NCBI GenBank assembly: GCA_950022495.1
Contig: CATLLJ010000013.1
Span: 1 to 64,000, forward strand
Direction of reading: 5' to 3'
From: an uncultured bacterium
GTDB taxonomy: Bacteria > Cyanobacteriota > Vampirovibrionia > Gastranaerophilales > Gastranaerophilaceae
Length of the DNA: 64,000 nt
Below, piece after piece: positions 1-64,000 of this stretch. Numbering within the stretch: the first letter of the stretch is position 1; each line of letters opens with the position of its first letter. A program made the position numbers and the translations under genes. The notes below the pieces were generated by a model that made no database searches, had not been told where the DNA came from, and worked only from the letters and a program-made list of their open reading frames with translations.

Positions 1-12
1 AATTTCTTCCAT
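1..12 (-). CDS. 5' end of an unknown gene leaving the window
   Basis: The first twelve bases, read on the minus strand, are ATG followed by three codons (M-E-E-I). An AAAGGAG-type ribosome binding site lies about nine bases upstream of that ATG, which is the spacing used by other genes here. This suggests the start of a gene transcribed away from the Fic gene. Only four residues are visible, so no function can be given. Confidence 0.4.
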
Positions 13-103
13 AATTGTGTGCTCCTTTCGCAAGCAACACATTACAATGAAAGAAAAAATAAAGCATAAGAATTTTGAAAAACGAAACAAAACAACACAT
101 TTT

Positions 104-168
104 AGGTGTTAATATTGACAATTAGGTAAAAATAATATATTATCAGGTCATATTAGGTCTAATTAGGT
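104..168 (+). promoter_or_regulatory. Fic promoter with helically phased AGGT repeats
   Basis: A consensus promoter precedes the first Fic gene: TTGACA at 115-120, a 17-bp spacer and TATTAT at 138-143. AGGT boxes, mostly as TTAGGT, start at 104, 124, 145, 155 and 165. Their spacings of 20, 21, 10 and 10 bp put all five on one face of the helix, overlapping the promoter and transcript start. The Fic protein ends in a winged-helix-like domain, so autoregulation at these boxes is a reasonable inference. Confidence 0.7.
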
Positions 169-1224
169 ATTATTATGCTAGAAAATTTTGATATTAAAAT
201 AACAAATCAAATGTTATCTATTATCGCTGAAATAGATGAATTTAAAGGTTCTTGGAAACTTTTGGGACAAATGACTCCGGAAAAATTACAAGCATTAAAA
301 AAAGTAGCAACAATTGAAAGTGTTGGTTCTTCAAATAGAATTGAAGGAAACAAACTTTCTGATAAACAAGTTGAAGAATTACTTTCAAGAATAAATAAAC
401 AATCCTTTTCTAATCGAGATGAAGAAGAAGTTGCAGGATATGCAAAACTTGCTGATACAATTTTTGAGGATTGGGAAGTTATTCCGTTATCAGAGAATTA
501 TATAAAACAACTTCATAAAATTCTATTAGAATATTCTTCAAAAGATGAAAAGCACAAAGGTGAATACAAAAAAATTTCTAACGCAGTTGCGGCTTATGAT
601 AGCGAAGGTAAAGAATTGGGTGTTGTATTTGAAACCGCAACACCTTTTGAAACACCTTTGAAGATGCAAGAACTTATTGATTGGACTAATAAAAATTTGG
701 CAGATAGATTTTATCATCCGCTAATAGTTATTGGAGTTTTTGTAGTTAATTTTCTTGCAATCCACCCGTTTCAAGACGGAAATGGCAGACTATCCCGAGC
801 CTTAACTAATCTTTTGCTGTTAAAATCAGGTTACTTGTATATTCCATATAGTTCGACAGAATCAATAGTTGAAGATAACAAAGAAGCTTATTACAGAGCT
901 TTAAGACAAACTCAAACAACTTTAAAATCTGAACCAAATTATGAACCTTGGCTGATGTTTTTTTTGAAGACTCTACAAAAACAGAAAATCAGACTGGAGT
1001 ATAAATTAGAACATAATGAAACAAAAAAATTGTCTAATTTAAATTTACCTGAAGTTTCAGCAAAAATTATGGAAGTTTTTGAAACAAAAGACCGGGCTAC
1101 AATTTCTGAGTTGTCTGAACTAACAAGTACAAATATTAATACAATCAAAAAACACTTAGCAAATCTAGTAGCAAATAACTATCTGATAAAACATGGTAAA
1201 ACTCGGGGTGTGTGGTATACGAAA
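113..1224 (+). repeat. Left arm of a 1112-bp inverted duplication (fic and promoter)
   Basis: This segment matches 56674-57785 in inverted orientation. Both arms are 1112 bp with no apparent indel, from the base just before the TTGACA box to the last shared Fic codon. The encoded proteins differ at about 20 of 350 positions. Flanking sequence on either side is unrelated. Confidence 0.85.
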
Positions 1225-1245
1225 GTTCATAAATATATTAGCTAA
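175..1245 (+). CDS. Fic family protein (AMP-transferase type), copy 1
   Basis: Fic proteins usually transfer AMP from ATP to a hydroxyl side chain of a target protein. The complete motif HPFQDGNGR begins at His197, with the downstream Arg also present. A class II-type autoinhibitory motif, S53-x3-E57-G58, sits in the N-terminal helix region, so the enzyme should be self-inhibited by an intramolecular glutamate. The last ~70 residues resemble a winged helix-turn-helix, giving the Fic_N-Fic-wHTH layout of stand-alone regulators. At 356 residues it has normal length and looks intact. The ATG lies 25 bp after the predicted transcript start and has only a weak ribosome binding site. A second copy at 56671-57723 on the other strand is about 94% identical in protein. 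This copy has six extra C-terminal residues because homology stops just before its stop codon. The target protein cannot be told from sequence. Confidence 0.92.
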   Translation: MLENFDIKITNQMLSIIAEIDEFKGSWKLLGQMTPEKLQALKKVATIESVGSSNRIEGNKLSDKQVEELLSRINKQSFSNRDEEEVAGYAKLADTIFEDWEVIPLSENYIKQLHKILLEYSSKDEKHKGEYKKISNAVAAYDSEGKELGVVFETATPFETPLKMQELIDWTNKNLADRFYHPLIVIGVFVVNFLAIHPFQDGNGRLSRALTNLLLLKSGYLYIPYSSTESIVEDNKEAYYRALRQTQTTLKSEPNYEPWLMFFLKTLQKQKIRLEYKLEHNETKKLSNLNLPEVSAKIMEVFETKDRATISELSELTSTNINTIKKHLANLVANNYLIKHGKTRGVWYTKVHKYIS

Positions 1246-1297
1246 AGGTATGTTTATGGTAATATGATTTTATTAAGATTAAATTATATAGGTAGAA

Positions 1298-2713
1298 ATG
1301 AAACGAATTGAAAGATGTCAAATTTTTACACCAGATAATAAAGCGAATAAATTATTAGATATCATTGGATATAAAAAAGATTTGTATGGAAAAAAAATTT
1401 TAGAAAATTCGTGTGGAGATGGATCGGTCTTAAAACATGCTGTTTCAAGATATATTGAAGACTGCATAAACAAAAAATTTTCTTTAAAAACAATTAAAAC
1501 AGGATTGCAACATGATATATGGGGTTTTGAGATTGATTATTCTAAATATAATGATTGTATTAAAACTCTTAATAAGATCGCCGAATACTATGGTATTTAT
1601 GATGTTAAATGGAATATTCATGTTGCAGATTTCTTGAAATATAAGCTATCTCATAAGTTTTCATATATTGCCGGTAATCCTCCATATATCAATTATAGAG
1701 ATCTTGAACCAGAAACTAGAGAATTTATTAAAAATGAGTTTATTACATGTTCTAAAGGGAAATTTGATTATTGTTATGCCTTTATTGAAAAGAGTTTGAA
1801 TTGTTTATCTGATGATGGAAAGTTGTCATACCTAATCCCGAGTAGTATTTTTAAAAATGTTTTTGCAGAAAAACTTAGGGAATATGTTCTCCCTTCAATA
1901 ACTACAATTTATGATTTTAAAACTGAAAAAGTATTCTCAAAAGCTTTAGTTGCAACATCTATTTTAGTTTGTGAAAAAGGTAAAAACAAAAAACGAATTT
2001 TATATAAAAATGAAGAAAATAAAACTTGTATTAAGATCCCAAAAACTTCTTTAAAACAAAAATGGATATTTAAAGTTGAAGAACAAAAAAATAAAACTGC
2101 AAAGTTAAAATTTGGAGATTTATTTAATGCTCAAATTTCTATTGCTACTTTGTTAAACAAGGCTTTTATTATAAAACCTGATAAAAATATTGTTCTAGAA
2201 AATAATATCGAAGATGAGGTTATGAGACCCGCCAAAAGTCCTCGTAATCTTGCATATGAAATAGATGAACAAATTATATTCCCATATTATTATAAAGATG
2301 AAAAATTAATGAAGTATAAACCGGAAGAATTTGAAAAAAAATATCCTGGTGCAGTACAACATTTAAAAATGTTTGAAGATAAATTAGATAAACGAAACAA
2401 AGATACCTCTGCCGAATGGTTTGAATATGGACGAAGCCAAGCTTTATCCCATTTGAATCAAGAAAAGCTTTTAATATCGACTGTAGTAACCGATAATATA
2501 AAGGTATATGAACTTACAAAAGAAGATGTCCCTTATGCTGGAATATATATAACCTCAAAAGATGGTACTTCATTAAGTAAAGCAAAGCAGGTTCTTAATA
2601 GTGATGCATTTTTAGAATATGTAAATAATATTGGAATTCAAGCAAGTGGAACTTCATTAAGAATAACACCAAAAGATATTAACAATTATGAATTTGATAT
2701 GGAGGCAATATAA
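1298..2713 (+). CDS. N6-adenine DNA methyltransferase (Eco57I/gamma class-like)
   Basis: This is an S-adenosylmethionine-dependent DNA methyltransferase predicted to methylate adenine. The SAM-binding motif I appears as ENSCGDG at residues 36-42 and the catalytic motif IV is NPPY at 127-130. Motif I comes before motif IV, and the variable C-terminal half probably holds target recognition, as in Eco57I-like enzymes. The 471-residue length suits a stand-alone methylase; no nuclease domain is visible in the same chain. It heads a compact operon: its stop is one base before the next start codon, followed by a dual-ATPase protein, a receiver protein and an HNH nuclease. In that setting it may protect self DNA while the downstream genes sense or cut non-self DNA. 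The recognition sequence is unknown. Confidence 0.85.
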   Translation: MKRIERCQIFTPDNKANKLLDIIGYKKDLYGKKILENSCGDGSVLKHAVSRYIEDCINKKFSLKTIKTGLQHDIWGFEIDYSKYNDCIKTLNKIAEYYGIYDVKWNIHVADFLKYKLSHKFSYIAGNPPYINYRDLEPETREFIKNEFITCSKGKFDYCYAFIEKSLNCLSDDGKLSYLIPSSIFKNVFAEKLREYVLPSITTIYDFKTEKVFSKALVATSILVCEKGKNKKRILYKNEENKTCIKIPKTSLKQKWIFKVEEQKNKTAKLKFGDLFNAQISIATLLNKAFIIKPDKNIVLENNIEDEVMRPAKSPRNLAYEIDEQIIFPYYYKDEKLMKYKPEEFEKKYPGAVQHLKMFEDKLDKRNKDTSAEWFEYGRSQALSHLNQEKLLISTVVTDNIKVYELTKEDVPYAGIYITSKDGTSLSKAKQVLNSDAFLEYVNNIGIQASGTSLRITPKDINNYEFDMEAI

Positions 2714-2714
2714 T

Positions 2715-5060
2715 ATGGAAAAAATTACATATCAAATATCTTCTCGGGCCGCTATATTGTTGGGACGTGAAGGTGTATCAAAGGTTGATGGTGCAATAAT
2801 TGAGTTAATCAAAAATACCTATGATGCGGATGCTTCTTTTTGCATTTTGGCATTTGATGTGGAGCATGATGCAATTTATATAATAGATAATGGTACTGGC
2901 ATGACTAGAGATACAATACAGAATTGTTGGATGCTTATTGGTACAGATAATAAAAAAGTTGAATATCAATCAAAAAAGAATCGTATAAAATCTGGCGAAA
3001 AAGGGATTGGTCGTTTTGCATTAGATAGATTAGGTCAAGTATGTGAAATGTATACAAAACACAATTCATCTAGCAAAACTTTATATTGGAAAACGGATTG
3101 GAAAAATTTTGAAGAGTCAGGAAAAACAATTAACGAAGTGGCTGCTGATTTAGACTATTTAAACAATGATTTAAGTGAATTTCTTCCGACTGAAATTGTT
3201 AGAAATTTAGATGAAATAAATGAAGATTTGATAAATAATTTCCAAACAGGAACAATTTTAAAAATTACTAATTTACGTGATAATTGGACTAATAAGGCTA
3301 TTGAAAAAATTATCAATATGCTTTCTTATTCTATTCCAAATTCCGGAATAAATGAATATTCTATTTATGTTTTACCGTTTTTAACAGATAAAATTATTAA
3401 TATTGCAAATGAAATGCTTGATGAATTTGATTATAAATTAAACGCACATTTTGATGGTGAAAAATTTTATGTAAAAATGGTACGAAATGAATTTGATTTA
3501 AAAAGAATACCTGATAATATTTTTGAATTAAAGGAATTTTCTATTTATCCATATACTAAAGATGGCTTTGAAAAGGGGAATTTTGATATAGAATATTCAA
3601 TTGAAAAGTTAATGAATTCTTCCAGTCAAAATCTTGTATCAATTATTAAAGAAATTGGAGCATTTGACTTTGATTATTGCTTTTTAAAAATGAATATTGC
3701 TTCTAAAAAAGATAAAGAAACCTTTTATTATAAAGATATAAGCTCTAAAAGACGACAGTGGTTAAGCAATAATGCTGGAGTAAAAATTTACAGAGATAAT
3801 TTTATTGTAAGACCATATGGTGATATTAATTCAGATTCTTTTGACTGGTTAAATTTAGATGCAAGAAAGGCGAGTAGTCCAGCAGGTTTAGCACATGATA
3901 ATGGAAGTTGGAAAGTTAGAAACCAGCAAGGATATGGCAATGTTTACATTTCAAGAATAAATAACTCAACTATTTTGGATAAATCAAGTCGTGAAGGTAT
4001 TATTGATAATGAATATTTTGTTGTTTTTAAAGAAGTTCTGACTAACATAATAAGTATTTTTGAAAAGGACAGGCAATATATTGCAAGAGGATTTGCAAAA
4101 TACAAAGACATTATTGATAAAAAAGAGAAAAAGAAAAAAGAAGGTTTAAAATTAGCTCGAAATATTCTTAATAAAGAATCAGAAAAGCTTGCAAAAGATG
4201 CTTCTCAAAATGATATTAAAGATACTCACAGCACTTATTTCGGACAAGAGAATATTTCTACAAACAATGATGAACAGCTGGCAGAAGCACTTTTATTATT
4301 TGAAGAAGAAAAGGATAACTTATTAACAGAAATTAAGTTATTACGTACATTGGCAACAAATGGTCTAATTACTACTTCTATAGTCCATGATTTAATGGGA
4401 TTAAAGGCTGATTTAAAAAATAGAGCTAACGATTTTAAATATGTTATTCAAAATAATCATGAAGATTTAATTGATGAATATTTAAGTAATTTAGAACGAA
4501 ATGATGCTTTTTTAAGTTCTTGGATTTCAGTTGTCATTACCCAATTAAAACAAGACAAACGAAAACGGGTATTTGCTGATATTTATTCGATTATTAAAAA
4601 CTTGGAGATAATACTTTATCCATTATTGAAACAAAAAAATATAACATTAAATATTACTGGGGAAGTAAATTTAAATTATAAAAAAGTTTTTGTTGTTGAT
4701 ATTGAAAGTATAATATGCAATCTTGTAATTAACTCAATAGAAGCATTTAAAAAAACTAAAACTGCTAACCGAATAATTAATATAGAAGTAACTCAAGATG
4801 AAAATAATATAATAATTCGTTATACAGATAATGGTCCGGGAGTGTCAAAAGAATTTCAAACACCATATGAAATTTTTAACTTTGGAGTTACTGATAAAAA
4901 GGATAATAATACTGGGGAAATAATAGGTACGGGATTAGGAATGTATATAGTTTCTTCTACAGTGAATGAATATGGTGGAGAATACCAATTATTAGATAGT
5001 AATGGTTTTGGTATAGAATTAAAATTTCCTAAAGAAGGAGTAAATAATGGAAACTCTTAA
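2715..5060 (+). CDS. Protein with two GHKL ATPase domains (HSP90/MORC-like N-terminus, histidine-kinase-like C-terminus)
   Basis: The N-terminal ~250 residues carry GHKL (Bergerat) motifs: an N-box around E30 and N34, the acid-glycine box DNGTG at 58-62, and the lid box GEKGIG at 94-99. This resembles the HSP90/MutL/MORC ATPases known from some restriction operons. A long middle region and a lysine/glutamate-rich coiled segment follow. The C-terminal ~230 residues look like a histidine kinase core: a possible phosphoacceptor at H558 (IVHDLMG), an N-box near N673, DNGPG from 705 and a GTGLGM lid near 739. The ATG at 2715 is chosen because GGAGG lies at 2701-2705. The protein has 781 residues with no membrane segment, so it is cytosolic. 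Its stop overlaps the receiver gene's start by 14 bp, supporting a kinase-receiver pair. Function is inferred, not known. Confidence 0.8.
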   Translation: MEKITYQISSRAAILLGREGVSKVDGAIIELIKNTYDADASFCILAFDVEHDAIYIIDNGTGMTRDTIQNCWMLIGTDNKKVEYQSKKNRIKSGEKGIGRFALDRLGQVCEMYTKHNSSSKTLYWKTDWKNFEESGKTINEVAADLDYLNNDLSEFLPTEIVRNLDEINEDLINNFQTGTILKITNLRDNWTNKAIEKIINMLSYSIPNSGINEYSIYVLPFLTDKIINIANEMLDEFDYKLNAHFDGEKFYVKMVRNEFDLKRIPDNIFELKEFSIYPYTKDGFEKGNFDIEYSIEKLMNSSSQNLVSIIKEIGAFDFDYCFLKMNIASKKDKETFYYKDISSKRRQWLSNNAGVKIYRDNFIVRPYGDINSDSFDWLNLDARKASSPAGLAHDNGSWKVRNQQGYGNVYISRINNSTILDKSSREGIIDNEYFVVFKEVLTNIISIFEKDRQYIARGFAKYKDIIDKKEKKKKEGLKLARNILNKESEKLAKDASQNDIKDTHSTYFGQENISTNNDEQLAEALLLFEEEKDNLLTEIKLLRTLATNGLITTSIVHDLMGLKADLKNRANDFKYVIQNNHEDLIDEYLSNLERNDAFLSSWISVVITQLKQDKRKRVFADIYSIIKNLEIILYPLLKQKNITLNITGEVNLNYKKVFVVDIESIICNLVINSIEAFKKTKTANRIINIEVTQDENNIIIRYTDNGPGVSKEFQTPYEIFNFGVTDKKDNNTGEIIGTGLGMYIVSSTVNEYGGEYQLLDSNGFGIELKFPKEGVNNGNS

Positions 5061-5712
5061 TATTGCAATTTTAGATGATGATAAAACTAAAATTTCTAGA
5101 ATCAAGACTAAATTTGTTCAACAAAATGATCAAAATACAGAAATATATAATGATAGTTATAGTAACTATATTTTAAATTTAATTCCAATAGATGTTGAGC
5201 AAAGTTGCGAACAAATAGTTGAAGAAATTATAGCAAACAATTTTGACGGAATAATAATTGATTATGATTTTACTTCATTTGCTAAAACTCCGAATAACGG
5301 TGTTAAAATTGCAAATCAAATAAATAAAAAAGTATCAGAGTATCCACTATTTATTCTAACAGCTTATGAAAAACAATTATTTGCTAATGAAATGTTTGAC
5401 GCATATCAAATTTATAATTATGATAATTATTTAAATAATGTGAATGCTACAAAAGAGTTTCATTCCAGATTAATTGAACAAATTTTAAAATCAAGAAAGC
5501 AAAAGTCTCAATGGGAAACTGAACTAAAGAATTTATTAAAAAAAGCTGGTACTTCCATAGAAATAGATTCTAGAATATTAGAATTAGATAATAAATTAGA
5601 AACATCATTAGATAAAGAATGTGCACTTAATCCAAAATTAAAACAGGATTTATCTTCTAGTAAACTAGTAGAATTAATAGAAAAAATAAACAAGGTGTTA
5701 GAAGAGGATTAA
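5047..5712 (+). CDS. Receiver-domain protein paired with the dual-GHKL ATPase
   Basis: The N-terminal half reads as a response-regulator receiver domain: an acidic cluster at D10-D12, a likely phosphoacceptor D72 at the end of a hydrophobic strand (or D74), and T105 in the LTAYE switch strand. The conserved Lys-Pro of the last strand is not evident; an Asn-rich stretch stands in its place, so the domain may be atypical. The C-terminal ~90 residues are charged and helical and do not resemble a standard DNA-binding output domain. The gene overlaps the upstream kinase-like gene by 14 bp and ends one base before the HNH gene. It could carry a phosphoryl or conformational signal from the ATPase to the nuclease. 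That role is inference from order and spacing. Confidence 0.72.
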   Translation: METLNIAILDDDKTKISRIKTKFVQQNDQNTEIYNDSYSNYILNLIPIDVEQSCEQIVEEIIANNFDGIIIDYDFTSFAKTPNNGVKIANQINKKVSEYPLFILTAYEKQLFANEMFDAYQIYNYDNYLNNVNATKEFHSRLIEQILKSRKQKSQWETELKNLLKKAGTSIEIDSRILELDNKLETSLDKECALNPKLKQDLSSSKLVELIEKINKVLEED

Positions 5713-5713
5713 A

Positions 5714-6316
5714 TTGAATAATTTGCAAAGAAAAATACCTAAACGTTCGGAAGTGGAAAAAAAATTAAAATTTAATAATTATAGAGAAGAATTATCTAAA
5801 GACTTTAACCATAGATGCGGATATTGTGATGATAGTTCAGAATATGCATGTTGCTCATATCATATTGACCATTTTGCTCCTAGAAAATTTGAACATTTAA
5901 TAGACAATTATAATAATTTGGTTTATTCATGTCCTTATTGTAATCTGTCTAAAGGTGATAAATGGCTTGGTGATTCACCTCAAGATGCTATTGTTAATGG
6001 TTTAGGATTTGTTGATCCATGTAATCCAGAATATAGTAAAATGTTCAAACGATTAAATAATGGGAAAATAGAACCCTTGAATCATTTAGCTGAATATATT
6101 TATTATGAACTTAAATTATATTTAAAGCGACATGAAATACTTTATTTAATTGAAGAAATTAATGAAAAAGGTATAAAGTTAAATCAGAAGATAGATAATT
6201 TAAAATCTCAAGGAAAAAATACAGAAAAATTAGAAAGAATTGATTATGAATTATTAAAATATTTTAGAGATTATTATAACATTTATAGAAAAGTTTGGAA
6301 TGGAAAAAGTAATTAG
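5714..6316 (+). CDS. HNH endonuclease, last gene of the methylase-ATPase operon
   Basis: A compact HNH nuclease core is clear: a zinc CxxC at C35/C38, the H50-x-D52-H53 element, the strand N68-L-V, and a second CxxCN at C73-C76-N77 followed by K80. This arrangement resembles the HNH proteins of Septu (PtuB) and retron-associated families, which act as toxic or DNA-cutting effectors next to an ATPase. The C-terminal ~100 residues are helical and charged. The TTG start at 5714 is supported by AGAGG at 5703-5707 and by one-base spacing after the receiver gene. It is the likely effector of the operon. No terminator is obvious in the 200 bp that follow. Confidence 0.82.
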   Translation: MNNLQRKIPKRSEVEKKLKFNNYREELSKDFNHRCGYCDDSSEYACCSYHIDHFAPRKFEHLIDNYNNLVYSCPYCNLSKGDKWLGDSPQDAIVNGLGFVDPCNPEYSKMFKRLNNGKIEPLNHLAEYIYYELKLYLKRHEILYLIEEINEKGIKLNQKIDNLKSQGKNTEKLERIDYELLKYFRDYYNIYRKVWNGKSN

Positions 6317-6516
6317 AAAGTTTATAAATGTTTTAAATTATTATAAAGAATAGCAAATTCAACAAATCAATAAAACGCCCATTAAAAATATTTTTATAGT
6401 CTATAAAAAAATATATTCGATAATTTTAAACAATCAAATCTTCATCTTACTGTTAATTTAATCTTATACTTAATGTTAAATTACATTCATGTTACTCTTA
6501 TTAAAAAGGAGTTGTT

Positions 6517-7098
6517 ATGGATTATAAATTTATCAATACCGGTTCGGAAGAACACTTAAATTTGCGTATACAATCAGAAAGGTTGATAAAAGAATATAAT
6601 TCATTGGATTATGAAGATAATGCCGGAAAAAGAAACATCCTTGAAAATCTATTTGGTTCTATTGGGGAAAATGTTTTTGTTTGAACAAATTTCTATTGCG
6701 ATTCGGGGAAAAATATTTTTATAGGTAACGATGTGATTATAGGTCCGAATTGTACCTTTATTGATAATGAAAAAATTACAATAGGTTCTAGTGTAATGAT
6801 TGCCCCAAATGTACAAATTTATACTTCGTATCATCCTATTTTGCCCGAAGATAGATATATTTATGATAGAGCAGAAAATGATCCGGTATATTTTAGAACA
6901 TGTGCTGATGCAGTTGAAATAAAATACGGTGCATTGCTTGGCGGCGGTGTTATAATCTTACCGGATGTTACAATCGGCAAAAACAGTATCGTTGGAGCCG
7001 GAAGTGTCGTAACTCGTTCAATTCCGGATGGTTGTGTCGCTGTTGGTAATCCTTGTATACCTGTCAAATTTTTTGATGATATAAGACGGACATGTTAA
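6517..7098 (+). pseudogene. Maltose/galactoside O-acetyltransferase-like gene with an in-frame TGA
   Basis: Read from the ATG at 6517, preceded by AAGGAG, the frame encodes a left-handed beta-helix acetyltransferase of the Maa/LacA type. It has the N-terminal helical segment, then hexapeptide repeats, and near the end the typical GGG-x-IILP-x-VTIG and IGAGSVVT signatures. A TGA at 6682-6684 falls in-frame where relatives usually have a polar or acidic residue (the 'ENVYIEPNF' region). The remainder is open to 7098. Such enzymes use acetyl-CoA to acetylate sugars in the cytosol. The gene may be inactive, or the TGA may be a sequence error. The downstream part alone, from an internal ATG at 6733, would lack the N-terminal domain. 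Confidence 0.72.
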
Positions 7099-7115
7099 AA
7101 TTTTGGTGTGACTTG

Positions 7116-8396
7116 CTATAATACTTCGTCTTCGATTAAAATGTCGTGTCCTATATCCTGCATTAGTTCAAGATATGAATAAAAATGCCGAGACATTGCT
7201 GATAAATATGTTGTTAAAATATCTTGATGAGCATTTTCATTGATAACTAAATCGGAATAGGAGTTTCTGCCTGCAATGTAGCTTTCTGTAGAAAGTTTTA
7301 CTATTCGCTTAGAGTCTTCTAATATTTTTTTTGAATATTCCATGTTCTCTGCAGAATATTTGAAAATATTATAGTCTTTTTTTAATGCAAATTTTAACTG
7401 ATATTCATAGGCTACTTTATTAGCTTTGTTTTTTTCTAAGAAAATTTCCGCTTTTTGGATATCCGGTGTGTAATTATACAAAATCGGTATATCCATTCCC
7501 ATGCCGATAAAAGCACCGCCGTAGTCAACTGCTTTCTGGTGAGCCTGCCATGCGTAGCCTCCGGCTAATGTCACATCTGGAATTCTTTGTCTTCTTGCTA
7601 GCTTTGCTTCAAGTTCGGATTTTTTAATTGTATTTTCTGAAATCCTAATCATGTAACTGTATTCTAAGGCTGTTTTTTCAATGAATTTATATTCAGGAAG
7701 TTTTATTTTTAAAAATGCCCAGTCTCCAAATAAAGTTGATTCCTGTGTGTCATACATAACACTATCATCGCCGGTGTTTAAAACTTTGTTAAGTTCAAAC
7801 TGTTTTGCAAGCATTTCTGCTCTTGCACGATTCAATTCTATTTTCTGTGTTGCATACTGAATATCAGCCTTAAGGTTATCAATTTCGTACGAAACAGAAT
7901 CTTCGGGTCTGTCTGTTGTAATTTGAACAAGTCTTTCGAAGAGTTTTAAACGATCTTCTTGAATTTTATACACAGATTTAGCATATAAAACTTCAAAATA
8001 TGCCTGCATAACCTGTAATTTAAAATTATGTTGAAATTGTTTTAATTCTGTATCTTTAATTTTGTATTGTTCAATTGCTGCGTTTTTTCTAACTCCGCGT
8101 TTCATTACTTCAATAGGAAGAGCGATGCCTGCCTGCGAAGAATTCCCAAGAGCAACATTTCCCATAACAATATTTGATTGGATTTGAGGGTTTTGCAGTC
8201 TGTTTGCAATTTTTATATCTTTTTCTGCGGCTTCAAGTTCTAATCTTTTAATTTTCATTTGCTGATTATGTTGAAACCCGATTTGAATCATGTCATCCAA
8301 ATTAACGTGTATAACTTTCGCATACGCACTATTCACATTTAATAAAATTAGGGTTAGTATAATTATTACTTTTTTCATACAAGAAAATTTTAACAT
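7116..8396 (-). CDS. TolC family outer-membrane efflux protein
   Basis: The product has a Sec signal peptide ending near NVNSAYA. Long amphipathic helices follow, with repeated Asn/Leu/Ala/Lys patterns typical of the trimeric TolC/OEP fold. At about 426 residues it matches the family. It would form an outer-membrane and periplasmic exit duct for a tripartite efflux or type I secretion system. No inner-membrane pump or adaptor is encoded next to it, so the partner must lie elsewhere. Two starts are possible: the ATG at 8396 and one six codons later at 8378 that gives a classic MKK signal peptide; neither has a strong ribosome binding site. It is divergent from the giant autotransporter, with about 100 bp between them. 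Confidence 0.82.
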   Translation of the reverse strand: MLKFSCMKKVIIILTLILLNVNSAYAKVIHVNLDDMIQIGFQHNQQMKIKRLELEAAEKDIKIANRLQNPQIQSNIVMGNVALGNSSQAGIALPIEVMKRGVRKNAAIEQYKIKDTELKQFQHNFKLQVMQAYFEVLYAKSVYKIQEDRLKLFERLVQITTDRPEDSVSYEIDNLKADIQYATQKIELNRARAEMLAKQFELNKVLNTGDDSVMYDTQESTLFGDWAFLKIKLPEYKFIEKTALEYSYMIRISENTIKKSELEAKLARRQRIPDVTLAGGYAWQAHQKAVDYGGAFIGMGMDIPILYNYTPDIQKAEIFLEKNKANKVAYEYQLKFALKKDYNIFKYSAENMEYSKKILEDSKRIVKLSTESYIAGRNSYSDLVINENAHQDILTTYLSAMSRHFYSYLELMQDIGHDILIEDEVL

Positions 8397-8438
8397 AAAA
8401 AAATATATTAATATTATGTAAAAATGATTGAATTATTA

Positions 8439-8497
8439 TTGTAAAAATTTTTCTATTTATTTATAATTATAATGTTATATTGGAATTAGGTTGGAGG
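8439..8497 (+). promoter_or_regulatory. Promoter and ribosome binding site of the autotransporter gene
   Basis: A sigma-70-like promoter fits here: TTGTAA at 8439-8444, a 17-bp spacer and a perfect TATAAT at 8462-8467. GGAGG at 8493-8497 lies five bases before the ATG at 8503. That ATG, not the upstream TTG, is the probable start because it begins a clean signal peptide. Confidence 0.6.
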
Positions 8498-8502
8498 ATA
8501 AT

Positions 8503-11500
8503 ATGAAGACTAAAAGTCGTAATTTGTATGCCATCGCAGCAATTATTTCAGTTGTATTATGCGGTGTGCAGAATGTAGATGCTGCAAACTTGTCATCGTA
8601 TACAACTTTGCAATCAGCATTAGCTGCTAATGCTGATTCTTTAAATATAGGTATAAATGAAAATTCTACAGTAACAGCTCCGGTGTTTAGAGCTTCTGTT
8701 GCTGCGTTAACCGCTGTTTACTCTTCTTTGGAAGATGCGGTTTCTGCTACAGAATTAGATCGTAGTTATACGTTAGTATCTGCAGAATCTACTACAGGAT
8801 TAGGTGTTCTTGGCGGAGACGGTGCTACTTTAACGATATATGGTAACGGTCATTCTATAAGTTCAACAGGAGCAGGGATAACTGTAGAAAACGGACAAAC
8901 TTTAAACAGTCATAAGGTAAGCGGCTGGTCTTCAAGTGGTTTATCTTCAGCTTTAATTGAAAATAATGGTACAACTGCACTAAAAAATTCTATATATGAA
9001 AATAATTCAAATGTTGTTATAAATAATAGCGGTAAATTTTCAACCATAGGTACTGACTTTAAGAACAATAGCGGAACAACTGCAGTAAATAATGCTTCAA
9101 CAGGTGAAGTTAGACTATCAGGCGGCACATTTGAAGGTAATAATAGAGCAATAACAAACGCTAATAAATTAACTTTGACTAATGTAACTGTAAAAGCCGG
9201 TTCAGGGGCTGTAAAAAATGATATAAATACAACAGATGAATTGATCTTAACAGGAACAAATAATTTAAATAGTGATATCTCAGGTTCAGGCTCAATTACA
9301 AATCAAGGAACAGCAAATCTAACCGGTGATAACAGCCAATATATAGGTACTTACACTCAATCTTCAACTAGTGCCGTAACAAATGTGAATGATGGTAAAT
9401 TTTTTGGTGGGGAATCAACAATAACAGGCGGAACTTTGAACTGGTTAACTTCAAATGATATTGAAAATACTGCTAATTTAACTTTGTCCGGCAACAGTAA
9501 ATTAAATGTTGGTGATGATGCACATAATACAACATTATCTATAAATACAGGAAGTTCAATAGCTGATACTGCAACTGTTGCCGTATCAACAGGCTCAACC
9601 CTGAATGTTTCAGGCGGTAATGTCGTTCTTAATAGTGATGATACGGATGTTAATGGTACAGTACATTTAACTGATGGAAAGTTGCTGCTTAACAACTTTA
9701 CTACATCAGGAACTATCAACGCAGAACAGGGTAATCTAACAGTTGGCAGTGTTGGTACGACTAAATTAAACGGTCAAACTACAATTAGCGGCGATGTAAC
9801 AACAAATATAAGCGGAAGATTGGAAGTTAATAATGCGGCTTCTGATATAACATTAAATAATGGAGATACTATTTCCGGAACTGTTAATTTAAAATCCGGT
9901 AATTTAACACTTGATGATTTAACGACTTCAGGAACAATTAAAGCAGAAGCCGGAAACTTTATAGTTAATGGTAACACTACACTTAATGGAGTTACTACAA
10001 TTAACGGTGCGGTAAATACAACAGTAAATGGTACTTTAGCTATTAATAACTCAAATGCTAATACAAATGTAGTATTTAATTCCGGTGATTCAATTGAAGG
10101 CGGTAAAGTAGACTTACAAGCCGGTAAATTAACTTTAGATGGCAATTTTAAAACTACAACCGGAGAAATTTCCGCTACAGGTGGTTCTGTTGTAGTTAAT
10201 ACTAATATTGATTTAAAAGGTAAGACAACAATTGATGCCGATGCTGCGGTGCAAATTAACGGTAATTTAAACGTTGAAAATTCTGCTTCTAATATTGTAT
10301 TGAATAATAATGATACTATCGCAAGTGCTGGTAAACTTAGTTTAAATGCCGGTACATTAGCGTTAAATGGTTTTACTACAAGTGGTGAAATTGCTGCTGC
10401 TAATGGAAATGTTTCAGTTGCAGGGACAACAAATCTTAACGGTAAAACTACTATCGCTGATACTGTGGCTGCAACAATCAATGGCACTATGAATATAAAT
10501 AATGCCGATTCAAGTGTAACATTAAACAATAATGATGAAATTACCGGAACCGTTAATTTGAAATCAGGTAATTTAACACTTGATGGTTTAACAACTTCAG
10601 GCACAATTAATGCAGATGGCGGTAATGTTACAGTAAATAATAACACTGTATTAAACGGTGTTACAACTATTGCAAACGCTGCTAATGTTGCAATCAATGG
10701 TACTTTGAATGTTAATAATTCAGCATCTCAAATTGCTCTTAATTCAACTTCTGATACTATAGATAAAACTAATGGAAAATTTTCTTTGCAAGCCGGTCAA
10801 TTGACTTTGACTGATTTTACAACAGAAGGTGAAATAGCGGCTTCGGGTGGCAAGGTTATTATTAATGGTACTAATGACTTAAAAGGTAAAACTACAATTG
10901 ATAGATTGGCTGACCTTGATGTTAAAGGTACTCTTGGTATTAATAATGCAGACTCAAATGTTATTATAGACTCAACAGATAAGTTAACCGGCCTTGTAAA
11001 ATTATCTGACGGGAACGTAACTGTTGACTCTATAACTACATCCGGCGGAATTTATGCAGACGGCGGGGTTTTGACTGTTAATGGAAATACCTCAACTACA
11101 GGTTATACAGAACTTCGTGAAGCTGTGAAGCTTGTTGTTAATTCAGGTTCTGAATTTAAACTTAATAATGGTAATGTAAATACAAATATTGTTCTTGATA
11201 GTGATGATGAAATTAACGGTACTGTTAATATGGAAATGGGTAAATTAACCCTTGAAACTCTGGAAACTGAGGGTACAATTCTGGCATCAGGCGGACAATT
11301 TATTGTAAACGGTAATAATACTTTAAATGGAGTTACTTCAATTGCAGGTGCTGTTACAACAACTGTTAACGGTACATTAGGTATTAATAATTCTGATACA
11401 AATACAAACATTGTATTAGATTCAAATGACTCAATTGAGGGCGGTAAAGTAGATTTACAAAACGGTAAATTAACACTTAACGGTTTCACAACTACCAATG

Positions 11501-14500
11501 GTGAAATTGCTGCCTCAGGCGGTAATGTTGTGGTTAACGGTACTAATAACTTAAGCGGTAAAACTACAATTGAAAAAAATGTTATTGCAAATATCAATGG
11601 TAGCTTAAATATTGATAATGCGGATTCTAATGTTGTATTGAGCGGTAATGATACTATTGCAAATAGTGGTAAAGTAAGTTTAGTTGCCGGTACATTAAAT
11701 CTCGATGGCTTAACAACCGGTGGTGAAATTTCAGCAAACAGCGGAAATGTTACTATTGACGGTGTTACTAATTTGAATGGTAAAACAACAATCGGCGATG
11801 GTGCGACTACACAAGTTAACGGTACTTTGAACATCAATAATACAAATTCAAATGTAACATTAAATACAGGTGATACTATTACAGGTACAGTTGGTTTAAA
11901 ATCAGGAAACTTAAATGTTACAGGTCTAACTACTGCCGGTATAATAGACGCAGATGGTGGAAATCTTACATTCTCAGGTACTAATAATTTAACAGGTACC
12001 GTAACTGTTGCAGATGCTGTAAATACTATAATTAATGATACTTTAACTGTAAATAATGCAAATTCTAATATTGTATTGAATTCAACAGACGCATTAAACG
12101 GTGTAGTTAATCTTGCAGATGGTACATTAAATCTTAAAGGTTTAACTACTAACGGTACAATTGATGTTGATGGCGGTAAGTTTATAGTTGACGGCAGAAC
12201 AACTTTGAATGGTGAAACTACAATTGATGCTGCTGTTGAGACTGTTATTAATAACGGTGCAGTTTTAGCTCTTAACAATGCAAATTCAACTGTAACTTTG
12301 AATAGAGTTGATGAAACCAACAAAGATACTTGGAATGGTACTATTGAGTTAACAAACGGCACTTTAAATACCGAAGGTTTAACTGCTAACGGTGCAATTC
12401 AAGCTATAGGCGGTAATATCAATATTAAATCTGGCGATTTAAAAATTGAAGGAACCAGCTATATTGGAAATGCAAGTAATCAAGGTGCAGATGTAAATAT
12501 TTCAAACGGCGGTTCTTTAATCTTCAATAAGGATTCTATAATTGCTAAATCTATAACCGGTACAGGTAATATTACTGTAAATGGTTCAAAATTAACATTT
12601 AACAGCGGATCATCTGTTGATAATACTCTTGGATTTACTTCAACAAATAATTCAACAGCAGTAATTAATGCAAATAATGCCTCTGTTAATGATATTCTTC
12701 ATATTATTAATAACGGTACAAATACCGGTTTAACTATTGATGTTAAAAATAATAACATTTCCGAAAATTTAACAATTGACGGTACAAATATTTCTCAATT
12801 AAAACTTGCAGGCGGTACATATTCAGGTAATCTGGTAAATAATGGAACAGTATCAAATACAGGTGTTCTTAATTTGTCAGGTCAAATGAGCGGCAGCGGT
12901 ATATTTAATAATTCTGCAAATACCAATGTTACTGCTGACCAATCTGGTTTTAAAGGTACTTATAATCAGTCTGCTGGTAATTTAGTTGTTGATGCTAACG
13001 GTAAAATATTTGGCGGAGATAAAAATATTAATGGCGGAACTGTTTCAGTAACTTCAAATTCTGCTATTGATTATGGTAAAGTTCACCTTGGCAGCGGAAC
13101 AAAATTAACACATAATTCTCAAGAAGGTGTTGATAATACTATTGATAAATCTACAGTTGATTTTAAAGGTTCAAATGCAACTGCGGAATTTGTTTCCGGT
13201 AATTATCATCTTGCAGAAAAAGTTGGAAATAATAAATCTAACAATGTTGTATTTAAGAATTCAAATGTAACACTTGGTTCTACTGATTATAAAGATGGTG
13301 CTAAATACCAATTGGTTGGTTCAGATTTGAATCTTGTTGAAACAATTGATGAAGGTGTTCAAACTAACCATTATCAATTTGATAATTTAACTGCAAATAA
13401 TTCAACATTAAGCTTTAATGTAAAAATTGTTGATGGTGCAGCTCCTGGTTCTAAAGTTCTTGAAACAGATAGAATTACTATTACTAATAATTCAGGAACT
13501 CAATTCAAATTCGGTAATATATATATTACAGGAGAAGAAAACGGCTATCCTGAAAAATACAATACAGTAAATAATGTTCTAACAAACGCAACATTTGTTG
13601 GTCAACCTGATGTTGATAATATTACTTTTGCTACAGGTGCTACAACATCATGGGAATACGATGTAAAATCTGCAAATTCCGGACATAGTATTTCTATGGA
13701 AATTACAAATTACACAGATGAAAATACATTGTATAAAATGAACGACACTGAAGGTGTTAGATTCTTCCAATTCTCTGATGACGGTACTGATAAATTAGAT
13801 GTTTATCATATTGGACAATCATTGGGCGAAACAAAAGGACCTAGACCTGGTCAAACTGACCCTGCAATATTCAATGTTACAGGTCATAACAGAGATAAAA
13901 ATATTATTTCAGGTCTAATTGAATCAACCGGTGCTAAAGGCAGCTTATTTGATATTCATGAAGGTACAAATATTGAATTGAATATTAAAAATTTAACAAT
14001 TCAAGATGCTGATAAATCAGGGGATGGCTCTGTTGTTTATAATAACAGCACAAAAGGCAATGTTACACTTTCCAATGTCGGTATCAAAAACAACGGTGGT
14101 ACCAGTGCTATTTATAACGCAGGTACTTTGAGTGTTGATAAATCAATTTTTGAAGGTAATACAGGAATTGCTATCAATAACACTGGAACAAGTACAATTA
14201 CCGGTACTGAATTCAAAAATAATACCGGTTCAACAACTGTACAAAATGCCGGCGAAATGACAATCTCAAATAGTAAATTTAGCGGCAACACAAGTGCAAT
14301 ATCAAATACTAATAAATTAACTCTGAACAATGTAACAGTAGATGCAGGTTCTGGTTCTGCAAAAAATGATATCAACACAACCGGCGAATTAACTCTAACA
14401 GGAACAAATAATCTAAATAGTGATATCTCAGGTTCAGGTTCAATTGAAAATCAAGGAACAGTAAACCTAACCGGAGATAACAGCCAATATGCAGGTACTT

Positions 14501-17500
14501 ATACTCAGGCTCAAGGAACAACAAACGTAAATAACGGCAAGTTCTTTGGCGGAGAATCAACAATAACCGGCGGAACCTTAAACTGGTTAACTTCAAATGA
14601 TATTGAGGATACTGCTAAATTAGTAGTTTCCGGTAATGGTACAAGAGTAAATGTTGGTAATACTGCTAATAATACAACTTTAACTATTAAGAATGGAAGT
14701 TCAATAGCTAATGAAGCTGTAATTGCAATTGCAAAAGATTCTACATTAGGTGTTGATGCTAACGGTACCGTTAATATCAATGGCAATGATGTTTGGAGCG
14801 GTAAAGTTGAAGTTACAGATGGTATTTTAAATATTTCTGGCAGAGATGGAAACGGTCAATTTGTTGCAAATGGCGGAGAAGTAAATCTTAATTCAGGCAA
14901 TCTTTATATTGCAGAAGGCAGCAATATTATAGGTGATGGCAGCAATCCTGCTGTTACAATTGCAGATAAAACTAACTTGAATATCACCGGTGGTGATGTA
15001 ACATTGAATTCTAATGATACATGGACAGGTGCAGTTAATGTTGGTTCTGGTAATCTGGTAATTGATAACGTAACATCTAACGGTGTAATTACTGCTGAGG
15101 GTAACGATTCAACAGTTACTTTAAAAACCGGTGGAAACCTTAATATCGGTAAAGGTAGTGCTATTACAGAAGCAGTTACTGTTGCTCTTGAAGATAACAC
15201 CGTTACAACTATCTCTGATAAAGGCGGCTTAGCTTTAAATACAGGTGATAGCTGGTTAGGTGATATTATTGTTAATAAAGATGGTTTATTAACTGTAAAT
15301 AATATTGATTCAAACGGTAAACTTACTGCAAATAGCGGTACTGTTAATGTTAAAAGCGGATCTTTAGAAATTGCAGCTGACAGCTCTATTAAAAATGATG
15401 CAAATGTTATAATTGCAAATAATTCAACCTTAAAAGTTACCGGCGGTGATGTAGAACTTAACGGTGACGATTGGAAAGGTACTGTTGAAGTTACTTCCGG
15501 TCAATTAGATTTATCAGGTTACAATAATACTAATAAGAAAAATGGTAAATTTATTGCAAAAGAAGGCGGTACTGTTAATATTAATCAAGGTACTTTAACT
15601 GTTGCAAAAGGCAGTGAGATTGCCGGTGTATCTGATGATGTAGCGACAAGTTCATCTGTAAAAATCAAAGACGGTACAGAATTATTAATCGCTGGTGGTA
15701 AAGTTACACTTGATGCTAATGACCTTTGGGATGGCTTAGTAACTATGACATCCGGTACTCTTAATATCGAAGCAAGGGACTCTAACAAAGGTGTTCTTCA
15801 CGCTGATGCAGGTAACTTGAACTTCTCAACCGGTACTTTAACTATTGAAAATGGTTCATATATCGACTTAGATGTAAAAGTTGCATTGCCTGAAAATTCA
15901 GTAATTGATATCAAAAAAGGCGGTACTGTTGCTATCAATGATAACGATATCTGGGATGGTGAAATTACTCTTAACGGCGGTGTTCTTAATTACGGAACAA
16001 CTCACAGCGGCACTTTGACTGCTAACACCGGTGATATGAACTTGTTAAGCGGTTCAGTACTTAATATTCAAATTCCAAGTCAGGTTGCTGATGAAGTTAA
16101 CGTTGATATTCAGCAAAACGCTCTTGTTAACATCAGAAACGGTGCAGAATTTAATCTTGACTCCAAAGATAAATGGAGCGGTATGATTAATAATGGAGGC
16201 GGTACATTAACTACTTCTCAATTGACAAATTCAACGGGTTCAGGCGGCGGCTTGCAGCAAACTGCAGGAACCTCAATTTTTAAAGATAATTCTCATATTT
16301 CAATTACTGATGCTAACAGCTACATTAGAGGCGGCGATGTTCAAATTCTTGATAATTCCAGCCTATACTTTGGAGCCGGAACTGCAGAATTAAATGTTGA
16401 TAATTTAACAATGGATGGCAGTTCACTTCTAAATGTTATGAACGGTAAATTAAATACTTCTAATATTACTAACATGACAGTTAACGGTAAAAACGATGTT
16501 TCAATTAACATTACTCCAAGAGATTGGACTCATGATAAATTTGTTGTAGATACTTTAAAATCAGATTCTAAAGGTACAGTAAATATTTCAGATTTCGATT
16601 TCTTAGGATATGCTCCAATTGATAGACATATCAAGATGCAGATATTTGATGTTAAATCAATCCAAAATGTAAAATTCGATACAACAGACAAAGAAATCTT
16701 CACTCCAATCGGCTGGTATGATTTAAAATCTGTTGGCGGCGGATACTTTACATCTAATATGGTAAGATATAACCCTCAAGTATTTAGAGGTCAAGTTGCA
16801 ACTCAGGCTATGTATAATAACCAGCTTGCAATTAATGATATGCTTCTTAATCACGTAAGCTTGCAAAGTGAAAGATTGTTAGCTCAAGGTCATAATGCAA
16901 ATAAATATGCTATTAATGCTTCACAATTTGCACCATATCAATACAAAAAAGAAGATGGCGGATTATGGTTCAAATCTTATGTTAACTTTGAAACCTTGTC
17001 CTTAACAAGAGGCTTGCACGTTAATAACAATGCGTATGGTTCAATTGTTGGTGCTGATTTCCCTGTAGTTAATATGAAAAATGGCTGGAAATTTATGCCG
17101 ACTGCATTCATTGCATACAACGGTTCTCACCAGACATTTAGCAAAGTTGGTATGTATCAAAACGGCGGACAGGGCGGCTTTATGGGAACATTCATGAAGG
17201 ATGATTTCATTGGTTCTGTTCTTGCTTACGGCGGCGGATATAGTAACGAAATGTCTGTTGCAGGATTTAAAGATTATTCTGATAACTGGTTTGCCGGTAC
17301 TGCTGCAAAACTTGCTTATAATCTTCATGCAACCGAACACTTTACAGTTCAACCAACAGCATTTGTTTCATATAACATCTTCGGTAAACAAAACTGGAAC
17401 ACTGATTTCGGTACAATGAGTATGAACTCTGGTTTACTTAACGGTGTGAATGTTGCACCTGGTGTGAACTTGATTTATGCAAGAGAAACCTGGAATATGT

Positions 17501-17853
17501 ATGCAACAATTCAATATATGATTAATATTAATGATCAGGTTGGCGGTAGAGCAGGTAATGTAAATCTTGCCAGCATTGATATGAAACACGGTTATATTCA
17601 ATACGGTGTTGGTGTTACTAAAACCTGGAAAGACCGCTTAAGTTCTTACTTCCAAATCTTACTTAGAAACGGAGGAAGAACAGGTGTTGGTTTCCAACTT
17701 GGTTTACAGTACTTATTTGGTATGAAGAATCCGGTTCATGTTAAAAATAATACTAAAACCAAAGTAGTAAAAAATAAAAATGACATCGAAGTTTCTCAAA
17801 CTAAAAATGTCAGCCAAAAGAAAAAAGTAGTTAAATCATTATCAATGAAATAA
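8503..17853 (+). CDS. Giant repeat-rich type V autotransporter adhesin-like protein
   Basis: The 3116-residue product begins with a signal peptide (MKTKSRN, a hydrophobic core, cleavage near VDAA). A huge passenger rich in Asn, Thr, Gly and Ser follows. From roughly residue 380 to 1290 it is built of tandem units of about 75-80 residues containing NGTLNINN, a GTVNL-K-SGNLTL segment and TTSGTI-A-GGN, as expected for a beta-helix. A ~200-residue block near the N-terminus (nt ~8950-9570) recurs at nt ~14050-14700. From about residue 2820 the sequence becomes a beta-barrel with alternating aromatic strands, ending at LGLQYLFG near residue 3075. About 40 lysine-rich residues follow, which is unusual because autotransporters normally end at the last barrel strand. 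It is probably a surface adhesin; the ligand is unknown. Confidence 0.88.
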   Translation: MKTKSRNLYAIAAIISVVLCGVQNVDAANLSSYTTLQSALAANADSLNIGINENSTVTAPVFRASVAALTAVYSSLEDAVSATELDRSYTLVSAESTTGLGVLGGDGATLTIYGNGHSISSTGAGITVENGQTLNSHKVSGWSSSGLSSALIENNGTTALKNSIYENNSNVVINNSGKFSTIGTDFKNNSGTTAVNNASTGEVRLSGGTFEGNNRAITNANKLTLTNVTVKAGSGAVKNDINTTDELILTGTNNLNSDISGSGSITNQGTANLTGDNSQYIGTYTQSSTSAVTNVNDGKFFGGESTITGGTLNWLTSNDIENTANLTLSGNSKLNVGDDAHNTTLSINTGSSIADTATVAVSTGSTLNVSGGNVVLNSDDTDVNGTVHLTDGKLLLNNFTTSGTINAEQGNLTVGSVGTTKLNGQTTISGDVTTNISGRLEVNNAASDITLNNGDTISGTVNLKSGNLTLDDLTTSGTIKAEAGNFIVNGNTTLNGVTTINGAVNTTVNGTLAINNSNANTNVVFNSGDSIEGGKVDLQAGKLTLDGNFKTTTGEISATGGSVVVNTNIDLKGKTTIDADAAVQINGNLNVENSASNIVLNNNDTIASAGKLSLNAGTLALNGFTTSGEIAAANGNVSVAGTTNLNGKTTIADTVAATINGTMNINNADSSVTLNNNDEITGTVNLKSGNLTLDGLTTSGTINADGGNVTVNNNTVLNGVTTIANAANVAINGTLNVNNSASQIALNSTSDTIDKTNGKFSLQAGQLTLTDFTTEGEIAASGGKVIINGTNDLKGKTTIDRLADLDVKGTLGINNADSNVIIDSTDKLTGLVKLSDGNVTVDSITTSGGIYADGGVLTVNGNTSTTGYTELREAVKLVVNSGSEFKLNNGNVNTNIVLDSDDEINGTVNMEMGKLTLETLETEGTILASGGQFIVNGNNTLNGVTSIAGAVTTTVNGTLGINNSDTNTNIVLDSNDSIEGGKVDLQNGKLTLNGFTTTNGEIAASGGNVVVNGTNNLSGKTTIEKNVIANINGSLNIDNADSNVVLSGNDTIANSGKVSLVAGTLNLDGLTTGGEISANSGNVTIDGVTNLNGKTTIGDGATTQVNGTLNINNTNSNVTLNTGDTITGTVGLKSGNLNVTGLTTAGIIDADGGNLTFSGTNNLTGTVTVADAVNTIINDTLTVNNANSNIVLNSTDALNGVVNLADGTLNLKGLTTNGTIDVDGGKFIVDGRTTLNGETTIDAAVETVINNGAVLALNNANSTVTLNRVDETNKDTWNGTIELTNGTLNTEGLTANGAIQAIGGNINIKSGDLKIEGTSYIGNASNQGADVNISNGGSLIFNKDSIIAKSITGTGNITVNGSKLTFNSGSSVDNTLGFTSTNNSTAVINANNASVNDILHIINNGTNTGLTIDVKNNNISENLTIDGTNISQLKLAGGTYSGNLVNNGTVSNTGVLNLSGQMSGSGIFNNSANTNVTADQSGFKGTYNQSAGNLVVDANGKIFGGDKNINGGTVSVTSNSAIDYGKVHLGSGTKLTHNSQEGVDNTIDKSTVDFKGSNATAEFVSGNYHLAEKVGNNKSNNVVFKNSNVTLGSTDYKDGAKYQLVGSDLNLVETIDEGVQTNHYQFDNLTANNSTLSFNVKIVDGAAPGSKVLETDRITITNNSGTQFKFGNIYITGEENGYPEKYNTVNNVLTNATFVGQPDVDNITFATGATTSWEYDVKSANSGHSISMEITNYTDENTLYKMNDTEGVRFFQFSDDGTDKLDVYHIGQSLGETKGPRPGQTDPAIFNVTGHNRDKNIISGLIESTGAKGSLFDIHEGTNIELNIKNLTIQDADKSGDGSVVYNNSTKGNVTLSNVGIKNNGGTSAIYNAGTLSVDKSIFEGNTGIAINNTGTSTITGTEFKNNTGSTTVQNAGEMTISNSKFSGNTSAISNTNKLTLNNVTVDAGSGSAKNDINTTGELTLTGTNNLNSDISGSGSIENQGTVNLTGDNSQYAGTYTQAQGTTNVNNGKFFGGESTITGGTLNWLTSNDIEDTAKLVVSGNGTRVNVGNTANNTTLTIKNGSSIANEAVIAIAKDSTLGVDANGTVNINGNDVWSGKVEVTDGILNISGRDGNGQFVANGGEVNLNSGNLYIAEGSNIIGDGSNPAVTIADKTNLNITGGDVTLNSNDTWTGAVNVGSGNLVIDNVTSNGVITAEGNDSTVTLKTGGNLNIGKGSAITEAVTVALEDNTVTTISDKGGLALNTGDSWLGDIIVNKDGLLTVNNIDSNGKLTANSGTVNVKSGSLEIAADSSIKNDANVIIANNSTLKVTGGDVELNGDDWKGTVEVTSGQLDLSGYNNTNKKNGKFIAKEGGTVNINQGTLTVAKGSEIAGVSDDVATSSSVKIKDGTELLIAGGKVTLDANDLWDGLVTMTSGTLNIEARDSNKGVLHADAGNLNFSTGTLTIENGSYIDLDVKVALPENSVIDIKKGGTVAINDNDIWDGEITLNGGVLNYGTTHSGTLTANTGDMNLLSGSVLNIQIPSQVADEVNVDIQQNALVNIRNGAEFNLDSKDKWSGMINNGGGTLTTSQLTNSTGSGGGLQQTAGTSIFKDNSHISITDANSYIRGGDVQILDNSSLYFGAGTAELNVDNLTMDGSSLLNVMNGKLNTSNITNMTVNGKNDVSINITPRDWTHDKFVVDTLKSDSKGTVNISDFDFLGYAPIDRHIKMQIFDVKSIQNVKFDTTDKEIFTPIGWYDLKSVGGGYFTSNMVRYNPQVFRGQVATQAMYNNQLAINDMLLNHVSLQSERLLAQGHNANKYAINASQFAPYQYKKEDGGLWFKSYVNFETLSLTRGLHVNNNAYGSIVGADFPVVNMKNGWKFMPTAFIAYNGSHQTFSKVGMYQNGGQGGFMGTFMKDDFIGSVLAYGGGYSNEMSVAGFKDYSDNWFAGTAAKLAYNLHATEHFTVQPTAFVSYNIFGKQNWNTDFGTMSMNSGLLNGVNVAPGVNLIYARETWNMYATIQYMININDQVGGRAGNVNLASIDMKHGYIQYGVGVTKTWKDRLSSYFQILLRNGGRTGVGFQLGLQYLFGMKNPVHVKNNTKTKVVKNKNDIEVSQTKNVSQKKKVVKSLSMK
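9640..12370 (+). repeat. Tandem ~230-bp coding repeats in the autotransporter passenger
   Basis: At least ten diverged units of about 75-80 codons lie head to tail. Each contains a GTLNINN-like strand, a SGNLTLDGLTTSG-like strand and a GGNVTVNG-like strand. The near-repeats at DNA level make this a likely site for length change by recombination. They also explain the long accidental open frames on the other strand. Confidence 0.8.
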
Positions 17854-17865
17854 TTTACTAAGTAA

Positions 17866-17903
17866 CAAAAAGGCGGATTGAATATATTCAATCCGCCTTT
17901 TTT
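17866..17903 (+). terminator. Rho-independent terminator after the autotransporter
   Basis: A near-perfect hairpin with a stem built on AAAGGCGGATTGAAT and its complement spans 17867-17902 and ends in a T tract. It lies 14 bp after the autotransporter stop codon. Confidence 0.93.
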
Positions 17904-17991
17904 GTATTTATAAAGAAAAAATTTGCTATTGCGGTATATTATTATTAGAATATATAAAGTTAATTGTTAAATTTACAGAGGGAAATATATT

Positions 17992-19539
17992 TTGTCATCA
18001 AAAGATAAAGTTGTACAATTTAAGAAAAAAGAACCTTTAGAAAAGTCTGTACGTAAAGGCTTTAATTTGTATAACGAAGGTAAAATTCTCTTTGATAAGA
18101 ATAATGATGAGATTGCTATGAAAAAGTTTTTAGCAGCTGAAAAGCTGGGCTATAAATCTCCAGAGTTATTTAACTGTATTGCCTGGATTTATGGTAAGGA
18201 TGACAGCAATAATGAAAAAGTTTTTGAGTATATTGAAAAATCTTTAAAATGTGATGAAAATCACGGTTATACTTATTATTTAAAAGGTGTCAAGCTTAAA
18301 AATATAGAAAAATATGAAGAAAGTTTGAAAAGTTTTTTTAAGGCTGAAGAATTAGAGTATATTGTTTCTGATTTGTATACGCAAATTTCGTGGTGTTATG
18401 AATGTTTGGGTAATTTTATGAATGCTTCTGCTTACGCATCAAAGGCTATAAATTTATACCCGAAAGAATACAATTGTTATCGCAGAAAAGCATGGGTTTA
18501 TTATGTACAAGGACAATATGAGGAAGCTTTAAAATATTTTTTTGAAGCTGAAAAACTCGGTGATATAGAAAATTATAACAGTATTGCTTATTGTGCGTAT
18601 ATGCTGAATAACTATGATTTGGCTTTGGATTATGCAAATAAGATGATATTTCAGAATAATAAAGATGCCTATGGTTATTATCGGAAAGGGTGGATTTATT
18701 ATGTGTCAGATAAATATGATAAAGCTTTAAAGACATTTTTGCTTGCTGAAAAAAATTCAAATCCTGATATAGATAAAGATATTTATGACATGTATTCCAG
18801 AATATCTTGGATTTATGACCATAATTCAGATTTTGAAAAGTCTATGCAATATGCTGACAAAGCTATTAAATTAAATCCTAAAGATTCATATTCATTCTAT
18901 AGAAAAGCTTGTATTTATTCTTATGGACATAAAAATTATTCTGAAGCACTTAAGTATTATAAAGCTGCATACAAATTAGATAAAAGTTATCCGGATATGT
19001 TTTTTGATATTGGTAATACTTATATGCACCTCAAAAAATATAAACTCGGGATAAAATATGTAAATGAAGGGCTTGAATTATTTCCGGATGATATTGGGCT
19101 GATAAAGCTTAAAATTGCGATTTTGTATTTGATGAAAAATAATCAAGAAATTCGTGCAGTAATGAAAAAGATTGAAAATAAAACGCCGGATGATTTATGG
19201 TTTCAGCAGTGTTTTGGTATGTTTCAGGCTTTTGGTGATAGTAAAAATTATAAACTGGCAATTGAATATTTAGAGCCCATAAAAGATAAGTTAGAAACGG
19301 TTAATATTTTTGCATTATTTGCCCTTGCTTTTTCTTATGTTCAGGAAGGTTATTTTGAAAAAGGAATTGAGGCATTTTTAGAATATTCTCAGAAAGAGGA
19401 TTATTCACTTTTGGAGTATAAAGATAAAAAAGAAATTAAAAGATTAATCAAGACGTTGGAAAAAATGTTTCCTGAGAATAGCAGTGTTAAAGAAATCAAA
19501 AATAATTTTAGACCAATATATAAAACCAACAAAGCATGA
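17992..19539 (+). CDS. Tetratricopeptide-repeat protein
   Basis: This 515-residue protein consists almost wholly of TPR-type helix pairs, with repeated patterns such as YEEALKYFFEAEKLG, DYANKMI and AIKLNPKDSYSFYRKA. There is no signal peptide, so it should be a cytosolic scaffold for protein-protein contacts. Start choice: TTG at 17992, with AGAGGG at 17977-17982. The same AGAGGG-ATATAT layout precedes the TPR gene at 21967, which supports the non-ATG start. It ends in TGA, evidence that TGA is a normal stop here. A tRNA gene on the opposite strand follows. The partner protein is not evident. Confidence 0.8.
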   Translation: MSSKDKVVQFKKKEPLEKSVRKGFNLYNEGKILFDKNNDEIAMKKFLAAEKLGYKSPELFNCIAWIYGKDDSNNEKVFEYIEKSLKCDENHGYTYYLKGVKLKNIEKYEESLKSFFKAEELEYIVSDLYTQISWCYECLGNFMNASAYASKAINLYPKEYNCYRRKAWVYYVQGQYEEALKYFFEAEKLGDIENYNSIAYCAYMLNNYDLALDYANKMIFQNNKDAYGYYRKGWIYYVSDKYDKALKTFLLAEKNSNPDIDKDIYDMYSRISWIYDHNSDFEKSMQYADKAIKLNPKDSYSFYRKACIYSYGHKNYSEALKYYKAAYKLDKSYPDMFFDIGNTYMHLKKYKLGIKYVNEGLELFPDDIGLIKLKIAILYLMKNNQEIRAVMKKIENKTPDDLWFQQCFGMFQAFGDSKNYKLAIEYLEPIKDKLETVNIFALFALAFSYVQEGYFEKGIEAFLEYSQKEDYSLLEYKDKKEIKRLIKTLEKMFPENSSVKEIKNNFRPIYKTNKA

Positions 19540-19569
19540 AATACATTAGAAATAGGCAATTTAAACATT

Positions 19570-19644
19570 TGGCGGCGGTAACGGGAATTGAACCCGTGTT
19601 TGGAGAATGAGAATCTCCCGTCCTAACCACTAGACGATACCGCT
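19570..19644 (-). tRNA. tRNA-Glu (anticodon CTC)
   Basis: On the minus strand a 75-nt cloverleaf is complete: D-arm GTCTAGTGGTTAGGAC (typical of tRNA-Glu), anticodon stem GGAGA/TCTCC with loop TTCTCAT (anticodon CTC), and T-arm ACGGG-TTCAATT-CCCGT. The 3' acceptor TACCGCC is followed by G and an encoded CCA. Position 1 is A opposite C72, so the first acceptor pair is mismatched; the other six pair correctly. Confidence 0.93.
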
Positions 19645-19735
19645 CTATGTTTATATTTTAACTATACTCTTGTCATGATTTATTTGCAAAAGTTTTTAAG
19701 ATATAATTAATTTAAATATATACAAGGATAGAGAA

Positions 19736-21814
19736 ATGGTTAAATACGAAAAGTTAAACTCAGAAGAATTACAGTTGGAAATAAAAAATATTATAAATAA
19801 GTACGGAGAAAAAGAGAGTATTTTTAAACTCTCAGAAGCTTATGATAAAGGTGCTGATGAAAATACTATTGAAACAGCTTTAAAAGAGTTGTTAGCACCT
19901 TATAAAGATGGTTCAATCGGTCTGGCTCAAATAAATCCTATTGCCGGAGATATTGAATATAATGCTTGTAAAGTTGTAAAGTATATTAAACATGCACAGA
20001 ATATAGGTTTAGATCTGGTTGTTTTTCCTGAACTTGTATTAATGGGGTATCCAATTGAAGATACTATTGACCGTCATCCGATTATTGTGGAAGAAAACGT
20101 AAAATGGCTTAAAGAAATTGCAAAAATAACTACTAAAACAACGGCAATTGTAGGATTTGTTGAACCTCGTAAATATGACCATTTGACAGGTAAGAAATAT
20201 TACAATTCACTTGCTGTCCTTCAAGATGGAAAAATAAAAGAAATTGTTAGAAAAACTTTGCTTCCAACATATTCCGAATTTAATGATTACAGGTATATTG
20301 AACCTTCGCCTGTTATAGGCTGCCAACCGGTAGAAACACTTGGTAACTTTGATTTTGATAAAGTTCAAAACTGTGAAAAAACAAGTGTTATAAACAATAG
20401 AAAATATGGGATTTCTATCTGCGAAGACTGCTGGAACAATAAGGAATTTTTCAATGATACAACCTTGTATTCAGTTGATCCGATAGAAGAGTTAGCAAAA
20501 GAAAAACCTGATGTTTTTGTTAACTGTTCTGCGTCTCCAACAAGAGCAAAAAAAGAACAGCTTAAACATAATATGCTGTCATTTATTTCAAAAAAATATG
20601 AGACACCTATTGTTTACGTCAATCAAGTTGGAGCAATAGATAACAGTTCTTTTGACGGTTCAAGCCGTGTTTTTGATAAAGATGGAAAACTTATTGCACG
20701 TGCAAAATCATTTAAAGAGCAGTTTTTAATCGTAAACCCTCATAAAGGGCTTGGAAAAGTTTTTCCGTTGACTAAAGGCTTAGAGAAAACATTAACAGAA
20801 GCAAAAGTTTATACACTAGAGTATGAACCGGATTTAGAAAGAACTTATAAAACTATTATCCAAGGAATTAGAGATTATTTTAAGAAAACTGGTTTTGAGA
20901 GAGCTGTTTTAGGACTTTCTGGAGGCTTAGATTCAACTGTTTGTGCCGTACTTTTAGCAGATGCTTTGGGTCCCGAAAATGTATTCGGGATAAGTATGCC
21001 GTCTAAAATCACAAGTGCTGAAAGTAAAAGTGATGCCGAAAAGCTTGCTAATAATTTGAATATTCATTTTGCTGAGGCTTCAATTAAAGATATGGTTACG
21101 ACTACAACTAATTGTCTGAATAGCTTATTTGCAGAAGTTGAAAAACAATGGGATGGAAGGTATACAAAATCATTTACTTCGGATAATATTCAAGCTCGTT
21201 CACGTGCAATGTTTTTGTGGGGAATAAGCAATGAATTTGGAAAATGTCTGCCGATTGCAACTTCTGATAAATCTGAACTTTATATGGGTTATGCAACAAT
21301 AAACGGCGATATGTCCGGTGGTTTTGCTCCAATTGCAGATGTTCCAAAGACAAAACTATTTGCACTTGCAAGATGGTTAAATGAAAATAGAGAAGAAAAA
21401 AATGCAATTCCTGAAGCTGTTATTCTTAAAAAACCCGGTGCAGAACTTGCGATTGATCCAAAAACGGGCAAGCCTCTTATTGCAGAAGATGCGTTAATGC
21501 CTTATGAATTTTTGGATGAAGTTATCTGGCGTATTGAAAATAAAAAAGAACATTATTTTGATATGTTAAATTCTGAATTCTTATATGAACGAAATAATAC
21601 TGTTTCTCGAGAACAAAAAATTGAATGGCTGGATAAATTTTATCGTAGAATGTCAACTGCTTTATATAAATGGTCAATATTACCGCCATCAGTAATTGTA
21701 GACTCTCGTTCTATTAATAAATATGATTACAAACAGCCTATAACATCATCAAGAATAAATTATAAAGGCTGCACAGAAGAAGAAATAAAAGATATATTAA
21801 ATGCGTTAATGTAA
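19736..21814 (+). CDS. nadE: Glutamine-dependent NAD+ synthase
   Basis: The enzyme converts nicotinate adenine dinucleotide to NAD+ using ATP and ammonia from glutamine, the last step of NAD synthesis in the cytosol. Residues ~60-340 form the nitrilase-type glutaminase domain with the catalytic triad E99 (FPEL), K173 (RKTLLP) and C229 (ICED). The C-terminal part is the NAD synthetase domain with the ATP-pyrophosphatase loop SGGLDS at 395-400. The 692-residue length is that of the long two-domain NadE type. About 60 residues before the glutaminase domain form an extra helical leader. AAGGA precedes the ATG at the right distance. The gene stands alone and should be chromosomal housekeeping. Confidence 0.96.
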   Translation: MVKYEKLNSEELQLEIKNIINKYGEKESIFKLSEAYDKGADENTIETALKELLAPYKDGSIGLAQINPIAGDIEYNACKVVKYIKHAQNIGLDLVVFPELVLMGYPIEDTIDRHPIIVEENVKWLKEIAKITTKTTAIVGFVEPRKYDHLTGKKYYNSLAVLQDGKIKEIVRKTLLPTYSEFNDYRYIEPSPVIGCQPVETLGNFDFDKVQNCEKTSVINNRKYGISICEDCWNNKEFFNDTTLYSVDPIEELAKEKPDVFVNCSASPTRAKKEQLKHNMLSFISKKYETPIVYVNQVGAIDNSSFDGSSRVFDKDGKLIARAKSFKEQFLIVNPHKGLGKVFPLTKGLEKTLTEAKVYTLEYEPDLERTYKTIIQGIRDYFKKTGFERAVLGLSGGLDSTVCAVLLADALGPENVFGISMPSKITSAESKSDAEKLANNLNIHFAEASIKDMVTTTTNCLNSLFAEVEKQWDGRYTKSFTSDNIQARSRAMFLWGISNEFGKCLPIATSDKSELYMGYATINGDMSGGFAPIADVPKTKLFALARWLNENREEKNAIPEAVILKKPGAELAIDPKTGKPLIAEDALMPYEFLDEVIWRIENKKEHYFDMLNSEFLYERNNTVSREQKIEWLDKFYRRMSTALYKWSILPPSVIVDSRSINKYDYKQPITSSRINYKGCTEEEIKDILNALM

Positions 21815-21966
21815 GGATGTTAATGATTATTAAGTTTGTGTAGAAGTTTCTACAGGGTAGAATCCTTATTATTTAAGCTTCTTTATATTTAAAATTTTTT
21901 CTGTAAAAACTCTATAGAAAATATTTAAATTTATGATATTATAACTGTCAGAGGGATATATATTTA

Positions 21967-23058
21967 ATGTTAAAATTTAATATAATGAGATGGTTATATA
22001 AAAATGCTCCGATGAATTTTTACTCCAATTCAGACGATGCTACAACAATAAAATCAATTAATAACACTTTTCTGGGTTATAAGTTTAATCACAAATTTTC
22101 TCAGGAGGAAATTGATTTTGTCTGGGAAAAAATTAAAAAATATAAAAGACTTTCAACTATAATGATTTTTGTATCTTTTATAGTTTTATTATACGGCGTT
22201 ATTTTTCCTAATTATTATTTTTTAACTGATTTAGTTTGGTACTATACAGTAATTCCGTTTTTATTAGTTATATTTTTAATTTATCAAGGTATGACTTTTC
22301 TCAGTACTAAATTGTTTGAAAAAAGTATAATAAATAAATTCGGCGAATATGAAAAAGTCGTTTTTATTCCTTCAAAAGATATTGATAAGAGTTATTACCG
22401 CTTATTTAAGATTGAATTGGCAAAAGCTTTGTCATTGATTGTGCTTATTATAATGTGTTTCCAAGTCGGTTCGCCATTTAAGATTGCACAAAATTGGATA
22501 CAGCATAAAAAATACAATGATGTAGTAAAGCTTACAACAATTGGTTCTAAACTGTTCCCGATAGCTCCGGAATGGTATTCATTAAGAGGGTATTCAAAGT
22601 TTAAATTAAAAGATTATGAAGGTTCTATAAAAGATTATGACAAAGCATATAGATTAGGACCAAATGAATATAATGTTATGAATTTTGATAACAAAATTTT
22701 TGTTAAATATTTTATAAAAGATTATGACGGTGCTTTGGCTGATTTTGATTATGAAATTGAACATGCATCGGATGATTATGAAAAAGACTCATTCTTATGG
22801 GATAAAGCTCAATTTTTGTATAATATTCAAAAATATGAAGAGGCTCTAAAAATTTATGACGAACTTCTAATAAAATCAGAAGAGGATAGAATATTTTTGC
22901 TTCAAAACAGATTATATTTTGAACGGGCACAAGTTTATAAGCACCTTGGTGAAGAAGAATTAGCTGAAAACGATATTTTAAATGCTGATAGTTTAAATAT
23001 TGAAGAGGCTTTTAAAAATCCTATTCCTCAACCAATTTTACTGTTGGATGAAATTTAA
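21967..23058 (+). CDS. Membrane-anchored TPR protein
   Basis: The 363-residue protein has two hydrophobic segments near residues 58-78 and 84-108, and a third possible one near 155-170. TPR-like helix pairs follow (for example the LKDYEGSIKDYDKAYRLGPNEY region and YEEALKIYDELL). The N-terminal part is probably in the inner membrane, with the TPR part serving as a docking surface. AGAGGG precedes the ATG. It converges on the AsmA-like gene, with only a few bases between the stops and no clear terminator. The function is unknown. Confidence 0.7.
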   Translation: MLKFNIMRWLYKNAPMNFYSNSDDATTIKSINNTFLGYKFNHKFSQEEIDFVWEKIKKYKRLSTIMIFVSFIVLLYGVIFPNYYFLTDLVWYYTVIPFLLVIFLIYQGMTFLSTKLFEKSIINKFGEYEKVVFIPSKDIDKSYYRLFKIELAKALSLIVLIIMCFQVGSPFKIAQNWIQHKKYNDVVKLTTIGSKLFPIAPEWYSLRGYSKFKLKDYEGSIKDYDKAYRLGPNEYNVMNFDNKIFVKYFIKDYDGALADFDYEIEHASDDYEKDSFLWDKAQFLYNIQKYEEALKIYDELLIKSEEDRIFLLQNRLYFERAQVYKHLGEEELAENDILNADSLNIEEAFKNPIPQPILLLDEI

Positions 23059-23062
23059 AATA

Positions 23063-24844
23063 TTATCTTAAATCTTTCATTTCTATTTTTAAATTTTCTT
23101 TAGAACGCAAATCTCCGTCAACTATAACCCGGAATAATGATTCAATTTCACCTTTGCCGATTTTTATTGGCGGTATTTGTTTTATTGTTTCAATATTGGC
23201 ATTTTTAGAACGTTCAACTCTGAAAAATATTTTATATAAAAATGACAGTGGAATTTTGAAAATTTTAATTTTTCTTTCTGCTGTTTTGTTGTGTCTTCCC
23301 CAGATACACAGACATGTATTTCCTGTATCGATATTGTAATCTCCATTAATAAATAGGGATAGATAATCACTTTGTGAATATATTTTTGCATCTTTTACAC
23401 AATCATTGTGCAGCGTAAATGAACCGGTAATATCAGATTCAAGTGCTGCGTGGTTTGAAAAATCAATGTTAGTAATTTTAGATAGTGTTAATTTTACGGA
23501 GTTCAAAAATTTAAATTTTGAATCTTTTTTTAATATAAATTCTTTAGAACCAAGCTTAGGCAGATAACCATCTTTGATGGCAAATGTTGCATAAGCCAAA
23601 ATGTCATTTAATTTGTTTTTAGAAATTAAATGCAAAGTAGCGTATGCTGAACCTTTAACCTGATCCGGCAGGTTAAATATATTGGTAACAACTTCGTTTG
23701 AATCAATATCTGATGCATAAAAATTTATATCAGATGCATGTGATTTAACGTTGTACTTTCCTTTTGCAGATAAAATCCCTCCGGCATAATCTGTTTGCGG
23801 AATAATAAAGTTGACAATGTTGTTATCCATATTTCCTAAAATTCCAACGTTATATAATTGAAATTTTCTGTTATATATTTCGTCAACCAGAATTTTTCCG
23901 CTTTCTACTTTTATCTCAGGTAAACTATGTGTTTGTGTGGTTTCTTTTTTCTTATGTTTGTAGTCATTTTGCAGTGTTTGTATATTTCCTCTTTGAACAA
24001 TAAATTTTTTGAGATGAATATCAATATTTTTGATAAATATTTCATCTTTAAAATTATTTTTTGCAGTTAATGAAAGGTTGATTGGCGAATTAAAAAATGT
24101 GCCGTTGGAATTAAGATTCAGCTCATTATTTTTTACAAGAATATTTGCTTTGTCTAAAAATAGAAAATCTTTATGATGAACATTATATAAAGTTATAAAC
24201 CCTGATAATGTTTGCGTTGTGAATATATATTTTAAGTCGGAAGAAAAAGTCCCGCCGCTCAAATAGTTTTTCAAATATGGCTGAATAATTTTAAATGGCA
24301 CTTGACCGTTAGTTTTAAGAGTTAAATAAGATGGTTTAAAATGCCCTTTAACTTTTTCAAATAAACCATTACCGGAAAGAATTACTATTTTTTTTGCATT
24401 ATTAATTGCATATTCATAATGCTGAAGTGTTAATTTACTTCCTTGTTTGAGAGTGTTGACTGTAATAATTCTATTTTTATCTGTGTTATCAAGGTTGCCG
24501 AATTTTGATAATATATTACTGTCCTTATTGACTTTTAATATATAATCAACGACGACATTTCCTTCGTGGTTGTTGTATTTTACAAGAGTGTCTGCTTCCC
24601 CTATTATTTGCACAATAGGGAAATACTTTGATGAAAATCTGTTTGTAAGTATGGAATGTACACTGCCCTTTATTCTTAAATCTTTAGTTGCAATCCCTGT
24701 TAAATAGAAGTCTGTGTAAACAGGTTCGGAACCAAAAAATCCGTTAGTTTTTGCAGTAATATTTTTATCTGCGAATTTAAAATCTGTGAAGGGCAGATTT
24801 ATAGGGATTTTGTAATCAAAAAATAATGCAGTTGCTTGTTTCAA
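23063..24844 (-). CDS. AsmA/TamB-like envelope protein, C-terminal part of a split gene
   Basis: This is the larger part of an AsmA-like protein: long beta-rich sequence with Asn/Lys/Asp turns, of the type that forms a lipid-carrying groove across the periplasm. It has no signal or membrane anchor of its own. The apparent start is a TTG with no ribosome binding site, and the same frame stays open for about 115 more codons upstream to the poly-A tract at 25190-25201 (A12 on the coding strand). Joining it to the 25177-25695 piece with one more A, or two fewer, gives a continuous ~880-residue protein. The pieces are therefore almost certainly one gene. It is followed by a convergent TPR gene. 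Confidence 0.7.
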   Translation of the reverse strand: MKQATALFFDYKIPINLPFTDFKFADKNITAKTNGFFGSEPVYTDFYLTGIATKDLRIKGSVHSILTNRFSSKYFPIVQIIGEADTLVKYNNHEGNVVVDYILKVNKDSNILSKFGNLDNTDKNRIITVNTLKQGSKLTLQHYEYAINNAKKIVILSGNGLFEKVKGHFKPSYLTLKTNGQVPFKIIQPYLKNYLSGGTFSSDLKYIFTTQTLSGFITLYNVHHKDFLFLDKANILVKNNELNLNSNGTFFNSPINLSLTAKNNFKDEIFIKNIDIHLKKFIVQRGNIQTLQNDYKHKKKETTQTHSLPEIKVESGKILVDEIYNRKFQLYNVGILGNMDNNIVNFIIPQTDYAGGILSAKGKYNVKSHASDINFYASDIDSNEVVTNIFNLPDQVKGSAYATLHLISKNKLNDILAYATFAIKDGYLPKLGSKEFILKKDSKFKFLNSVKLTLSKITNIDFSNHAALESDITGSFTLHNDCVKDAKIYSQSDYLSLFINGDYNIDTGNTCLCIWGRHNKTAERKIKIFKIPLSFLYKIFFRVERSKNANIETIKQIPPIKIGKGEIESLFRVIVDGDLRSKENLKIEMKDLR

Positions 24845-25176
24845 GTAACAATTACCATTATATTTGCCGGAAGCAATATTTAAATTTACATCAATTTTAC
24901 CTGTCAGATTATGAAAATTTTCAATAAAGTTTTTTTTATTTGGATGTTTTAATTTATAAAAATATAAAAATGTTTCCTTTATTTCTCCTGCCGGTAAATT
25001 TTTTCCTTTTATATTTAAGTTGTCTAAATCTCCGTCTATATTTAGTTTTGAATTCTCAAGTTCTACAGACAGATTACTAAAGCCAAGTTTTTTATCAAAA
25101 ATTATGCTTCCGTTTCTGCCAACTAAAACAGGTGTTTTTGTATAAGGGGTTTTAATTTTGCCTGAAAAAGTTGTGA

Positions 25177-25695
25177 TTATTTTTTTATCTTTTTTTTTTT
25201 TGAAGTGATATTTTTAAAAATAGCATTTGAATCTACATTATCAAAACTTATATAAACCTGATTTATATTAACCATCGGGTACGATGAAAACGTAAAATCA
25301 AATTTGGAAGAGTTATTTTTATCAGATTTTAATTTCTTTTGAATTCTGCCAAGATCAATAAATACTTCATCAATATCAATTTTTTTAGGCTTGATAGACA
25401 ATTGGTGTGAAATATATGTTCCGTCGTTTATTTCAAATATATGATTATTGTCTTCTTTCGCAAATATTTGTTTTACTTTAAAATCGAATGATAAATCCGG
25501 ATGGGATGAGAATTTTAAACCTTCAATAGAAACGGGCATTCCTATTTTAGACGAAAGTATATTTTCCAATTTAGCAGTCATAAATCCGGAATTCATTATT
25601 GGCGGAAGAATGTATAAATATGACAAAAAGCATACTCCTGCAATAATAATTGGAGTTCCAAATAACCAGAGAATATGCTTTATTTTTAAATTCAT
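25177..25695 (-). CDS. AsmA-like envelope protein, N-terminal part of a split gene
   Basis: The N-terminus has a single transmembrane segment (WLFGTPIIIAGVCFLSYLYI). A domain typical of AsmA/DUF3971 proteins follows: short beta segments with a KIGMPVSIEGL motif and conserved hydrophobic strands. The frame runs into a run of 12 A at 25190-25201 and stops shortly after with KKKKIKK. The continuing AsmA sequence is found in another frame immediately after the run. It lies 20 bp downstream of the second AsmA-like gene on the same strand, so the two are probably cotranscribed. Ribosomal slippage, phase variation or a sequencing error at the homopolymer would all explain the break. Confidence 0.65.
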   Translation of the reverse strand: MNLKIKHILWLFGTPIIIAGVCFLSYLYILPPIMNSGFMTAKLENILSSKIGMPVSIEGLKFSSHPDLSFDFKVKQIFAKEDNNHIFEINDGTYISHQLSIKPKKIDIDEVFIDLGRIQKKLKSDKNNSSKFDFTFSSYPMVNINQVYISFDNVDSNAIFKNITSKKKKIKK

Positions 25696-25715
25696 AATTT
25701 TATATTACCATAAAT

Positions 25716-28700
25716 TTATTTTTTGAATTTTGATTTGACTTTTTTGAATATCGTTTTATTCTGTTCTGGAGGTGCGGATTGTTCTTGTCGTAACTTAATC
25801 AGTTCATCCACAGATAAACCTTCTTCGCCTTCTGTCGGAATAGGTAAAGTATCGACAAAATCTTTTGCACTTTGAATTTCAGAATCAAGAGCAAGCCATT
25901 TAAATGATTTTATCATTTTTAAAGGTTTTCTTGTATCACCCCGTAATACAATTTGGAACTTGGTTGCATTTTCATCAGAGCGGTCTTTAGCTAATTCCGG
26001 AATTGCTTTCATTTCTTCTTCCGATACAGCTTGACAGAATATTGCAAATGTTTTTGCAGCAACAATATTTAGCCCCGGAGTATTTTTTATTAAGTTTATA
26101 GGGTTAATATTGGCTAATGGTCCAAGCTTATCAGAAAATGCTGATGCTAATTTGCCTCTTAGTTTCATATCTGCACTGTTATCTAATAAATTGAGTTTAC
26201 CTGCAATAAATATAGACATAACATTTCCCTGCGATTTTATTGGTTCAATATTTGCCCAGCCGTCATTGAATGTTAAATGTCCGTACAGGTTATTAAAGTG
26301 TGCAGTATCTATAGTTACAAGATTTGTGATAATAGAACCGACTGTAGATGAGAAAAATGCATTTTCTCTAATGTTTTCAGCCATAAGGAAGTTTTCAAAT
26401 TTCCCAAATGGTCCAAGGGTTCCGTCTTTTATATTAAAGTCAACAAAACCTTTAAGTGTTTGCATTTGTTCTTCATAGGTTGTTCCCTGTAATGATAAAT
26501 CTGCAATGAAATTCATATCTCCTGATAAAGTATCTTTCATCTGCATTGCATCTGTCAGAACTTTTTCGATGTCAAAATCATGACCTTTTAATTTCATTTT
26601 TAGTTCTGTTGTAATAAGATTCATTGCCGCGTTACCGGTAACAATTCCGCCTAGCGGACGGGTTTTAATATTATTAACATGCAAAATATTATTTTTTAAA
26701 AATATTCTGCCAGTTGTGTTATTTGCAACAATATCCCCTGTTTTAATTTTATCAAATTTAAACGAGCCGTTTTTGATTTCCAACGGAATATTTGCATTGT
26801 TCTGAGATGTGTTAGTGCTTGCAGATGGAGTTTTCGGCAGTGCTGACATCAATGCATTTGAAACTTCCATCAGCTTATCAATGTTTATCAATCGGGAATT
26901 GATTTTTACATCTGAAAGTATCATTTTAGAAATTAATTCAAGATTAGACTCTGCTGAAATTTTGAAATCTGAACCATTTGCATTGATATCATTTATACCT
27001 ATATTGATATTTTTTGTTGCCATGTTAACAAATGCGTGTCTAACAGATGTGTGAATTTCCGGTATTTCAAGGTCTCTTACATCTATATGTCCATTTATTT
27101 TTGGATTTGAAATCTTACCAAATGCAAAAATATTGCCGCTGGTTGAGAATTTTGAATTTTTAAATATGCATATTGAGCCGTTCAATTTTTTAGAAATTGA
27201 AATTTTCAATAAATTAATAAACGGTTCCGTTGTAATTGACGAAATAATTCCTCTAATTTCAACAATCGGATTGGCTCCTACCAAATTTTTATAAAACTTG
27301 TTGCTAAATCCGGAAGTTGGGGATGTTGTGTATATTCCGGATTTATTAATTTTTAAGGTGTCACCGTTGTTTACCATAATTAACTGGAATAATGTATGTT
27401 TTCCAACAAGTTCGTTAATGGTGATAGGTGTAATATAATTTTTATTGTCAGTTTTTGCCTGAACAATTAGTTTTTGTTTCTTGTTTCTATCTTCAAATTT
27501 TGCTTTTACAGGTATTGAACCTTTTAAATCAAAATATGGTATTGCCTCTTTACCCATAAATATTGCAATATCTGACGCCGCAAGTTTTCCGTCTGCAAAT
27601 AATTGGGTTTCAGGGTTGGTTATGTAATTTTTTACATTTGCATTAACTTTTACAATTGAATTTTTATTTATTTTAATTGCAGATTTGTTTGTTGAGATTG
27701 TCTTGTTATCAATATTTGCTTCAAACAGTTCGTCTGAGATAACTGAATTAGTTTTTGGCAGTGTAAAATTAAATCCTTTATTAACAAGTTTTCCTCTTAT
27801 TTTACCTGCATAATTAGCTATTCCAAAATGAGCGTTCCGGTTTGATAGTACAAAAGTTCCGGCTTTATCTTTAAAGATAAAGTTGTTTAAGTCAGTTTTT
27901 AAAATTGCAGCTATATCTTTTATTTCACCTGTAACTCTTGAGTCAATACTTAGGCTTCCTGAATCTAAATCAAAATTTTGTTTGATGTTTCTAGGTGCAA
28001 ATGCTTTGTATAATCCGGTTAGAGGGATTTTGTCTCCAACAATATTGAAGTTTGCAATAGAATTTGAATAGATTTTTCCTGAGATATCTAATGGATGTTT
28101 ATTTATAAGAATATGTGTATTTACGACTTTAAATATATTATTGTCAAAGAACAAGTTTGCGTGAATATCATTGAACAACAGCCCAATGTTTTTATCTGCA
28201 ATATTTCCTTCTCTAATAATAATTTTTCCTGATGAAATAATATCATTAAAATCTGTTTTTAAATGGGCATTAGATAACAGATAACCGGATGCCGTAATAT
28301 TTTCTAAATCATTTTGAATATGTATTGTATCAAGGTAAGCTTTTGTAATATTTAAAATATTTGCAAAGTGCACTTTTGGTGATTTGAGAAATATATCTAT
28401 ATATGGGTTTTTGCCATAATCAATATTGCCGGCTAAATTAATATATTCTTTGTCTGTAATGTAAATATTAGTATTGATTTCTGTATAATAATCTTTGGCT
28501 TTTAATTTAAAATAAGATTCAGGAAGTTGTAAGCCTGCAAGATTCATTGTTGTGTTTTCAATGCTTGCATGACCGTTCATTTTGATTTTTTTATCATTTT
28601 TATCCTGTCTTATTTTTAATTTGGTGTCGATATTTGATTTTAAATCATATTTTCTATATTCAGTAACCGGATTTATAAATGGTAATGAAAATACTGCTTC

Positions 28701-29435
28701 ATTATCTTCCTGTTCAGTTTCTTGCGGGGAAATCTCAGGTATAAAAGTATCAATATCTATATTTGCCGTAATGTTTGTTTTATTGTCGCTCAATAGAGTT
28801 GCTTCAGTTATTAATTTTGCAGTTTTTCCGTTAAAATATCCGAGTTTTAGGGAGTCCCCTTTTAAGGTTAAATTGTGTTCTGCGGAAGTATCGTTTATTA
28901 CAGCTTTATAGTTATTAAGTTTAAAGTTCGGGATATAAAGTTTTATTTTAGTCGGGTCAATTGGTAATTCATTTTGATTTTCTTGAATTTGTGTGCTGTT
29001 TTCAAGCAGTTCTTTTCTGTGTTTGTTTACAAGGTCTTCGTATACTCTTGCAACTTTGAATTGTTGACCGTTTTCAATTTCAATATTTAATTTTGGAGAA
29101 TTAATTTCAGCACAGGTTACTTTGACACTCAGCCACAGTAAACTTGGTAAAAATACTTTTCCTTTTGCGGATTTTGCAGCAAAAAGAGTACTGTTATCAG
29201 GTAATTTTACAGAAATATTTTTTGCTTTTACACCGGCTTCCAGCCATGGAGATGTTATTACTTCAACTTTATCAAAATCTAGAGTTAAATCTGTATTATC
29301 TTTGACTATCTTTTGTAATTGCGGTTTGTAAACATTTAAATTAATAGTTTTCGGGATAATAAATAAAAACGAAATGTATAATAATAGCATAATTCCAAGT
29401 AATATATAGCCTGAAATCTTTAAAATATGTTTCAT
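25716..29435 (-). CDS. Large AsmA-family protein
   Basis: The 1239-residue protein starts with a membrane anchor (ISGYILLGIMLLLYISFLFI). A beta-rich domain with the VITSPWLEAGVKAKNISVKLPD segment follows, typical of AsmA. The remainder is repetitive beta sequence ending in an AsmA C-terminal-like domain (FADLSLQGTTYEEQMQTLKG, then the LDNSADMKLRGKLAS segment). AsmA/YhdP/TamB-type proteins span the periplasm and move phospholipids or help assemble outer-membrane proteins. The C-terminus is a charged cytosolic-looking tail rich in Lys, which is odd for a periplasmic protein. It is divergent from the TolC-fusion gene, with 190 bp between them, and its downstream partner is the split AsmA gene. 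Confidence 0.82.
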   Translation of the reverse strand: MKHILKISGYILLGIMLLLYISFLFIIPKTINLNVYKPQLQKIVKDNTDLTLDFDKVEVITSPWLEAGVKAKNISVKLPDNSTLFAAKSAKGKVFLPSLLWLSVKVTCAEINSPKLNIEIENGQQFKVARVYEDLVNKHRKELLENSTQIQENQNELPIDPTKIKLYIPNFKLNNYKAVINDTSAEHNLTLKGDSLKLGYFNGKTAKLITEATLLSDNKTNITANIDIDTFIPEISPQETEQEDNEAVFSLPFINPVTEYRKYDLKSNIDTKLKIRQDKNDKKIKMNGHASIENTTMNLAGLQLPESYFKLKAKDYYTEINTNIYITDKEYINLAGNIDYGKNPYIDIFLKSPKVHFANILNITKAYLDTIHIQNDLENITASGYLLSNAHLKTDFNDIISSGKIIIREGNIADKNIGLLFNDIHANLFFDNNIFKVVNTHILINKHPLDISGKIYSNSIANFNIVGDKIPLTGLYKAFAPRNIKQNFDLDSGSLSIDSRVTGEIKDIAAILKTDLNNFIFKDKAGTFVLSNRNAHFGIANYAGKIRGKLVNKGFNFTLPKTNSVISDELFEANIDNKTISTNKSAIKINKNSIVKVNANVKNYITNPETQLFADGKLAASDIAIFMGKEAIPYFDLKGSIPVKAKFEDRNKKQKLIVQAKTDNKNYITPITINELVGKHTLFQLIMVNNGDTLKINKSGIYTTSPTSGFSNKFYKNLVGANPIVEIRGIISSITTEPFINLLKISISKKLNGSICIFKNSKFSTSGNIFAFGKISNPKINGHIDVRDLEIPEIHTSVRHAFVNMATKNINIGINDINANGSDFKISAESNLELISKMILSDVKINSRLINIDKLMEVSNALMSALPKTPSASTNTSQNNANIPLEIKNGSFKFDKIKTGDIVANNTTGRIFLKNNILHVNNIKTRPLGGIVTGNAAMNLITTELKMKLKGHDFDIEKVLTDAMQMKDTLSGDMNFIADLSLQGTTYEEQMQTLKGFVDFNIKDGTLGPFGKFENFLMAENIRENAFFSSTVGSIITNLVTIDTAHFNNLYGHLTFNDGWANIEPIKSQGNVMSIFIAGKLNLLDNSADMKLRGKLASAFSDKLGPLANINPINLIKNTPGLNIVAAKTFAIFCQAVSEEEMKAIPELAKDRSDENATKFQIVLRGDTRKPLKMIKSFKWLALDSEIQSAKDFVDTLPIPTEGEEGLSVDELIKLRQEQSAPPEQNKTIFKKVKSKFKK

Positions 29436-29626
29436 AAAACCTCTCTGAATCCTCTGTTTATTTAAAAATTATAAGATAAATATAAGTATAATTTTCTTTG
29501 ATATGAAAAAGATTAATAAATGTTTACTATAAATATTTTGACATATTAAATTTTTATTGTTAAACTTGTTTTAACGATTTAGTGTTTATTTAGTAAAAAT
29601 ATTATTAGATTAGGAGTTAGGGAAAA

Positions 29627-32053
29627 ATGAAGAGGTTTATCAGTTCAGTACTGACATTGGTACTATTGTTTGCCTTTAGTGGTGCAGGTTTTGCTATAAC
29701 AGAGGTGCCAAATGCAAGAAAGGCTATGCAGGCTTCTCCAAATGCAAGAACAGTAGAACTTGCATTTGTGTTTGACGGTCCGTCAGATAAAAATCAAGAA
29801 GTTTTAAAAGTGTTTCAACAGACAATTACAAAATCATTATTGCCGGATTATAAAGCTGCATTTCCGCAAGATTTAGTATTTACAGGCGACTGGAGCGAAA
29901 AAGGGGCTAATGCTGCATCTGATAAGGCACTTTCATCCCGGGCATTTATGGTAATATCGCTGGGTTATTTATCCAGTTCTTATTATGCGGATAAAAAGAA
30001 TAAAAATAAATATGTTATAACTATTGATCAGTACGGTTTAAGAGATTTTGGCGACAAATTCTTCAACCCTGTTCAGCAATCTGTAAATGACTTTGTTTTA
30101 TTCAAAAAACTGGTTCCAAACCAGAAAAAAGCAGCCATTTTGATGAATGAAAATTTCTACAAAACTCAAAATAATTGGAACACCATTATTGCTAAAAAAT
30201 TAAAAGAAAAAAATTGTGATTTAGCATATACTGTTGTTCCGGTAAATTCAGATATTAAAACAGTTGTTTCAAAAATTCCAAAAGATGCAGATTCTGTTTT
30301 TGTAACTCCGTTGTTTAATATTACAACAGCACAAAGAAAAGATTTGTATAAATACATTAATGAAAGAAAACTTCCGACATTTTCTTCTGTTGGACGGGAA
30401 GATGTTGATTTAGGAGCAATGCTCGGAACTTCAACATTTGATGTTGATAAAAAAATTGCAGAAGCAACTTCATTTAATATTCATGGAGTTTTGCATGGTG
30501 CTGCTGTAAAAAATGAAAAAATTCCTTTTTACGATGATAAGGTTATTTTCTTTAATTCAGACACAGCAGAAGCTGTCGGCTATACCGCCCCGTTAAGATT
30601 GTTGAATAATGCCGAACTTATTTCGCACAAAGAACTTCCAAAATATGATTTAACTTATATTCTTAACACTCTTGAAGATAACAACCTTGATATTGCACGT
30701 AAAAAATTCTTGATTTCAGCCGCAAGACGGGCAACAACAAGTGCTTACTTAAGATACTTGCCAACTCTTAGATTAGATTTAGGCCACCAATCTTATAATG
30801 ATGGTTATGCAAATTCTTATTCTAATATCCCAACCCGTGCAGGACAATTTACACTGGCAATGGATCAGGTAATTTATTCACCTGATTTGGTTACAAATAT
30901 CATTGTTAAACATAAAAAATTAAAATTTGATAAGGCTGAAAAAGCTCTAACCGAAGCAACTGTCGGCTTGGATACCGGACTTTTATATATTGATATGCTT
31001 ATGCTTGAAAATATGATAAAAGTGCAGGATGAATATGTTCAGGAAACCCGTGAAAACCTTGCAATCGCAAGGGTTCGTGAAAAAACCGGTAAATGCGGTA
31101 ATGAAGAAATTTTACGCTGGGCTGGTGAAGTTAGCGAAGCTGAGAAAAAACTTCTTAGCATGAAGGCTGATTATAAAAATATTAAAATCATGATTAATAA
31201 ATTACTGTATAAAGATCAAAAAGAAGACTTCACACTAGTTCCGCTAACTGCAGGTGATCCGGCATTCTTTACATCTGATCTTCATATTATTGATCACGTT
31301 AGAGATCCGCAAAAGTTGGGCAAATTTACAGATATGTTAGTTAATGAAGTAATTTATCTAGCTCCGGAAACAACAAAACTAAAAGCCGCAATTGCAATGA
31401 AAAAAGCAGAAATGTCTAATTACGCACAAAAATTTGTTATGCCTAATGCAATGTTATCACTTGAATACGGAACTCAATTTGATAGAAATCTTCCGTATGA
31501 AAGAGAGGGTAACCTTCAAATGGCACCGACTTATTTATCTACCGGCGGTATGATGGGGACACCATGGCTAGGTTTAGACAAACATTCTACACGAGTTATG
31601 GTCGCCGCTCAATGGAAACCGATAGAAGGCGGTACGAAGATTGCAGAAATTGCAAGATGTAAAGCTGAATTGAACGAATTAAAAGCTTATCTTGAACAGG
31701 TTAATACAGAATTAGAAATGACAGTACGTGAAGTTGTAAACCGTGCTATTGCGAAATACTTTATTATTGAAAAATCATATAAATCTATGTTTGCTGAAGC
31801 TGAAAACTACCAGATGGTTAAACAAAGATACTTAATGGGTAAAGCTCCTATTAACCAAATTGCAGATGCTCAGCATTTGTATTTCACAGCTAAGATAGAT
31901 GCAATGAATTCTCAATATGAATTTTTTAAAGAGTTAATGTGGGTACAAAGAGGTCTGGTTTCTGTCAACTGGACAAAAGCAAATGACAGAGCGAAAAAAT
32001 GGATAAAAGGTATTCCTGATATCCTGCCAGCAGAAGAAGATTTTTCACTATAA
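29627..32053 (+). CDS. Fusion of a binding-protein-like domain to a TolC-family channel
   Basis: A Sec signal peptide (FISSVLTLVLLFAFSGAGFA) leads into about 300 residues that resemble the ABC_sub_bind periplasmic binding-protein fold. Alternating segments such as AAILMNENFY, CDLAYTVVPVNSDIKTVVSKI, ADSVFVTPLFN and LPTFSSVGREDVDLGAMLG are visible. From about residue 340 the sequence changes to TolC/OEP-like helices (DNNLDIARKKFLISAARRA, YLPTLRLDLGHQSYND, AELNELKAYLEQVNTELEM). At 808 residues it is nearly twice the length of a plain TolC. The gene has its own terminator. A duct carrying a ligand-sensing or capture domain is a reasonable reading, but the substrate is unknown. Confidence 0.72.
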   Translation: MKRFISSVLTLVLLFAFSGAGFAITEVPNARKAMQASPNARTVELAFVFDGPSDKNQEVLKVFQQTITKSLLPDYKAAFPQDLVFTGDWSEKGANAASDKALSSRAFMVISLGYLSSSYYADKKNKNKYVITIDQYGLRDFGDKFFNPVQQSVNDFVLFKKLVPNQKKAAILMNENFYKTQNNWNTIIAKKLKEKNCDLAYTVVPVNSDIKTVVSKIPKDADSVFVTPLFNITTAQRKDLYKYINERKLPTFSSVGREDVDLGAMLGTSTFDVDKKIAEATSFNIHGVLHGAAVKNEKIPFYDDKVIFFNSDTAEAVGYTAPLRLLNNAELISHKELPKYDLTYILNTLEDNNLDIARKKFLISAARRATTSAYLRYLPTLRLDLGHQSYNDGYANSYSNIPTRAGQFTLAMDQVIYSPDLVTNIIVKHKKLKFDKAEKALTEATVGLDTGLLYIDMLMLENMIKVQDEYVQETRENLAIARVREKTGKCGNEEILRWAGEVSEAEKKLLSMKADYKNIKIMINKLLYKDQKEDFTLVPLTAGDPAFFTSDLHIIDHVRDPQKLGKFTDMLVNEVIYLAPETTKLKAAIAMKKAEMSNYAQKFVMPNAMLSLEYGTQFDRNLPYEREGNLQMAPTYLSTGGMMGTPWLGLDKHSTRVMVAAQWKPIEGGTKIAEIARCKAELNELKAYLEQVNTELEMTVREVVNRAIAKYFIIEKSYKSMFAEAENYQMVKQRYLMGKAPINQIADAQHLYFTAKIDAMNSQYEFFKELMWVQRGLVSVNWTKANDRAKKWIKGIPDILPAEEDFSL

Positions 32054-32068
32054 ATAATGAAAATGAAA

Positions 32069-32101
32069 CGAAAAAGACCGGATACTATCCGGTCTTTTTC
32101 G
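32069..32101 (+). terminator. Rho-independent terminator, possibly bidirectional
   Basis: A perfect 16-bp inverted repeat built on AAAAAGACCGGATA with a one-base centre lies between the TolC fusion gene and the convergent small secreted protein gene. A and T tracts on both sides allow it to end transcription in either direction. Confidence 0.93.
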
Positions 32102-32115
32102 TTATGTAACTATTT

Positions 32116-32625
32116 TTAATTTATTTTCCCCAAATGAGAATTAATCTGTATAAGGTATTTTTCAATAATTTTGATTTGTACCTCTTCATAACGTGCAATT
32201 TTTGTTAATTTAGTTTTATCAATGTTATTATCATCAAAATAAGGAGATAAAATATCATATATAGGATTAATACAATCCGTGCCTATGGGTTCATATTTCA
32301 TTCCTAAATATTTTTCTTGTGTAACTTCTAATAAGTTAGCATATAAATCTATAGCCGAAGCAGGTATGCAAATTTCGGAAATAAGCACTATATTCATATA
32401 CTCATCAGTATTGAATCCGTGTTTTAAAATTTTGTTTCGTAAAGTTTTAGCTTCTTTTAAGTAGTTATCAGCATTTTTTATTGTATTAGGATATTCAACA
32501 TCAATAATATGCTCCATTTCTTTTTTATATTGCTTGCTTAAATTTGCCGGAATCGGTTTATACTCGGCAAAAGTAGGTATACAAAAAATAATTATCAAAT
32601 AAAAAGCAATAAATAGTTTTTTCAT
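32116..32625 (-). CDS. Small secreted helical protein of unknown function
   Basis: The 169-residue product has a Sec signal peptide (MKKLFIAFYLIIIFCIPTFA) and a mature region of about 150 residues that looks helical and charged, with two cysteines. No family is recognised. The gene ends next to the bidirectional terminator and is convergent with the TolC fusion gene. A periplasmic location is likely. No partner is evident. Confidence 0.65.
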   Translation of the reverse strand: MKKLFIAFYLIIIFCIPTFAEYKPIPANLSKQYKKEMEHIIDVEYPNTIKNADNYLKEAKTLRNKILKHGFNTDEYMNIVLISEICIPASAIDLYANLLEVTQEKYLGMKYEPIGTDCINPIYDILSPYFDDNNIDKTKLTKIARYEEVQIKIIEKYLIQINSHLGKIN

Positions 32626-32771
32626 AATCTTTATATTCTAAACTATATAATTTATTTTGACAAGGTCAAGTGTATATTAATTTTAAAATTTAAATAAATT
32701 TGGACACAGAATGGATTTAATTAATCGCTCAAACAGAGATTAAATAAACTTTCAGATTAAGATTTAAAAAA

Positions 32772-33878
32772 TTAATTGAATAACTTTTTACATTTGTTTT
32801 GAATATCCAAAGCAATATCTTTTGCAAATTTTTCATTTAATCCTATATTTTTTGCGACAGCCAAAATATCATCTAGAGACGGATTTTTCCCTTCGCCATT
32901 TATTGTTGTTGCATGTTCCCCATTAAACGAAGAACTATATGTTAAATCGTATGCAGGGGATAAATGCCATTCTTTTTTATTTGCGTCATAAAGATAAGAA
33001 AAATTCTTTGAATGGTCATCTCGGTTGTGAGCAAATACATTGAAACACATTAATCTATATAATTGTTCAATATCTTCATAATTTCTTGTAAGCTCAAGTG
33101 TAAGCTTCATCAATAAATTATAATCAAGATTAGGAAGCCTGTGGCTTGTCTCTAATAGTCCGCTTGCTGATATCATATGCACTTTTTTGCCATTTTTACG
33201 ATCAAATCTTTTTATGCCAAAATAACCTGAACAAATTTCAGATGTAAAGAGTTTGGTTTCCATCATATTAATTCCGCAATTCTTAGCGCATAGTGAATAC
33301 TGATACTCTCTTTCACCAATATTTTTAGGATCAGTTGACGATGGGAATTTAATTATCCAATCTTCATTATTAACAGAGGTCAAAATCTTTGGTCTTGCTC
33401 CACCAGAGGAACCGCCTAATTGAAAAAGTTCATCTAAATTGTCTGAATTTTTCGATTCTAAAATTTTTGAACATTCTTGAGCAAGGATATCAAGGCCAGA
33501 AACGTTATTTTCGTTTTTAAATTTATGTTCGGGTTTATATGTTAAAGCCCCCATGCCAGATTCTTGAACAACCGCAAGTCGATTTAGATTATCAATTTCA
33601 GCGGGATTTATTTTGTTTTTTAAAAATAATCTATCAACAAGCAATCTTCCCCAACCGTCAGGCAAACTGTCGTTAAAAACACCAAACAACCCATCAAAAG
33701 GTTCATATTTGGGGATAAAAACTTTCTTGATAAGAGGCAAACTAAAAGGTGATATGCTAAATCCATTGTTTAACCAGTCGGAATCGTATTCAAATGCGAC
33801 AACTCTTTCGGGCGTTTTTGCAAGAGTGCCCACCAAAATATCATTATAGAATACTTTTAAATATTTATAGTTGTCCAT
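32772..33878 (-). CDS. hipA: HipA-like Ser/Thr protein kinase toxin
   Basis: HipA kinases phosphorylate a translation component (GltX in E. coli) and cause growth arrest; the HipB antitoxin holds them in check and represses the operon. Here the HipA N-terminal subdomain ends near residue 110. The Gly-rich ATP loop is LGGSSGGARPK at 154-164, the likely ATP-anchoring Lys is in IIKFPS near 177, the catalytic loop is HNRDDHSKN at 284-292 and the metal-binding motif is SPAYDLT at 307-313. The protein is 368 residues, somewhat shorter than E. coli HipA, but all motifs are present. Its start overlaps the end of the HTH gene by 14 bp, so translation is coupled. The target is not known. Confidence 0.93.
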   Translation of the reverse strand: MDNYKYLKVFYNDILVGTLAKTPERVVAFEYDSDWLNNGFSISPFSLPLIKKVFIPKYEPFDGLFGVFNDSLPDGWGRLLVDRLFLKNKINPAEIDNLNRLAVVQESGMGALTYKPEHKFKNENNVSGLDILAQECSKILESKNSDNLDELFQLGGSSGGARPKILTSVNNEDWIIKFPSSTDPKNIGEREYQYSLCAKNCGINMMETKLFTSEICSGYFGIKRFDRKNGKKVHMISASGLLETSHRLPNLDYNLLMKLTLELTRNYEDIEQLYRLMCFNVFAHNRDDHSKNFSYLYDANKKEWHLSPAYDLTYSSSFNGEHATTINGEGKNPSLDDILAVAKNIGLNEKFAKDIALDIQNKCKKLFN

Positions 33879-34149
33879 TTATAACCTCATCTATAGAATT
33901 GTAGGTCTTTTGCATAAACAAGTTTTCAAAATCTTTTTCTAAATTAAGAGCAATTAAAATTTTTATCAAAGAACTTAGTGAAATTTCATGTTTTGATTCA
34001 AATCTTTTGATAGACCCTAGGCTAACACCCGATTTTGTCGCAAGTTGTACTTGTGAAATTTTAAGCATTTTTCTCTTCTGCTTAATCTTTTCAACAAATT
34101 CTTTTGCAATATCATAGGGTGATTTAGCATAAAAAATAAAGTCATTCAT
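33865..34149 (-). CDS. hipB: HipB-like XRE-family antitoxin/repressor
   Basis: The 94-residue protein carries a Cro/C1-type helix-turn-helix in the middle (KISQVQLATKSGVSLGSIKRFE). It precedes and overlaps the kinase gene, the standard HipB-HipA order. It should bind HipA and repress the operon at the two AGATAATATATT sites just upstream. The start codon sits about where the transcript should begin and has no Shine-Dalgarno sequence, suggesting a leaderless mRNA. Confidence 0.88.
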   Translation of the reverse strand: MNDFIFYAKSPYDIAKEFVEKIKQKRKMLKISQVQLATKSGVSLGSIKRFESKHEISLSSLIKILIALNLEKDFENLFMQKTYNSIDEVINGQL

Positions 34150-34206
34150 AGATAATATATTAACCTATTTTTGCTAAAAAGTCAAGATATAGATAATATA
34201 TTATCT
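34150..34206 (-). promoter_or_regulatory. hipBA promoter with two palindromic operators
   Basis: On the minus strand, TTGACT (34185-34180), a 17-bp spacer and TAATAT (34162-34157) form a strong promoter. A perfect palindrome AGATAATATATTATCT lies at 34191-34206, just upstream of the -35 box. An imperfect copy at 34150-34165 covers the -10 box and start site. The 41-bp spacing (about four helical turns) fits cooperative HipB binding. Confidence 0.78.
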
Positions 34207-34467
34207 AAAATGTAGTAAGATTTTTTAAAATATTAAAACACAACATTAGAATTGTGTGTATCATTCTGCCTCGGGAATTACACATTTCCAGAATTGTATG
34301 TATCATTCTACCTCGGGAATTACACATTTCCAGAATGATATGTTGTATTTTTTGAGATTGAGATTGCTGGATGTTTCCGGTTGCTTGGGCTCAAATTCGT
34401 TGCGAGGCTTTATTTTTGCTGTCTTTTAGGGCATTAATGTTGTGGCTCAAAACTTTGAGGACAACTT
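34207..34467. other. Gene-free stretch between hipB and the recombinase
   Basis: Apart from the 42-bp tandem repeat at 34248-34331 I see no supported gene here. A short open frame from 34371 overlaps the recombinase in another frame and has no ribosome binding site. GAGGAC at 34457-34462 is the probable ribosome binding site of the recombinase. Confidence 0.5.
34248..34331. repeat. Two 42-bp tandem repeats
   Basis: Two head-to-tail copies (34248-34289 and 34290-34331) share an AGAATTGT start, GTATCATTCT, a CTCGGGAATT core and ACACATTTCC at the end, with two visible differences. A partial third copy (AGAATGATATG) follows. The repeat lies just upstream of a tyrosine recombinase gene. Confidence 0.85.
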
Positions 34468-35007
34468 ATGAACATCGTCGAACCGATAAAAAGTATAGAA
34501 GATATTCAAAACATAAAACGAATTCTTTCCAAGAAACCACGCAACGCACTGCTTTTCAGCTTCGGAATAAACAGCGGATTAAGAATCGCCGATATCCTTT
34601 CACTTGACGTTAAAGACGTAAAAGACAAAGACTATATAGAACTAAGAGAAAAGAAAACCAACAAGTATAAGAAATTCCCGATTAACGAAAACCTGAAAGT
34701 TGAAATTGAAGAATTTGTAAAAGATAAACCCGACGAAAGACCTCTATTTTATACGCAAAAAGGGTATCGATTGGACAGAGCCCAAGCTTATAGAATCATA
34801 AACAAAGCCGCCCGAATGGTAGGGATTAAGGGCAGAATCGGAACACATACCCTACGCAAAACCTTCGGCTATCACTTCTACCAACAATACGACGATATCG
34901 TAATGCTGCAGAAGATTTTTAATCACTCCACCCCCTCCATTACCCTCCGCTACATAGGAATTGAACAAGAAGATATTGATGAAGTTTATCGGAAATTTTA
35001 TTTGTAA
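34468..35007 (+). CDS. Minimal tyrosine recombinase (catalytic domain only)
   Basis: The 179-residue protein contains the full tyrosine recombinase catalytic set: R39 (SGLR), a likely K63 in the beta hairpin, H127-x-x-R130 (HTLR), H153 (FNHST) and nucleophile Y162 (LRYIG). It lacks the N-terminal SAM-like core-binding domain of ordinary integrases. Such short recombinases are often found directly upstream of type I restriction operons, where some invert hsdS segments. Here the methylase gene starts 99 bp after its stop. No second hsdS fragment is visible, so its substrate is unclear. The neighbouring 42-bp tandem repeat may be its site. The ATG is supported by GAGGAC about six bases upstream. 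Confidence 0.85.
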   Translation: MNIVEPIKSIEDIQNIKRILSKKPRNALLFSFGINSGLRIADILSLDVKDVKDKDYIELREKKTNKYKKFPINENLKVEIEEFVKDKPDERPLFYTQKGYRLDRAQAYRIINKAARMVGIKGRIGTHTLRKTFGYHFYQQYDDIVMLQKIFNHSTPSITLRYIGIEQEDIDEVYRKFYL

Positions 35008-35106
35008 AATCATTAAAAGACCGATTTTGTTTATAACCCCCTAAAACATTATGTTCATGATAAAATTTAAACAATAGAATAGGTGTTTTTATCAAAAGAG
35101 GTAAGT

Positions 35107-36621
35107 ATGGCAGAAAAGAAAAACAATGCGAATATCGGATTTGAAGAACAGTTATGGAAAGCTGCTTGCGTTTTGTGGGGGCATATTCCGGCTGCTGAAT
35201 ATAGAAAAGTTATTGTTGGTTTGATTTTCTTGCGCTATATCTCAAGCGTTTTCGATAAAAAATATCAAGAACTTCTTCAAGAAGGGGATGGATTCGAAAA
35301 CGATCCAATAGCTTATCTTGCAGAAAACATTTTCTTTGTTCCGGAAGCAGCAAGATGGAATAAAATTTCCGAAGCTGCTCATACTCCTGAAATCGGTCGT
35401 GTTATTGATGAAGCAATGATTGCGATTGAAAAAGAGAATAAAACACTCAAAGGGGTTCTTCCGAAAAACTACGGCTCGCCTGATTTGGATAAAAGAGTTT
35501 TGGGCGAAGTTGTTGACTTGTTCACGAATAACGTGAAAATGGATAATACGGAAGAAAGCAAAGATTTGCTTGGAAGAACTTATGAATACTGTATTGCACA
35601 ATTTGCAGCTTATGAAGGTACAAAGGGTGGTGAATTTTATACTCCGTCAAGCATTGTTAAAACTCTTGTTTCAATACTTAAACCTTTTGAAAACTGCAGA
35701 GTCTATGACCCTTGCTGCGGTTCAGGCGGTATGTTTGTTCAGTCTGTAAAATTCTTGGAAAACCATAGAGGGAACAGAAACAAAATTTCTGTTTATGGTC
35801 AAGAATCCAATGCCGACACTTGGAAAATGGCAAAAATGAATATGGCAATCCGTGGGATCGATGCTGATTTCGGTCCTTCTCAAGCTGATACTTTCTTTAA
35901 TGATATACATCCGACATTGAAAGCTGATTTCATTATGGCAAACCCTCCGTTTAACCTTTCTAACTGGGGACAAGATAAACTACAGGAAGATGTGCGTTGG
36001 AAATATGGTATTCCACCGGCTGGGAACGCTAACTTTGCGTGGATTCAGCACATGATACATCACCTGGCACCTAATGGAAAAATTGGGCTTGTACTGGCAA
36101 ACGGGGCTTTATCATCTCAGACGAGCGGTGAAGGTGAGATTAGAAAAAGAATTATTGAAGATGACTTAATAGAGGGTATTGTGGCGCTTCCGACTCAGTT
36201 GTTTTATAGCGTAACAATTCCTGTAACCTTGTGGTTTATTTCAAGAAATAAGAAACAAAAAGGTAAAACCCTGTTTATTGATGCTCGAAAAATGGGGTAT
36301 ATGGTAGATAGAAAACACAGGGATTTTATGGAAGCCGATATTCAGAAACTTTCTGATACATTCACTGCTTTTCAAGAAGGAACATTAGAAAATGTAAAAG
36401 GTTTCTGTGCTGTTGTTTCTACAGAAGATATTGCAAAACAAGATTACATCTTAACACCTGGAAGATATGTTGGTATTGAAGATCAAGAGGATGATGGCGA
36501 ACCGTTTGAAGATAAAATGAAACGCTTAACCTCAGAACTTTCTGATATGTTTGCAAAATCGAATGGTTTGCAAAATGAGATTAAGAAGAATTTGGCTAGT
36601 ATAGGGTTTGAGGTGAAGTAG
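35107..36621 (+). CDS. hsdM: Type I restriction-modification methyltransferase subunit
   Basis: HsdM methylates adenine at the type I site together with HsdS and is needed for restriction. Motif I DPCCGSGG lies at about 201-208 and the catalytic NPPF at 279-282, after an N-terminal helical HsdM_N domain. The 504-residue length is normal. The ATG at 35107 follows AGAGG at a good distance and is preferred to the upstream alternative. It begins a long operon: hsdM, two small genes, hsdS, an FRG protein, an unknown gene, hsdR and a HEPN-motif gene, mostly with overlapping or touching ends. Confidence 0.96.
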   Translation: MAEKKNNANIGFEEQLWKAACVLWGHIPAAEYRKVIVGLIFLRYISSVFDKKYQELLQEGDGFENDPIAYLAENIFFVPEAARWNKISEAAHTPEIGRVIDEAMIAIEKENKTLKGVLPKNYGSPDLDKRVLGEVVDLFTNNVKMDNTEESKDLLGRTYEYCIAQFAAYEGTKGGEFYTPSSIVKTLVSILKPFENCRVYDPCCGSGGMFVQSVKFLENHRGNRNKISVYGQESNADTWKMAKMNMAIRGIDADFGPSQADTFFNDIHPTLKADFIMANPPFNLSNWGQDKLQEDVRWKYGIPPAGNANFAWIQHMIHHLAPNGKIGLVLANGALSSQTSGEGEIRKRIIEDDLIEGIVALPTQLFYSVTIPVTLWFISRNKKQKGKTLFIDARKMGYMVDRKHRDFMEADIQKLSDTFTAFQEGTLENVKGFCAVVSTEDIAKQDYILTPGRYVGIEDQEDDGEPFEDKMKRLTSELSDMFAKSNGLQNEIKKNLASIGFEVK

Positions 36622-36622
36622 T

Positions 36623-36895
36623 ATGTATGAAATGATAGCAAATAATTATATTTTATATATTCAAAAATGCCAGTTAACCCTTAAATATAACGTTGCAATT
36701 AAGGTTTTAAATGAATTTATTAATTTTTTGCGTGATTTGCCAAATAAAAAGCCTTCAAAAGAAGAAATTAAAATAACTATTGATGTAATAAAAGAAATTG
36801 AAAAATCATTTGCTCAAACAGAAGAGGTAAAGCAGCAAATTGATAATTCCTGTGAATTTGCAAAGGCTTTTGTTGATTGGGGGTATAAGGAATGA
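36623..36895 (+). CDS. Small helical protein in the type I R-M operon
   Basis: The 90-residue product is helical and charged, with no signal peptide, membrane segment or recognised motif. It starts one base after the hsdM stop and its TGA overlaps the next ATG (ATGA), so it is translationally coupled on both sides. It could be an antitoxin-like or adaptor partner of the membrane protein that follows, but that rests only on gene order. Confidence 0.62.
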   Translation: MYEMIANNYILYIQKCQLTLKYNVAIKVLNEFINFLRDLPNKKPSKEEIKITIDVIKEIEKSFAQTEEVKQQIDNSCEFAKAFVDWGYKE

Positions 36896-37545
36896 ATTTT
36901 GATACAGTAAATATGACAGTAAATTATATGCAAAATGCTGATACCTCATTTATTAAGGATTGGCTACCGACAATTATTGGTGGTATAGCAACTTTGATTG
37001 GAGCATTTGGAGGGACCTACTTATCTAATCATTTTGCTAAAAACGAAAAAAAGGAAATGCAAAAACAATTAGAATTAAATAGTCTTGAAGAATTGGCAAT
37101 ATATCTAAAAAGAATTTTTGATATATTGTACGTTGAATATAATGGCAATTTTAAAAGTTTTTATGTTTCAATTGCAAATGATAATCTTGATTTTCCAATT
37201 AATATCGGAACTTATAAATTTTTAAGCAATTATTCAATTTTAGCCATTTCTTTATTAAATTTGCTAAAAAATGATATTTTATCAATAAAAAACTATCCCT
37301 ACATTTGTGACCACAATGAACAAGTACCTCAAAAACTTATTGCAACTTCTCTAAACAAACTTGTTGCATTAAATAATATTATCATTGGAATATATAAAGA
37401 AGAAGGGGGTACGTTAGATAATTTGTTTTTATCAGATAAAAACAAAATTCAATTTAACGAAGAAATAAAACCAAATCATGAGGATTTATATGAGTATGAT
37501 ATAAATAAATATTGGAGAAAACATGGAGGACAAAATGACCTCTGA
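36892..37545 (+). CDS. Single-pass membrane protein in the type I R-M operon
   Basis: The 217-residue protein has one transmembrane segment near residues 25-43 (DWLPTIIGGIATLIGAFGGT), followed by a charged helical cytosolic region. Similar anchored proteins of unknown function occur in defence islands. It overlaps the preceding gene by four bases and the start of hsdS by 11 bp, so it belongs to the operon. A role as a membrane-acting accessory effector is possible but not shown. Confidence 0.62.
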   Translation: MNFDTVNMTVNYMQNADTSFIKDWLPTIIGGIATLIGAFGGTYLSNHFAKNEKKEMQKQLELNSLEELAIYLKRIFDILYVEYNGNFKSFYVSIANDNLDFPINIGTYKFLSNYSILAISLLNLLKNDILSIKNYPYICDHNEQVPQKLIATSLNKLVALNNIIIGIYKEEGGTLDNLFLSDKNKIQFNEEIKPNHEDLYEYDINKYWRKHGGQNDL

Positions 37546-38806
37546 TTGGAAAGAATATAAATTAAAGGATATAGCATTAATTAATCCTACTGAGTCTTTA
37601 AAAAAAGGTGAATTGGCAAAAAAAGTCTCTATGGATGTACTGATACCATTTTACAAAAAAGTTCCTAGTTGTTTGGTAGAAAAATATAATGGTGGAACTA
37701 AATTCAGAAATGGCGATACTATTATGGCAAGAATTACACCTTGCTTGGAAAATGGAAAAACTGCCAAAGTAGATATTTTAGATGATAATGAGATTGGTTT
37801 CGGTTCAACAGAGTATATTGTATTTAGAGCAATTGATAATAAAACGGATTCGGACTATCTTTATTATTTGATTACAAGTTCTCAAATAAGAGAGCCTGCA
37901 ATAAAATCTATGGTAGGTTCTTCGGGCAGACAAAGAGTCCAAACTGATGTTGTAAAAGATTTGAGTATAATTTTACCGCCGCTACCAATCCAACAAAAAA
38001 TAGCGAAGGTGTTGAGTGCGATTGATGATAAGATTGAACTGAATAACAAGATAAATGAAAACTTAGAACAACAAGCTCAAGCTATCTTCAAGTCTTGGTT
38101 TGTAGATGTTGTTGAAGGAGACAATATATCTGAACAATTTGGCAAAATTCCAATGAATTCAAAAATATGCAAAGTTGGAGATTTACCACTGTTAATAACT
38201 GATTATGTCGCTAATGGTAGTTTTGCATCATTAAAAGAAAATGTTAATCTGTATCAGGAAAAAAATTATGCATATTTTATTAGGAATACTGACTTAAAAA
38301 CGGGTTCATTTAATGTATATGTGGATAAAAAATCTTACGATTTCCTATCAAAATCAGTATTATATGGAAATGAAATTATAATATCTAATGTAGGCGATGT
38401 TGGAAGTGTATTTTTATGTCCAAGACTAGATTTACCAATGACGCTTGGAAATAATATCATAATGTTAAGGCCAGATAATGAAAATCTTATATATTACTTG
38501 TATATATGGTTTAAGTGGTCATATGGACAAGAATTAATTCAAGGTATCAAGGGTGGCTCTGCTCAACCAAAATTCAATAAGACTGATTTTAAATCATTAC
38601 CTATTATATTGCCTGATAAAAAGCTGTTGGCGGAATTTGATAATATAACAGCACCCATATTTAAAATAATAATGAAGAATAATGAAGAAAATAAGAATTT
38701 AACCCAACTTCGTGATACACTTTTACCAAAGCTCATGAGTGGCGAAATTGATGTCTCAAATATCGATATTTTAGATGATAAACTATTATTTGATAAAGAA
38801 AAGTAG
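37535..38806 (+). CDS. hsdS: Type I restriction-modification specificity subunit
   Basis: HsdS reads the bipartite target sequence through two target-recognition domains. The first spans residues ~1-140. The central conserved helix region contains LPPLPIQQKIAKVLSAIDDK, with a helical spacer. The second TRD follows from ~205, and the C-terminal conserved repeat contains NLTQLRDTLLPKLMSGEI. The 423-residue length is normal and both TRDs look intact. The ATG at 37535 is chosen because the upstream in-frame ATG overlaps the GGAGG that serves it. The gene overlaps the membrane-protein gene. The recognition sequence cannot be read from this. Confidence 0.94.
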   Translation: MTSDWKEYKLKDIALINPTESLKKGELAKKVSMDVLIPFYKKVPSCLVEKYNGGTKFRNGDTIMARITPCLENGKTAKVDILDDNEIGFGSTEYIVFRAIDNKTDSDYLYYLITSSQIREPAIKSMVGSSGRQRVQTDVVKDLSIILPPLPIQQKIAKVLSAIDDKIELNNKINENLEQQAQAIFKSWFVDVVEGDNISEQFGKIPMNSKICKVGDLPLLITDYVANGSFASLKENVNLYQEKNYAYFIRNTDLKTGSFNVYVDKKSYDFLSKSVLYGNEIIISNVGDVGSVFLCPRLDLPMTLGNNIIMLRPDNENLIYYLYIWFKWSYGQELIQGIKGGSAQPKFNKTDFKSLPIILPDKKLLAEFDNITAPIFKIIMKNNEENKNLTQLRDTLLPKLMSGEIDVSNIDILDDKLLFDKEK

Positions 38807-38813
38807 GAGAATA

Positions 38814-40118
38814 ATGGAGAATAGTATCAAATCAAGATTAGATACCAATAGTGGCTTTGAAATCACATCAGTTGGACAATATTTGGAGAAAATAAAAGAA
38901 ATTGTTGACAGTGAAGACGGCTTCACTTTATTTTTTAGAGGACAAAAAGCTGAATATTGGGATATCCAATCAAGTCTATTCAGAGAAAATAAACTAAATA
39001 TTGAGCATAAATTAATGGTTTTGCCTAAATCTAAATTGCCATTAGAATTTAATTCTAACTGTGATGCATTCGATTTAATGACAAAATGTCAGCACTATGG
39101 TTTATGCACAAGGTTGTTAGATATTACAACTAATCCATTGGTAGCATTATATTTTGCCTGTAAAAGTGTTGGTGAAGAAAAATATTTTAAAGAGGAAGAA
39201 GTAGAATCTGATGATATACAAAATTGGGAATTAAGAGAACCCTGGGGGATTATTTATTATACTATAGCATATCCTTATTATTCTTTCTCCAAAGAAGTAC
39301 AAATTGTATCGGCTTTATCACAGTATAACTTAGACAAAGAAAATGATTTAAAAGATATCTTAAGAAAACTTAAAAATGAAAACATAATAACTGATGAAGA
39401 TCTTAATAGATGGTCTAAAAAAGAAAACTATGCAGAATTTATATCGATAATTCAGAATAATTACACTGTCATACCAATATCAAATAATGAAAGAATAAAG
39501 AGACAAAGTGGAGCTTTCCTATTACCAGGAATGTTTTCCGTAATAAAAGATCTAAAAGGAGAGTTTCAGATTTATAGAAGTTGCAAAAGCTTAAAAGATG
39601 AGTTTTTTGAAAAATTTTTCTATGTTGATGGCGATAATAAAGAAAAAATTTTAAAAGAACTAGATTTATGCAATATAAATGAATCAACATTATTTCCCGA
39701 ATTAGAACACCAATTGAATTACATAAAAGAATCAAATTCAGGCAGATATGATGCACCAGATTTCGTAAAATATACAGAGTTTTCACCAGAGGAGTATGAT
39801 GAACTTAATGAACTTTTTGATAATTATGTAGAAGATGAAGATGAAATAGTTTCAAAATTTAAAAGTGAACTAAGTGATTATTTATATTCAACCTCAATAT
39901 ATAAAGGTGTTGAAGAATCTTTATATAGTATGGTTTTAGAAAATTTAATTGTTGATTGGTATAAAAAAGATTCAATAAAAAGTAAAATTCGTTTAGAAAC
40001 TATTAAAATATTACGAAGAAAAAGTATTAGTAGAAATGATGCTAATGAAATAGCTGACAATATGTTAGATACAATTTTAAACATATATGCGAATAATCTA
40101 AGTGAAGATAAGGAATAA
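38814..40118 (+). CDS. FRG-domain protein
   Basis: FRG domains are named after a Phe-Arg-Gly signature, here F41-R42-G43 (LFFRGQKAEYW). The typical downstream segment follows with H-Y-G (CQHYGLCTRLLDITTNPLVALYFA), matching the conserved core that ends in LLDxTxNPLxALxFA. The domain is found beside restriction and toxin genes and its activity is not established. The C-terminal ~200 residues are acidic and helical. The ATG at 38814 is supported by TAGGAGA just upstream. It lies between hsdS and hsdR and is probably an accessory effector or sensor of the island. Confidence 0.85.
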   Translation: MENSIKSRLDTNSGFEITSVGQYLEKIKEIVDSEDGFTLFFRGQKAEYWDIQSSLFRENKLNIEHKLMVLPKSKLPLEFNSNCDAFDLMTKCQHYGLCTRLLDITTNPLVALYFACKSVGEEKYFKEEEVESDDIQNWELREPWGIIYYTIAYPYYSFSKEVQIVSALSQYNLDKENDLKDILRKLKNENIITDEDLNRWSKKENYAEFISIIQNNYTVIPISNNERIKRQSGAFLLPGMFSVIKDLKGEFQIYRSCKSLKDEFFEKFFYVDGDNKEKILKELDLCNINESTLFPELEHQLNYIKESNSGRYDAPDFVKYTEFSPEEYDELNELFDNYVEDEDEIVSKFKSELSDYLYSTSIYKGVEESLYSMVLENLIVDWYKKDSIKSKIRLETIKILRRKSISRNDANEIADNMLDTILNIYANNLSEDKE

Positions 40119-40145
40119 ACAGAAAAAGTGGAGGTATAACAAACA

Positions 40146-40889
40146 ATGCATGGTTTCTTACTAAAATATGGGCAAAAAGAACACTTAGAACAATTGCTAA
40201 ATGGTAAATTATATTTGAAATGTATAAAATTTTTCAAAGAAAATGGAGAAGATAATATTGGTCGGTTAGACAGAAATGAAAATCTAACTGCTATTCTGAG
40301 ATATCCATATTTTAAAGGTGAATTATTCTTTAATGGTATTAAAGTAGGCATTGTAAAAGACATGAATGTATATATTCCAGAACATGATAAGGATTTTTAC
40401 ACTCATATATCATGTTTTTGTTTAACAATTGCTGACATAAAAAATTGGGGAGTACATAAATTAGCAGATAAACGAATGGGAAATTTTGGTAAAGATGTTT
40501 TGCTTATACATAACGTAAATGAATTTCAAAAAAGAATACAAGATGCCTGTGCAAATTCAAAAAACATTACAAAGTTAACAATGGATAAAGTGGCATACAT
40601 TAGCAAGGAAAATTATCATGGTAAAGTAAATATATTCAACAAATTTGATAATTTTGATTGGCAACAAGAATATAGAATTGCAGTTCAAAATATAGAAGAG
40701 TGCAATTTGGAGCATTTTTATTTAGATATAGGTAATATAAAAGATATAGCAATTTTGTCTGAAACAGACAAAATTGGATATGAATATGTAATAACTAATA
40801 AAATACATGGTGAACAAACAGATGTTCTTTTGGGAACAGAAAGTGTACAGAATTTTATAAATTCAAATACAATAAAGCAAGGAGTATAG
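40146..40889 (+). CDS. Unknown protein of a defence-island-associated type
   Basis: The 247-residue protein has no signal peptide. It starts with a pattern of a Phe/Tyr-rich strand, then LNGKLYLKCIKFFKENGED. Later it has FGKDVLLIHNVNEFQKRI, a VAYISKE strand, and FNKFDNFDWQQEYRI near the end, before a LDIGNIKDIAIL strand. I have the impression that proteins with this order of elements recur near restriction and toxin genes, but I cannot name the family or its activity. GGAGG precedes the ATG. It ends five bases before hsdR and belongs to the same operon. Confidence 0.65.
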   Translation: MHGFLLKYGQKEHLEQLLNGKLYLKCIKFFKENGEDNIGRLDRNENLTAILRYPYFKGELFFNGIKVGIVKDMNVYIPEHDKDFYTHISCFCLTIADIKNWGVHKLADKRMGNFGKDVLLIHNVNEFQKRIQDACANSKNITKLTMDKVAYISKENYHGKVNIFNKFDNFDWQQEYRIAVQNIEECNLEHFYLDIGNIKDIAILSETDKIGYEYVITNKIHGEQTDVLLGTESVQNFINSNTIKQGV

Positions 40890-40893
40890 GCTT

Positions 40894-43800
40894 ATGCAGA
40901 GCATCTACACAGAACAATCCTACGAAAATGCAGTAATTGAGTTATTTCATAACATGGGATATACCCACGTTTACGGGCCGAGTGTTGAAAATCGAGATTT
41001 TCAATCTCCGTTTTATGATGATGTTTTGGTAGATTCGATTAATAGGATTAATCCGCATGCTCCGCAGGAAGCAATCCAAGATGCTTTGTTTAAGCTTAAA
41101 AATATTGAGCATGGCGATATTGTACAGCAAAACATGGTTTTTATGGATTATCTGCAATCAGGGATTGAAGCTCGTTACACTCAAAATGGCGAACAACACA
41201 CTACAATCATTTCTCTTGCCGATTTTAACGAGCCTAAAAACAACTCATTCATAGTTGCAAACCAATGGACTTTTATCGAAAACTCCGAAAAACGTCCTGA
41301 CGTTCTAATCTTTCTTAACGGTATTCCTGTTGCATTATTTGAACTAAAATCCCCCGCAAGAGAAGAAACCGACGTATCTTGTGCTTATCGTCAAATCAAA
41401 AACTACCAAAAAGAAATTCCTTCAATGTTCGTCTATAACGCAATCTGTGTTATGTCTGACCTTCTTACAACCAAAGCAGGAACGATAACTTCAGGTGAAG
41501 ACCGCTACATGGAATGGAAAACCAAAGATGGTGAAAACTTAATCGAAGAATTTGGCAGGTTTGATGCCCTAATAGAAGGGCTTTTTGAAAAAGAACGTTT
41601 CCTTGATATCCTCAAAAACTTTATCTGTTTTAACAAAGACGGCTCAAATACTTTCAAAATCCTTGCAGGTTATCACCAATATTTTGCCGTAAATAAAGCA
41701 ATCGAATCTGCTAAACGCGCAACAGCAACAGACGGCAAAGGTGGAGTTTTCTGGCATACTCAAGGTAGCGGGAAGTCTTTATCAATGGTGTTTTTCGCTC
41801 ATCTTCTTCAAGATGCGTTAAACTCTCCTACAATTGTTGTTCTAACCGACCGTAACGACCTAGACAATCAATTATACGGTCAATTCTCAAGATGTCAGGA
41901 TTTCTTACGTCAAGTTCCTATCCAAGCAGAAAGCCGCGAACACTTGAAACAACTTCTTGACGGCAGAGTTGCAAACGGGATAATTTTTACCACAATGCAA
42001 AAGTTTGAAGAATCCACAGAGCCTTTATCAGAAAGAAGAAACATTGTTGTTATGGCAGATGAAGCTCACCGTGGGCAATATGGGCTTAAGGAAAAAGTTG
42101 ATCCAAAAACAGGACGGGTTAAAACGGGTTCTGCACGCATTATTAGAAACGCACTTCCAAACGCAACATTCGTTGGCTTTACAGGAACTCCTGTTTCAGT
42201 AAAAGACAGAAATACAAGAGAGGTTTTCGGGGATTATATTGACGTCTATGATATGACTCAAGCTGTAAAAGACCACGCAACAAAACCTGTTTATTACGAA
42301 AGCCGTGTTGTTCAGCTTCATCTTGACCCTGCGACATTAGCGCTTATTGATAAAGAGTATGACTTAATGGCACTAAATGCTGATGAAGAAGTTATCGAAA
42401 AAAGCAAGCGCCAGTTGGCAAAAATGGAAGAAGTTTTAGGAAACGATAACACCATTAATTCGCTTGTTGATGATATTCTGAAACACTACGAAGAAAACAG
42501 AGCGAATTTACTAACCGGTAAAGCAATGATTGTTGCTTATTCCCGCCCAATTGCGATAAAGATTTACCGTAGAATTTTGGAACTTCGACCTGAATGGGGT
42601 GAGAAAGACAACGAAAAAATTACGGTTGTTATGACTTCAGGAAACAACGATCCGGAAGATTGGCGAGAAATTATCGGAAACAAAACTCATAAAAACGAAC
42701 TTGCAAAAAGGTTTAAAAACAATGACGATTCCTTAAAAATCGCTATTGTTGTTGATATGTGGCTTACAGGATTTGATGTTCCGTCGCTTGCTACGATGTA
42801 TGTCTACAAACCAATGGCAGGGTATAACTTAATGCAGGCAATCGCAAGAGTTAATCGTGTTTTTAAAGACAAGGAAGGCGGCTTGGTCGTTGATTATGTT
42901 GGGATTGCAACGGCATTAAAACAAGCAATGAACGATTATACTGTGAGAGATAGAAAGAATTACGGGAACATGGATATTGCGGATGTTTCTTATCCGAAAT
43001 TCAAGGAAAAATTAGAGATTTGCCGTGATTTATTACATGGATTTGATTTCTCTAAATTTAAATCCGGAACAGATTTGGATCGTTCAAATGCGATTACTGG
43101 TGCAGTCAACTTCCTTATTTCACCTAATATGCAAGATAGAAAAGAACAATACCAGAAAGAAGCTTTATTGTTACATCAAGCATTGTCTTTATGTTCATCA
43201 ATTGCAAACGAAGATGAAAGAATCGAGGCGGCTTTCTTTGAAGCAATAAGGGTTTTAATCGGAAGACTTACAAATACAGGCGTTGGTAAAAAGATTTCCT
43301 TACCTGAAATGAACGAAAGAATTAATGAACTGCTTCGACAAAGTATAAAAAGCAAGGGTGTAATAAATTTATTCTCTGATGTTAAGGAAGAATTTTCTTT
43401 GTTTGAGCCAAAATTCTTAGACGAGATTTCAAAGATGAAAGAAAAGAACCTTGCTGTAGAAATTTTGAAGAAATTATTAGCAGAGCAGGTTTCTGTATTT
43501 AAAAGAACAAATGTTGTAAAAAGTGAAAAGTTTAGCGAAATTATTCAAGCAGCTTTAAATCGTTATATTAACGGACTTATTACAAATGCTGAAGTTATAG
43601 AAGAACTTGTTAAAATGGCAAAACAAATTGCCGAAGCTCAAAAAGCAGAGGAAGAGTTAGGTTTATCTACAGAAGAACTGGCTTTTTATGATGCATTAAC
43701 AAAACCGCAAGCAGTAAAAGATTTCTATCAGAACGATGAGTTGATAACCTTAACTAAAGAATTAACAGATACTTTGCGTAAGAATAAAACTGTAGATTGG

Positions 43801-43950
43801 CAGAATAAAGAGTTTGCACGTGCAAAAATGATGATGATGGTAAAAAGATTGCTTAAAAAATACAATTATCCGCCGGAAGGTCAGGATGATGCGGTTAATA
43901 CCGTTATGACTCAATGTGAACTTTGGACTGATAATTTGATGGAATTATAA
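40894..43950 (+). CDS. hsdR: Type I restriction endonuclease/translocase subunit
   Basis: HsdR translocates DNA and cuts it at a distance when it meets unmethylated sites. The N-terminal PD-(D/E)xK nuclease shows RPDVLIFLNG with a downstream FELKSP at about residues 136-153. The SF2 helicase core has Walker A GSGKS at 291-295, a DEAH box near 387-391 and an arginine-finger motif QAIARVNRVF further on. The 1018-residue length is typical. The ATG follows GGAG, six or so bases after the previous stop. The G+C content looks higher than that of the neighbouring accessory genes, suggesting separate origins within the island. HsdM and HsdS upstream complete the system. Confidence 0.96.
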   Translation: MQSIYTEQSYENAVIELFHNMGYTHVYGPSVENRDFQSPFYDDVLVDSINRINPHAPQEAIQDALFKLKNIEHGDIVQQNMVFMDYLQSGIEARYTQNGEQHTTIISLADFNEPKNNSFIVANQWTFIENSEKRPDVLIFLNGIPVALFELKSPAREETDVSCAYRQIKNYQKEIPSMFVYNAICVMSDLLTTKAGTITSGEDRYMEWKTKDGENLIEEFGRFDALIEGLFEKERFLDILKNFICFNKDGSNTFKILAGYHQYFAVNKAIESAKRATATDGKGGVFWHTQGSGKSLSMVFFAHLLQDALNSPTIVVLTDRNDLDNQLYGQFSRCQDFLRQVPIQAESREHLKQLLDGRVANGIIFTTMQKFEESTEPLSERRNIVVMADEAHRGQYGLKEKVDPKTGRVKTGSARIIRNALPNATFVGFTGTPVSVKDRNTREVFGDYIDVYDMTQAVKDHATKPVYYESRVVQLHLDPATLALIDKEYDLMALNADEEVIEKSKRQLAKMEEVLGNDNTINSLVDDILKHYEENRANLLTGKAMIVAYSRPIAIKIYRRILELRPEWGEKDNEKITVVMTSGNNDPEDWREIIGNKTHKNELAKRFKNNDDSLKIAIVVDMWLTGFDVPSLATMYVYKPMAGYNLMQAIARVNRVFKDKEGGLVVDYVGIATALKQAMNDYTVRDRKNYGNMDIADVSYPKFKEKLEICRDLLHGFDFSKFKSGTDLDRSNAITGAVNFLISPNMQDRKEQYQKEALLLHQALSLCSSIANEDERIEAAFFEAIRVLIGRLTNTGVGKKISLPEMNERINELLRQSIKSKGVINLFSDVKEEFSLFEPKFLDEISKMKEKNLAVEILKKLLAEQVSVFKRTNVVKSEKFSEIIQAALNRYINGLITNAEVIEELVKMAKQIAEAQKAEEELGLSTEELAFYDALTKPQAVKDFYQNDELITLTKELTDTLRKNKTVDWQNKEFARAKMMMMVKRLLKKYNYPPEGQDDAVNTVMTQCELWTDNLMEL

Positions 43951-43954
43951 AATT

Positions 43955-45781
43955 ATGTTAGAAATTACCGACTCTTTTTCTTCAATTGATGATTATTACA
44001 ATTTTGTAGATTCAATGAAATTTAATTCCATTGAACTTATGCATTCGATTCATGCTTTTAGAGAAAAAGCTATTAATTTAAATGATGAAGATAAACAAAT
44101 TATTGAATTAGAAATAAATTGTCTGCAATTTAGGGTTCAGAATGGTGAAATAAAACCATTATATGTTGGAGAAGCAGAAAATGGTAATAAAGTTGCCTTC
44201 CCAAATATAGATTTAATTAAAGAAAATGAAATTGAATATTTAAAAAAGCGATGCAATGGTATATCAAATATTTATTTTAAAACACGATTTGCTCATATTA
44301 TTTGGCATAAGACAAAGGACTTTGAATATGCCAAAAAGTCAATAGATTTCTATTTTGATTTAATCAACTACTTTAGATGTCTAGATAAAGAATTTCCCGA
44401 TGGTCATTTCGGAATAGAAGTTTGTTATGCACTTTGGAATTTGCAGCACCTTGTTCTCACAATTAATTATAAAGTAAAAGAATTGCAAGATTTAATTCTT
44501 GATTTGATTAGTAATCCAAATGAAGAAAGTTCTTGCTTTCTTAAACTAAGATTAGATAGTTTAAAAATATTGATAGAAAAGGTTAAAAAGAAAAAATTTA
44601 ATAGTAGTATTTTATATGGTTTAGAACAAATATGCGAAAATACTTTAAGTACTAATTTGAGTGAGCTTTTTGCTTCTGAATATTTAAAAACTGGGGAAGA
44701 AATAAGTAAATTATTGAAAACCGATTATAAAAGATGGATTTTAAAACAAGCAGAATATTATGAACAACTATCAAATACTGAAAACCCGATAATTGCACCG
44801 GAGTATTGCCAAAAAGCAATCGATTTATACAAAAAACTGGATAATAAGACCAAGTTAAAAGAGCTATATAAGCAATACTCTTTTTTAAGCAAATCAATTA
44901 AATTGGGTCAATATTGTTCTGAACCAATAGACTTAACATCTTGTGTTAAAGAATATGAAAAAATTGCAGAAGAACTGTCATCTGAAGAACTTTTAAAATT
45001 TATAGTATATTCTTCCGATATTATACCTAATTATAATAGAGATAAGGAATTCGTTGAAAAACAAAATGAGCAATACATGCTTTCATCTTTATTTCACACA
45101 AATATTATTGATGAATATGGTCATGTTATAGGGAAATTAGAGACAGAAGAAGATGACTTAAAACATCGAATGTATTGTTATTGCGATATTTGGTATGATA
45201 TACAATCTAAAATATTTTCTCATTTTCTAAAGAAAAGCATTGAGCTCAAAAAGATTAATGCAGAAATTGTTTTAAATTTTTTGAAAAATACTTGGTACGG
45301 TGTAAATATTGAAAAAGAGTTGTCTGGTAGTAATATTTATAAATATAACTGGTTACAATATATAGGTCCTTCAATAGAATCCTTCTTTTTGAAATTTGAA
45401 AAATTTATACAGGGTGATACAACTTCCAATTTGTATATTCAAGAAATTGATAGCTTGAGTTTAAAAATAGAAGGTATGATTAGAGATATGATTTGGTTAG
45501 CTAATATAGATGATTTTTATTTATTTTACTTTGACAGGAATGAAAATTTTAATTGGCGCAATATAAATCAATATTTAAAGGACCCAAGCATATTTAATAT
45601 TATTCCAGAAAATGATGTTTATTTTTTAAAATATTTTCTAACAGAACATAGAAATTTGCGAAACAGAATTGCTCATTCATTAACTTTTTTAGGTGAATAT
45701 GGTGTTTATAATATGGTTATTTTATTTATAGCCATTCTTAGATTATCAAAATGTTTAGTTTTAAAAAGAGAAATGAAATAA
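43955..45781 (+). CDS. HEPN-motif protein downstream of hsdR
   Basis: The 608-residue protein is mostly alpha-helical. Near the C-terminus it carries the HEPN ribonuclease motif R-x4-H as R569-N-R-I-A-H574 (in EHRNLRNRIAHS), a signature of tRNA- or mRNA-cutting toxins. The overall layout recalls the DUF4209 and LA2681-like HEPN families. It starts four bases after the hsdR stop, so it is the last gene of the restriction operon. A role as an RNase effector acting when restriction fails is plausible but unproven. It meets a nucleotidyl-cyclase-like gene tail to tail, with only four bases between the stops. Confidence 0.7.
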   Translation: MLEITDSFSSIDDYYNFVDSMKFNSIELMHSIHAFREKAINLNDEDKQIIELEINCLQFRVQNGEIKPLYVGEAENGNKVAFPNIDLIKENEIEYLKKRCNGISNIYFKTRFAHIIWHKTKDFEYAKKSIDFYFDLINYFRCLDKEFPDGHFGIEVCYALWNLQHLVLTINYKVKELQDLILDLISNPNEESSCFLKLRLDSLKILIEKVKKKKFNSSILYGLEQICENTLSTNLSELFASEYLKTGEEISKLLKTDYKRWILKQAEYYEQLSNTENPIIAPEYCQKAIDLYKKLDNKTKLKELYKQYSFLSKSIKLGQYCSEPIDLTSCVKEYEKIAEELSSEELLKFIVYSSDIIPNYNRDKEFVEKQNEQYMLSSLFHTNIIDEYGHVIGKLETEEDDLKHRMYCYCDIWYDIQSKIFSHFLKKSIELKKINAEIVLNFLKNTWYGVNIEKELSGSNIYKYNWLQYIGPSIESFFLKFEKFIQGDTTSNLYIQEIDSLSLKIEGMIRDMIWLANIDDFYLFYFDRNENFNWRNINQYLKDPSIFNIIPENDVYFLKYFLTEHRNLRNRIAHSLTFLGEYGVYNMVILFIAILRLSKCLVLKREMK

Positions 45782-45785
45782 TTAT

Positions 45786-46526
45786 TTACTCTAATACTTT
45801 CTCTATTTCTTCATCAGTAATTTTTTGCTGATTTAGCAATCTGCGTTCATATTTTGCAAACCAAGAATTAAAATATTTAATCATCCACATTATTTTTGTT
45901 TTTATTCTTTCATTGATTTTATGTTTTTTAAGCATTTCTAAAAGATTAATTTTAAAAGTTACATCATCAAAAATGTCGCATAAATGAAAAATATTCAAAA
46001 AGAATTCATTATCTTCATCTTGTATATGATAATAGCAACTTTGCGGTTCTGTAACTTTAGTTCTTACAAGAATTCTTGGAACACTAGCTTCTTTTTCTTC
46101 TAAACGAACTGCTTCAACAAGTCCTTTGCCGTAAACAATAATATCGTTATGAAAAAATTCACCTTCAACAATTGCACCACGCATTAAATATCCATATCGT
46201 AAAATCTCATTGTATATGTTTGCTACGACATTATATAATGTGGCAATTTTATCCTCTCTTTGTTTATCATTTTCTTTTAATTCAATAGCTAACAAAATGT
46301 TATCTGAAAATATTTTTACAAATATTTCTTCTTTATTGGGAAATATACCGCCACCAGATTCTTCAATGGCATCTTCCATAAACATATTTAAGTGATTTAG
46401 AAAATCAAAATCATTATCATTGCATATCATTTGCTTTGCCCCGAGCACATCTAAATATGCAATAATATGATTTGAAGTTTTATAGTTTGTTGATGGAAAT
46501 CTTGCAAAACCAGTTCTTATAACCAT
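45786..46526 (-). CDS. Nucleotidyl-cyclase-like protein
   Basis: The 246-residue product fits the class III nucleotidyl cyclase fold: a first metal-binding Asp, D26 in AYLDVLG, and a second, D75 in IFSDNILLAI. A later segment RGAIVEGEFFHNDIIVYGKG corresponds to the R-x-G-I-x-x-G region of cyclases. There is no sensory domain. Such small stand-alone cyclases include those of Pycsar defence, where a cCMP or cUMP signal triggers an effector. No effector with an obvious cyclic-nucleotide-binding domain lies on the same strand beside it. It could also be an inactive relative. The ATG follows AAGGA. Confidence 0.62.
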   Translation of the reverse strand: MVIRTGFARFPSTNYKTSNHIIAYLDVLGAKQMICNDNDFDFLNHLNMFMEDAIEESGGGIFPNKEEIFVKIFSDNILLAIELKENDKQREDKIATLYNVVANIYNEILRYGYLMRGAIVEGEFFHNDIIVYGKGLVEAVRLEEKEASVPRILVRTKVTEPQSCYYHIQDEDNEFFLNIFHLCDIFDDVTFKINLLEMLKKHKINERIKTKIMWMIKYFNSWFAKYERRLLNQQKITDEEIEKVLE

Positions 46527-46628
46527 TTTAAATCCTTATTTTACTTAATTGTATCAAAAATATAAACTTGATTTTATTCTGATTTTAAGTGATGAATACG
46601 ACACCTAAAAAAGAAAAGGAGGTCGTAG

Positions 46629-46850
46629 ATGGAAAAAGTCGGATTAAATATTACACCAAAAGAATTTAAGCAGTTAAACAAATGGGCAGAAAATGTCTAT
46701 AACACGGTTGTTATTATAGATTACTTTGTTACAAACCAGCCGGAGATTGAAGAATGCTACAATCTTGCACCGGTAGTAAAGCATTTGAGATACGATGCAG
46801 ATTTATTGAATGCGTTCTTCATTGACCACGAAGAAGAACTTGAAAAATAA
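46629..46850 (+). CDS. Small protein at the edge of the mobile region
   Basis: The 73-residue product is acidic and helical (TPKEFKQLNKWAENVYN at the start), with no recognised family. GGAGG lies about eight bases before the ATG, a good site that supports real translation. Similar small proteins are common accessory genes of phages and transposable elements. Confidence 0.6.
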   Translation: MEKVGLNITPKEFKQLNKWAENVYNTVVIIDYFVTNQPEIEECYNLAPVVKHLRYDADLLNAFFIDHEEELEK

Positions 46851-46867
46851 ACAACATTTAAATCTTA

Positions 46868-46900
46868 TTCAAATGCTGTTCAAAAGGTGTTCAAAAAGTG
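46868..46900 (+). repeat. Three 11-bp direct repeats
   Basis: TTCAAATGCTG, TTCAAAAGGTG and TTCAAAAAGTG follow each other without gaps, then TTTGTG. They lie in the 140-bp gap between two small genes and are about one helical turn each, the layout of a protein-binding iteron. Confidence 0.55.
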
Positions 46901-46990
46901 TTTGTGTCGGAATGATACGATTTGAGGTGTATACAGTTGATGTTTCATGTGGAAAGAGTAATTAATTGTGTAGCTTGAAAGGAGTATCCT

Positions 46991-47197
46991 GTGACTGAAA
47001 AATTAGATTTACTATTCGGAACAAAGATTTTAAACCGCCAAACAAATGAAATCGGATTGCTAATCAAAACTTGGAGGAACGAATTCGCAGATGGAAGTAT
47101 TTGGTTTGCAACCTGCGTTGATAAAAAAGGAAAACGATATCACGTCGAACTTGATGAAATTGTACCCATGGAGGACGTTAATGATTCTGAAGAATAA
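46991..47197 (+). CDS. Small protein, GTG start
   Basis: The 68-residue product (TEKLDLLFGTKILNRQTNEI near the start) is probably a small beta-barrel-like protein of the kind that accompanies phage genes. The GTG start is chosen because AAAGGAG lies eight bases upstream. It overlaps the next gene by 17 bp. Confidence 0.6.
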   Translation: MTEKLDLLFGTKILNRQTNEIGLLIKTWRNEFADGSIWFATCVDKKGKRYHVELDEIVPMEDVNDSEE

Positions 47198-47417
47198 ACT
47201 AACCCGTGAGACTTTAGAAATAACTTATCCTGAATTCAGGAAAAGATTTGCTAAAGAAATTCAAGACGCGTTTGAAAGCTACCGTAAAACCCAGTTAAAC
47301 AAATATTCGTATAACTTCAAAGACGATAATTCAATAGAATTTAACTTTTACTTTGAACTACATTGGAATTTTAACTATTTTGGAAATTCTAATTGGTATA
47401 TTGAAAGAATGGATTAA
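47181..47417 (+). CDS. Small unknown protein overlapping its upstream neighbour
   Basis: The ATG at 47181 is preferred because GGAGG lies at about 47170-47174. It gives a 78-residue protein with a C-terminal aromatic-rich stretch (FNFYFELHWNFNYFG). It is translationally coupled to the preceding small gene. No family is recognised. Confidence 0.58.
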   Translation: MILKNKLTRETLEITYPEFRKRFAKEIQDAFESYRKTQLNKYSYNFKDDNSIEFNFYFELHWNFNYFGNSNWYIERMD

Positions 47418-47471
47418 TTGCTAATTTTCTTTACAATTATTTTGAATAATTATCAGTTTATTACCTAAAAA

Positions 47472-48161
47472 TTATGGCAATACATAGCGTATAAATGAAG
47501 TATTTGTTTCATTGGAATTTAAAAATTCTGAAACATATTTATACCTATTTTCAACGACCTTACTAGGATGGCAAGGATATTTTTGATGTGATCCTGAGGT
47601 TCTATATACAAAAAACTTATCTGTAGAAATGTTATCTTTTAGGAATTTACTTATTTTATTAATATCATATGCGTTTTTCCCCCAAGCTAATAAATAATCA
47701 GACTCTTTATTTTCTTTAATAAAAGATTCAATTATTTTCAAATTTTGTTTTTGAGTATTATCCGGGTGCGCAGTTTTCCCATTTCCGTTAATTAAAGCAA
47801 AAGAATTTAAAATAACAATTTTTGAATAATATCCTAAACGATATGCCATTCGAATTATATTTTTTACAGTATCATCAATCGTAGAAGGTTTGTCTTCTTT
47901 TGCTGGAAAAGTATTTGAAGGATTCATCATAATTACAACCAATGTTTTTCCTTCAGTTTTTCCATTGATGTTTAATTCTAAATAAAAACGATGATGTAAC
48001 CCTCTGACAGGGATATTGGAATCGTATAATCCATAACCACTTACATCTATAATTTGGTCTTCAAAGTTGTATCGAAAATTCTCACATTTTTGTATATGTA
48101 AGTTAAAAGCATCATTTATTAATAGTTTATGCAAATTTTCAATATTTTTATTAAAACCCAT
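47472..48161 (-). CDS. DUF1643-like protein
   Basis: The 229-residue product matches the DUF1643 pattern: LVVIMMNPSNT, then a DDTVKNIIRMAYRLGY segment, IVILNSFAL, DYLLAWGKNAY and GSHQKYPCHPSK near the end. The family occurs in phages and mobile elements; its function is unknown, though the fold hints at a nucleotide- or nucleic-acid-acting enzyme. The ATG at 48161 with AAGGT upstream is preferred over a longer reading that would run into the next gene. It may be cargo of the Mu-like element. Confidence 0.72.
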   Translation of the reverse strand: MGFNKNIENLHKLLINDAFNLHIQKCENFRYNFEDQIIDVSGYGLYDSNIPVRGLHHRFYLELNINGKTEGKTLVVIMMNPSNTFPAKEDKPSTIDDTVKNIIRMAYRLGYYSKIVILNSFALINGNGKTAHPDNTQKQNLKIIESFIKENKESDYLLAWGKNAYDINKISKFLKDNISTDKFFVYRTSGSHQKYPCHPSKVVENRYKYVSEFLNSNETNTSFIRYVLP

Positions 48162-48204
48162 TTTTACCTTATAGTTGAGGACTATAAATATAATATAGCA
48201 TAAC

Positions 48205-48612
48205 TTATTCCATCCCCAAAACTTCTCGTTCAATTTCGCGGACTTGTTCGGGGGTGAGGAAGTTTTGTTGTTTTGGTTTGGATGGAGCAATAGAAGCTTC
48301 GTATTCTTTGAGCAATGGTATGTTTTTTAGGATATTCATAAAAGAATAGATTTCGGATTGGTTTGTGTGCGAGTTTTTGTCCAAATCGTTATTCAGTTTT
48401 CGCATCATTTTTCTTACAAGTTCAAGCAATTCTTGGCTGAACGCGTCTTTTTCGTGCTCGTATTCAAACTTTCGTTTGTCCCAGTCGTATTGCTTTTTCC
48501 AATAGAACAAAGTTCTGCGGGACAAATCGAGTTCCATTCCAATCTCGCCAAGTGTTTTATTTTCTTGTACATAAAGCTTTTGCGCTTGTTTTAATTTATT
48601 AAATTTTGCCAT
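48205..48612 (-). CDS. HTH protein resembling phage terminase small subunit / Mu gp27-like
   Basis: The first ~50 residues form a helix-turn-helix (KLYVQENKTLGEIGMELDLSRRTLFYWKKQ) of the type found in phage terminase small subunits and Mu-like early proteins. A charged helical C-terminus follows. The 135-residue length fits. Its ATG abuts the stop of the recombinase-like gene, so the four genes from the transposase to here form one transcription unit. It probably binds DNA. Confidence 0.7.
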   Translation of the reverse strand: MAKFNKLKQAQKLYVQENKTLGEIGMELDLSRRTLFYWKKQYDWDKRKFEYEHEKDAFSQELLELVRKMMRKLNNDLDKNSHTNQSEIYSFMNILKNIPLLKEYEASIAPSKPKQQNFLTPEQVREIEREVLGME

Positions 48613-49173
48613 TTATATATTCCCCTCAAAGATTATTCTGTTAATACTAAATTTGTTTTTGTTCGTCAGTCGTCGCACCTGAAAGTCACAGTCTGTTTTT
48701 GCGAGGTTTTCTCGTTTACAGTATTTTAAAATCTGGTTCAAAAGAGCGAGCGAATTTTTTAAACGTCTTTCGCCCATTCCGCGCCGTTTGCAAATCGTGT
48801 AAAACCTCTTAATGTCCTCTGTGCAAATCTCTCGGACTTTTTTGTTCCCTAAAAGCGGAATTACATTCGTCCTCAAAATCGCGTTGTAAGTTTTTATTGT
48901 ATTAGGTTTGCAGAAATTCGCCGCATAATCTTTCATAAAGATTTCTGAAACAGTTTTCAAAGTTATATTTTTGTTTTCGGCTTCGGAGCTTGCAAATACA
49001 GCAAATTCGACTTTGTTTTCAAAATCTTGATATTTGTAAATCCTGTTTTCAAGCGATAACTTGCCATCAGCAATAAGTTTTTCAAGTTCCGGCAAAACGT
49101 CGCATTCGGCTATCATTTCAATTTCATCAAGGGTAAATTCTTTTAAATATTTCGCTAATTTCTCGATGTTCAT
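48613..49173 (-). CDS. Tyrosine-recombinase DNA-binding half without catalytic domain
   Basis: Residues ~80-165 match the SAM-like core-binding domain of phage integrases (MKDYAANFCKPNTIKTYNAI, then VIPLLGNKKVREICTEDIKRFY and a LALLNQILKYC helix). The protein ends at 186 residues, before any catalytic Arg, His or Tyr. The reading frame is clean and its ends are coupled to both neighbours (ATGA overlap upstream, stop touching the next ATG). It therefore looks like a deliberate small gene rather than a broken integrase. It may act as a DNA-binding cofactor of the transposase. That is inference. Confidence 0.7.
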   Translation of the reverse strand: MNIEKLAKYLKEFTLDEIEMIAECDVLPELEKLIADGKLSLENRIYKYQDFENKVEFAVFASSEAENKNITLKTVSEIFMKDYAANFCKPNTIKTYNAILRTNVIPLLGNKKVREICTEDIKRFYTICKRRGMGERRLKNSLALLNQILKYCKRENLAKTDCDFQVRRLTNKNKFSINRIIFEGNI

Positions 49174-49850
49174 ATAATTTGCCTAATCACCTCCAGATTA
49201 ATTTCAGTCAGGTTGTTTTCTTTTGCTAGGGTTTCTAGTTTATTTATCAGCTGAACAATTTGCCTGAAACGATTGTATTTTTGGTGGATATATTCAATTG
49301 CATCGGCAGAAATCGGCATTTGCGAAAGTTCATTTACAATCTGAGCGATATCGTTCACTCTAAAGGTTTCAAATTTCAAAATCTCTGAAAACCTATCATA
49401 AAGGTGTTTGTATCGCTCAAGCTTTCTGTGCGCCAAGCCCATTCCAATCATAATAATCGGGCAGTCAGTCTCGTCGTGCAAATCTCTGAGAATTTCGACA
49501 GTCTTAAAATTGTTCATCAGGTAGTCGATTTCATCAATAAAAATCACTTTAGGGTTAGCTTTGAGTTTTTTAACCACAAGGTTAAAATTGTCTGAAGTCA
49601 GGTATCTTGGCAGTTCGTCCATTTCTTTTATCAAACCGTCAAGCAGCCATCTGCCTGTCATAAGGTTCGAGGCTCTAAGATAAATCCCATCATACTTACA
49701 CACAAGCCACAAGGCAGTTTGAGTTTTGCCGAGTCCAGGCTCGCCATACACAAGTCCCATTTTGGGAATGTTTTTTGGTTTGTTGACCAGATTTTCAACA
49801 AGTCCGATAAAGTTTTTGACATTATTTGTTCTTATAAACACTTTGTTCAT
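49170..49850 (-). CDS. MuB/TniB-like AAA ATPase of the transposable element
   Basis: Walker A GEPGLGKT at residues 36-43 and Walker B VIFIDEID with D106/E107 define an AAA ATPase. In Mu and Tn7-like elements this ATPase binds target DNA and activates the transposase. At 226 residues it is close to a minimal ATPase. An AAA_22-like domain spans nearly the whole protein. The gene follows the transposase with a 68-bp GC-rich spacer and has AAAGGA upstream of its ATG. It overlaps the next gene by four bases. Confidence 0.86.
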   Translation of the reverse strand: MNKVFIRTNNVKNFIGLVENLVNKPKNIPKMGLVYGEPGLGKTQTALWLVCKYDGIYLRASNLMTGRWLLDGLIKEMDELPRYLTSDNFNLVVKKLKANPKVIFIDEIDYLMNNFKTVEILRDLHDETDCPIIMIGMGLAHRKLERYKHLYDRFSEILKFETFRVNDIAQIVNELSQMPISADAIEYIHQKYNRFRQIVQLINKLETLAKENNLTEINLEVIRQII

Positions 49851-49863
49851 ATTGTCCTTTCTT

Positions 49864-49917
49864 GGCTTGCTCGCGTTAAACGGGCACGCTCACGCTTCGG
49901 CCCTCTGCTCGCAAGCC
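49864..49917 (-). other. GC-rich structured spacer between transposase and ATPase genes
   Basis: This spacer is markedly richer in G+C than its surroundings. It has an outer stem GGCTTGC (49864-49870) / GCAAGCC (49911-49917) and an inner GGGC (49882-49885) / GCCC (49900-49903). It could be an RNA structure tuning translation of the ATPase or a leftover palindromic element. Confidence 0.45.
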
Positions 49918-49918
49918 G

Positions 49919-51694
49919 CTATTCATACAGCAATTTGTACTCCTTTGTTTGTTTAAATTCCGAAATCCAAGGGTTGGTTGGATCGTGTTTGATTAAGTAT
50001 TCATATTTTTGCGAATTATTCTTGAAAATAGTTTGAAGGGGTAAATGATTTTTATCTTTCGTATCTGTGCCAAAGTTATTTGTGTTTAAAATGTTTTTTG
50101 AACTCTCTTTGAACGAGGTTTGAACAGGTGATGAAATTTCTTCATCCATCTTGGTTTCAAGATATTTTATTTCTTCTGTCGAAAAGTAGTTTTTGACTGC
50201 GTTTACGGTTTTCTTTTTTAGTTGTTTTTGCCGAACGATTTTTTGTTTGTAGTCTTCATAGTCTTTGACGTCACCCAATAATTTCGCCATCGGGTGGGTT
50301 TCGGTTACACGCTGCGCGGTGCATAAATACTCGCCTTTCGGGGTGAAAACTTTGATTTTTGTAAGGTCAAAAAGGTTGTATTTGATTAGCACTTTGCTTT
50401 TAAAACCGTAAAGCCGTTCGTCAAAATAATCGCAACCCAAGAACCTGATACCGTTTCGCTGAATTGTTTTAACCTCGGTCGCAAGCATTAAATCATCGAG
50501 GGTGTCGGGGTTTATGTTTTGGCGTTTTCTATCTTCCAAAACCTCTGCGATTGTTTTATTTGGTGCATTGGGGCAAGTTTGGGAGTTTTTAAAATTCAGC
50601 CACATCTCAATCATTTTTATCGTTTCTTCTATAGTTGGAATGTAATCGTTATGCCAAGCAGAATGCAGTTTTTCGTTTCGCATCAGGTAAGCCGGTTTGT
50701 TTGCTATGTCGCTTCCGACATAGCTGGGCATAAGTTTTTCAAAGCCTTCTTGAAACTCTTTGAAAAATCGCTCGATGACTTTTGCTCTGGCGTTATAAGG
50801 GCGGGCAAAAATCGTTTCAATCCCGAGTTTTGAATAAAGCCCTTGAAACCCGAGTTCGTTAAAACCCTTGTCATTAGTGAAATATTTTGCTCTAAAAGCT
50901 CTGCCGTTGTCCTGATAAATTATTTTCGGCACCATATCAAGATTTATTATCGCGTTTCGAAGGGCGGATGCGATGCATTGGGTGTTTTCGTCAAGCATAA
51001 TCTCATAACCCACAAGGGCAGTCGATTTCCAATCTAAAAAACCGACTAAAGTCGCACGACTTGGTTTGCCTGTGAACGGGTTTATAACCTGAAACGCCAA
51101 TTTATGTCCGTCTGCGACAAGGATATCACCGACTTCCAATAGCGATGCGTCGCGTTTGATATAAGGTTCTACCTTATCTGACAAGGCTTTTTCTCCGTCT
51201 CGAGCAAGCACCCATTTATCGTAATTGTTCGCCTTAAACCATTTTGCATAACGGCGGAAAGTTGCATCAGCAGGGATAAAATCCTGTCCTTGCTCTTTTA
51301 ATTTGTATTTGGTGAGGGCGGTAGCTTTGCCGATAGAGAATCGATTCGGGTGCAGAAGCAAGCCTATAAAGATTTTAATTTCTTTATCGGTCAAAGTGGT
51401 TCTGAACTCACCGATTTTGGAATATCTGTATTGCGGAAGAAGTTTTTCGTAGTCTTCGGAGCCGTCAAGCATTGCATTCCAACGATGGAGCGAGCCTCTT
51501 GAGACTTTGCCCAAAACTTGACGCAAATGCGAATCCGTCGTGTTGTGCAATTTGACAAAATCATAATCGGCTTGGATTTTGATATTCGATTTTCGGCGAA
51601 ACTCAAGCCACTTATGGACTAAATCAAGCCGTGCAAGTGCGATTCGCTTTGCTTTTTCGGGGATGTATTTACTTGTCTCAATTTGATTTTCCAT
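49919..51694 (-). CDS. Mu-type DDE transposase
   Basis: The 591-residue enzyme cuts and joins transposon ends. The N-terminal ~170 residues include helix-turn-helix regions for end binding. The integrase-like core has catalytic residues D195 (VADGH), D262 (YQDNGRAF) and E308 (KVIERF). A Mu-transpos_C-like beta-barrel lies at ~430-500, followed by a basic C-terminal region likely to contact the ATPase. The fold and operon order (transposase, ATPase, accessory genes) match MuA-type elements and also TniA-like ones. TTGTCTCAA boxes lie within its first codons and just upstream, as expected for end or operator sites. AAGGAA precedes the ATG. It is intact. Confidence 0.92.
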   Translation of the reverse strand: MENQIETSKYIPEKAKRIALARLDLVHKWLEFRRKSNIKIQADYDFVKLHNTTDSHLRQVLGKVSRGSLHRWNAMLDGSEDYEKLLPQYRYSKIGEFRTTLTDKEIKIFIGLLLHPNRFSIGKATALTKYKLKEQGQDFIPADATFRRYAKWFKANNYDKWVLARDGEKALSDKVEPYIKRDASLLEVGDILVADGHKLAFQVINPFTGKPSRATLVGFLDWKSTALVGYEIMLDENTQCIASALRNAIINLDMVPKIIYQDNGRAFRAKYFTNDKGFNELGFQGLYSKLGIETIFARPYNARAKVIERFFKEFQEGFEKLMPSYVGSDIANKPAYLMRNEKLHSAWHNDYIPTIEETIKMIEMWLNFKNSQTCPNAPNKTIAEVLEDRKRQNINPDTLDDLMLATEVKTIQRNGIRFLGCDYFDERLYGFKSKVLIKYNLFDLTKIKVFTPKGEYLCTAQRVTETHPMAKLLGDVKDYEDYKQKIVRQKQLKKKTVNAVKNYFSTEEIKYLETKMDEEISSPVQTSFKESSKNILNTNNFGTDTKDKNHLPLQTIFKNNSQKYEYLIKHDPTNPWISEFKQTKEYKLLYE

Positions 51695-51749
51695 TGTCTC
51701 AAATTCCTTGTAATGCTTGTGTACACATTCATCACTCGTTTTGAGACAG
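51673..51749. promoter_or_regulatory. TTGTCTCAA boxes at the transposase start
   Basis: TTGTCTCAA occurs at 51673-51681 and 51694-51702, exactly 21 bp apart, and a near-copy (TTGAGACAG) lies inverted at 51741-51749. Related TGAGACA sequences recur near 52375 and 52500. This is the pattern of transposase- or repressor-binding sites at a Mu-like left end, between divergent promoters. Confidence 0.55.
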
Positions 51750-51778
51750 AAGTCAAGTGTTTGTGATAAAATAGGTTT

Positions 51779-52333
51779 ATGTTAAATGAAATTGAAAAAG
51801 TTTTAAGTAATTATCCAAATATTATAAATTGTCTAGTTGCATTAGGTACAATTGGAGCGGTTATTTCCTCTCTATATTTTTCAAAATTATCACTTAAGCC
51901 TAAAATAAACGCTCAACTTTATATATCACAATTATGGTTACCTGTTGAAGAAAACCGATATAAGAAACAGGAAGACGAAGACTATATTTCATTGTCAATT
52001 TGTAATAAAGGAATCATTCCTATTTATATCCCTTATTTTGGTGGTTTTTCTTGGTGTTTTAAGTTTCACAAAACAGGTTGGATGCAAAATGCATTAAACC
52101 CTGTTTTTAGAGATAAAGAATTTGAATTATTGCAATACAAGTCTGCTAGTTTTGTATTATGTAAATATTCTGATTTTATAGAAAACATAAAAAAAGACTT
52201 AATACAGAGAGACCATTATAAAAAATTTTTATTACATTTTATAAAATTTAAGATAAGGACTTCAAACAATGAAGTTATCTATGCGAAATTTGACAAAAAA
52301 TTATTGGCTAGAATTTTAAATGATGTAAAGTAA
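51779..52333 (+). CDS. Single-pass membrane protein next to the transposase
   Basis: The 184-residue product starts with a hydrophobic segment (NIINCLVALGTIGAVISSLYF), followed by a soluble part with an LSICNKGIIPIYIPYF strand pattern. It is divergent from the transposase, with about 85 bp between. In Mu-like phages this place usually holds a repressor, but no helix-turn-helix is visible. Its function is unknown; superinfection exclusion or another membrane role is possible. Confidence 0.6.
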   Translation: MLNEIEKVLSNYPNIINCLVALGTIGAVISSLYFSKLSLKPKINAQLYISQLWLPVEENRYKKQEDEDYISLSICNKGIIPIYIPYFGGFSWCFKFHKTGWMQNALNPVFRDKEFELLQYKSASFVLCKYSDFIENIKKDLIQRDHYKKFLLHFIKFKIRTSNNEVIYAKFDKKLLARILNDVK

Positions 52334-52539
52334 ATAAATCTCAATCTCATAGACATTTCTACACATCTCATTTTATGAGACAAATTATTTTTGCACTTTA
52401 TTGCACTGTTTTGCACTCGGGGGAAGCTTGATGTGGTGGGGGATTTGGGCTGTTTGAAAGAAAAATTTTTAAAACTTGGTGCAAAAGAGTGCAAGAATGG
52501 AGACAAAAGTGTAATTTTTGACCAATAAATCTCAACACT

Positions 52540-52561
52540 AAAAATCGCCCCTATGGGCGAC
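52540..52561 (-). terminator. Minus-strand intrinsic terminator
   Basis: TCGCCC-CTAT-GGGCGA at 52545-52560 forms a stem with a four-base loop. On the minus strand it is followed by a run of T. It would end transcripts coming from the DUF6119-like gene about 280 bp upstream. Confidence 0.7.
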
Positions 52562-52588
52562 TGTGTGGGCTATTGGGTTAAAGAAACC

Positions 52589-52633
52589 ACCATCCAAAAG
52601 TCTCTAATACATTATAACCATCCAAAAGTCTCT
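52589..52633 (+). repeat. ACCATCCAAAAGTCTCT direct repeat
   Basis: The 17-bp sequence occurs at 52589-52605 and again at 52617-52633, a 28-bp period, with unlike spacers. The shared GTCTC recalls the TTGTCTCAA boxes near the transposase. Confidence 0.7.
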
Positions 52634-52835
52634 TGTAATTTAACATACAGAGTAAGATGTAATTAACTATGAGATGGAGATTTTCTATTTTATACCATAC
52701 AAAAAACTACTTAATAATTTATGTGGATTTTTTATCACTTCTACTAAATTCTTAAAATTAGGATCTCTGTACATATACTGAAATATTTCTACAGTTTTGA
52801 TTTCAACACAAAGTTTTTATTCTATTGTATTTTGC

Positions 52836-53618
52836 TTAAACAGATTCTATTTGCTGTATTTTTAATGATCCATGATCAATCATGTTCATTTTTTGTACCA
52901 AATCAATAAGTGAAAACTTCGCAATATTTGAAGCAAATGATTCAGGTGATTTTTCTAATTCTCGATTACTTTTATCCCTAAATGAAAAGATATATTTAAT
53001 ACTTCTTGTTTTGAACAAATTCACAAAATTTTCTTGGTTAATAATAATATTTGTTGAATAAAGATTCTTAAATGCATTATAAAAACCTTTTAAAAAAGAA
53101 CAATCTGAATTAATATCGGTTTCAATAATCTTTGTAGTATTGAAAATTTGATAAGATAAATCTCTTATTGTTCCTTCGAATCCATCTTTAACAAAGAACA
53201 AGTATAAATTTTTATCATCATATTTTATAAAATCGCAGAGTTCTATGTATTTATGTTTATATGGATGTATAACAATCGTGTTAACATCATTTTTAAATAA
53301 ATTATTATAGTCTGTTTCATGTTTATTGCGTTCCCATCGTTTTAAATTAGGGGTATCTATAAATATATTTTTCTTTTTATAATTTTTAATTTTATTATTC
53401 AGGGATCCAATAAAAGTATTTTCTAATTTATATATATCCCCATTTAACATAAAATATTTTTGTTCATCTTGACCAGCACCATCTCCATATTCCATAAATA
53501 TATGATTTAATAATTTATCTTGAGTTACTAGATTATCACTCTCATCATAGCTCGTTATTTTAGCAAGTTGCAAAAATTTCCCAAAATTATTCTCTTGAAT
53601 ATTAAATGTATTTTTCAA
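52836..53618 (-). pseudogene. DUF6119-like gene, C-terminal part after an in-frame TGA
   Basis: This is the downstream part of a DUF6119/TIGR04141-type protein. It has the characteristic YFMLNGDIYKLENTFI segment (cf. the W/Y-rich 'wY.v' region of the family) and CDFIKYDDKNLYLFFVKDGFEGTIRDLS near the middle. The apparent start is a TTG without a ribosome binding site. The frame is actually open further upstream, and about 44 codons (53619-53750) link it to the upstream part across a single TGA at 53751-53753. The whole would be about 530 residues, normal for the family. The family is sporadic and defence-associated; its function is unknown. Confidence 0.68.
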
Positions 53619-53750
53619 TTCTAATAGAGATGTTTCAAAAATTATGTCTTTAGTTATTTTTTTGTAACAACATTTATATTTTTCAGCATTTATGTATTTA
53701 TCAAACTCACGATGGCATAAATCTATATTGCCTTCTACATTTAAATTTAT

Positions 53751-54563
53751 TCATAGCTGTTTAATAATCTTTTCTTTTAATTTTTCTATTAATTCTCTAT
53801 CTCTCTTGGCTTCTAATTTTCTTGAAGAATTAATTAATTGTGCAGGTAACGTTTTAGCATATTCACATCCTGTAATGTATTTTTCAATAGTTTCGGGTAA
53901 TATTGATGTTTTTATTTGAAAAGATGATTTTGCACAACAATTTTTAAAATTTTTATCAGTAGATATCCCAAATTTTTCTAATACATCTTTTTTAATACTA
54001 GCATTTAGTTCTTGAAATATACGTCCAAAGTCTTCTATATCCGATAGCGAGTGTAATTGTCTATATATACTAAGTTGTCCCTGTGTTGAGCCAACAACAT
54101 TCTGACCTTTAGAAGATTTTACAACATTAGAATCTGGTTCAATAATTCTAGACAATATGTCTAGACCAAAATTAACATCAATATAACTTTGAATTACAAA
54201 ATATGCTAAATTACCAAATACTATAGCATATATATCTTCCGTTTGTTCTTTGGGTTTTATTAATAGTAGCAAACTACTATTATGAGAATTCGGTATGTTT
54301 AATGGAGTTTCCAAAAATTTATCTACATATTTCTTCCAACTTACTTTATTTGAGGATGTTAGTTTATAACATTTACTATCATAACCAGCTAAAAAACCGT
54401 TTTTAAGAGCTTTTTCTTCTGCATTATATTTGCTTGCTTTTATTTTATTTTGCAATACATTCCAGATATCTTGATTTTCTTGTATTAAATCTTTTAACTG
54501 AGTATTAATTCGGTAAATAGCTATAGGTTTTTTAACCTCATCATTTGTATTAGTATTTGTCAT
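53751..54563 (-). pseudogene. DUF6119-like gene, N-terminal part ending in a TGA
   Basis: The 270-residue product carries the N-terminal half of a DUF6119/TIGR04141-like protein: an IAIYRINTQLKDLI start, the DIYAIVFGNLAYFVIQ strand with FGLDILSRII (cf. the family's 'fGyg..lL...FGlrvalN'), and SLSDIEDFGRIFQEL. A TGA at 53751-53753 ends it, and the same frame continues straight on with the rest of the family sequence. The ATG at 54563 is chosen because AAGGG lies six bases before it. It overlaps the end of the XRE-ImmA gene, so the three genes are cotranscribed. The break may be a true nonsense mutation or a sequence error. Confidence 0.68.
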
Positions 54564-55749
54564 TATCATCCCTTTTATTATTACATTTATTATAAAAAGA
54601 TTTTATCTTGATAATATCAGCAGAAACATCTATTGTATTTTCATAATATAACTTACCCTTATCTAAATTAAGTAACATTTCAACCTCTTCCGGTTTCATT
54701 GAAAGTTTATTTTCTGCTAATTCTTCCATAAATTCTTTGGCATTAAAGATTTTATTTTGTAACAATATTTCAATAGATTTGTTTAATAGGACGGGTTCTT
54801 GTTTTATTAAAATATCATCTAAAGGCTCTCGTTTTCTCCAATTATTTATAGCCATTTGTTTCATTAGATATTGATATTGATTATCTGTTATAACACCTAA
54901 ACGATTAGCTCTGATTAGCATTGCAGATATAGAAACTTTCCACTTCTTTTTCAACTCAATATAATATTTCAAATCTCTTGGGTATAGACTTATATCACGT
55001 AAAAAAGCATTTTTAGGTAATAGAAAAGCAGCTGCAAAATAATTAGCTTCTCTTTCTTGTTGCTTAAAATCTTCTCTTGACAGTTCTTCTAAATCAATAT
55101 TCCAATCATGCAATAAAATATGCCCTAATTCATGCGCAGCATCAAAATTACTTCTTGCTGCTAAATTCTTATCATTTGAAAGAACAATAATATACCTATC
55201 TTGATCTTCTACGTTTATTTTTTGACTATATGCATCAATATTATCTTGATTTACAGGATAGGAAGCGACAATTATTCCGTTTCTTTCAAGTAAATGTGAT
55301 ATATTATCAATAGGCTTTTCACCAATCTCCCAATAATTTCTTAGATCTAATGCAATCTGTTCAAAATCAAGTTCATTTTTATATTCAATTTTGGGTATGT
55401 TTAAAGCCGGAAATTCTAAATACTTGTTTAGTACCTGATATATTATAGCCAAATGCTTTAACTTTATCTGCTGTTGTAATCTAGCATTTTTATTTGCAGA
55501 TAACAGAGCTCTAAAATACGTGGTTTTAGCATTCACTTCGTAAATATCTTCTTGAAAAAAGTATGAAGACGGAAAATTTAATTTCTCTGTTATAATTCGC
55601 ATTTTTTCAAATTCCGGAGTTACATTCTGGGTTTCATATTGTGAGATTGCCTGTTTTGTAACACCTAATATATCTGCCAAGTCATTTATTGATAAACCAT
55701 TATATAAACGGGCTTCTCTTAATCTTTGACCGTTAAAATTTTTTGCCAT
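54550..55749 (-). CDS. XRE-family regulator with ImmA/IrrE-type peptidase domain
   Basis: The protein of about 399 residues begins with a Cro/C1-type helix-turn-helix (residues 6-60, with VTKQAISQYE as the recognition helix). A zinc-peptidase domain follows with H206-E207-x-x-H210 (AAHELGH) and a downstream E-R-E-A-N-Y-F-A segment for the third ligand. Such proteins repress a promoter and are cleaved, or cleave a partner, on stress; they are often antitoxin-like. The ATG at 55749 is preferred because GGAG lies nine bases upstream and it follows the previous stop by one base. It overlaps the DUF6119-like gene by 14 bp. It is probably the regulator of this three-gene unit. Confidence 0.88.
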   Translation of the reverse strand: MAKNFNGQRLREARLYNGLSINDLADILGVTKQAISQYETQNVTPEFEKMRIITEKLNFPSSYFFQEDIYEVNAKTTYFRALLSANKNARLQQQIKLKHLAIIYQVLNKYLEFPALNIPKIEYKNELDFEQIALDLRNYWEIGEKPIDNISHLLERNGIIVASYPVNQDNIDAYSQKINVEDQDRYIIVLSNDKNLAARSNFDAAHELGHILLHDWNIDLEELSREDFKQQEREANYFAAAFLLPKNAFLRDISLYPRDLKYYIELKKKWKVSISAMLIRANRLGVITDNQYQYLMKQMAINNWRKREPLDDILIKQEPVLLNKSIEILLQNKIFNAKEFMEELAENKLSMKPEEVEMLLNLDKGKLYYENTIDVSADIIKIKSFYNKCNNKRDDNDKY

Positions 55750-55750
55750 T

Positions 55751-56539
55751 TTATTTATCTCCATTTGCGGCATCTTCTGTAGAAACTTTATTTTGTGTTG
55801 TTTTAATTTCAATAGATTGTTCGGTTTCTGCTTCTTCTTTAGCTTGCTTTTTTATATACGCTGCTGGCTTTAATGTTAGAGGGATATCTTGGATATCTTC
55901 CGGCTTTTCCGTATCTGCAACAATAGTATCGTAATTTTTCTTCGGTATAAAATCGTTTAAAGAAATTGCTTCAGAAATTTCTAAATTTTTCGTCAAATAA
56001 TTAGCACCAAAAGTTGTCATATGACCAGAAGAAGATTTAAAAGACAAGATGCAATATAAACTTTCGGTAAGCATATTTTGTTCTATTTCAGAACAAAGTT
56101 CTTGAGATAATTCTTGCAAAAAATCGTTATCTTCTCTGTTTAAAGGTATATTCATCAACTTGCGTTGTCTTGGTTTTAAATGCTCATTTAATAAAGCCAA
56201 TGCTGCAGTATAATGTTTTTTGTTTTTAAATGGATACTTAATAATTTGTTTTAAACGGTTTTCACGCATTATAGTTATAACTTTTTTAGACTTCTTATCA
56301 ACAATCAGTAGAAATTCCCAAATTCCACGTTGTTTTTTATAAATACAGGCATAATCTTCACCGAGTCTTTTTCTAAGATTTGAATTTATCAAATCCCAAA
56401 TTAAAGTAGGTGAACTGTTCTTGGTGTATGTGTTTAGTTGTTTTCTAGCATCAATAAAATCTATCCCTACACCTTCTGATATGCTTATCGCAACTGCTCT
56501 TAATAGCTTCTCGTCTAAATTAAACTTGTCGTATTCCAC
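55751..56539 (-). CDS. DUF5986-like protein
   Basis: The 262-residue product has the layout I associate with DUF5986: an N-terminal helical part, a KQRGIWEFLLIVDKKSKKVI strand region, and a LRKRLGEDY segment. The last ~70 residues are acidic and low-complexity. It heads the three-gene unit and uses a GTG start at 56539 with GGAGG eight bases upstream. Its function is unknown. Association with an ImmA-type regulator suggests a toxin-antitoxin or stress unit, but this is inference. Confidence 0.6.
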   Translation of the reverse strand: MEYDKFNLDEKLLRAVAISISEGVGIDFIDARKQLNTYTKNSSPTLIWDLINSNLRKRLGEDYACIYKKQRGIWEFLLIVDKKSKKVITIMRENRLKQIIKYPFKNKKHYTAALALLNEHLKPRQRKLMNIPLNREDNDFLQELSQELCSEIEQNMLTESLYCILSFKSSSGHMTTFGANYLTKNLEISEAISLNDFIPKKNYDTIVADTEKPEDIQDIPLTLKPAAYIKKQAKEEAETEQSIEIKTTQNKVSTEDAANGDK

Positions 56540-56670
56540 TTAAAACCTCCGTTTTATTATTACATAAAATAGATTACTAAAAATATGCCATTTTGTCAAG
56601 TGAATTTATTCAAAATGGTTCAAATGTAAACATAGGTAAAATCAAAATAAGATAAAATACAAGATAAATG

Positions 56671-57723
56671 TTATTTCGTATACCAAACCCCTCTTGTTTT
56701 TCCGTGCTTAATAAGATAATTATTTTCAACCAAGCTTGCGAGGTGTTTTTTGATAGTATTAATGTTAGTTCCAGTCAACTCGGATAACTCTGATATTGTT
56801 GCACGGTCTTTGGCTTCAAAAACTTCCATTATCTTTGCCGATATTTCAGGTAAATCAAGATTAGATAGTTTTTTTGTCTCAGTATGTTCTAATTTATACT
56901 CCAATCGGATTTTCTGTTTTTGTAAAGTCTTCAAGAAAAACATCAACCACGGTTCATAATCGGACTCTTTATTTAATGTTGTTTGTGTCTGTCTCAAGGC
57001 TCTATAATATCCTTCTTTATTGTCTTCGATAATGGATTCTGTTGAACTGTATGGAACATAAACATAGCCTGATTTTAATAATAAAAGATTCGTTAATGCT
57101 CTTGATAATCTGCCGTTTCCATCTTGAAACGGGTGTATTGCAAGAAAATTAACAACAAAAATTCCAATAACAATCAGCGGATGATAAAATCGGTCAGCCA
57201 AATTTTTATTAGTCCAATCAATTAGTTCTTGCATTTTTAAAGGTGTTTCAAAAGGTGTCGCAGTCTCAAAAACAACTCCCAATTCTTTACCCTCGCTATT
57301 ATAAGCTGCGACAGCATTAGAAATCTTTTTATATTCTCCTTTATGCTTTTCATCTTTTGAAGAGTATTCGAGTAAGATTTTATGCAACTGTTTTATATAG
57401 TTTTCAGATAACGGAATAACTTCCCAATCCTCAAAAATTGTATCAGCAAGCTTTGCATAACCGGCAACCTCTTCCTCGTCTCGGTTTGCAAAAGATTGTT
57501 TATTTATTCTTGAAAGCAATTCTTCAACCTGTTTATCAGAAAGTTTGTTTCCTTCAATTCTATTTGAAGAACCAACGCTTTCAATTGTTGCAACTTTTTT
57601 TAATGCTTGTAATTTTTCAGGAGCCATTTGTCCTAAAAGTTTCCAAGAACCTTTAAATTCATCTATTTCCGCGATAATAGATAACATTTGATTTGTTATT
57701 TTGATATCAAGATTTTCCAACAT
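56671..57723 (-). CDS. Fic family protein, copy 2
   Basis: This 350-residue copy is about 94% identical to the Fic protein at 175-1245. It keeps the HPFQDGNGR catalytic motif and the inhibitory S-x3-E-G motif. It ends right after GVWYTK, six residues earlier than copy 1, because the duplicated DNA ends there and a stop follows. The promoter is duplicated with it. The differences are scattered substitutions without frameshifts, so both copies seem to be under selection or recently duplicated. The gene follows the DUF5986 unit on the same strand, 130 bp upstream, and is preceded by the AraC gene. Confidence 0.92.
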   Translation of the reverse strand: MLENLDIKITNQMLSIIAEIDEFKGSWKLLGQMAPEKLQALKKVATIESVGSSNRIEGNKLSDKQVEELLSRINKQSFANRDEEEVAGYAKLADTIFEDWEVIPLSENYIKQLHKILLEYSSKDEKHKGEYKKISNAVAAYNSEGKELGVVFETATPFETPLKMQELIDWTNKNLADRFYHPLIVIGIFVVNFLAIHPFQDGNGRLSRALTNLLLLKSGYVYVPYSSTESIIEDNKEGYYRALRQTQTTLNKESDYEPWLMFFLKTLQKQKIRLEYKLEHTETKKLSNLDLPEISAKIMEVFEAKDRATISELSELTGTNINTIKKHLASLVENNYLIKHGKTRGVWYTK

Positions 57724-57785
57724 GATAATACCTAATTAGACCTAATATGACCTGATAATATATTGTTTTTATCTAATTGTCAATA
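56674..57785 (-). repeat. Right arm of the 1112-bp inverted duplication
   Basis: It matches 113-1224 in inverted orientation, same length, about 55 kb away. Outside the arms no similarity is visible. Confidence 0.85.
57730..57783 (-). promoter_or_regulatory. Promoter of Fic copy 2 with conserved AGGT boxes
   Basis: On the minus strand, TTGACA (57783-57778), a 17-bp spacer and TATTAT (57760-57755) repeat the promoter of copy 1. Three AGGT boxes lie at 57753-57750, 57743-57740 and 57733-57730, spaced 10 bp. The upstream box in the spacer has changed to AGAT. Confidence 0.7.
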
Positions 57786-57791
57786 GAATAC

Positions 57792-58670
57792 CTAAACCTT
57801 TGCTAAATTTTTAATATCCGTCTTTGGAGGATTGCCGAACATTTTTTTGTATTCTCTGCTAAATTGTGTAGGGCTTTCGTAGCCTACAAGATAACTTGCG
57901 GATTCTGCGTTATGCTCACCTGAAAGCATTAATCGTTGAGCTTCATAGAGTTTTAATTGTTTTTGATACTGCAAAGGTGAAATCGTTGTAACTTGTTTAA
58001 AATACCTGTAAAAAGATGATGGGGCAATATTTAAACTTTTTGCCAATTCATCCATATTTATTTTTTCTTTGTAATTTTCTTTTAATAAATTTATGGCATT
58101 TGCAATTTGATTATATTGGTTTCCTTTTGTATTAGCGGCTTTGATTAAATCCCCCAAAGACCCTGATAATAACAAATAATGAATTTCTTTTATAATCATT
58201 GGTGCTAATATTTTTTGTTTATCTTCCGGTTGGTCTAATAATTCTGCAAGTCTTAAAAATGCGTTTATTAAATCATCATCAGCATCGGCACCTGCAAAAC
58301 AAGTTGAATTTTCCTTGTATTCTATAGTATTCATCTCAGTCATAAGCTGTGAAATCAGATAAGAGTCAAGTTCAACAACAAGTCCGATACAAGGCTTTTC
58401 TTTTGTTGCGTTTTTAATCCTGCTCATAAGCGGAATATCAACAGAGCAAACCATATATTGCCCAGCACCGAATGTAAATTCTCTATCGCCAAAAATTGTT
58501 TGCTTGCTTCCCTGCAAAAGTAATATTGCAAGCGGTGTATAAAAGCATTTTTTGAGTTCCGTCGGTTCATCTCTTTTTGAAACTTTAAAGCCTTTTATTG
58601 ATGTATTGTAATATCCCGGCTCTTGATAAAGTTTGATAATTTTTTCTTTTATTTGTTCAATTTTATCCAT
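57792..58670 (-). CDS. AraC-family transcriptional regulator
   Basis: The 292-residue protein has an N-terminal cupin-like AraC_N domain (~10-150). Two helix-turn-helix motifs lie in the last ~100 residues (INMDELAKSLNIAPSSFYRYFKQ, then SASYLVGYESPTQFSREYKKMFG). It is divergent from the redox operon with 114 bp between and is likely to control it, as such regulators often do for reductase genes. The inducer is not evident, though a stress or aldehyde signal is plausible from the operon content. Confidence 0.9.
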   Translation of the reverse strand: MDKIEQIKEKIIKLYQEPGYYNTSIKGFKVSKRDEPTELKKCFYTPLAILLLQGSKQTIFGDREFTFGAGQYMVCSVDIPLMSRIKNATKEKPCIGLVVELDSYLISQLMTEMNTIEYKENSTCFAGADADDDLINAFLRLAELLDQPEDKQKILAPMIIKEIHYLLLSGSLGDLIKAANTKGNQYNQIANAINLLKENYKEKINMDELAKSLNIAPSSFYRYFKQVTTISPLQYQKQLKLYEAQRLMLSGEHNAESASYLVGYESPTQFSREYKKMFGNPPKTDIKNLAKV

Positions 58671-58784
58671 AATTAAATCTTACCACAAATATTAGAGAAT
58701 TAGATAAGAAATAGAAAGGATTAGGTCTTAAAAAATTTTTAAATTTATAGATAATATAGATTGATGTATTATGAGGATTTTTAG

Positions 58785-59798
58785 ATGAGAAAAATTTTAT
58801 ATTTACTAATTACAGCAATTTTATTAAGCATTGGAGGGAATGCAATGGCACAAGAAGTTTTGACAACAAAGCAGCAAGATATTGCAATGGTAGCTTCATA
58901 CACTGCAAGAGGTGATATTGATGCTCTTGAAAAATCTTTAAATAAGGCACTTGATGATAAAATGACAATAAATGAAATCAAAGAAATTCTTGTTCAAATG
59001 TATGCTTATTGCGGTTTTCCACGAAGTTTAAATGCTCTGACAACATTTCAAAAAGTTGTTAATTCAAGAAAAGATGTAATTGAGGGAGAAATCGGAAAAA
59101 TTTTACCTAAAGAAACTGATAAATTTGCTTACGGAGATAATGTTCAAGTTGAACTTACAGGCGGACATATTAAAGGCGGCGTGTTTGAATTTGCACCTGC
59201 AATTGACCAGTATTTAAAAGAACATTTATTTGCCGATATTTTTGCACGTGGAATTTTAACAAATCAAGAAAGAGAAATTGCAACAATTTCAGCACTTTCA
59301 TCTATGCAAGGAGTTGAATCACAATTAAATTCACATATTAAATGCGGTAAAAACACAGGCTTAAGTGATAAGCAAATTAATGAAATATTAGATTTGACAA
59401 AAGGTGCAAGAAGCGGTGCTTTTAATATTGGTTTAAAAAATGATGCTTATGCAAAATATTTTATCGGTCAAAGCTATTTACAGCCTTTAACAGCTGAGGG
59501 TATAAATTCTGCTAATGTTACATTCGAGCCAAAATGTCGCAATAATTGGCACATTCATCATAAAGGCGGACAAATTCTTCTTGTAACAAGCGGCCGCGGT
59601 TACTATCAGGAATGGGGCAAACCTGCTCAAGAGCTTAAAACGGGTGATGTTGTAAATATTCCGGCAGGAGTTAAACATTGGCATGGTGCAGCACATGACA
59701 GTTGGTTTTCTCATGTTGCAATTGCTGTCCCTGCTGAGGGTGCGACAACAGAATGGCTTGAAGAAGTGTCAGATAAAGAATACAACAAATTAAAATAA
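58785..59798 (+). CDS. Exported carboxymuconolactone decarboxylase-like / cupin protein
   Basis: A Sec signal peptide (LYLLITAILLSIGGNAMAQ) precedes two AhpD/CMD-like helical repeats (QPYGFPRS-type segment IYAYCGFPRSLNAL region, residues ~35-110 and ~140-215). A C-terminal cupin (~245-335) has the NWHIHHKGGQ metal motif and the PAGVKHWHGA second motif. CMD proteins use paired cysteines or act on lactones; here the CMD part lacks an obvious C-x-x-C pair. The cupin should hold a metal. It opens the operon; AGG precedes the ATG. Periplasmic location is implied, but the start might instead be the internal Met in MAQEV, giving a cytosolic protein. Confidence 0.8.
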   Translation: MRKILYLLITAILLSIGGNAMAQEVLTTKQQDIAMVASYTARGDIDALEKSLNKALDDKMTINEIKEILVQMYAYCGFPRSLNALTTFQKVVNSRKDVIEGEIGKILPKETDKFAYGDNVQVELTGGHIKGGVFEFAPAIDQYLKEHLFADIFARGILTNQEREIATISALSSMQGVESQLNSHIKCGKNTGLSDKQINEILDLTKGARSGAFNIGLKNDAYAKYFIGQSYLQPLTAEGINSANVTFEPKCRNNWHIHHKGGQILLVTSGRGYYQEWGKPAQELKTGDVVNIPAGVKHWHGAAHDSWFSHVAIAVPAEGATTEWLEEVSDKEYNKLK

Positions 59799-60785
<987 letters not shown>

Positions 60786-60799
60786 GGAGTGAATAAAAA

Positions 60800-61432
60800 A
60801 TGAAAGTATTATTGATAAACGGTTCACCTAATAAAAACGGATGTACTTTTACAGCTTTAAATGAAATTGCTTTAACGCTTAATTATGAAGGAATAGAAAC
60901 AGAAATTTATCATATAGGTAAAGACCCGATTGCACCTTGCAGGGCATGTCGTGCTTGCGGAAAAATCGGTCATTGTGTCATAAACGATAAAGTTAATGAA
61001 TTTGTTGAATATGCAAGAAATTTTGACGGATATGTAATTGGCTCACCCGTTCATTACGGTTCAGCATCAGGCTCGATTGTTCCGTTTTTGGATAGAGCAT
61101 TTTTTGTCGATTTTATGTCAGGACATAATTCGTTTATTCATAAACCCGGAACTGCTATTGTTTCAGCAAGACGTGCAGGAACTACTGCAACATTAGACCA
61201 ATTAAACAAATATTTCCAAATCAATCAAATGCCGATTATTTCAGGAAGATATTGGAATATGGTTCATGGTGCAAATCCTGATGAAGTCAAACAGGATTTA
61301 GAAGGTATGCAGAATATGAGAATTCTTGCACGCAATATGGCATATCACTTAAAATGCAAAGAATTTGCTCAAAAAGCAGGATTGGAAGCTCCAAAACAAG
61401 AAAAAGTAACGTTTACCAATTTTATAAGATAG
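60800..61432 (+). CDS. NADPH-dependent FMN reductase / flavodoxin-family protein
   Basis: The 210-residue product has the flavodoxin-like FMN site: LLINGSPNKNGCTFTAL at the start, then a C-R-A-C-R-A-C-G cysteine cluster near residues 50-60, and the SPVHYGSASG loop. Proteins of this kind reduce quinones, nitro compounds or metal ions with NAD(P)H. The CxxCRxC cluster could hold an iron-sulfur centre or act in thiol chemistry. It sits within the operon with AAGGAG upstream. Confidence 0.86.
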   Translation: MKVLLINGSPNKNGCTFTALNEIALTLNYEGIETEIYHIGKDPIAPCRACRACGKIGHCVINDKVNEFVEYARNFDGYVIGSPVHYGSASGSIVPFLDRAFFVDFMSGHNSFIHKPGTAIVSARRAGTTATLDQLNKYFQINQMPIISGRYWNMVHGANPDEVKQDLEGMQNMRILARNMAYHLKCKEFAQKAGLEAPKQEKVTFTNFIR

Positions 61433-61443
61433 GAGAATATTTT

Positions 61444-62286
61444 ATGCAGACAGTAAAATTAAACAATGGTGTTGAAATGCCGATTTTAGGTTTTGGCGTT
61501 TATCAAGTATCTGATGAAGAAACAACGCATGCTGTAACAGATGCAATTGAAGTCGGTTACAGAATGTTTGATACTGCTCAATCTTATCATAACGAAGCAG
61601 GAGTAGGCAGAGCAATTAAAAACTCAGGAATTGACAGAAAAGAGTTTTTTCTTGTAACAAAAATATGGATTTCAAACGCAGGCGAAGAAAAAGCATATAA
61701 ATCAATTCTTGAATCTTTAGAAAAACTGCAAACAGATTATATCGATTTATTATTAATCCATCAACCGTTTGGGGATTACTATGGAACATATAGAGCAATG
61801 GAGCGAGCTTATAAAGAAGGTAAAGCAAGAGCAATCGGTGTAAGTAATTTTTATCCTGACAGATTTGTTGATTTAGCAAACTTTGTTGAAATCAAGCCTG
61901 CAATCAATCAGGTTGAAACCCATGTTTTTCAACAGCAAAAAGAAGTAAGAAAATATTTAGATAAATACAATACTCAAATTATGGCTTGGGGTCCTTTTGC
62001 AGAGGGCAGAAACAATATGTTTAAAAATGAAACCCTTGTTGCAATTGGCGAAAGATATGGAAAATCATCCGCTCAGGTTGCTTTGAGATTTTTGACTCAA
62101 GAAGGAGTAATTGTTATACCAAAATCTGTTAAAAAAGAACGTATGGAACAGAATTTCAATATTTTCGATTTTGAATTGACGCAAGAAGAACTTGCACAAA
62201 TTCGTATTTTAGATACAAGAAAAAGTTTGTTCTTCTCACATCACGATCCAGAAACTGTTGAGATGATTATAAATTTAGTAAGATAG
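61444..62286 (+). CDS. Aldo/keto reductase (AKR5-like)
   Basis: The 280-residue protein has the AKR tetrad D43 and Y48 (FDTAQSYHN), K73 (LVTKIW) and H106 (LLLIHQPF), and the IGVSNF segment of the barrel. It resembles bacterial 2,5-diketo-gluconate/methylglyoxal reductases. The ATG at 61444 with AGGAG upstream is used instead of an upstream alternative that overlaps the FMN reductase gene in another frame. It is the second aldo/keto reductase of the operon and belongs to a different subfamily from the first. Confidence 0.92.
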   Translation: MQTVKLNNGVEMPILGFGVYQVSDEETTHAVTDAIEVGYRMFDTAQSYHNEAGVGRAIKNSGIDRKEFFLVTKIWISNAGEEKAYKSILESLEKLQTDYIDLLLIHQPFGDYYGTYRAMERAYKEGKARAIGVSNFYPDRFVDLANFVEIKPAINQVETHVFQQQKEVRKYLDKYNTQIMAWGPFAEGRNNMFKNETLVAIGERYGKSSAQVALRFLTQEGVIVIPKSVKKERMEQNFNIFDFELTQEELAQIRILDTRKSLFFSHHDPETVEMIINLVR

Positions 62287-62301
62287 GGGGTAAATAAAAA
62301 A

Positions 62302-62865
62302 ATGAAAAAACTTTTATTATTTATTTTACCGATATTATTAATTTGTGCAGGTTGTACATTTGCAAATAATACAAAACAAGGAGATATTATGGATAAAAAA
62401 ATATTAATCGCATATTTTTCATGGGGCGGTAATACAAAATCAATTGCTGAAAAAATTCAGATAAAAACGGGCGGTGATATGTTTAGAATTGAAACTGCAA
62501 CTCCATACCCCGAAGATTACAATGAAGCAGCCTATGGAGTTGCTAAAAAACAACACGAAGAAGGAACTAAACCGGCTCTTAAAGATAATGGCGATGTTTC
62601 AAACTATGACATTATTTTTGTAGGCACACCTGCTTGGTGGTATGAAATGGCTCCTGCTGTTAAAACATTTTTATCAGAAAACAATTTTGAAGGAAAAACC
62701 ATTGTTCCGTTTATCACCCATGGCGGTGGTGGCAAATATACAATTGCAGAAGATATGGGCAAAATGGCAAAAGGCTCAAAAGTCTTATCCCCTCTTGTTG
62801 TTTATGAAAGAGGAAACTCAGAAACCGACAAAGAAATTGATAACTGGTTAAAACAAATTAAATAG
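62302..62865 (+). CDS. Flavodoxin-like protein with a signal or lipoprotein sequence
   Basis: The first ~22 residues form a signal sequence ending in ICAGC, a possible lipobox with cleavage before the Cys, although position -3 is unusual. The mature part is a flavodoxin domain: ILIAYFSWGGNTKSIAEKI for FMN phosphate, a FVGTPAWWYEMAP loop and a THGGGG loop. An exported flavodoxin is rare, since flavodoxins normally act in the cytosol. An internal Met at the start of MDKKILIA would give a cytosolic form of about 155 residues. It lies between two reductase/hydrolase genes of the same operon. Confidence 0.8.
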   Translation: MKKLLLFILPILLICAGCTFANNTKQGDIMDKKILIAYFSWGGNTKSIAEKIQIKTGGDMFRIETATPYPEDYNEAAYGVAKKQHEEGTKPALKDNGDVSNYDIIFVGTPAWWYEMAPAVKTFLSENNFEGKTIVPFITHGGGGKYTIAEDMGKMAKGSKVLSPLVVYERGNSETDKEIDNWLKQIK

Positions 62866-62873
62866 GAGGATTA

Positions 62874-63905
62874 ATGAAAAGAAATCTGATTTTACTTCTA
62901 TCGGCATTCCTGCTGATAGGCTTATTTGAGGTACAAACATTTGCGAAAGGCGAGGCAATGAAAGAGAAAATCCAAAAAGAAAAAGTATTTTACAATCAAA
63001 CATTCAATAATGTAAAAATTGCAGGTGAATTATATAAGCCTGAAAACTTTGACGTAAATAAAAAATATCCCGCAATTATTGTCGTTCATCCGGCAGGTGG
63101 AGTAAAAGAACAAGTTGCAGGGTTATATGCAAAAAAACTATCAGAACAAGGATTTGTAACTCTTGCTTATGATGCCGCATATCAAGGCGAAAGTGGCGGC
63201 GAACCTCATTTTTTAGAAAGACCATCATCAAGAGTTGAAGATGTCCGCTCAAGCGTTGATTATCTAACAACACTTCCTTTTGTTGATAAAGATAACATCG
63301 GAGTTTTGGGAATTTGTGCAGGCGGCGGTTATGCTTTTAATGCAGCTGAAACAGAGATGAGAATTAAAGCAGTCGCAACAGTTTCCGCATTTGATTTAGG
63401 CAGAGCAAGACGTCAGGGTTTAAACGACTCTATGACAATCGAGCAGCAACACCAAAAACTAAAAGATGCAGCAGAACAAAGAACAAAAGAAGTTAACGGT
63501 GGTGAAATTAAATACAACGGATATGTTCCAAATTCATTAGAGGAAATTCCTGAAAATGCACCTCCGATGTATCGTCAAGGCTACGAATACTACAGAACTG
63601 ATTTAGCAAAACACCCGAGAAGTGAGAATAAATATATCTTTTCAAATTACGCTGAACAAGCAGCGTTTACTGCTTTTGACAGACCCGAATTTGTATCGCC
63701 AAGACCTGTTTTATTTATAGTCGGTGAAAATGCTGAATCTGCTTATTTCAGCAAAGAAGCTTACGACAAAGCACTTGAACCTAAAGAATATGTGGTTATT
63801 CCAAACGCAACCCATATTGAAATGTATTACAAACCTGAATATGTAAATCAGGCAGTAGAAAAATTAAGCGAATTTTACGGAAAAAACTTGAAAGGGAATA
63901 AATAA
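62874..63905 (+). CDS. Exported alpha/beta hydrolase with a cysteine nucleophile
   Basis: The 343-residue protein has a Sec signal (LILLLSAFLLIGLFEVQTFA) and an alpha/beta-hydrolase fold. The oxyanion region is VVHPAGG, the acid segment is likely near RPVLFIVGENAES, and a His lies in PNATHIEMY near the end. The nucleophile elbow is G-I-C148-A-G-G with Cys instead of Ser, as in dienelactone hydrolases and YcjY-like relatives. It is more likely an esterase/lactonase than a peptidase. GGAGG precedes the ATG. It overlaps the next ATG by one base. Confidence 0.85.
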   Translation: MKRNLILLLSAFLLIGLFEVQTFAKGEAMKEKIQKEKVFYNQTFNNVKIAGELYKPENFDVNKKYPAIIVVHPAGGVKEQVAGLYAKKLSEQGFVTLAYDAAYQGESGGEPHFLERPSSRVEDVRSSVDYLTTLPFVDKDNIGVLGICAGGGYAFNAAETEMRIKAVATVSAFDLGRARRQGLNDSMTIEQQHQKLKDAAEQRTKEVNGGEIKYNGYVPNSLEEIPENAPPMYRQGYEYYRTDLAKHPRSENKYIFSNYAEQAAFTAFDRPEFVSPRPVLFIVGENAESAYFSKEAYDKALEPKEYVVIPNATHIEMYYKPEYVNQAVEKLSEFYGKNLKGNK

Positions 63906-64000
63906 TGTTAAAGAAATTTTTAGCGACAATTGTTTTAAGTACGGCACTAACTTTATGTACTAATGCCGCAGAAGTTCCAAATATTGAACTAAACAACGGA
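63905..64000 (+). CDS. Start of an exported aldo/keto reductase (cut by window end)
   Basis: Thirty-two residues are visible: a signal peptide (MLKKFLATIVLSTALTLCTNA) followed by VPNIELNNG, the conserved N-terminal strand of AKR5-type reductases like the gene at 61444. The ATG shares its first base with the preceding stop. The identification rests on this short match and on operon context. Confidence 0.5.
   Translation, partial: MLKKFLATIVLSTALTLCTNAAEVPNIELNNG

Follow-up and report, generated by a model that had tools for sequence, protein, structure and literature searches.

A single gene in the window, the whole 64,000-nucleotide stretch of gut-bacterial DNA analyzed here, encodes two unlike GHKL ATPases in one protein, and it lies in an operon with a methyltransferase, a receiver protein, and an HNH nuclease. 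The gene runs from an ATG at 2715 to a stop codon at 5058 to 5060 and gives 781 amino acids. An alternative in-frame ATG was present at 2688; the kinase of a relative (L003), which is 63 to 64% identical, begins at the 2715 position. The coordinates of the features are listed in the table.

Table. Features of the four-gene cassette, with positions in the window
Feature	Position	Strand	Evidence
N6-adenine DNA methyltransferase of the Eco57I type (gene 1 of the cassette, 471 aa)	1298..2713	+	Pfam, PADLOC
Dual-GHKL clamp/histidine kinase, 781 aa	2715..5060	+	Pfam, AlphaFold, structural matches, conservation
ATPase clamp of the Hsp90/MORC/MutL type: GHKL at the N terminus and S5-like middle domain (residues 7-461)	2733..4097	+	Structural match
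E30, the Glu predicted to act as catalytic base in the clamp ATPase	2802..2804	+	E in 36/36 homologues
Putative Arg finger, R426 (SREG motif)	3990..3992	+	R in 36/36 homologues; Hsc82 range end 461 -> 411
Long coiled-coil helix, residues 433-497	4011..4205	+	AlphaFold model
DHp-like helix pair, residues 516-579 and 583-610	4260..4544	+	AlphaFold model; HK853 Z 19.9
H558, putative phospho-accepting histidine	4386..4388	+	H in 36/36; range start 553 = 255/256 of HK853
CA (kinase-type ATP-binding) domain, residues 616-775, N669xxxN673, DNGPG, GTGLGM	4560..5039	+	HATPase_c; ThkA
Receiver protein, 221 aa: REC domain (1-150) and C-terminal helices	5047..5712	+	AlphaFold, ArcA match, conserved residues
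D72, putative phospho-accepting aspartate, end of beta-3	5260..5262	+	D in 13/13
HNH nuclease, 200 aa, TTG start, PtuB/TIGR02646-like, zinc-binding CxxC pairs	5714..6316	+	Pfam, PADLOC

Two unlike GHKL ATPases in one chain

A first-pass annotation had proposed that the protein joins an ATPase of the Hsp90/MORC type to one of the histidine-kinase type. Every motif that it named was found at the quoted place, namely, E30/N34, DNGTG (58), GEKGIG (94), H558, N673, DNGPG (705), and GTGLGM (738). Pfam matched both HATPase_c_3 (residues 24 to 138, E = 2e-20) and HATPase_c (residues 662 to 773, E = 4e-14), far beyond chance. The full chain was modeled with AlphaFold2 from 36 aligned homologues, comprising the window, L003, and viral-contig loci (pLDDT 85.3, pTM 0.65). 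The model consisted, in order, of a GHKL domain, an S5-like middle domain, a coiled coil, a flexible stretch at about residues 500 to 515, a helix pair, and a second GHKL domain from about residue 616, and a membrane segment was not evident. It contained the two Bergerat folds and the DHp-like helix pair that the annotation had named as features to look for, with H558 lying in the first helix; it showed neither a single GHKL fold nor a missing helical dimerization element, either of which the annotation had named as counting against the proposal.

In the structure search, residues 7 to 461 of the model matched MORC3 with Z = 21.2 (rmsd 3.4 over 302 residues); Hsc82 and MutL matched with Z scores of 21.0 and 18.4. 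These matches agree with the proposed type of the N-terminal half. This half is an N-terminal GHKL and S5 module with intact ATP motifs, as in paraMORC and MORC-like proteins. E30, N34, G60, G62, G94, K96, G97, G99, and R426 were present in all 36 homologues. R426 is part of the motif D(K/Q)S(S/N)REG, which is similar to SREMLQ, the Arg-finger motif of Hsp90. Judging from this motif and from the matched range, with which the end of the Hsc82 match agrees, R426 possibly corresponds to the Hsp90 Arg finger. The motif of MORC proper, GhXhhpXXRhl, was not found in the S5 domain, which has GVKIYRDNFIV there instead; F363, nearly invariant in A1, occupies the position where the MORC motif demands R.

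The C-terminal half was of the histidine-kinase type, as proposed. A DHp-CA core of the HisKA type spans residues 516 to 775, with the N, G1, and G2 boxes in the CA domain and a DHp hairpin bearing the putative phospho-accepting histidine. Residues 553 to 775 matched HK853 (Z = 19.9, 211 residues, rmsd 4.9), and the CA domain matched that of ThkA (Z = 19.4). Because the matched range begins at residue 255 or 256 of HK853, H558 falls at HK853 His260, given an unbroken helix; His260 is the residue that is phosphorylated in HK853. H558, N669, N673, G707, G738, G740, and G742 were present in all 36 homologues. The annotation had doubted phosphorylation of H558 since its box is imperfect; that doubt is eased by the invariance of H558 and by the E or D that follows it in 35 of the 36 homologues. 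At matching places, the clamp has E30, a hydrolase-type base, whereas the CA domain has N669, in a kinase-type site. Both ATPase sites thus appear from their residues to be active, one of the hydrolase type (E30/N34/R426) and the other of the kinase type (N669/N673/H558).

A four-gene operon with a receiver and a nuclease

The four genes are arranged in the order methyltransferase, kinase, receiver, and HNH nuclease. One nucleotide separates the methyltransferase and kinase genes, and another the receiver and HNH genes; the receiver gene adjoins the kinase gene with an overlap of 14 nt. The receiver model (pLDDT 82) matched the REC domain of ArcA (Z = 14.4) and showed a (beta-alpha)5 fold, the acidic pair, the phospho-Asp position, and the Thr/Ser position. 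Among the homologues, D72 and T105 (end of beta-4) were present in 13 of 13 and D10 (end of beta-1) in 12. The usual REC lysine after beta-5 is Y125 in the window receiver and K in 9 of the 13 homologues, and given this replacement, the switching of the window-clade receivers may be unusual. No recognizable DNA-binding output domain was found in the window receiver, whose matches covered the REC part and generic helices, and no known output was recognized in its C-terminal helices. The PADLOC model PDC-M60B was rejected as the identity of the receiver, as its match (E = 0.001) was found in the window only and was not repeated in seven other receivers. A match to PorX past the REC domain was set aside at an rmsd of about 9.

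The methyltransferase matched Eco57I in Pfam (E = 1.5e-20) and MTase_II in PADLOC (E = 1.1e-48). The HNH protein matched HNH in Pfam (E = 6.5e-6), and its strongest PADLOC match was PtuB1 (E = 1.5e-12). Retron Ec78 and retron I-A PtuB are among its closest relatives of known structure, and H53, N68, and the cysteines C35/C38/C73/C76 were present in all 14 sequences compared. A DNA methyltransferase and a nuclease gene thus share one operon, as in type II restriction-modification (R-M) systems. Because these two genes flank the kinase-receiver pair, a restriction-type output is more likely than ordinary signaling, and the cassette suggests DNA cutting under a phosphate-relay switch rather than by an always-on enzyme.

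The surroundings were also examined. A SoFic-type Fic gene lies at 175 to 1245 (+), 52 nt upstream of the methyltransferase; it was rejected as a cassette member since it is absent beside the methyltransferase in L003, L040, L042, and L044. Just 3' of the cassette, at 6517 to 7098, an acetyltransferase-like frame is broken by an in-frame TGA (6682 to 6684), which probably reflects gene decay or an error of sequencing. Further downstream (8491 to 17853), a repetitive surface protein of 3120 residues with an autotransporter-like end adjoins a TolC-like gene for outer-membrane efflux. Four relatives have noncassette genes after their TolC-like gene, which indicates that the cassette site is variable.

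Distribution, co-evolution, and exchange of the cassette

Full-length kinase homologues were found in 7 of the 290 genomes of the window's relatives, its own genome counted, and the gene is therefore sporadic. Single-protein scans detected only L003 among genome contigs and nothing among viral contigs, whereas the alignment query detected 40 viral-contig loci. The kinase, REC, and HNH genes occurred in fixed order in 21 distinct loci, including the window, from at least four phyla and on chromosomes, plasmids, and viral contigs. The hosts were Gastranaerophilales, Bacteroides finegoldii, Salipiger, Ensifer, and Deinococcus gobiensis, besides the viral contigs. A methyltransferase was adjacent in 19 of these loci, the other two (L045 and L056) being cut by the contig end. 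Seventeen loci carried either a class A methyltransferase before the kinase (8) or a class B one after the HNH gene (9), and L008 and L062 had an Eco57I-type or weak N6_Mtase gene beside the trio. In L003, type I R-M genes neighbor the cassette.

In wider relatives, the kinase and REC genes were kept, with REC adjacent in essentially every locus, and the remaining genes varied. Their methyltransferases were diverse (Eco57I-type, a second N6 class, and C5). Their receivers had 340 to 715 residues, and profile comparison related them to the window receiver with probabilities of 94.8 and 96.5. For the larger receivers (430 to 715 residues) and the third genes (230 to 270 residues) of sister classes, Pfam and PADLOC gave no useful output domain. 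Sister-class receivers of 430 to 470 residues (L033:8113-9411, L066:9143-10537, and similar ones) had in common a C-terminal region that is conserved and carries an invariant C334 in a CD motif; this region had no match in Pfam or PADLOC and is possibly a new effector domain. On a Hymenobacter plasmid (L031:8650-9732), a metallo-beta-lactamase-fold gene stands at the usual HNH place, a possible effector exchange. In one relative (L048:3759-4490), a 243-residue frame that by eye resembles a MutY/EndoIII DNA glycosylase separates the kinase from a C5 methyltransferase. Decayed kinase copies, broken up over two or three frames or interrupted by many stops, were seen at L030:5941-8568, L032:5971-8241, and L015; their hosts were Rhizobium phaseoli, Klebsiella variicola, and one relative genome.

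On a quick tree, the HNH class formed nearly one clade, with 2 label changes compared with 17.3 after shuffling (0 of 500). The distances within the trio were strongly correlated in Mantel tests (kinase-receiver r = 0.89, kinase-HNH 0.84, and receiver-HNH 0.85; n = 21), all with P = 0.0005 by label permutation, P values in which shared ancestry remains. Class B methyltransferases were also correlated with the trio (r = 0.87 to 0.92, n = 9), and class A methyltransferases were not (r = 0.11 to 0.17, P = 0.17 to 0.24, n = 8). In Gastranaerophilales, all four pairings of two methyltransferase types with two trio types were present. The window and L042 share methyltransferases that are 84% identical, whereas their kinase, REC, and HNH proteins are 35, 17, and 27% identical; for L003 and L044, the corresponding values were 96% against 34, 18, and 29%. 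Pairs with the same trio type were far closer in these three proteins (63 to 64, 56, and 62% for the window and L003; 75, 67, and 66% for L042 and L044). The DNA of L003 and L044 was 92 to 100% identical as far as the start of the kinase gene, beyond which identity across the trio was 50 to 66%. Because of the four pairings and this break in identity, the trio was, most simply, swapped en bloc beside a resident methyltransferase. Read from these sequences, the kinase, REC, and HNH genes are most simply one unit with an exchangeable methyltransferase in Gastranaerophilales.

Proposed function, rival explanations, and known relatives

From these results we infer a DNA trigger, kinase activity, phosphotransfer, control of the nuclease, and an anti-phage role. 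The chances seem about even that the locus is a defense cassette of the restriction type in which a clamp-gated His-Asp relay switches the nuclease. In such a system, the methyltransferase would mark the host genome. The kinase dimer would be held by the coiled coil and the DHp bundle, and its N-terminal halves would form an ATP-driven clamp as in MutL, MORC, and Hsp90, with R426 as a possible Arg finger. The clamp would shut on a trigger, most likely DNA that the host has not marked, or a structure made on it by a phage. The coiled coil would carry the strain to the DHp-CA core, which would phosphorylate H558, and the phosphate would move from there to D72 of the receiver. The phosphorylated receiver would release or recruit the HNH nuclease, and nucleic acid would be cut. 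The more specific proposal, that cutting is licensed by the phosphorelay, with a clamp-kinase sensing unmarked or phage DNA, a receiver switching the HNH nuclease on, and a trio exchangeable between methyltransferases, is tentative and falls somewhat short of even chances. Several points weigh against the relay: Y125 replaces the receiver lysine, the C-terminal helices of the receiver have no recognized output, a PtuB-like HNH protein need not be a DNase (RNA cutting or abortive action is possible), and co-evolution of the trio is also expected from plain co-inheritance in an operon. The independence of the class A methyltransferase could mean that it is a loose neighbor, although class B co-varies.

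The kinase and receiver could instead regulate the R-M system, sensing a cell state such as nucleotide level and tuning the expression or activity of a conventional methyltransferase and HNH nuclease. Such a role was already proposed in 2021 for the sister family HEF_HK/Response_reg_2 (PMC8011034), and the nearly constant adjacency of the REC partner and a kinase without an evident membrane segment would suit it. We consider it unlikely, because the window receiver lacks a recognizable DNA-binding output domain and the HNH nuclease co-varies with the kinase whereas the class A methyltransferase does not, so that direct nuclease control fits better. A still more doubtful explanation makes the DHp-CA core a structural, ATP-dependent dimerization module without phosphotransfer and REC a docking adaptor, within a MutL-like clamp-nuclease machine driven by ATP hydrolysis only. 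The clamp half alone does resemble MutL and MORC, and the REC switch lysine is missing in the window and its close kin; the invariance of H558, N669, N673, and the G2 glycines in 36 of 36 kinases and of D72 and T105 in 13 of 13 receivers would be difficult to account for unless the chemistry of phosphorylation were under selection. We give the same low weight to an abortive HNH effector that acts on RNA or on any DNA, including that of the host, after phage sensing, as in retron and Septu PtuB, with the methyltransferase as a separate modification gene or only a guard against self-triggering. The retron relatives of the HNH protein, its PtuB1 match, and the exchange of the class A trio independently of the methyltransferase would agree with this; the methyltransferase adjacent in nearly all loci and co-varying in class B, and a cassette without a PtuA-type ATPase, argue against it.

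In the common view, restriction enzymes are always armed and are restrained by methylation; if the relay reading is true, a His-Asp relay from a DNA-clamping ATPase represents a different control. It would also help to explain the frequent association of MORC-like ATPases with R-M systems, a question since 2008. The two-by-two exchange is a natural experiment in which one methyltransferase type stands beside two very different effector trios.

Finally, the cassette was compared with known systems. Bellieny-Rabelo et al. (2021) described HATPase_c_3-HEF_HK-HATPase_c proteins with a receiver-like neighbor near R-M genes (PMC8011034). The HEF_HK (PF19191)/Response_reg_2 (PF19192) pairs share with the window the order HATPase_c_3, DHp-like region, and HATPase_c, the adjoining receiver-like gene, the R-M surroundings, and a core His followed by E/D. 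They differ in that the query receiver there has 600 residues (PMC8011034), compared with about 220 and a separate HNH gene here, and the window clade lies on a branch distant from the HEF_HK-like L036 to L038 on the quick tree. Assignment to HEF_HK was rejected, since Pfam gave no match in the kinase at E ≤ 1 or in the genome at E ≤ 0.001, as was assignment to Response_reg_2, with no match in the receiver at E ≤ 1 or in the genome at E ≤ 10. According to the part of Iyer, Abhiman and Aravind (2008) compared here, paraMORC1 co-occurs with methylases and sometimes with HNH nucleases (PMC2292703). It resembles the kinase in its N-terminal GHKL and S5 domains, an unexplained C-terminal extension, and its HNH/methylase company, whereas a histidine-kinase core and a receiver partner are not reported in that part, the comparison being by description alone. 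MORC, MutL, and Hsp90 clamps share the fold of residues 7 to 461, the catalytic Glu, and the putative Arg finger, but the C-terminal dimer module here is a DHp-CA kinase core.

A related precedent for the proposed function is the paraMORC3-type VcSduA, in which GHKL and nuclease are fused and which requires its ATPase for phage defense (PMC12137116). For these Shedu-type proteins too, control of the nuclease by a GHKL clamp in phage defense has been proposed; their nuclease is fused and of the PD-(D/E)xK type, and they lack a kinase and receiver. Septu and retron PtuB effectors share the HNH domain family of the fourth gene, whereas the HNH partner here is a kinase-receiver pair and the cassette has no PtuA ATPase; assignment to Septu (PtuAB) was rejected since the five genes at 175 to 6316 include no AAA/ABC ATPase. 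A REC-HNH cassette or such a module exchange was not found reported in the openly licensed papers searched, which is weak evidence of absence, and no bench test of this class was found there. The figure legend of a 2026 study names HATPase and REC among the domains of predicted, unvalidated defense systems (PMC13092281). Altogether, the class is known in outline and its concept has been published as a prediction, for paraMORC1 with HNH in 2008 and for HEF_HK/Response_reg_2 in 2021; the clade described here lies outside both Pfam models, has a stand-alone HNH nuclease, and shows module exchange.

Follow-up and report, generated by a model that had tools for sequence, protein, structure and literature searches.

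Transcriptional slippage as a candidate bypass of an A12 frame break in an AsmA-like envelope gene of a Gastranaerophilales genome

In the stretch of 64,000 nucleotides analysed here (the window; contig CATLLJ010000013.1 of assembly GCA_950022495.1, from an uncultured gut bacterium of the Gastranaerophilales), a run of twelve A's on the coding strand lies at the junction of two reading frames that look like parts of one gene. This locus raises the question of whether the gene is dead, switched between states, misread in the assembly, or still expressed across the break.

Two reading frames at a poly-A junction

The preliminary description of this DNA held that the A12 separates two frames of a single gene. 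This is confirmed at the level of the frames: one of 172 codons runs through the tract (T12 on the plus strand) into a stop, with the junction codons TCA AAA AAA AAA AAG ATA AAA AAA TAA on the coding strand, and an open frame of 708 codons follows (Table 1). The accompanying arithmetic, by which one more A or two fewer would rejoin the frames, is correct, and the statement that the second frame stays open for about 115 codons before a start-like codon is borne out, as codons 1-115 contain none and the first is a TTG at 24844, codon 116. We considered this TTG as the sole candidate for an independent start of the C-terminal part and rejected it, as it is without a clear ribosome site. When joined, the frames give a protein of ~876-877 residues. 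With the break near residue 165, a stub would retain no more than the anchor and the first strands; the hydropathy of the N-terminal part peaks near residues 16-34.

Table 1. Positions of the two frames, the junction elements and the neighbouring genes in the window
Feature	Position	Strand	Remark
Upstream gene, 1239 aa, AsmA/YhdP-like	25716..29435	-	20 bases before the split gene
N-terminal frame, 172 aa, membrane-anchor helix and start of beta-groove	25177..25695	-	stop TAA at 25179-25177
A12 homopolymer, lysine-rich slot	25190..25201	-	family pattern S-K-K-x-K at the slot in relatives
Heptamer A_AAA_AAG, in the phase of dnaX-type -1 sites, leading into the C-terminal frame	25189..25195	-	from codon phase
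Second run, A7, directly before the stop	25180..25186	-	from sequence
C-terminal frame, 708 codons and stop	23063..25189 (codons 25189 to 23066)	-	conserved to the extent seen in intact orthologues
Tail-to-tail neighbour, 363 aa, TPR-like by eye	21967..23058	+	position kept in several relatives

Affinities, orthologues and state of the split gene

The 1239-residue upstream gene, a probable operon partner, matches the Pfam AsmA model (E 9.2e-18), and a profile built from 15 orthologues of the split gene in turn matches this neighbour (probability 91.8, E 7.6e-7). Several relatives (e.g. L045, L050, L052, L139 and L141) share this gene order, in which a ~1240-residue AsmA/YhdP-like gene lies directly upstream of the split gene and a tail-to-tail gene follows it; in others (e.g. 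L046 and L051) the order differs. The predicted structure of one orthologue (L045; mean pLDDT 83.5, pTM 0.62) has a helix at residues 2-34 followed almost entirely by beta structure, i.e. a single N-terminal membrane helix, seen also in the hydropathy of the split gene's own N-terminal part, and an elongated beta-groove. Structure comparison gave matches to TamB (9xdd_B; Z 7.9, 4.6 A over 176) and to a VPS13 fragment (6cbc_B; Z 7.7, 6.0 A over 157), both tied with unrelated beta-barrels, for which the top Z is 9.7. In YhdP, TamB and YdbH, as described in PMC8593681 and PMC8912898, we find the same succession of an N-terminal membrane helix and a long run of beta-strands; unlike them, the split protein passes no Pfam or NCBIfam cut-off. 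Its N-terminal part has a weak match to Pfam YhdP (E 5.6e-4, below the cut-off), no relevant Pfam or NCBIfam match was obtained for the C-terminal part or for six orthologues, and a sequence search of the PDB returned no match. On the strength of the profile link and the predicted fold, the gene probably encodes an AsmA-like, bridge-like lipid-transfer protein; the profile link and the intact orthologues described below support the earlier proposal that the tract divides a single AsmA-like gene. Published Gastranaerophilales/Melainabacteria genomes are described as having genes for a Gram-negative, lipid A-containing envelope (PMC4040986).

A search of the genus recovered matches at E<=1e-50 in 35 of 46 genomes, that of the window included, the nearest orthologues being 43-53% identical; no relatives were found among viral contigs. 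We examined 37 loci, from which five exact duplicates were dropped to leave 32 distinct sequences, and in 31 of these the slot is spanned by one uninterrupted frame of 863-904 codons (stop to stop). Also among the 32 is L136, which is cut by a contig end and whose other contig reads through the slot. A possible second instance of the break, in G046, was discarded, as the gene there is cut by a contig end past the slot and the slot itself reads through. All 25 close orthologues are single-frame (about 870-900 codons) and none has a run of A>=10; at the slot they carry A3 to A8, often within S-K-K-x-K, with A9 the maximum anywhere in an orthologous ORF. For comparison of spacing, three placeholder residues, equivalent to ten A's, were inserted into the joined protein. 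The spacing across the slot is identical in all 25, and is that of ten A's, with two of them having one additional residue upstream of the slot. Since slot runs extend only from A3 to A8 and the spacing is constant, the A12 would thus have arisen in this lineage by expansion of an A-rich lysine slot, to two A's beyond the length shared by the family. Both restorations named in the preliminary description are arithmetically sound, but the orthologues fit the one with ten A's and not that with thirteen.

Of 146 near-invariant columns the downstream half retains 133 (0.91), within the range of 0.88-0.99 for the other 24 close sequences; this count used 25 of the 33 alignment rows, after removal of the broken L136, of L010 (a near copy of L009) and of the distant L051, L015, L016, L017, L018 and L019. 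No further stop or frameshift occurs across the 708 codons of the C-terminal frame. This undamaged state excludes long decay, while being equally expected under a bypass, a very recent frameshift or a false frameshift. A recent inactivating mutation, with a fresh pseudogene in the course of being lost, would account for the broken frame as written; consistent with it are the 11 of 46 genus genomes without a match at E<=1e-50, which mark the family as dispensable, and the upstream AsmA-like gene that is still there. However, 708 codons free of other lesions and with conserved positions kept argue against such a loss, which we consider quite unlikely.

Long A runs in the genome

The genome is a MAG of 1,927,403 bases in 22 contigs, 99.26% complete and 0.15% contaminated. 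Its 1.93 Mb contain ten tracts of A>=10, namely eight A10, one A11 and one A12; the last is the longest A/T homopolymer of the genome and the sole A>=10 tract inside a long gene, two others touching ORFs of 80 codons or fewer. We compared coding-strand runs with the expectation from 100 codon-usage randomisations, for 338 ORFs of at least 150 codons in the window and twenty 20-kb stretches of this genome (L083-L102), together 464 kb of the 1.93 Mb. Runs of nine or more A's number one, the A12 itself, against 40.05 expected; the figures are one against 15.9 for ten or more, and one against 4.29 for twelve or more. Outside the sampled genes of these 464 kb, the two strands together hold five A9, five A10 and one A11, and in the window A10 matches number 3 against 13.2 expected from shuffles. 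Hence base composition alone permits such runs, but real genes here avoid long ones. In the sampled genes long A runs have been purged: with one coding run where 40 would be expected, runs of this length are normally removed, and the split gene is the lone exception. Baranov et al. (PMC1088944) read the depletion of coding A runs as selection against transcriptional slippage, beside which replication slippage could also contribute. The near-absence of coding runs of nine or more A's makes this genome well suited to the question of which of the two drives the purging, and the split gene is the exception on which its cause can be tested. Coding-strand T runs are depleted too in the 464-kb sample (eight or more T's: 3 observed, 26 expected).

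A crude scan of the 464 kb for adjacent frames flagged seven places, among which only the A12 site has a homopolymer longer than 6; two of the six others were examined, and neither is a split gene. Within this sample, the scan and the run counts give no sign of a genome full of homopolymer frameshifts. A separate A10 (L038, G000:C2:185921-185930) lies in an ORF of ~70 codons, helix-turn-helix-like by eye, that appears to terminate abnormally past the run.

These data bear directly on the DNA count of A's, which is taken from a MAG consensus and is the chief doubt attached to any transcriptional bypass. A consensus or assembly error, or the consensus of a mixed population, would mean that the dominant cells are in frame and the gene is ordinary. 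Such an error would fit with 1) every orthologue being in frame, with the spacing of ten A's; 2) the undamaged downstream frame; 3) the standing of the A12 as the longest A/T homopolymer of the genome, where miscounting is likeliest; and 4) odd long A runs in MAG genes of relatives, such as an A17 in G010 that replaces conserved residues, which is reason to treat long A runs in such assemblies with suspicion. Against it, no other gene in the 464 kb is split at a long homopolymer, and completeness and contamination are as given above. As no other coding tract in the sample is as long as the A12, the good frames elsewhere say little about its count. We regard an error or a mixed consensus as rather unlikely.

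The same data bear on the on/off switch raised in the preliminary description. At a phase-variable contingency locus, replication slippage would toggle the envelope protein between cells, under selection by, for instance, phage or bile. The length of the tract, its location early in the gene (first fifth) and the envelope function are all compatible with this; the retention of a lone tract despite strong purging could mean that it is kept for a reason, and switching by poly-A frameshift has precedents in Vibrio cholerae manA (PMC3441752) and Listeria inlA (PMC2831843). However, the tract occurs in none of the orthologues, no sister tract exists in another long gene of the genome, and MutS and MutL are both present and intact, which rules out loss of mismatch repair and leaves the genome with no evident mutator character. 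An evolved switch is accordingly unsupported, and we hold a contingency locus of this kind to be improbable. It is likewise improbable that the A12 is a selected switch that tunes or toggles a bridge-like lipid-transfer protein and so makes the supply of lipid to the outer membrane differ from cell to cell. The Vibrio cholerae manA/wbeL case (PMC3441752) shares a poly-A tract early in an envelope gene and a frame-breaking change of length, but reversibility is demonstrated there for manA, whereas the tract here is not conserved and is known from one consensus. Searches of the literature for Gastranaerophilales with phase variation, and for AsmA with frameshift and homopolymeric tract, found nothing.

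Bypass by slippage and long tracts elsewhere in the genus

The explanation that we favour, at somewhat short of even chances, is that the A12 is real and lineage-specific and that slippage during transcription partly overcomes the frame break. On this account, the A-rich lysine slot of an AsmA/YhdP/TamB-like envelope gene would have expanded to a true A12 in this lineage, with the DNA as written encoding a stub of 172 residues. RNA polymerase would then slip on the tract, mostly adding single A's, and part of the mRNA would read on into the 708-codon frame; the product, of roughly 877 residues, would exceed the family spacing by one lysine. The gene would thereby be a leaky frameshift, reduced but not dead, and the tract length might also change by replication slippage, which in some cells could bring the two frames back into register.

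Several lines of evidence point in this direction, among them the equal spacing across the slot in all 25 intact close orthologues, the undamaged downstream frame and the depletion of coding A runs as read by Baranov et al. The preliminary description called the tract slippery, and runs of this length are indeed known to be so for RNA polymerase. Transcriptional insertions are reported to be mostly of a single base and to rise exponentially with the length of A/T runs (PMC5574713); one added A is exactly what the A12 needs, which supports a bypass. Both tRNA-Lys(ttt) and tRNA-Lys(ctt) are encoded in the genome, the setting in which Thermus is described as using slippage of the polymerase and not of the ribosome (PMC5009743). 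The closest parallel is Citrobacter rodentium tssM1, where an A11 yields mRNAs with 10-15 A's and a functional full-length protein (PMC4256274). The present locus has in common with tssM1 an envelope gene stopped early, a poly-A run at the frame junction just before the stop, and a conserved remainder in another frame; in tssM1 the frame is restored by slippage, as proven by mass spectrometry and genetics, whereas here we infer it from sequence, and there is no sign here of a required ratio of two forms. A frameshift bypassed in this manner would therefore be an event of a known type. The purging of coding A runs could, as a counter-point, stem from replication slippage instead of transcription. 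If the tract is real, annotation pipelines would call the gene broken, or two genes, where the cell probably still makes the protein.

A comparable situation is known in endosymbionts. Tamas 2008 and Wernegreen 2010 reportedly deal with frameshifted poly-A genes of Blochmannia and Buchnera. The account in PMC3017870 shares with ours an AT-rich host-associated bacterium and a poly-A frameshift in an otherwise undecayed gene, but Blochmannia is credited there with more than 100 coding poly-A tracts of at least nine bases, against one in 338 genes here, and mismatch repair is present here.

Slippage of the ribosome is a further route across the junction. Programmed -1 frameshifting, giving two products in a fixed ratio, could act at the heptamer A_AAA_AAG, which lies in the right phase, leads into the downstream frame and is a shift-prone sequence for -1 slippage (PMC5009743). 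However, no downstream structure exceeds that of shuffles (z -0.47, 0.92 and -0.04), no Shine-Dalgarno-like stimulator is apparent by eye upstream, a dedicated tRNA-Lys(ctt) is present, and the site is not conserved in orthologues. The lack of a hairpin after the tract and the presence of both lysine tRNAs argue against programmed ribosomal shifting, which we deem extremely improbable; -1 slippage may nevertheless add to a transcriptional bypass, though hardly as a programmed event.

We also looked at 50 long-A-tract loci in other genomes of the genus, 12 of which were read in three frames, and among these none was shown to be a clean split of the same kind. In-frame long A tracts inside genes occur at L074, L077, L103, L107, L109 and L112. 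One genome of the genus, G010, has many A15-A19 tracts in or at the edge of genes, some of them in frame (L103, L104, L105, L106, L107 and L109); at L106 an A17 stands where the homologue L034 of G000 has other residues. These tracts may be assembly artefacts or mark a mutator lineage. In G002, locus L113 has an A14 and an A12, at 2062 and 5526, each directly before the similar sequence TAAAAGGAG and preceding two small genes 3.5 kb apart, where they could tune the spacing of the translation start.
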